Assembly (NCBI GenBank): GCA_034670405.1
Contig: JAXDDX010000010.1
Coordinates: 5,875,001 to 5,939,000 of the forward strand
Source: Hoplostethus atlanticus
Taxonomy: Eukaryota; Chordata; Actinopteri; Trachichthyiformes; Trachichthyidae
Reading direction: 5' to 3'
Length of the DNA: 64,000 bases
A program made the position numbers and the translations under genes. Positions 1-64,000 of the stretch are shown in pieces. Under the pieces are notes generated by a model. That model did not search any database and had not been told where the DNA came from. It saw only the letters and a list, made by a program, of their open reading frames with translations. Within the stretch, counting starts at the first letter, position 1; each line of letters starts with the position of its first letter.

Positions 1-100
1 AGAGAAGAGAGGAGGAAAGAAGGGAGGAGGAGCGAGGAATGAGAGAGAACGGAGAAGAGAGGAGATGGAGAGAGGAGGAGGAGGGAGCAGGAGGTATCAT
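1..100. repeat. Purine-rich GA tract
   Basis: Nearly pure A/G on the + strand, with GAGGAG and GAGAGA units, at the very start of the window. It may extend upstream. Confidence 0.7.
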
Positions 101-537
101 GGGAGCTCTGTCAGCTTGGCTCAGCTGGCTTTCAGCTGTGTTTTAGCTAATGGGTGAATTGGCTGCTCTGCTGACTCTCCTCTGTGGTAATGAACATTGT
201 ACTGTAGTGGGTTCAATTCCTTCCGCCCAAGGGCAGCTGAAGGTCCCGGAGCCCCGTCCTGACAGATGTGATTTAGGGGCCGTGAGATTGAAACGTCAGT
301 AGTAATAGGATACAGCAAAGAAAGAAAAATAGAATAGAAATAAGAACAGGGCAAATGTGAGTTATGTAAAAATACAACTGACAAGTGTGAAATTATATTA
401 AAAAAAGTATCAATATATATAAAATATATAACAAACAAGGAATTTAAGGATATGAAGAAAATGATTTGTCAAAAAAGTGTGGTGGTGAGTTGTGAGTGGT
501 GAGTGGAGATGGCAGGTGCTTTTGTGCTTATATAATG

Positions 538-558
538 GTGTGTGTGTGTGTGTGTGTG
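538..558. repeat. (GT)n microsatellite
   Basis: Uninterrupted GT/TG dinucleotide run of about ten units. Confidence 0.9.
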
Positions 559-679
559 GGCCGACACTTGATTTTAATACCACCTCTAGGAACTGAGCTC
601 TGATTTAGGGGTGTCTTCATGGTGACTGCAGCCATAGGTGCTTTCTGGGTCATGTGACAGCTGGCATCACTGAGATGTA

Positions 680-684
<5 letters not shown>

Positions 685-723
<39 letters not shown>

Positions 724-750
724 GGTGTGTGTGTGTGTGTGTTTGTGTGA
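685..750. repeat. Compound (GA)19 then (GT)n microsatellite
   Basis: A perfect GA run at 685-722 is followed after a C by a GT run. It generates several spurious Ser/Leu- and His/Thr-repeat frames on the minus strand. Confidence 0.95.
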
Positions 751-3239
751 GCATGTGCAGTATGTATGAGAGCGTGTCCAGCTCCTTTGCTCCATCCACA
801 GTAAAGCACAGTGGAAGCCCATTTCCACCGAGAGAGAGGCAGCAATATGATTTGGACCAGTGTTGCAGCTGAGATAAGATCCTGATGCTGCAGCTACAAT
901 CTGATCCTGCCGTTGTGCCAGAGGGCAAAATCCAATTTCCTCTCCACCAAGGAAAAAAAAGCAAAACAAAAAAGCAAAGCAGTTTTTTAATCAGTGATTA
1001 ATGTTTTTGTGGGAGATGACTATTTATCTTTTGCATATTCCAGTAGAAAATGTGTGGCAGCTAATCTATTGTTTCTACTCTTGGTGTGATTTTGGCAGAA
1101 TCATTTTACGATAACGGCTTGGCACATCTTTAACCTGAGTTTTTGTCTCCCCCTGGCCTTCCTCCGCCGGGCCATGTTTGCTTTCTCACAACATGACATT
1201 TTAAGCACAAATTGACTGGCCTTTCCGTATGAGCGAGGCAGCCCGGGCCTCTGAAAGACAGACAAAACACAGTCCCTCAGATAACTGCTCTGTCCTCAAT
1301 TATTAGACTTCTTTGAGCTGAATGTTTCCCTGCGCTGTGCATATCTATCATCTGCTGGAGAAAAGCTCTTCCCACAGTGCCGCTACTGGCCTGTGTCACT
1401 GCTTCACACTGCCCTATGGAAGGGAGAGGAAAAAACTCACTGTGAAGCTATCAAACCAACACATCAGGCCGCCTGCAGCAGAACGTTCTGTTTCAACAGG
1501 CATGTCTGGGTAGCATGAAAGTATTTGGTATTTTTGTAGTAAAAATAGTTAAAGGGATTAGCAGGTAATGCTTACAGTGGTAGTCATTGTACAAGTCCAC
1601 CGTCATGTATTTATCCTGCATCTATACTGCATTAGTACTGTAGATAACTGTTTCTTGAATGTTACACAGTAGAACCAGATTAATATCATTTGTATAACAG
1701 AACACTCTCGTGTCTCTCCATCGGCCCAGACCTTCCATGTAACTTCCAAAACAAGATGATGAAAACAAGGCCAAAAAAATCAGAGCAAAACTCGAATTTG
1801 AACTATTCCTCTGGGGGTACAGCGGTGCAGCAGTAGTTCACCAAGCATGCAGCAGGAAGAGGGACTGCTACAGTTGCTCCAATAGCACGTCGCCCTACTG
1901 TATTTCCCGGCTAGCCAGCTCCTCTTCCTGGCCCCAGAGTCTTAATCCTTCCTCCGCCTGTTGTGTTTCTGCTCCACTGGGGACCAATCGCGCCAATTAC
2001 ACTCGTCGAGCTTGATAATTAGTGACAATTGTAAAAGTAATTTACAAACTCAAGCGATGCCATTGAGCAAATGGTGCCAATTAACTGGAGATGCTAATGT
2101 GGGCAGAAACGCGGAAAAGCAGCATCCGACCTCCATTACAGCGAGAGGAGGAGGGCCAGGAAACTGTCCTCCGCCTGTCAGGGAGAATCGTCCAGGGAGG
2201 AAAACGGAGGCGAAGCACGCTGTCAAGACTGGGCTTGTCACAACGCTGCAGTTTTATCCTACAGTACTGCTGCCGGTCCAAGTATCACGGCTAGGGCAAC
2301 AGCATTTAACGCATTTAGCTCTGCTGTTACACTGAGTGCAACAGTACAATACGCTCTAATTCCTAGATCACCAACATTACACGCAACCAAAATTAAGCAA
2401 CGACAATCATGTCAGAGCGAAAATAAATAGAATAAGAAAGATTTTGAGTAGTGAGGGGAAATCATTCAGTGGGATTAAGTACTTCTTGAAACTTTTTCAC
2501 CCACTGGCCTCTGGATATCAGAGCACATCAGACATTTTCACGTTTTCCAAGCCAAATATGTTCAGATGGAAAAGAGCCTCTAGTTGAAGGTTGGTTGCCT
2601 CTCTGGCTGGTCTGGTGTCTGTCGTATGTGTCCGGTAAACTAGACCAACACAGCCACAATTCAACACTTGGCTGCATTGCATCATTTCAGATACATTTTT
2701 CTGTAATTGCTGCCAGTATAAGCAACATGTAGCTCTATATAACATAATACCTATAGATGAAGCCATAACACAATCTCTGGTATCCCATGCACTGCAAGTA
2801 GTTGGTTTCACGATCCTTTATTAGTACTGAAATATTGCGCAACCCTACAGAGGACTAGTGGACAATTAGTGCTGCTGTAAGTTGACTGAACACCTTCACC
2901 CCCACTAAGAAGAGGACTATTAGGTTACATTGTCACGTGTTAGGGAATGTGAACAAAGCATAACTCATGATAATGTTTTTAATCTTGGTGATAAAAGACC
3001 CTGTTCTTATGAAATAATGAATCCTTGCAGGCTCTAGGCTCCTTCCTTTAATTAATCAAGTTAAATAGCCTGAAAAGGGAAAATAAAAGTCATCATTTGG
3101 TGCCAAAGTTCACCATCTGCAGCAGGGGGTCTTGAGATGCTTGAAAACTACTGCTATGCAATATGAAGGTTAAATGAAGTCCATAAGTTATATAATACTG
3201 TTTTACTCTTTTTAAGCTTTACTTCTCCAGGATGGTTGA

Positions 3240-3430
3240 CTGAGCTTCATGCTGTTTTCATGTCCCACCTGGGAGCTGCTCCAATAAAGCAACGGGGGGT
3301 TAAGTGCCTTGCTCAAGGGCCCCTGAGCAGTAGCCGTTGAGGGAGGGTACAGCATTTCCCCATCCAGAGTCCCCCTGCTTGCACACAGATTGTCCCTTCC
3401 CTGCCTGGGATTCAAGCCAAGGCCCCTCCA
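3240..3430. repeat. Fish dispersed repeat (GGTTAAGTGCCTTGCTCAAG type)
   Basis: It carries the GGTTAAGTGCCTTGCTC motif followed by GTTGAGGGAGGG. A second copy with the same order of motifs lies at 56940-57070. The family is widespread in teleosts, to my knowledge, as a SINE/LINE-tail type repeat. Exact class not determined. Confidence 0.6.
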
Positions 3431-3781
3431 GTCACAAGCCTTCTAGGCCACTGTGGGCCGACTGCTCCCTGTGGTTTCAGCATAACCCTTTCACTCCATA
3501 AATAAAGAGATCGGGAGGATCACTGGTGTGTGGGAACATATATATAGATGACATGGGCAGATTAAATGTACAGTGTATTTATGTTTTAGCATGAGAATGT
3601 CTGGAAGAGGCTCCGTATTTGAAGTCAAGGCCATGCTGTCTCATTACGAGGAGTGTAATTGTTGCTCGGTTCAGTGCTTCCAGCTCTCCCAACCTGAAGA
3701 AGAGTCAGTAATCTGACTAATCCACTGTGAGCAGGAGGGAGCCTCCTGGTTAATGGTACAGTTTGCCCTCTGTAAAAACCA

Positions 3782-3910
3782 GAGTCTCCTCTCCTCTCCA
3801 CTTATTACCTCCTTTCCTCTCCTGTCCTCTCCCGCCCTCTCGTCTCCTCTCCGCTCATTTCCTCTCCTCCTCTCCCATCCTCTCCTCTCCCTTTATCTCT
3901 TCCTCTCCAG
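3782..3910. repeat. Homopyrimidine (CTCCT)n tract
   Basis: Almost pure C/T on the + strand, with repeated TCCTC units. It is a potential triplex-forming tract and the source of a spurious Ser/Pro/Leu-rich frame. Confidence 0.85.
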
Positions 3911-4365
3911 GATTAAAAAACAGGAGGTGTATTCTCATTCTGTCAGTCAAAGCCATTCTGCCTCCCAGGCCTCTGCTTCTATCAGTGTAAACAGAAGGGG
4001 GGATGCAGTGCTTGGTGTTTTCGCTCGTCTAAAACCCCCATTTTGGTGTCTCTTTGATCCGGGGTGCTGGAATAGTAATTGCTATCACTTATGGAACAAA
4101 ATGACAAGCACTGCCAACAGCTTAGCAGCGCAAATACAAAAGAAGAGAGAACTGAGAGTTGTGGTGATAGATTGCTGTGAAAAAGAGTTGATGCAGTCAG
4201 CTTGGGCACAGGGAGGGGGACCTGGGACGAGGGATCATTTTGGTTGATTTTGGCAGGATCACGAGATGATGGTGAAACAAATGTATTTATTTTAGACAAA
4301 TGAATCTATCATTCTTCTAAAGTGGTAATCCACAAGATCCGTGTTTTTTTTTTTTTTTAAATTAA

Positions 4366-4575
4366 AAGTTTTGGCTGTTGGTGTTTCTGCACTGCTCTTC
4401 CCAGAGATGATCAAACTGTGTCCAGTACTGTGCTGGACACACACGAAGCTCACGCTAACTACCCATCCAGTTATTCTATTTATAACTGAAAACCTGCTGT
4501 TGCTGCTGTCTGAAACACATCACGTCCTGTGTGCCAGAGAACTGGATATTGATTGAATAACTATTGTGTTTTGTT
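4366..4575 (+). repeat. Dispersed repeat copy 1 (partner at 32583)
   Basis: It shares ordered blocks with 32583-32855: a TTGGTGTTTCTGCAC-like start, CTAACTACCCA followed by TTCTATT, and an end with GAATAACTATTGTGTT. Similarity is interrupted by indels, as expected for an old interspersed element. Class unknown. Confidence 0.6.
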
Positions 4576-6529
4576 CATCGAGCAGAACAGACGTTTTATT
4601 TATTAATAGATGTTGTACAGTATTTCTTTAATGCCTGCAGTGTGAATGGAAGCTGCCATTTGAAATGAAAAATCTAGCCTAGATTCATGTATTTTTTTGC
4701 TGTCAGAAACGGGGGCACAGACACTCATATCTTCACACTTACTGTATTGTGCACAACATGTTCCAGTCTGGCTTCCCTGTTGCGTCTGTCGGTGGAGCAG
4801 TAATCACAGTAACCTGGAGCCGGCCTCGGCACCGAGCCCGTAAGGGAGCGTAGAAAGTCTATCTTAGAAGAAACCCCTCCAGAGCTGCATTCAGGGGAAG
4901 AGCAGGGGGCTCGTAACGCCTCCCGGGAGCCGAGGACTAGCCTTTCTGGCTTGCATTAAATGGACGTGACCACACCGGTGACGGCTGGATGGTGGTTATT
5001 GAAACGGCATTGAGAAAGAGAGAGAGGAGCCGCATGCCTCCTCTTCCCTCCATAAAGCCTTGGAAGTGGATAAGCCGCTGGCGTTATTCACAGGCTCCTC
5101 CTGACATCGCCTGTTGATGTTTATTTAAATGGAGCTTAGATCGGTGTGGAAATCGGCCCGGTGCGAACGCCCAGCAGGACACAAAACAGCTGGGCTCTGG
5201 AAGGGAAACGGAGAGCGAGAGGTATTTTTTTGAAAGGATAGGGGAAAAGGAGAAAAACTTGGGGTTTCATGTCGGAAGGGATTTGTGTGAAATGTATTTT
5301 GTGTAATGAGACGCCCCATTTCTGCTCTCTGAAATAGTATTACCTGGAGCTGGAAAATAAAAATCTCTCATTGTGCCCGTCCCCTATGGAGCCGGCTGTT
5401 TCCCCGGCTCTCTCCGCCATTTCACAAAAACACTCCGGCTCTTTGTTCTCCCAGAATTTTTTTGTGACACCGCTGAGCCAAGGTGGCGGTCGGTCGTCAG
5501 AAGAGGGTGTCATTTCAGAGCTCCCAGCTGTGAGATTGCTCCTTCTTCCAGGACATTCTGACACGGAGCGCTAATAACGTAAGCTTTCCATTCACGGTAC
5601 ACACAAACACTGCAGTCCACTCCATTGCCCATCACTGGTAATGTCCATTCACAGTAACTGCTGCTTTGACTGGAGAGACGTCTTTGCCGGTGTGTTTCTC
5701 CAGGCTTAACGGGGGGGGGGCTTGCTGCCTTTGTTCCCAAGGTGCTGGACTCCCATTTTGTCCTCACAACATCAACCCACTGTTTTCCGAGTGCGATGAG
5801 CATCATTTGACAGCCGCTTGCCTCAGCATCCTCGGCATTCGAGGCCATTTACACTCAGCTCATTCGCATTATTGCCATTCAGCGATGGCAGTGTTTGCCG
5901 AGGGATCGGGGGAGTTTAATTGGCTGCATTAGTTGGTTTGCCTCCTTTCTTTTTTTCTTGGGACCCTCCAGTCACAGTAAGGCAGATAAGGCGACCTACA
6001 TTTTAGTTTTGCTTTCTTTCAACTTGATTCAATGCTACCGGTCTCTGTCATGTCGTACTTAGCTTTCTCTGAAGCGTCCCAGTTCATCTCTCCCATCTCC
6101 TCACAAAAGAAGCTTTGGGTGTTTGACTTGTGGAGAATTCAGACAGTGGGGTTTCATCAAGGTTTATATGAAATCCACAGTTCTGTGTGTTTACATTGAC
6201 GTGGATATATTCACACAGGCTGGTGGGAAAGCTAAATTTAGCATCCCCATTCCTATGCAGATGACACTTGATTGACAGCCCACTGTGGGTAATGATGTGT
6301 TCAGGTTTAGAAAGTGTCGCCCACAGTAGTCGCCTTAGGTGCATTTTGATGTTTGTTTTGTTTGAAACGTCTGTGCGCGCTCGTACATCCAGTATGACAT
6401 CCTGCAGTGTGTTTGGGCAGGATGAAGCTTCCACCTGAAGGAAGGCAGCACCACTTCACAGGCTTCACCTGTGAGGGTGTGGGAAGTCTGGAAGTGTTTG
6501 AAGAATTAATTTGATAATTCAAATCAAGG

Positions 6530-7035
6530 TTGCAAAAAGTTTGGGAATAAACTGTCAGGCAAACAGGCTGGGACTCACACAGAGAAGAACAGACACGCTA
6601 GAAGTTCAACTCCAATTTATTAGTGTGAGATCCAAAACGTAGTCAAGACAGTCCAGGTCAATACCGAACAGGCAACAGGGCTTTTTTGCCTGCTGCTAAC
6701 AGCAAGCAAAAACGTCAGGAGAAAGCAGGCCGGAGTCGAGAGCAGGCAGACAGGATCAGTAGGCAGGCTAAAGGCTGGTCAGAAAACAGGTTCAAAACCA
6801 GGTCGGGAAATAACAGGACTGATACGCAGGCTATTACGTCTAGGCAAGCTAAAACATTCTGGCAGAGAATTACAGGAACAGGTCTCTACTTATACTAAAT
6901 GCTGATTACAGATTGCATTCAGGTGGGAGGCTGGACTTGAGTGAATCCTCTGATAGGCTGGGCAGGAACAGGTGACAAGCAGGAGGGGAAACCAGGTTGG
7001 TGGGCGGCGACAGGGAGACAGGGAGGAAGAACTGC
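6530..7035. repeat. CAGG-rich interspersed-repeat-like sequence
   Basis: The sequence is full of CAGGC, AACAGG and AGGAACAGGTGACAAGC-like words, a composition typical of a common fish DNA-transposon-derived repeat. No second copy in the window defines its ends, so this is pattern recognition only. The 70-residue frame inside it is not a gene. Confidence 0.35.
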
Positions 7036-7309
7036 TGCCAGGATCCAGGACATAAACTGTTGATCAGTCCCATATCCACACATTTTATGTAGTAGAAGAC
7101 CCACTGTCATTTTCTGTCATTTTCTGGGGTATTGAACTAGGATCTGTGTTTGTGGAGAAGAATTGACATTGACATTCATATTACCCAGTTGACCAACACT
7201 GACCAATATCCTCAAATAGACAAATAGGGTCCATGAGCAAGACACTACCAGAATCCCTACCAGACCTCTGACCTCCAACCTGGGGGAAAAGAAAACAACT
7301 TTGCTGCAG

Positions 7310-7810
7310 GAAGGAATAGAGGATTATACAGAAGAAGGTTCTATACAGTACCTGAAAATGGTTCTATTGGCTCGTACCTTAGTAGAACCTATAATATCTC
7401 ATATTTGGACCAACCTACCAGAGGACCAGTTACCTTTTCACAATCTCAAGTAATAATTGTATTTTTGTTATAATTGATTTCTTACACAAGTTTTAATTTT
7501 GGTATTTATTATTGTTGTATTATTATTGTTCTTGTCTCCTGTCGAACTCACTCACCAGTCGACTCACCTATAGCACTTTCACCCACATGCAGGTTAAAAG
7601 GACCCGGCTGAAACTGGCCTTAATTGGCCGAAGCCGGTGCTGGACACAGGAAGAACCAGCCCACTGGCTCAACTCTCTCCTGCATCCAGCCTACCCCTCA
7701 CCCACACCCTCCCAGTCTGCCACAGTGGACTCTTAAAAAGATAAACTATCATTTTAGAAAGGTTCTATATATTCTATAGGTTCTATATAGGTTCTCAGGA
7801 TATTATAACA
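7310..7810. repeat. GGTTCTATA-rich MITE-like sequence
   Basis: AGGTTCTATA and its complement TAGAACC recur at about 7316, 7360, 7384, 7758, 7778 and 7789, as in fish hAT-type non-autonomous elements. A full pair of terminal repeats was not resolved. The middle holds an unrecognised 74-codon frame. Confidence 0.4.
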
Positions 7811-7875
7811 ATCACTCGGCAGGGAACCGCAGAACCACCACCACCACCTACTCTAGATGTTAGTGTGTGAGAGAG

Positions 7876-8016
7876 TTTACCCTGCTATCTAATGCCTGCA
7901 TGCCTAGCATCTTCCTAATACCTCCCTGCCATCACTCTAGCATTAACCTAACAATGACCTAACATCATCACGACAATACAGCCTGCCTGTAGAATACAAC
8001 AGTACAATTACATTGT
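7876..8016 (-). repeat. Retroelement-family fragment, copy 1, first part (partner at 41057)
   Basis: The words CCCTGCTAT, AATGCCTGCATGCC and the stretch to CACTCTAGC match 41057-41140 nearly exactly. It is the start of a copy that resumes at 9254. The gap is filled by GT arrays and the 880-bp LTR-like insertion. Confidence 0.65.
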
Positions 8017-8064
8017 CAGAGTAGAGAAAGAGTGTGTGTGTCTGTACGGTGGGTACAGTCCCTG

Positions 8065-8099
8065 GTGTGTGTGTGTGTGTGTGTGTGAGTGAGGGGGGT

Positions 8100-8141
<42 letters not shown>
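8065..8141. repeat. Two (GT)n microsatellites
   Basis: GT runs at 8065-8088 and 8104-8141 are separated by a G-rich spacer. Confidence 0.95.
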
Positions 8142-8142
<1 letters not shown>

Positions 8143-8305
8143 ATATGTATGAGCATATGCTGATGGGAACCCTGGATATGATAAAAACCTGTCAACCATG
8201 CACAAACTATTTATGCAGCAACATGCTACCAACAATACTACAGACATGCCAGTGAAACACTACCAGACAAGTGATCATTGAAAGTTAACTAGTGTCAGCT
8301 GCTAG

Positions 8306-9185
8306 TGTAACAGACTTGTTTAGGTTACAAAGGACGACTCAATAAAGTTGTTCTCCTCTCAGCTTTTATTCTGTAGAAGACAATACCAAACAGTCAATTG
8401 GCTTCTTTTCCCCTTTTTCTCTCATACACCCTCTACAATGTAAACGGCACTGTCTTTAGACAGACAGGGGGGAAGCTACCAAAACTGACAGTAAAACATT
8501 CAACCTAAATTATGAAAACAGAGAAAACAGTGACACCTGGTGAGCAAAGTAAAATGGCGCGTGGGGTAGGGTGACTAAACAGAGACAACGAAAATATATA
8601 ATTTAACAAAGGGAAACACATACCTGTAGAAGACAATACCAAACAGTCAATTGGCTTCTTTTCCCCTTTTTCTCTCATACACCTGTTCCGACACATGCAA
8701 CATAAAAGGATTAAACTAAATAATGATGCTAGCATAGTCTGCAGCGCTACATTAGCCACATAACAGGGCAGCGCGCCATAATACAAATGGCGCTAAAAAA
8801 ATAGTAAAATAAAGACATCTGCAAAACTTATATTAGCGGTCAGAACCAAAACAAAACTACTGGGTAACGTAACAGTATCAACATTAAACAATATGCACCA
8901 AAGGTTTACAACATAAATGGTTCAATTTCCAAAGAAAACAATAAAATAGCGCAGCAGCGTTTCCACACAACTTACCCTCTACAATGTAAACGGCACTGTG
9001 AGAGGCAGACGGGGGGAAGCCACGGAAACCCCGGAAGTATAGAAGGGAAGCACGACGTTCAAGAAAGTAATTTTTATAGAAAACAATAAAAATAACAGTA
9101 AATAAGGATAACACATAAAGATAAAATTCACAAACATAAATTGAAAATAAGAATTATTAAAAGGTGCATTTTTAACTCCGTTACA
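8306..9185 (-). mobile_element. 880-bp LTR-like element (TG...CA, CTAG target duplication) containing a mini transcription unit
   Basis: The element starts TGTAAC and ends GTTACA. It is flanked on both sides by CTAG (8302-8305 and 9186-9189), read as a 4-bp target duplication. It splits an older repeat copy (7876-8016 and 9254-9590). On the minus strand it has a TATAAAA box (9078-9071), a likely start near 9048, a GTAAGT donor at 8975, an AG acceptor before 8682, a GTATGT donor at 8623, and AATAAA at 8370-8365. The structure fits a solo LTR or small non-autonomous element. Family not recognised and no protein seen. Confidence 0.6.
8371..8500 (-). repeat. Intron-less copy of two exon-like segments inside the LTR-like element
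   Basis: Positions 8371-8429 are identical over 59 bp to 8624-8682, and 8430-8453 are identical over 24 bp to 8976-8999, with weaker similarity continuing to about 8485-8500. In the source copy these two blocks are separated by 293 bp that start GT and end AG on the minus strand. Here they are fused exactly at those boundaries. See findings. Confidence 0.85.
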
Positions 9186-9253
9186 CTAGCAAATTAATAT
9201 AACTGCTATTGTTGGTAAACTAATATAACCAAACTAACTATATATCATCTACA

Positions 9254-9590
9254 GCATCCTCACATGCATCCTCCTGTAAGCTCCACAAAGTACACACTCC
9301 ACCTCCCCTCTGACCACGGCACCAAGTCTCGTCTTATACTCCTGCTTGCCATTTCCTGTGGGAATATTAGCCGTTTGCCCAGATCTACAGCCATTTTCCA
9401 ATCGCTGCCCACCCTTAGCTGTCCTAAGATATGCCTGCCCACAAATGCTTCACTACTACTTGAACTCTCTCCCTCCAGAACAAAACTAATTTTATTATCT
9501 GCTTTCCTGTCAGCTAAAGAATTAATTTCCAACAGCTTACTCTGAATCGCTGCCGGCAGACACCTTAACACTCGATTATGCCACCATGTG
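9254..9590 (-). pseudogene. Non-LTR retrotransposon-like 3' ORF fragment, copy 1
   Basis: The minus-strand frame 9667-9260 contains LSQGRYTWWHNRVLR and RDLVPWSEGRWSVYFVELT. These are words I associate with the C-terminal part of fish reverse-transcriptase-type retroelement proteins (consensus style LSQGRYTWRHN... and VELTVPWE). There is no complete reverse transcriptase. A second, frameshifted copy lies at 41241-41570, and the first 110 bp of the two are identical. Family assignment is tentative. Confidence 0.5.
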
Positions 9591-11145
9591 TACCGCCCTT
9601 GGGAAAGACTTGTTTTACACCCTGAGTGTACCGATGCCTGAATACAAAAGACGGGCAGCGTCCTCACCTACCCACTGCGATGGTAGTACATCACAGGTTG
9701 CACCTATAATGAATTTAATGCAATGAATTTATGGTTGACTTCCATACCTCGCCGCTCCCTCCAGCCAAGTTTCCTCCTCTCTACACTTTCCCAATTCATC
9801 CACTGACCCTGCTTCGCCTAAGAAGCTGCCCTAGCACACCTCACTGCTTCCTGCTGTCCATGTATCTGCTCCATAATCATCTCCCTCCTCCCTGTTGGAG
9901 AAGCCCTACTGCATAAAGGTTGCTCCATGCCAAGCCCTAAACCTGCCCGCCCTTGTTGTACCTGCCCTACAATTTCCTGTGTCTGTGTGGCCTGTGCCTG
10001 TTGAGCTGCCTCTCTGGGCTTCCATTTACAATAAATATATTTACTGAATTGAACTTAGTTCTATTTGAGTCAATTATATAAATATTTCTAGTTCTTTCTG
10101 ATTTACCAGTTGTTGTTTTATTATCTTTGAGTTATTACGTTTCCATATAGAGCCACTTCCCCAACCAAAGAACCCTTGAGGAGCCCTCCTTCCTCCGGGT
10201 GTGGTAGAGGGTAATCTCCTTGGGTACAGGTACAAATGAAGGGCCGTTGATGTTACAGCTAACCTTGGCTGTACGCCCTGCATGGCTGCCCCTGTGAGCC
10301 ATCAGTCTGCTGGGAGTCTGACTGAAATATTAAAGAGCCTGTCCCCTCGCCTGCTGTAGCACCACGCTGAGTAGCAACCAGTGTGTATACTGTGGTGTAA
10401 TGTAGGTGCAGTATATATGTGATGATGAAACGATGCTATGAGATTATTCTCCGTTCAATTCCCACTTCTGTTACCGTCAGTCTTTTGGCACAGGACAGCA
10501 GGGATGGAAGAAAGTCTGTCTGCCTGTCTGTAGCCATATTTGTCCACCCATCCGTTTATGGCAGGAATGGCAGGAAAAAGACCGTACTTAAAAAATTGTG
10601 AAATTATAAATCTATCCCTTTTATTGTGAAAAGTACGCCTTTGCAGCTGTAAAAACAAGATGGAAGTCGCCTCTCCCTGCTGTACATCATCTCTCAGCAC
10701 ACCATGTCCCATAAGTGTCAGCTCTGACCGTGCTCATGCATTTGTATTGGCTGATATGTGGCCTGCAGAATAGCAGCCAAGTCATTTCAAGTCATATAAA
10801 CATCACAGGCCACAAAAAGACACTGTGCCTTGACTTATTTGGATCATTCAGTGCCTTGTTGTTTTTTTTACCTATGCACAGAGAAATGTACATCTGTTTT
10901 CATCCCGACATGAACCACTCAGGATAGGTTTCCAAAGGCCCTTTATGGTTGCATTATGCTGCAAGCAGTCCCGTCCCACTGTGCTCTCTCTACAGCAGGT
11001 ACAATACTAGCAATGATGCACAGTGCATACAGTAGATGACATTAGGCAGGAGAGCGTGAAGGTTGATTTGTGCTCGTGAGTCTCGGCTAGATGTCTAATT
11101 ACACCCCCCCAGCACCAATCCCACCAACCCCACACAAACCCCCCC

Positions 11146-11148
<3 letters not shown>

Positions 11149-11178
<30 letters not shown>
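11149..11178. repeat. (CA)n microsatellite
   Basis: CA run preceded by a C-rich tract (11103-11147). A short (GA)n follows at 11281-11298. Confidence 0.9.
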
Positions 11179-11179
<1 letters not shown>

Positions 11180-11503
11180 ACCTCCCAGGCTAACAAATCT
11201 GTTCGGTCCTGAACCTGCCAACAGAGAGAGGCAGCCATGAAAGGAGAGAGGCAGGAACCGAGAGTCTTGGAGGGAGGGAGAGAGAGAGAGAGAGAGAGCA
11301 AAGTCTCTTTAAAATGCTTTTAAGTTATGATGAAGCAGCTACTGATGAGTAAAACATGCTGACTGATGAATTTAGATTTTGATCAATTGCCGTTGCTGTC
11401 ATTTTTCAGCATCTTATTCTCTAATCATTATTGTTATTATTTTAGCTCGCTTTGGTCTCACGTGCAGAATGTCCTGCCAATAAAGACTATTAAACTGAAG
11501 GGA

Positions 11504-11664
11504 ATTAATGAGGGAAATGATGGAGGGACAATAAAGGGGAGGGAAGTAGAGGGGGGCGGGGATAGAGGGGAGAGAGGTAGAGGGGAGGGAGATAGAGGGG
11601 AGGGAGGGAACGTGGGAAAGAAGGAAGGAGCTAGGAGAGAGAACAACATTGACATCTGATGGAT

Positions 11665-11704
<40 letters not shown>
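11504..11704. repeat. GA-rich purine tract followed by (GT)n
   Basis: GAGGGAGGTAGA-like purine sequence from 11504 to about 11642, then an uninterrupted GT run at 11668-11704. Confidence 0.85.
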
Positions 11705-11705
<1 letters not shown>

Positions 11706-11954
11706 CCCTCCCCCCTAAAAAAAAGCAACCCTTGTTGCTCCTCAATAGGAGGGTGGGGCACGTTATCACGCTTTGGGCTGACATGAAATGAAACCCGCAG
11801 CATTGGGGAGCAGGAGCGCTGATGCACATAATCACCAGGCCATTTTGTGGGCTCCTGCTCCCCTTTGGTGATTTACATGGCCGCTCTGCCAGACGCTCGG
11901 CATTGGAGGACCATTTCAGACTCGACAAGAAATACAACTGTTGAGTGTGTTGTT

Positions 11955-11980
11955 GGTGTGTGTGTGTGTGTGTGTGTGTG
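11955..11980. repeat. (GT)n microsatellite
   Basis: A GT run ending in CGCGTG. Confidence 0.9.
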
Positions 11981-14224
11981 CGCGTGCCCTGTTGGCTGTA
12001 CCGCTGAGTTTATGATGCAAACTAGTTCCTGTAACAACGCCACCACATGCTTTCCATTTGGCCTTTCTGATTACATTGCCATGGGTGAAGGATGACGCCC
12101 GCTGCCGAGTGGAGTCTCGTACGGCTCTGGATATATTCTCAGTTTGCAGGGTTTTGTTTTCAATTTGCGTTACAATGCATAAAAGGTAATAAAACGCAGG
12201 TCAGTGTTTTGGTAAATATCCCGGCTCCCTTGTGGTCGCGAGTCGAGGGATAGACGTAGGACAGCGCGGCTGCTGAATGATGTCATTTTCCATCACTTTT
12301 TCAGACTGGTGTAAAATTGCTTTGTCTGTCTTCGGGGAGCTTACGGGGTAATGTGTTGTCAAAGATATAAACACTGATAGGGCACGGGGAACAGAGACAG
12401 AATAGCAATCAGAGTTTTCTTTTTATTATCATTCTGAACATCGAGACAAGAGGTGTTGAGCGTCGCAAACTGTAAATGGTTCAGCCCCGTGTCATTGCAG
12501 ATAATGTTCAGCGCAGTTTAGACTTGATTTTAGAGGACACACAAGTGGCCCCAGATACAGCGACTGATAGGTTTACAGCAGGTTTTCAAATGTGTGTTTA
12601 TTTCTGTCTCGACTCCGCCGTCCTTCCCCTCAGTGTTCAGCGTTGTTTATACCACAATAAAGAGAGTGCACATTGAGCTGTGTGGGGCGACTGTAAATTC
12701 TCGATAGCCTACTTTGCGGTGCGCCATAAATATTGGCTGTCGCAGTGCTCGGTATTTCTCACAGTTGCTCACAACTAACTGGGGAGGAAATGGCATGCAG
12801 TCCAGGGGTGTTTAGCTGTGGAGAGCCTGGTATTTAGATACCGTGAGGAATGGGGTTAGCGTGGATTTGCCGCCGGCCTGCATCGGATGTCACATGTTCA
12901 CCAGGCTTGTCTGCGAGAGCGAGGTTGAGTGAGCAGGTTTAGCCTATTTGTCAGGAGAGCTATTTGCATGTCGCCTGCACCCCAACAAGGGGAGTTGTCA
13001 TCCCAGCTTTGCACACGACCTCGAGGCCTCTTCATGTGATAGTGGTGTTTGGCAATTAACTGGCCTTATTATAGCGCTAATGCTAGCCTCGCCGTGTATA
13101 TATTTGCACAGCGACTGCTCCTAAGCTAGCGTTCGTCGGCAGCGGGTTTCAATAATCGTGCGAGGCAAGTGGCTATTGCCACCTGGTTTATTCTAGTGTC
13201 AAAGCTGGTGGGGATGTGAGCCCCTCCGTTGAATGGACTTGATTGGATGTCTTGGCTTAGTCGTCGTCTCAGAGCCCACTTGAGAAGGTGGGTGTTAAGG
13301 AGCCGTATTTGATGTTCGCAGGTTTCAAGGAGGGCGATATAATGGTGTGTGTGGAGTTTGCCATCTGCCTGCCTCCCAGAATAACAGAAATAGGAGCTGT
13401 ACAGTTTCTATACTGAACTGAACTGATTGCCTTCAGCCTTGAGCACTATGACTGCTGGTTGATGTCTTTAGTGCTGTGGCGAGAGACACCACCACGAGCA
13501 TGGTGTTCGCCTTGACTTCCCTGTTTCTGACCCTTCCCACGTATGGGTTTAATTTGTGTTAAATCCACCCCTAACTAGAAGCAGGGTCCCCGCCTCAGTA
13601 AACTATCATTCCCGTGTTCTCTTGTTCATTTTACATGTCCTCAAGTTATTTCCAATCCTAATTAACTACCTTTGAAAGGAATCTGTGCAATAATTACCGC
13701 AAGGGGGTGGAACGGAAGCAATCACACTCTGCACAATTTATTCCTGACCACAGGGAAAACCCTACAGAACCACCCTCCGCTCCCCCCCCTGCCCCCCTAT
13801 TTTCTTTCCGCTGAGTATCACCTTCAGAAATTCATTTGTAGAAAGGAGCGACACAAACACTGAAGTTACTTCACAGACAAACACCTCTGCCAGGTTCTAG
13901 TTTAGTCGGGTTTATTTGCACAAATGATAAAAACCGCTGGGAAAAGAGAAACGAGAGAAGGAAATAAATACAAACTGTGTAGGTGAGACAAGAAAAAAAA
14001 CCCCAGAGGGAGAAAGAAATGACGAACAGACACATTAATGACATCAAAAGTCACCGAGGACGAGATTGGTACATAAACAACAAAATGTATAAATAGTGCG
14101 TAATCTAAATGAAATGAAATTGTGTGTGTGTGTTTCTGGGGGAAGGAAAACCCTTCGCTTCTTACAGTTTTCCTTCATGGGTGCAGGGATTTTTCAACTG
14201 GCTTCTGTTTTATTTCATCCTGTG

Positions 14225-14480
14225 TGATTATGCTTATGAGGCAGCAGTAGCCTAGAGGGAGATAGAGAAGGGGCGCCTGTTACTGAGAGGTTGCCAGTTC
14301 AAATCCCCGCACTGGCAAAGACGACCTGCGAGAAGAAACATTCCTCCGTCCCTCAACGACTGCTGCTGAAGCTGCCCCGGAGCGAGGTGTTCATCCTCCA
14401 CCTGCTCAGAAGCCTGTGGTTGTGCTGGGGAGCTCCAAGGTGTGAACGTGTGCACCTGTATGATGATTCTAGATAAATAC
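14225..14480 (+). repeat. tRNA-derived SINE
   Basis: It has an A-box-like TAGCCTAGAGG and a B-box-like AGTTCAAATCCC with tRNA-like spacing, followed by a non-tRNA body with GAGCTCCAAGGTGTGAA-type sequence and an AT-rich end. This is the usual layout of fish tRNA-derived SINEs. It is not a functional tRNA gene, because the acceptor stem is missing. Confidence 0.65.
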
Positions 14481-14954
14481 ATGTAAAAGAAATCCTGTCC
14501 TGCTTCATTCATCCAGGCGGTGTCGCTCTACTGTAGTTCTATTATGTGGTTGATGTCTGTAATCATAAGCTCTCATCACTCTGGCCTGGGGTCACTGATT
14601 GACCCTCTGGCCAGGCGCTCTGACAATACCTTAATGAACGAGTCAATTTTAAAACCCAGAGGAGGGGAAGGCTGATCTCTACCCAGCCCTGTGGAATAAA
14701 TTGGACTGACATCCAAACTCTGAGAAATAGATGATGCAAATGTCACAATTGATTAATTGATTTTGGCTGAATTGGCTAACGCGAACCTGCGAACTGCGCC
14801 TTACATGAACATATAACATTTGCAGGCAGTGCAGCCTTCCTTGCAATGTTATCTCCTTTATAAGTTGGTGTAGCAGTATCGCATCACTGTCATGTCGATG
14901 AAGGACATATTTGCAGGTGTTGTACCGTGCTGACTGAAAAGTAGAGTACACATA

Positions 14955-15412
14955 CAGTGGGGTCCAAAGGTCTGAGTCCACTATCAACAACCGTTAGTTT
15001 TTACTAAATGATGAAAACAAAGATTTTGTTTTACTCAGTTGATACTTCTTATTCAAGAATACATTATTCAGACCTGATACAAATCAAATTTGTTAGACCT
15101 CTGAGAAATGCTCGTATGAAATTGAAACATATCTGAATATCTTGTTCACACCATTGGAAAGGTCAAATATTTCATTCAAATGTATGCTCCTAATACATAG
15201 TGTAAATAGTTTTGGTCTTTTAACAACTAAATAAGTGAATATGGTCCTCTGCATTATTATCGCTACTACTTTGAAAACTTGACTTTGGTTTAAAAAAACA
15301 TTTTATTATTAAAATTGTGTTATCTTGTTTGGAGAAATATCATTTGACCTTTTGAGTTTTTGGGAAATGATGAAACAAAGGAGTTCTTGGTAGTGGATTT
15401 TGGACTGCACTG
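14955..15412. mobile_element. Tc1/mariner-type MITE, 458 bp
   Basis: It begins CAGTGGGGTCCAAA and ends TTTGGACTGCACTG, an imperfect terminal inverted repeat of 14 bp. It is flanked on both sides by TA (14953-14954 and 15413-15414), the target duplication of Tc1/mariner. The interior is AT-rich with no transposase frame, so it is non-autonomous. Confidence 0.85.
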
Positions 15413-16010
15413 TATAAGAATAAAAACAGTAGAAAACAAGAGGGATCATGAACTAGATCCCTTGTTACCACAACAGTTGGCATGGTTACCAATACACTGC
15501 TTCATGGGCCTGATTCAGAATGCATAGTGGCTCTCATGTGGATTCAGATCTGATGATGGTGCATGAAGATGGCAACTTGTTCTTGAGACGTTAATTGGAT
15601 AAAACATTCAAATTGAAATCAAATGTAAAAATCTAGACTAAAGACTAAAGATTTAGGCTCTGTACCAATAACTGCTTTCTACTCTACTCAACCACAAGCT
15701 ACTCTCCAGTTTCATTGCTTGTTGAAACTTGGAGCAAACCAATTGAACGTTCATTAGTTATTGTCTTTCTCTATTTATATTTCTTGTCCTTGGTGCCCTG
15801 ATGGTCACATGCGTACAGTCAATGGAAACCCTGTAACAAGATAAACACTGTCCTTGATCATGTGTTGTGTGTAGGGTATAGAGCAGTAGATATAGATATA
15901 GATATGTGTTCTTTGGTGCATCAGGAGACAAGAGGCTGAGATATTCCCATAACATAGCATAACATAAATCCACATTACACCCTGTGGTCAGGATGGAAAC
16001 GACACATTAC

Positions 16011-16723
16011 CTGGAGTAACACGGAGGGTTGTCAGCTGAAGTAACCTGTTAGCTGGAATAACAGAGTAACATGGAGGGATGTCAGCTGAAGTAACCTGTT
16101 AGCTGGAGTAACAGAGTAACCTGTTAGCTGGAGTAACAGAGTAACATGGAGGGATGTCAGCTGAAGTAACCTGTTAGCTGGAGTAACAGAGTAACACGGA
16201 GGGATGTCAGCTGAAGTAACCTGTTAGCTGGAGTAACAGAGTAACAAGGTGTCAGCTGAAGTAACCTGTTAGCTGGAGTAACAGAGTAACAAGGTGTCAG
16301 CTGAAGTAACCTGTTAGCTGGAGTAACAGAGTAACACGGTGTCAGCTGAAGTAACCTGTTAGCTGGAGTAACAGAGTAACATGGAGGGATGTCAGCTGAA
16401 GTAACCTGTTAGCTGGAGTAACAGAGTAACATGGAGGGATGTCAGCTGAAGTAACCTGTTAGCTGGAGTAACAGAGTAACCTGTTAGCTGGAGTAACAGA
16501 GTAACACGGAGGGATGTCAGCTGAAGTAACCTGTTAGCTGGAGTAACAGAGTAACATGGAGGGGTGTCAGCTGAAGTAACCTGTTAGCTGGAGTAACAGA
16601 GTAACATGGAGGGGTGTCAGCTGAAGTAACCTGTTAGCTGGAGTAACAGAGTAACATGGAGGGATGTCAGCTGAAGTAACCTGTTAGCTGGAGTAACAGA
16701 GTAACACGGAGGGGTGTCAGCTG
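16011..16723. repeat. 50-bp minisatellite, 15 copies, 713 bp
   Basis: Fifteen occurrences of CTGTTAGCTGGA with unit lengths of 50 bp (full), 45 bp (lacking GAGGGAT-type bases, three in a row at 16240-16375) and 25 bp (two, at 16120 and 16480). Each full unit contains GTCAGCTGAAG, an E-box-like CAGCTG. Units differ at only one to three positions (ATGG/ACGG, GGGATG/GGGGTG), so homogenisation is recent. It has no coding frame. Confidence 0.95.
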
Positions 16724-17300
16724 TGTGATCTGGCTCTGCACATCATCTTCAAAAGACGGCACACGTCAGTGATCTAAGCCCTTTCCATGAGGAAGCGCTG
16801 GATGCACTGGCCGTCTGTAAAGCTCAGCACATTTAAATGATTTCTTGGCTCCCTCTGTGCAACCTGGTAGTGCAGTCGCCTTTGATGATCCCTCAAAAAT
16901 TCAATCAACTTGTGTGTGAGATGTGTATGAGTGCGGGAATAAGGCGAGAGAGGAAGCTGTCTGTGCGTAAAAGTGCATTCCAAGCATTCAGTGCATTTGG
17001 TGGACTGAGATCATTCTTATTTTTTATTGTTTAGTTCATTTTCATGATACTGGTTATTGCTTCATGTTTTGCGACTCAACAATTCATGTCCTACTTGATG
17101 TCTTTGGTGTTTATTAGTATGCAGATTTATTGTTTATCATGAAACCAGTGGGAGTGCTGACATATTGCAGGGTTTTGGGAAAGGGTATTATTCATCACCT
17201 CACAGTCTTGCCTTGCAGGAGGCCAATACCCGTAGTAATTCCACAGTTGGTATTGACAGAGTCTAAAAACCAACGTAAAGCGAGACCGTACAGTGCTTAA

Positions 17301-17943
17301 AGGGGAATTCCGGTATTTTTAAACTTGGGCTCGATTTGTACAAATTCGTCATTTATACCGCAAAAAAGCTACAAAAAGATTTGGAATTGCTCCTGTAGAT
17401 CGCCTCAGTCGGCAGTCGCAAAACGGGCTGCTATGGCTGTAACATAATCTTTTGGGGCAAGTGCACCGATCAAAGTACGTCCACTAAAAGTGCTTGTTTT
17501 TGCCACTGACAGGCTCAGATTGTTATTCGTGTGTGTCTGACAACATTACGGAAAGGATCGCTACAGAGATAGACCTTTTTTTAACCAGAAACCTTTGTTT
17601 AACCTCTTCCTGCAACAACTCACCTCATCTTTCAGATTTCAGAGTGAGACTTCTCCTTGAGCGAGACTTCTGTTTCTGGTTAAAAAGAGGTCTATCTCTG
17701 TAGCGATCCTTTCCGTAATGTTGTCAGACACTTGTCAGACACACTAATAACAATCTGAGCCTGTCAGTGGTAAAAACAAGCACTTGCCCCAACAGATTAC
17801 GTTGCAGCCATAGCAGCCGGTTTCGGGACTGCCGACTGAGGCGATCTACCGGAGTAATTCCAAAACCTTTTGTACCTATTTTGCGGTATAAATGACAAAT
17901 TTGTACACATAGAGCCCAGGTTTAAAAATACCGGAATTCCCCT
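17301..17943. mobile_element. Foldback/MITE element, 643 bp, TTAA target sites
   Basis: The left arm (17301-17600) and right arm (17645-17943) are inverted copies of each other over about 300 bp, with only about 45 bp between them. The ends are AGGGGAATTCCGGTATTTTT and its complement. TTAA flanks both ends (17297-17300 and 17944-17947), as for piggyBac-type insertions. No transposase is present. Confidence 0.85.
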
Positions 17944-20064
17944 TTAAGTCGAGGTCTGAATCGAGCCCTATGGGAATTATCAGCACCGTTGAAATGGGTC
18001 TTTGACCAGTCAGATTGCTTGGTTGAAATTACCCGTTGTATGAACCACATTATTATTGTGAAAGTTGTGGAGTGGATGGGAGGTAAAAAGAAAGGAAATG
18101 GAGGAAAGTTGTCTCATTTCATTTTTCACTTTTCTTGAATAAATCAAAGTTGGTTTAATAGAGAGGAACTTTGCTCTCAGATAGGCGTTCCAGGGGAAAT
18201 GTGCTGTCCTGAATCCCATTCAGAGCGCAGGCAGTGTCTGAGATGATAAAAACCCTCTCAGAGACCGTTGGGCCTTTTCATCACTCAGGTAACGTAAATG
18301 CAATTTTTAGAGTTTTCTCAAGTCAAGAAGCCCAATCTCCCTTCACTCTTCAGAAAAGGTTTTGCAGTTTTTTAGCGCTGAGAAATGTGGTTTGGAGAGA
18401 GGCCATCGATCTGGCTCTGGCATATGATCAGATGAGCTTTTATTGCATTTCATGTTGTATTAAAAGGCAGACCATAATACTAGGATCGTTTGAGGTATCT
18501 TTCTCCATTCTATAAAGACTTTTACCCATGATTCATCATGACACTCAGTGGGATGATTTTATTTCAGGTGACCAAATATGTCCTGACTTTTGAAGTGGGA
18601 TTCTCTAGTGTACAGCACAATATAAACTTCTTTGGAAGCAGAAGTTTCGAGCGGCGTGCCCGTCGTCCCCAGCAGTTGCTATGTTGTGGCTTGGTGAAAA
18701 TACAAACTTTGAAAGTAAGCCGGCTGCGGTGCACATCCCTACGATAACGCAGCCGTCGAGGTAGGATATCCCTGCATACTTGCAAGCAACACGCTCACAA
18801 GCACAAACCATGCATCAGAATTCCTGCTCACGTGTCATGTTGTCATTTCTGCCTCCTGTATTCCTGTTTGAAGCTGCGGTTGAACTATCTGCAGCGGCTG
18901 AGGGGCTATAATTTGATATGACTGGATCTAGATTATTATTTACCGTGTTGTCAAGGTGAGGGAGAGACTCAACTTTGTGCGTAAATAGATTCGCTGTCAC
19001 TGCTCCAGTAAATCAGCAGCTGTTGACCCACAACTCTTGCTTCCTTCCCTCACTCTCTCCCTCCATCCCTCCCCCCTATGAAGATTGTGGCTGTCAGAGC
19101 ACTGTGTTGATTTTGACACACTAATGATAGGACAGGATCCTGGATTGCCTTGTCTGACAGTAAAACATGTCCTGTCAGGGGCTTCTCTGAAGTTTGATTA
19201 AAGAAAGCGACTGACTAAAGTACATGCCGGCTAATGAGAGGGATGTGATGTTGTGACACACAGGACCTCAACACCCATGATTCAGACTGACCTAATAAAA
19301 TCACTGCACTGACTACCTTTATTGATAATGCTTGAAGCTTATATTGGTATTTTGATTGGGTGAGTATTGTTTTATTTGAGACTAAAATATGAATAAATGG
19401 ATGCATGTATAGATAGATGAATGAACCAACAAAGAAACAAATGATTGAATGACGGATGTGTAATACTACATATGTAGCCTATTCTACTTTGGATTGTAAA
19501 GCACAGCTTGACAAATTCAATCTATGGGTTTGGCTTATGGTGCAGAAAGCATAGGCCCTACCCCCTTAAAACAGCAAATGTATACATCCACTGTACATAT
19601 ACAGATATGTATCAAATAGATCTGCTTAGTGTACATATGTGTATGTGCATGTAAGAAAATCCACACTTATACTCTGGTGAGGTTATAGTTTAAATAAAAT
19701 AAAGCATTTACATGGTTGGAAGTAATGCAGTTTCCCCTAACAACCAGTCAGGTTAGTCAGCTTGCTGCCATCTCCACATCAGGCCAAAAACGTTGCAACA
19801 TTTTGTCGGATTTGTGTGATGCTCTTGCAGAACACCTAGATGCAGGCAGTGTTCTTGTCAGTGTCAGCTGAAACAAGCAGATCCATAAATGTGTTCACGC
19901 AACACATGAACCTGGCCTTACAGATCATTCATATTGTATTTAATTGATGACATTTTAATATCAATCAACAGTAAAACAAGCCTGTAACTGTAACTCCACT
20001 TTTACTCCACTTGTTTTACACTTACACTTGAAAAATAACTGATTTTTCCTCTGTGTCCCTCCAG

Positions 20065-53896
<33,832 letters not shown>

Positions 53897-54510
53897 CACT
53901 GGTCCAGTATGGCCTGTTCCTCGCCAGACAGACAGACAGGGACAGACAGACTGACCAACACGAAACCAGGAATAACCAAACCAACCTGCTCCACTGTCGA
54001 AAAAACACCTACATGTTTGGGAAGGACTTAAGTGCCTGCAACACTTTTGGATATACTGGATAAAAAGTATTCGAAAACACGCACTTTTACATTTTGTTTA
54101 CTTACATATAAGATGTATAGGTTTGAAGAAGACCATTTTTCTCAAAAACTGCAAAAAATACACTAAAAATGGAGACAAAAAGGGAAGTAATGTGGACTGG
54201 CGATAGGGAGATGGCGGCGGTCTGCTTGTGGTACGGAGGCAACGCAGCAGAGGGAAAATCTATCCTGGGTTTGGTTTTATGAATATATATATAGAAATAT
54301 TACATATATTTTATATTTATTTCTTTTTTTGTCAAGGTGTTGAAGGGTCTGCCATGTCTGTTGCTAAGGGCCACATTTGAAGACGTCATCGACAAACTAC
54401 TAGCAGGGACTTGACGATGGAAGCCTTACTGCACTCTGATTGGCTGACACTGACCTCTTAACGGCAAACGCCCATTTCTGTGGAATAAACACTGGATGGT
54501 TGAGAAGGAA
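53897..54510 (+). other. ntrk3: Probable ntrk3 3' UTR (minimum extent)
   Basis: This AT-rich non-coding sequence runs directly from the stop codon. It begins with CAGACAGA-type repeats and includes an AU-rich stretch at about 54270-54330. I end it just after the first canonical AATAAA. Mammalian NTRK3 transcripts can use longer 3' UTRs, and the AT-rich sequence at 54540-54700 could be part of one, so the end is a minimum and an inference. Confidence 0.45.
54484..54489 (+). promoter_or_regulatory. Candidate poly(A) signal AATAAA for ntrk3
   Basis: A canonical hexamer lies 588 bp after the stop. It is the first AATAAA downstream of the coding region on this strand. A T-rich downstream element is weak, so a distal site may be used instead. 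Confidence 0.4.
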
Positions 54511-56556
54511 GGCTCTGTAGAGGAACTACCCAATCAGACAAGCGACAAATCTATTTTAATTTAAAAAAAAAAAGTGTACATATTGTAAATTTCTATGTGT
54601 CAAAATTATGTTAACTTATTTTTTCGGAGGTTATTTTGGTTCCTTTCTGACTGTGAGTACATGAACTGGGTGGTTAAAGTATAATTCTGTGATATTTGTT
54701 TTCATCCTGATCTAGAGAAGGTTTCTTTTGGGATCTCGGTGCCGGTAAGTTGTCCACTCGGTGAATGACAGTAAATGGTTCACAGGCTTGTTGGCACAGA
54801 GACTTTGGAGAAGGGGGAAAGACTCAAGATGACATTTTACCGAGAGGTAATGAAACCTTATATTAACTTTCCAGTTAATTTGCTTTTTATGGCTAGAATA
54901 ATGCGTTGATAAGTAATATCTCTCACCCCACCCCGGGCCCGCCCCCCAAACACACATACACGCTTTGAGAAACTGTTCTGTCATATTCATGCTTTTTGGT
55001 GTGAAACTGCTTTTCCACTCTAAAGAAAACATTTTTGTAACAGAGTGTAAATCATGATTTGTAGTCACATAGCGGACGCAGGCGTAACTCAAGGCATTCT
55101 AGATCAGGACCATCAGGATTCAGCATAGTGGCTTCCTTATTCTCATCATACTGAAAAGAACAAAATGAAAATATGATTATATTTTTTTCATCAATACTGT
55201 GCGTGACTCACCGGTGGTTTTATAATCTCTTGTTATGACCAGACAGGAAGCCACTGGAGCAGGTAGATCCTTGTGTTAGTTAAGTTATGGACGGTGCATC
55301 AAAACTATTTACTGAAGTGGACAAACTAATTCCCTGGTATGTTTTCTCTATTTTGATCATTATCTAACGAACCGGAGAACATCAAGAGTTTTGTTGCAAA
55401 ATGAAAAACATGACCCTTACTTTTCCAAATTCTTCATAGCAAGAAACTAAGCCCAGTGATGTTGCAGGTAACTTTAGTCTTTGGTTGACAAAATGAGAAC
55501 ACTTTTACGGACTGAATCCTGCAGAACTTTGACATATTGAAAGATGAACCTCAGGCAATGATTTCTTTTCTGGATATACAGTATAGCATTTTGAGTTGAA
55601 CTCTTCACATCATGATCTCGACATGGATTCACACGTAGTACCACAGTGTTGTCTCTGTAAATCATTAATGAGTGTTGTGTATGAAAGGCAGGGTCACATC
55701 CCATGAGTTACCCACAGCATTGAATTTTTGTGTATTCTCTCGTGGTAAAGATAAACGCTTAAAGACATTACGACACCGACCGTGAGCATTTGCAGGGTAT
55801 TGTAATCCATTCATGGTGAGCTGAATATTGTTTTAAAGTTTAATTGTTTTTTTTCTTGGATGAACTAACTGAACACTCTTTTTGAAGCAAAGTTGGCATA
55901 TTATCATGTACACATGTTACAGAATATAAAAATGTGGTATAACAATTGCAGTATATAAAATACTGGTATTCAATGATAGATCTTTGTATTAATGTGACTC
56001 TCTTAAGAAAATGTCTTCAAACAATCAGACGATCTCCTTTTCCACTTTGTCCTGTCTTATAAAGATGTGTGAGTTTGAGAAACCCCCTGTCTTTATCGAA
56101 ATCTCTTGCTCATAGAAAGCTGAACAGCAGTGGTTTGGTTTGCATCTGTGGGATCCGCTATTGATCCCTCAGTGGAAGAAGTTACCTCTTAGCTCCTACA
56201 CTGGGAGGTCAAAGGTCAGTCAGGGTCAGCTACAGAGCAGCACCCCTGGACACTTAAGGTGAAGTGAATGGGAACTTCTAATTACAGGGCCACTGTTTGA
56301 AATAGTATACAATATACAGCAATGCTCCATGTATGAGTTTGCAATGCTATGAGCATCTATGCAGTCAGTTCAGGCCTCAACCAGCTAGTGGACTGAAATC
56401 AGAGACTGCTTTATTGCTTTACTGGCCACTGATGTACAAAAGGGATAGATGCACCCTCTGTTCTCTGTTTTGTTGGTTTCCACAGTGCAGCTCAAACAAT
56501 TGTCTGTGTCCCTGCAGCCTTGATACCATAGTTTGTTCCATTTTGGGTATTCAAGT

Positions 56557-56626
56557 CACTAGCCTGTAGTCAGCTCCACCAATCACCAGTCACCTAACAC
56601 TAGCCTGTAGTCAGCTCCACCAATCA
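56557..56626. repeat. Short tandem duplication, 41-bp unit
   Basis: CACTAGCCTGTAGTCAGCTC followed by CACCAATCA occurs at 56557 and again at 56598. Confidence 0.9.
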
Positions 56627-56939
56627 GAAGTAATGTATTAATAGCAGAGCCAATCAGCTGGTCAAGATAGCAGTGCAGTGGTGGATTATGGTCTACCGTC
56701 TGATTTTGGACAATTATATTATTGAATTGAACCCCAAAAGTATAAAAGCTATATATGGTATAAAAATATAAAGGTGACGGACTCAGTAATTCACTAATTC
56801 ACCAGAACTTTTAGCCTCCAACACACAAGTACAACACACGTTACAGAAGCATGAGCTAATGCAGAGGGTGGACTTACCTGTATTCCCCATACCTCTACCT
56901 CTGGCCTGATGGAGCAGAGAGCAGGAGGCAGGGGACAAT

Positions 56940-57070
56940 TTCTTTTAACCTTTATTCATCCAGGGAAGGTTGTCGGAGCTGCTCACATTCATACTGGAAC
57001 AGTTGCTGGTTAAGTGCCTTGCTCAAGGACACATCAGCGGTGGCTATTGAGGGAGGGCAGAGTGTCTCTT
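56940..57070 (+). repeat. Fish dispersed repeat, second copy
   Basis: AACCTTTATTCATCCAGGG, GGTTAAGTGCCTTGCTCAAG and TATTGAGGGAGGGCAGAG. It partners the copy at 3240-3430. Confidence 0.6.
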
Positions 57071-59194
57071 GACAATGAACTTACAGTTATTTTATGTGAA
57101 GCCGCACCATGATTTTTAATTTATTTAATTGACAATAGCTGTGAACTTGACAGACTTCCCAGCGTCACACTGACATTGATACAGACACATTATACTCTAC
57201 CCTCTATCTACCTTGAGGCTAGTGCCCACATATCGTACTGCATCCATTATTGTTCTGCCTCTCCTCTTACAAACAATAGGAAATGGAGACGCAGGCGGCG
57301 CTGTGGGATATGTTGAGGATGTTATGACGGTGGTACTGTAATTGTTTACTGATTTGGCATCCCTCCAAAAGAGTTCAGGTACTTCATCAACGGAGGCTGT
57401 TCTGGTGGCTCATGGTCGCTCTATCGAGACACATTATGTGGGTGTTTATTTTATTTTGGTAATTAGCTGTAGGTGTTTTCATTGCGTATCAAAGGTCTAC
57501 TCTTCTGAAGATGTCAAAAGCTGTTATGGAGGCGTTATGTAGACTTTGGTTGCTCATGATCAGCTTGACGATGATTTAAGTTTGTGTTTTTACTGCGTAC
57601 CAAACACTGCACTGTCAATCACAAATGAAAAATCCGAAAAAGCTGAAATACTTTATTTTCTGAAAGCCGAGGTGAACGGTATTTTCAAGTAGGAAGCTGG
57701 TATCTATGGTCTTTCCCATGTAACATGAATGCAGCAAAGACCCTCTGCTGAGAGTAAAAAACATGAGTATGTTTTTCAGGCAGATGGCTTCTCGGTATTA
57801 AGTGTTGCGAACTGCCAAGCAATTTGGGCGACAACACAAACATTTACAGAAAAAGCATAATTTCTAAATCGCTCTAAAAAGTGCATTCACCTTGAAGTCT
57901 TTCACCCAAAGTATCTGTGACTCATCCCCCATTTGAGGCTTTTAAAAACACCAAGGAAATGATTCACACTCTCTACTGGAGATGGTCTGTCTTACTTCGT
58001 CGAAAATAATTTGCAGCGGTGTTCCTCCGTGTCAGCTCGCCGTGGATAAGCAGGTATTGAATGTGATTGATGACTTGGGAGACATTACACAAGGACGGGA
58101 AGTGGAGGCTGAGGGTTTTTCTGCATCGTTGATGCAGAGATGAGGAGGCAAGCTTATTTGCGAGGATGAGGTGGGGAGGAACAAAAAGAGCAGCTACACC
58201 GAGGAGATGCTTGTTATATAACGAAACGCCTTGCTATTTTCTTACCTGCAGACATGAAAGCAAATGTACTGACCTTGAATACAAAATTTGCCGCTGCTAT
58301 TCAATCAAGGACGGTACCTTCCTGGTGATAAGTTGAGAAATCATAAGCTTCCTGTTCCACCTCAACGCATTCTCTGGTGCCATCACGCTGTAAACAGTGT
58401 TTTTGTCGAGCACCTGAATCAAAAGCTGCCTTCTCACCACACAGGAAGAATGCCTCTGACTAATCCCCCAAGCCATTCTCATCAAATGTGATTGAATTGA
58501 GCCTTCAGTCCCCAGAAGACGGGCTAACCTTGCCTATTTTCTATTTCTGCATCTTCCTTTTCTCTGAACAACAAGGTGTTTCTGAAAAAAAAAGGAGACC
58601 TGTTAACTGTTTACCCCTTCAAATATGCACATCGTCTCCCCAGTGGGTGTACATTTGAAACATGAAAGGCTCTGAACAAAATGGAAAATTTTCACTCCAT
58701 TTGCCATGCAGCCAATCAGTGCGCAGTGACCCAGATAAGGAGTGTTATATTGATGATGACAGCAATAAAGATGTATTTTCACCACAAGCCTTCCCGCTAA
58801 TTAGGCTGATTTGTGGAGAAAATGAATTTTGACAAAATGTGGAAGGTGGTGTGCTAGGAGGATTAAACAAGAGAGAGTGTGACAGGAGGGGGGAAATGAG
58901 ATTCAGAAGGTTTTGTGGGTTAAGTGACTCCACTGTTGGAGAATGGGTGGAAATTACCACTGAAATGAGATTTCGTGGCTTCAGGTGCCTCCTAAATATG
59001 ATGGTTGGTCGAGGTAATTGTTCAGGGTCAAGTGGGTGGCACTCCTAGACGACGGTTTGGCTGTTTTTGTATCTGAATGAGCCCCTGCAATTCAGACTAG
59101 CTATAGTTTGTGCAACGCTAAGTATAGTGTCTTCTTCCTGCCTGTGAATTCTATAATATCGATTGATATCCTCACTGTAACTAAAGGTTTTGGG

Positions 59195-59330
59195 GTGGTG
59201 GAAGCCTGTCGAGGTGCCCTTGAGCAAGGTACTTGGTGGCCAACAGAGAATACTGTGGCTGTACTGGGCAGCTCCCAGTATGAATATGTGGAGTTGCATG
59301 AAGGTGAAGCAGAAAAAGACAAAATCGCAA
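59195..59330 (+). repeat. SINE body fragment
   Basis: TTGAGCAAGGTACTTGG, TACTGGGCAGCTCCCAGTATG and a following GTGGAG match the body at 34560-34735. Confidence 0.55.
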
Positions 59331-62056
59331 TCAGTAGGAGCTCAGATTCTTCTCTCAGTGTTTTCATGCTAAGGCTCCAACCCGTATCAATAACACACTA
59401 CAATGGGTGGAACTTTCTGAAAAGTGACATCTACCCGTACAAACTGCAATTGATAACACACAGTAAAAATAAATGGCCATACACTTTGAAGGAGAGCAGG
59501 TCATTTAAGTTCTTGACAAAGTTGGTGACACCATTACAGATTTGGATCCTCTATATTTTTGAGGTGTTGAAGAATGAACTTCGAGTCGTGATATTTTTTT
59601 TCCCCCCAACTGGATGTGCACCGTCCTGAAATATGAACTCTTCAAACACTTTCAAGAATATGATGGAGGAGGATGGGAGTGTGGCCAGAGTGGATGGGAA
59701 GCAATCAAGCAAACAAGTGGGCAGGTCAGCAGCCGAAGTGCCAGGAGGTACAGTCATGCATGGCGGCGCTGAAATACCAACCTCTACACTTCCTCCGGGG
59801 AGGGAGGGTGGAATCAGCTGCCGCATTAAGTTTCCACAGTCGGGGGAAGATAGGCATGTCACCCCACAGCAATCTGCTGTGCACTCAGCAGGTGTTGACA
59901 TCTAGATTAACCTTGAATTGCTGCGAGTCCAAGTCCTCTGGAACGCAGTGTCTTATTAGGATGCACATAGGCAGCTCTCATCCAATCCCGTGGCTTGGAG
60001 GCTCGCAGGCACTAGACGCCCCCCACCCCTTCCTCCACCACACCCCACGCCGGCCTGTCAATCAGAAGGTCGCTGGAGCTTTGCTTGAGGGACGTGGGAA
60101 TGCAGGAAGCTGGCCGGAGCCTTTAACCTACCAATGAGTCATTCTTAAGTCGTCCATTCTTCGACTGCTCCTACAGAAGCCTTTGAGGTCCACAGGTAAG
60201 GGAGCCCAGAGGTAGGTGCAGCATGTATTATGGATGAGCTCAAGTATTTAGACAGTATTGTTGTACTTGCAATATGTCACCATAGGTTAATACACTGGAG
60301 GATTGTAAGGCCACTGTAAACTACAATTTAATGATGATGATGATGATCAAATATGACATGTTACATATTACAAATATTAATAGTGTTGCCAGGTTGTTAT
60401 ATTATAGATGTGTAACAGTAAACAGTAGCTGGCCTGTGGCTCCCCAACAGAAACCCCTGTTGGGAGGTCTTCGTCACACAAGTAATCTCTGTGAGCGTGA
60501 ACATGCATTTGCATCCGTTTTTCGTTTTACACCTTTAGCTGTCTTATCCAAACAACTTCAAATGAGTGGAGCGAAAAATAAGCTTTAACTACAAGATCCA
60601 CATTACAGATGATGGGCTAAGTGAAAGGACACCTGGCTGCTGTTTTATTGTGAAAATCCCCAGTTGACATGATAACAGGCATGCAGCTCTCTCTCTCTCT
60701 CTCTCTCTCCCTGTCTCGCCCATGTTGGGCTTGTAGAGCAACATGTCAGTGGCTCCCATGGAGAATATCACTTTGTTTTTTTCCATAGTGTAACCATATG
60801 TCTGCTAATTAACCCACAATCAAGAGTTTATGCAGCATTTTACGACTGCTGACAACGGGCGTGTTACCGAAACCTAATTCATATTCTACCTCACCCATGG
60901 GTCCCACAGGTGGAAGTTACACAACCTGTTGCCATAGCAATTTTGTAAAAATGAAATGTACAAGTCTCACATTTTTACTGCATGCTCGTTGCGCCGCCTC
61001 TGAGAGGAACTGTTCGGAAAAGATTTCCACTGGGAACCCGTTCTCCTTCGTGTCAGACACCATCACCAGGACTGAGAAAAGCCTACAGATCCTCGTTTCC
61101 CGGTTCAGCATCACAGCCACAGAGGAAGATTAAGTCGAGCAAGCCTTTAAGACACTCTCCTTATGTAGAGGACCTTCTGTAAATGGGACCAGCTGTGTAC
61201 TGGAGGTTGACCCATATGAGTGGTATTATCACAATTAGACTCTCTTTACTCGTCTTAATCCCTGCCGGCACAGGAACAGTATGACCCGAGACAATAACTG
61301 TAATAACTGCAGAGGTCATATGGGATTTTAATCCTGTGTAACTCTGCCAATTCCAATACAAACAAACATATTTTGGTCCCCTGATAATACCGGTCCAGTG
61401 CAAATCGAACTCCTGGTAATTTTGCCAGTAATATGTTTTTGGCATGCAATTTATTCTTCTTCTAGACTTGCAATTTCTATCGGCCTCCTGTCTTGACGAA
61501 TGGGAGGCAGTAGTGGGATCTATAGAGGAAGCTGTTTGGGGCCCCAGTGATGTATGTCCTAAAACCTGGAGGTTGGCGGGGTAACTGACCAATGGCATGA
61601 GATCCCTGCATTATACTAGTCCCATGCCAATAGGGTTTCAGTGTCATTGGTGCAGAGATGTGGACAACCACACCTCACATACAGCGTAAGGGAACAACAT
61701 CTAAATAGTCTTCATAGTCTTGATTTGTTTGTGGGGTCACGCCAAGAGTCCCCAACCTTAACGCTTGGCCCCCAATGTCCGCTCACCTCCAGAAACCCGG
61801 GCCGTCACCCTATAAAGGCTTTTTGATCTGGGATTATGGCTGTGTGTGATGTAAGGATTAAAGAGCCAAGTAACTTTGAGGGCTGCGAGTGATGGCGAGG
61901 ATGTCTGAAGTCTTTTCTGCAGTCTGCCTCTTTTTGATTGGAGCTCCATTGCCCACACGCCTCAGGACAAGTATGTTTATGATCTATAGTCCATTAACAG
62001 TAGGATTTTCAACAAAACATTTCTCATTTGGCTCAGGCATTTGTTAGATGTTCTGC

Positions 62057-62058
<2 letters not shown>

Positions 62059-62103
<45 letters not shown>

Positions 62104-62224
62104 AAACCCCCCTCCCTGTATGGCTGTGAAGACGCCGGTTTGTATTTTGGGTGATATACAGATTAGACACGCTCTAAATTCAAATAGCCTCACAGCTCAG
62201 TAATTCCAACGTTTTACCCACAAT

Positions 62225-62264
<40 letters not shown>
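62059..62264. repeat. Two (GT)n microsatellites
   Basis: GT runs at 62059-62099 and 62228-62264. A short CA run follows at 62400-62417. Confidence 0.95.
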
Positions 62265-62265
<1 letters not shown>

Positions 62266-62983
62266 CAGAATAGTAAGATCTTGCATAAACTATAAATCTT
62301 TTTTTTTTTTTTCCTGACTTGGCTGTGATATTATTGTAAATCCACTGTAGTGATACAGTAGCAGTACATCAGAGCAGGACGTCCTCTCAGAGCTAACCAC
62401 ACACACACACACACACATCCTTTATCTCTTATCCTCAACTGGCCCCCTTCTCTGGGAGATAGAAATTTACAATCTAACTTTTCCTTTGTTAGAAAAAAAA
62501 GAGCGCGCTGCCAAAGTTAGCTGAGAATATGCACCAACCTGACAGCACCTCCTGCAGTAAAGAGAGCCTCCTTTTCCTTTCTGGAGTGAATTATGTATAG
62601 AGGCTTAGAAGACGCTCCCTGGCCACGGCGGTGTTACTTTCCCCGTATTACTTATTCAGGATGTCTAACCTTAGGCCCCATTAGCGTTGCAGAGGTAGAG
62701 CTATTTCCACAGCGCTTCATGTCCCAGCGTAGGACCGCCATAGAGGCTGTCGTGTCGTACGTCCTCTTCCTGTCTCTCCTCCTCTGCCCTCAGCTACAGA
62801 TAGCACGCGCCGCCACGGGCCACGCGGACCTGCCTCGTCTACAGGTGGTGACGTTGTTGTCCCGCATGTCTTTGATCGGCCTCGTCTGCGTCTGTTCGGC
62901 TCGCGTCGGCAAATCAGACGGCGGAGAACAGGCCGTGTTTATTTCTGTGACACGTCACCTGGATGAGGTTATTTCTCGATACC

Positions 62984-63003
62984 GCCGCCGCCGCCGCCGC
63001 CGC
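62984..63003. repeat. (CCG)n trinucleotide run
   Basis: About six to seven CCG units within a CpG-richer block. It encodes poly-Arg in a chance frame. Confidence 0.9.
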
Positions 63004-64000
63004 ACATATCAAGTGTAACGTGAGCGCTCAATTCATATCACGAACCCCGAGCATTGTACAGCAATTGAATTCGCGTTTTTTATTCCTTTGCGTCTGTCTT
63101 GCTGCCTTTTGACATGTTGTCAGCGTGGAGATTTGCAGCCCCCTGCCACTCTTCCTCGCGCAAACCTCTTGATGTGCCACAGCGAGACTCGCGCCATGAA
63201 TAAACATGGCGGTGTACAAAGGGATTGAGCGTTGTTTGGAGATGAGATGGACGGTTTACACGTGTTTGAAGGGGAAGGTCTGCAGAGAGGAGAATGACAG
63301 GGTCATGAAGCGCTAGCAGCAGGCTAAGCTGCGTCCGCCAAGCTCCTCTTTTTTTTCCCCCCTTTATCTAGCAGTGCTTAAGACATGCTCGTGGGGAAAC
63401 TCTGGCTGCGGCTCCCGCTGTTGCTCTGCGATTATTGAAATCCTGTTTGCAGCACAGTGCTCTTTTGCAAAAAAATATATATATATATATTTTGAACTTC
63501 TAGCGCTTGGCTCTGAGTGCTAAAGACATGCTAAGCTCACTGCGTTGTCAGGGCCGTGCGACGACTCAGCCCCCCGGGTTGAAAATAATCTGAAAAAGAA
63601 GCCATTTAAGAGAGAGGCTCCTGGTGCTCCGGCTCGCTGCGTGTCGACAACCCGTCCCGTGTCAAATCATTTCATCACCAGAGCAGGGATGTCTGTCAAC
63701 TTGTCTTGTCGGGAACAGGAGTCCTCAAGACATAGCTGCTCTTGAAAGTAACACGTAGAATTTATAGACTTGAGATGTAGTGCTGTGGGTCAGATCCATG
63801 AATCTAGACCCACACACCTGAATCAAAGCCTCAATCCTCAATTCGTCTTTAACCTTTATTCATCCATTTATTTTGAGCATGCATGCACCCGGTCCAACTA
63901 GTTATTCTTCTTTTAACATTTCTCTTGAACGTGTTTCCTATTTCCTTTGTTAATGGTTTTACTATTCTGGTGTGATTGTGAACGTGGCTCACATTCAGCT

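What the first reader, a model, noticed from the sequence alone, without database searches (positions are those of the whole stretch)
8371..8999. An exactly spliced copy of two exon-like blocks sits beside its intron-containing source
Two blocks (8624-8682 and 8976-8999 with weaker extension) recur at 8371-8429 and 8430-8453, identical and fused. On the minus strand the sequence removed between them starts GTAAGT and ends AG. The block at 8624 is followed by GTATGT, and the fused copy is followed at once by AATAAAAGC, preceded by CTACAG as an acceptor would be. All junctions fall at splice consensus positions. The simplest reading is that a spliced RNA was reverse-transcribed and recombined at its own third exon. 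The alternative is intron gain in the source copy. I know of no named fish element that behaves this way.
Basis: partly seen in the sequence, partly recalled or inferred. Interest (0 to 1): 0.72.

Follow-up and report, generated by a model that had tools for sequence, protein, structure and literature searches.

The report
Retrotransposon that rebuilds its own intron
A mobile element in this genome appears to copy itself from spliced RNA yet keeps its introns, because its terminal repeat carries the same leader twice, once split by introns and once already spliced, and the spliced copy seems to be rewritten at every round of copying.

Summary
It is not a one-off retrocopy. The 880-bp unit (9185..8306, sense on the minus strand) is the solo LTR of a Ty3/Gypsy-like retrotransposon with a CTAG target duplication; I count 22 insertions in the genome, three of them proviruses. 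In 14 long insertions the split blocks (E1, E2) and the fused block evolve in concert: 26 of 31 variable E2 columns show one pattern in both copies, the other 5 are changes private to one insertion (13 insertions). The sequence just upstream of the two blocks does not do this. Site 8455, just before the fused block, is the most changed of 880, as expected where reverse transcriptase runs off a capped RNA. Best reading: the 5' leader is spliced, minus strong-stop cDNA carries E1-E2, and first strand transfer overwrites the fused block in the 3' LTR each cycle, so the introns survive. No RNA was seen; an acceptor-shift test supports this only weakly.

The parts
8306..9185 (-). Solo LTR (880 bp), TGTAAC..GTTACA, of a Ty3/Gypsy-like retrotransposon; sense is the minus strand
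   Evidence: LTR pairs of the same family flank proviruses at C15, C146, C429
9186..9189 (.). Target-site duplication CTAG (upstream side in sense)
8302..8305 (.). Target-site duplication CTAG (downstream side in sense)
9000..9185 (-). Segment A: upstream promoter part of U3 (TATAAAA at 9078-9072 in this copy)
8976..8999 (-). E1: first exon, inferred transcription start at 8999, donor GAGG|GTAAGT
8683..8975 (-). Intron 1 (GTAAGT..GGAACAG), 293 nt, 9 ATGs
8624..8682 (-). E2: second exon, donor CAG|GTATGT
8371..8623 (-). Inferred intron 2 (253 nt): GTATGT to the CTACAG at the end of the fused block; contains the fused block
   Evidence: sequence; use as an intron is inferred
8454..8484 (-). ext': stretch before the fused block that resembles 9029..9000 but does not evolve in concert with it
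8453..8455 (-). Highly variable junction: inferred landing point of first strand transfer
8371..8453 (-). Fused E1c-E2c block (83 nt), identical to E1+E2; its last bases TTGTCTTCTACAG are the inferred acceptor of intron 2
8306..8370 (-). Segment B: third exon, AATAAA at 8370-8365, then U5 to the LTR end

Best explanation
The LTR of this Ty3/Gypsy-like retrotransposon carries its R leader twice. Upstream it is split (E1-intron-E2-intron); downstream it is already spliced (E1c-E2c) and followed by exon 3 with the poly(A) signal (B). RNA starts at E1 in the 5' LTR (inferred). The 5' leader is spliced E1-E2-B (inferred), the second intron ending at the CTACAG that closes E2c. Minus strong-stop cDNA from the PBS copies B-E2-E1 to the cap and pairs with E1c-E2c-B at the RNA's unspliced 3' end. 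Extension runs on through ext', intron 2, E2, intron 1 and U3, so both new LTRs regain the introns and a freshly rewritten fused block. Shown: LTR, proviruses, splice-site positions, concerted evolution with those limits, a highly variable junction. Inferred: RNA start, splicing in cells, order of steps.
For: 1) E2 and E2c differ by a mean of 0.5 events within a copy and 7.8 between copies in 14 insertions; 0 of 20,000 permutations reach the observed sum. 26 of 31 variable columns have the same pattern in E2 and E2c over 13 insertions; the other 5 are private to L008 (4) or L015 (1). Indels are shared: both blocks of L007 are 51 nt, both of L006 60, of L015 55, of L017 61. 2) The homologous ext and ext' just upstream show no concert: 8.5 within, 8.56 between, 8921 of 20,000 permutations at or below the observed sum (12 insertions). 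3) Sites 8455, 8454, 8453 have 4, 2, 1 parsimony steps; 8455 is the most changed of 880 sites (189 steps in all), while 9000 and 8999 at the upstream block have 0 (11 copies). 4) The base before the fused block is G in 11 and C in 3 of 14 insertions (L020 corrected). An MMLV-type reverse transcriptase on capped RNA adds dC first almost always (PMC6885630, passages), which gives G in sense; C is the genomic base at 9000. The two LTRs of a provirus share the state: C15 AAGG, C146 AAAC, C429 TGG. 5) Old copy L021 has TTTAG|GAGCAG|ATG at the end of intron 1; the fused block of its relative L086 includes GAGCAG as that upstream AG predicts (score 107 against 85). In the 14 long insertions that AG is lost (CG in 12, TG in C15, shifted in L007), and the 13 fused junctions that survive lack GAGCAG.
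Against: No RNA evidence of any kind. The start at 8999 is inferred; TATAAAA lies 79 nt upstream, too far for a usual TATA box, and is altered in older copies. E1 against E1c is not perfect: L005, L016, L018 and L020 differ by 1, 3, 5 and 2 events, and the permutation margin for E1 is thin (sum 11, lowest of 20,000 was 12, 11 insertions). L007 has an AG 5 nt before the usual acceptor (TGTCAGAACAG) that its fused block does not reflect; it may have arisen after insertion. Donor 1 is the weaker GTAGGT in L005, L006, L007 and L020, whose E2 blocks match all the same. No LTR with intron 1 alone removed was found, though splicing of the 3' LTR could make one. The acceptor test rests on two broken old copies, neither of which has both parts. 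One genome only.
Confidence: 0.78

Rival explanations
1. DNA gene conversion between the blocks inside each LTR keeps them alike; splicing mattered only once, when the fused block was made.
For: Concerted evolution alone is what gene conversion predicts. The thin margin for E1 and the unshifted fused block of L007 would fit a process without ongoing splicing.
Against: Tracts of 24 and 59 nt would have to convert with edges exactly at splice sites and 8999, while about 28 neighbouring homologous bases show no concert. It does not predict the highly variable junction or the GAGCAG case. L008 and L015 keep private differences.
Confidence: 0.11
2. One-time event: a spliced cDNA recombined into one ancestor, and the 83-nt identity means it was recent.
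For: The fused block is identical in the window copy.
Against: The arrangement is in copies as diverged as L016 and L018, each with its own matching E2/E2c version.
Confidence: 0.03
3. Ordinary LTR: RNA starts at E1c and R is E1c-E2c-B; the upstream E1/E2 are a U3 duplication kept alike by selection.
For: ext' resembles the region before E1, so a second start there is possible. The C429 provirus lacks E1 in both LTRs yet has a fused block. The variable junction before E1c would be the ordinary U3/R border.
Against: Selection does not make the same indels and substitutions in both blocks in step, and does not explain splice-site edges.
Confidence: 0.05
4. Intron gain: the short intronless LTR is ancestral and introns were inserted into it.
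For: Short LTRs A-E1-E2-B exist in 4 insertions; two of them (L011, L012) branch outside the main long clade and the tree is unrooted.
Against: L009 nests with the youngest long LTRs and L010 in the wider long clade; the most diverged copies have introns; the long form has two block copies, not one interrupted copy.
Confidence: 0.03

Closest known systems
Ty3/Gypsy LTR retrotransposons (Ty3 as solved relative)
   Same: LTR pair, 4-bp target duplications, PBS-like stretch after the 5' LTR, purine-rich tract before the 3' LTR, RT/RNase H nearest to Ty3
   Different: R is carried twice in each LTR, once split by introns; the usual R is one contiguous stretch (recalled)
Intron-marked retrotransposon reporters (TyH3)
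   Same: An intron put into the element is spliced out during its life cycle (PMC12786077, passages)
   Different: There the new copies are intronless; here the introns are present in the new copies
LTR elements with functional introns, Ogre and EVADE
   Same: Introns and spliced transcripts in an LTR retrotransposon (PMC12786077, passages)
   Different: Their introns serve subgenomic RNAs (same passages), and the replicating RNA is taken to be unspliced (recalled); here the spliced leader itself seems to be the template
Penelope-like elements
   Different: Different RT group, endonuclease and terminal structure; no split and fused leader known to me (recalled)
Reverse transcription of spliced HIV-1 RNAs
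   Same: Spliced RNAs are reverse-transcribed, with efficiency like that of genomic RNA (PMC1868081, passages)
   Different: There the spliced products lack genes (recalled); here only leader sequence would be removed

Membership tests
Ty3/Gypsy LTR retrotransposon | Paired LTRs in direct orientation with TG..CA ends around an internal region | tested here: met
   C15, C146 and C429 pairs
Ty3/Gypsy LTR retrotransposon | Short (4-6 bp) target-site duplication | tested here: met
   Exact 4 bp in 14 of the 16 insertions whose two outer flanks were printed; L008 3 of 4 bases, L019 none; L018 and L020 not printed
Ty3/Gypsy LTR retrotransposon | tRNA primer-binding site next to the 5' LTR and polypurine tract before the 3' LTR | tested here: met
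   CTGGTGCCGTGACCC after the 5' LTRs and AGTGGGGGTGAG before the 3' LTRs of C15, C146, C429, 3 of 3. The tRNA (His-like) is recalled, not tested
Ty3/Gypsy LTR retrotransposon | RT/RNase H of the Ty3 group | tested here: met
   RVT_1 1.3e-33; best solved sequences are Ty3 RT (4ol8, 4e-65) and Ty3-G Gag-Pol (5.4e-64), next 'Enzymatic polyprotein' 2e-41 and 'Peptidase A9/Reverse transcriptase/RNase H' 1.3e-24. No tree was built
Ty3/Gypsy LTR retrotransposon | Integrase after RNase H, recognisable gag | tested here: inconclusive
   A 410-aa piece after the PBS and a 393-aa piece before the 3' LTR gave no Pfam match at 0.01; the integrase stretch was not fetched
Ty3/Gypsy LTR retrotransposon | One contiguous R in each LTR (recalled) | tested here: not met
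   The leader blocks are present split and fused in the long LTRs; I therefore file it as a variant
Endogenous retrovirus (Retroviridae) | RT nearest to retroviral RT, and env | tested here: not met
   RT nearest to Ty3; env not looked for apart from the 393-aa piece without a Pfam match
Penelope-like element | Penelope RT with GIY-YIG endonuclease and pLTRs | tested here: not met
   RVT_1 and RNase H with Ty3 as nearest solved relative, LTRs with 4-bp duplications
LINE-made processed retrocopy | Poly(A) tail and target duplication around the fused block | tested here: not met
   The block ends at a splice site and runs into AATAAAAGC; no tail, same position in the long copies

The most novel reading that the evidence does not exclude
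Splicing is an obligatory replication step: the template for minus strong-stop cDNA is always the spliced leader, so the element depends on the host spliceosome to make the R it uses for strand transfer, and gains a permanent leader intron that copying from spliced RNA cannot remove.
Probability: 0.4. Interest if true: 0.85.

Novelty: new variant of a known kind. Interest (0 to 1): 0.76.

Why it matters
Introns are the classic mark of what reverse transcription erases. An LTR element that passes through spliced RNA and still keeps its introns would show a way out: put the intron upstream of a second, spliced R used for strand transfer. It would also leave a readable record in DNA of which splice sites and which RNA start were used in past replication cycles, and it makes a direct link between splicing, the 5' cap and first strand transfer testable by plain RNA sequencing.

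Tried and rejected
DNA transposon with inverted ends: the 12-bp inverted ends of the window copy are the 6-bp LTR ends, the palindromic CTAG duplication and two chance bases. Coding exons: two ORFs over the blocks (8505-8792, 8884-9153) gave no Pfam match. RNA family: three matches at E up to 1 in 7000-10500, each below its gathering score. Exact fused junction in viral contigs: 0 matches. A related repeat at 41055-41548 in the window as an empty site: it does not align across the insertion point. Literature: ten answered searches of the held library showed, in the rows listed (often only part of those found), no title or abstract start on an LTR of this kind; I read only passages of PMC1868081, PMC6885630, PMC3846280, PMC12786077 and PMC5371799. 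Searches for related elements with pol or leader DNA, and a census with L021, did not complete.

Rows left out before counts: one search used one LTR per insertion (L004, L014, L022 dropped as second LTRs); for E1 it also lost L013, L015, L017 (deleted or damaged), for ext L013 and L017. One search dropped L018 (truncated E2c). One search used 11 unsplit copies. Fragments L021, L023, L024, L086 are in none of these counts. In one search the junction of L020 was misread because of an insertion with an 8-bp duplication; it is corrected. Weak matches at C3, C127 and C111 (71-79% over at most 155 bases of the 5' part of the query) were not fetched and not counted as insertions.

Full report
What is there. 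On the minus strand the window holds E1 (8999..8976), GTAAGT, a 293-nt intron-like stretch ending GGAACAG, E2 (8682..8624), GTATGT, and then at 8453..8371 E1 and E2 fused without a gap, 83 of 83 bases equal, followed by AATAAAAGC. The two block edges are the only GTRNGT sites in the 880-bp unit.

What the unit is. A search of the window's own assembly (633 Mb, 1161 contigs) gave 42 matching pieces; two further searches with old copies gave the same places, the second half of a copy at C129, and a few weak matches at C3, C127 and C111 that I did not follow. I count 22 insertions: 14 long (window C10; proviruses C15, C146, C429; C171, C9, C15:3095381, C173, C126, C267, C243, C100, C137, C185), 4 short (C205, C107, C92, C1) and 4 fragments or broken copies (C12, C129, C424, C627). 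Pieces close together on one strand are taken as one split insertion. These are lower bounds by the tool's own warning. The ends are TGTAAC and GTTACA with exact 4-bp target duplications in 14 of 16 insertions examined; the window copy has CTAG. Three pairs flank an internal region with a PBS-like CTGGTGCCGTGACCC and a purine tract. A 2.2-kb internal piece of the C15 element is open throughout and has RVT_1 and RNase H; its nearest solved relative is Ty3 reverse transcriptase. So the window copy is a solo LTR of a Ty3/Gypsy-like retrotransposon, in a window with NTRK3-like kinase exons. The C15 LTRs differ at 1 of 879 sites, so the family was active recently.

LTR layout in sense: A (9185..9000), E1, intron 1, E2, intron 2 with ext' before the fused block, E1c-E2c, B (8370..8306). 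Short LTRs are A-E1-E2-B (331, 320, 353, 365 bp). L021 is A (partial)-E1-intron 1-E2-B.

Concerted evolution. The long copies fall into several versions of E2, and in each copy the fused block holds that same version. Within a copy E2 and E2c differ by 0.5 events on average, between copies by 7.8; no permutation of 20,000 reached the observed sum (14 insertions). Of 31 variable columns 26 have the same pattern in both blocks over 13 insertions, and the 5 exceptions are private to one copy. In the tree of blocks there is no E2 clade against an E2c clade; the two blocks are identical in 11 of 14 copies and differ in L008, L015 and L018. E1 behaves likewise but with a thin margin (sum 11 against a lowest permuted 12, 11 insertions). 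The homologous ext and ext' do not evolve in concert (12 insertions). So information flows between the split exons and the fused block in the replicating lineage, with limits at 8999, at the splice sites and at the E2/B border.

Junction. If cDNA ends at the RNA cap and is then extended on the 3' LTR, the bases just before E1c should be error-prone in each cycle. Site 8455 has 4 parsimony steps, the most of 880 sites, 8454 has 2 and 8453 has 1; the average is 189/880 (11 copies; by my own arithmetic a Poisson chance of about 5e-6 for 7 steps in 3 sites, chosen on the model's ground but after seeing the sequences). The matching sites 9000 and 8999 before E1 have none. The base at -1 is G in 11 and C in 3 of 14 insertions, and the two LTRs of each provirus agree. 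On capped RNA an MMLV-type reverse transcriptase adds dC first almost always (PMC6885630, passages), which reads G in sense; C is the genomic base at 9000. Two of four short LTRs carry a change at -1 (L010, C to G) or -2 (L009) of the ext/E1 border, where transfer would fall in that form; L011 and L012 do not, so this is suggestive only.

Splice acceptor test. L021 keeps an upstream AG (TTTAG|GAGCAG|ATG) at the end of intron 1. In the 14 long insertions this AG is gone: it reads CG in 12 and TG in C15, and L007 has TCAG, an AG one base further on; E2 begins at the downstream AG. The fused block of L086, which shares its B start with L021, contains GAGCAG, as use of the upstream AG predicts (score 107 against 85); the 13 long insertions whose fused junction survives lack it (L018 has lost the junction). 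Neither old copy has both parts, and L007's fused block does not follow its AG (perhaps a change after insertion), so this is support, not proof. A search with the L086 tail found no further member of this subfamily beyond C12.

Mechanism. Shown: structure, concert, limits, variable junction. Inferred: RNA begins at 8999; both introns are spliced from the 5' leader, the second from GTATGT at 8623 to CTACAG at 8371; minus strong-stop cDNA of E1-E2-B lands on E1c-E2c-B at the unspliced 3' end; extension restores the introns to both LTRs. Donor 2 reads GTATGT in 13 of 14 long insertions in both LTRs and is GTAT with a gap in L013 of C429; donor 1 is GTAAGT or GTAGGT where E1 is intact. The ending TTGTCTTCTACAG would serve as exon end in E2 and as acceptor in E2c. 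Intron 1 holds 9 ATGs and the 170 nt before the fused block 2, against 1 in the spliced leader, a possible benefit of splicing. ext' may descend from an older transfer with an earlier RNA start: L016 and L018 have other sequence there.

Short LTRs lie in at least two places among long LTRs (L009 with the youngest, 99/97; L010 in the clade of 12, 99/97); L011 and L012 stand near L015, unresolved. They may arise by splicing of the 3' LTR, by transfer to E1, or by plain recombination between repeats; the data do not separate these. No LTR lacking intron 1 alone was found, which plain recombination predicts and free splicing of the 3' LTR would not.

Against prior work. Introns placed in LTR retrotransposons are lost on copying, which is the basis of the classic assay (PMC12786077, passages). 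Penelope-like elements are described as able, unlike other retrotransposons, to disperse intron-containing genes (PMC3846280, passages). Spliced HIV-1 RNAs are reverse-transcribed (PMC1868081, passages). I found no description of a split and a spliced leader in one LTR in ten searches of the held library, judged by the rows shown; subscription papers and repeat databases were not searched, so a consensus of this LTR may be on file without the mechanism.

Verdict: a real, recurrent feature; a new variant of LTR retrotransposon; no RNA evidence yet.

Noticed in passing
L013 and L014 (C429 provirus): Both LTRs lack E1 and most of intron 1 but keep E2 and the fused block, so the fused block cannot have come from this LTR's own E1.
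   Followed up: partly
L020 (C267), about 1150 to 3330: A hAT-like insertion (ends recalled as hAT-like, 8-bp duplication GTCTAGAC) sits at the fused-block junction. The copy also looks recombinant: E1 like one subfamily, E1c like another.
   Followed up: partly
L016, just before E1: A 17-nt stretch of the ext/E1 border is present inverted (GCGGCACTGTGAGAGGC), as after a local template switch.
   Followed up: no
9072-9078: TATAAAA is present in the younger LTRs but reads TGTAAAA or similar in L008, L013, L015, L016; it lies 79 nt before the inferred start.
   Followed up: no
7876-7942 and 9245-9570, against 41055-41121 and 41232-41548: Two copies of another repeat (95.5% and 89.6% alike) with a minus-strand 135-aa frame at 9260-9667, no Pfam match; the LTR lies between its two parts.
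   Followed up: partly
16014-16723: A tandem array with a period that looks like about 50 bp or less (self-comparison only).
   Followed up: no
17296-17464 and 17780-17948: A 169-bp inverted repeat, 90.5% alike.
   Followed up: no
21803-22414: A 203-aa minus-strand frame with an ALKBH8_N Pfam match, probably the tail of a LINE-type reverse transcriptase (recalled).
   Followed up: no
36388-36918 and 51107-51562: Kinase exons; the first is nearest to NT-3 growth factor receptor (NTRK3), so the window probably lies in an NTRK3-like gene.
   Followed up: partly
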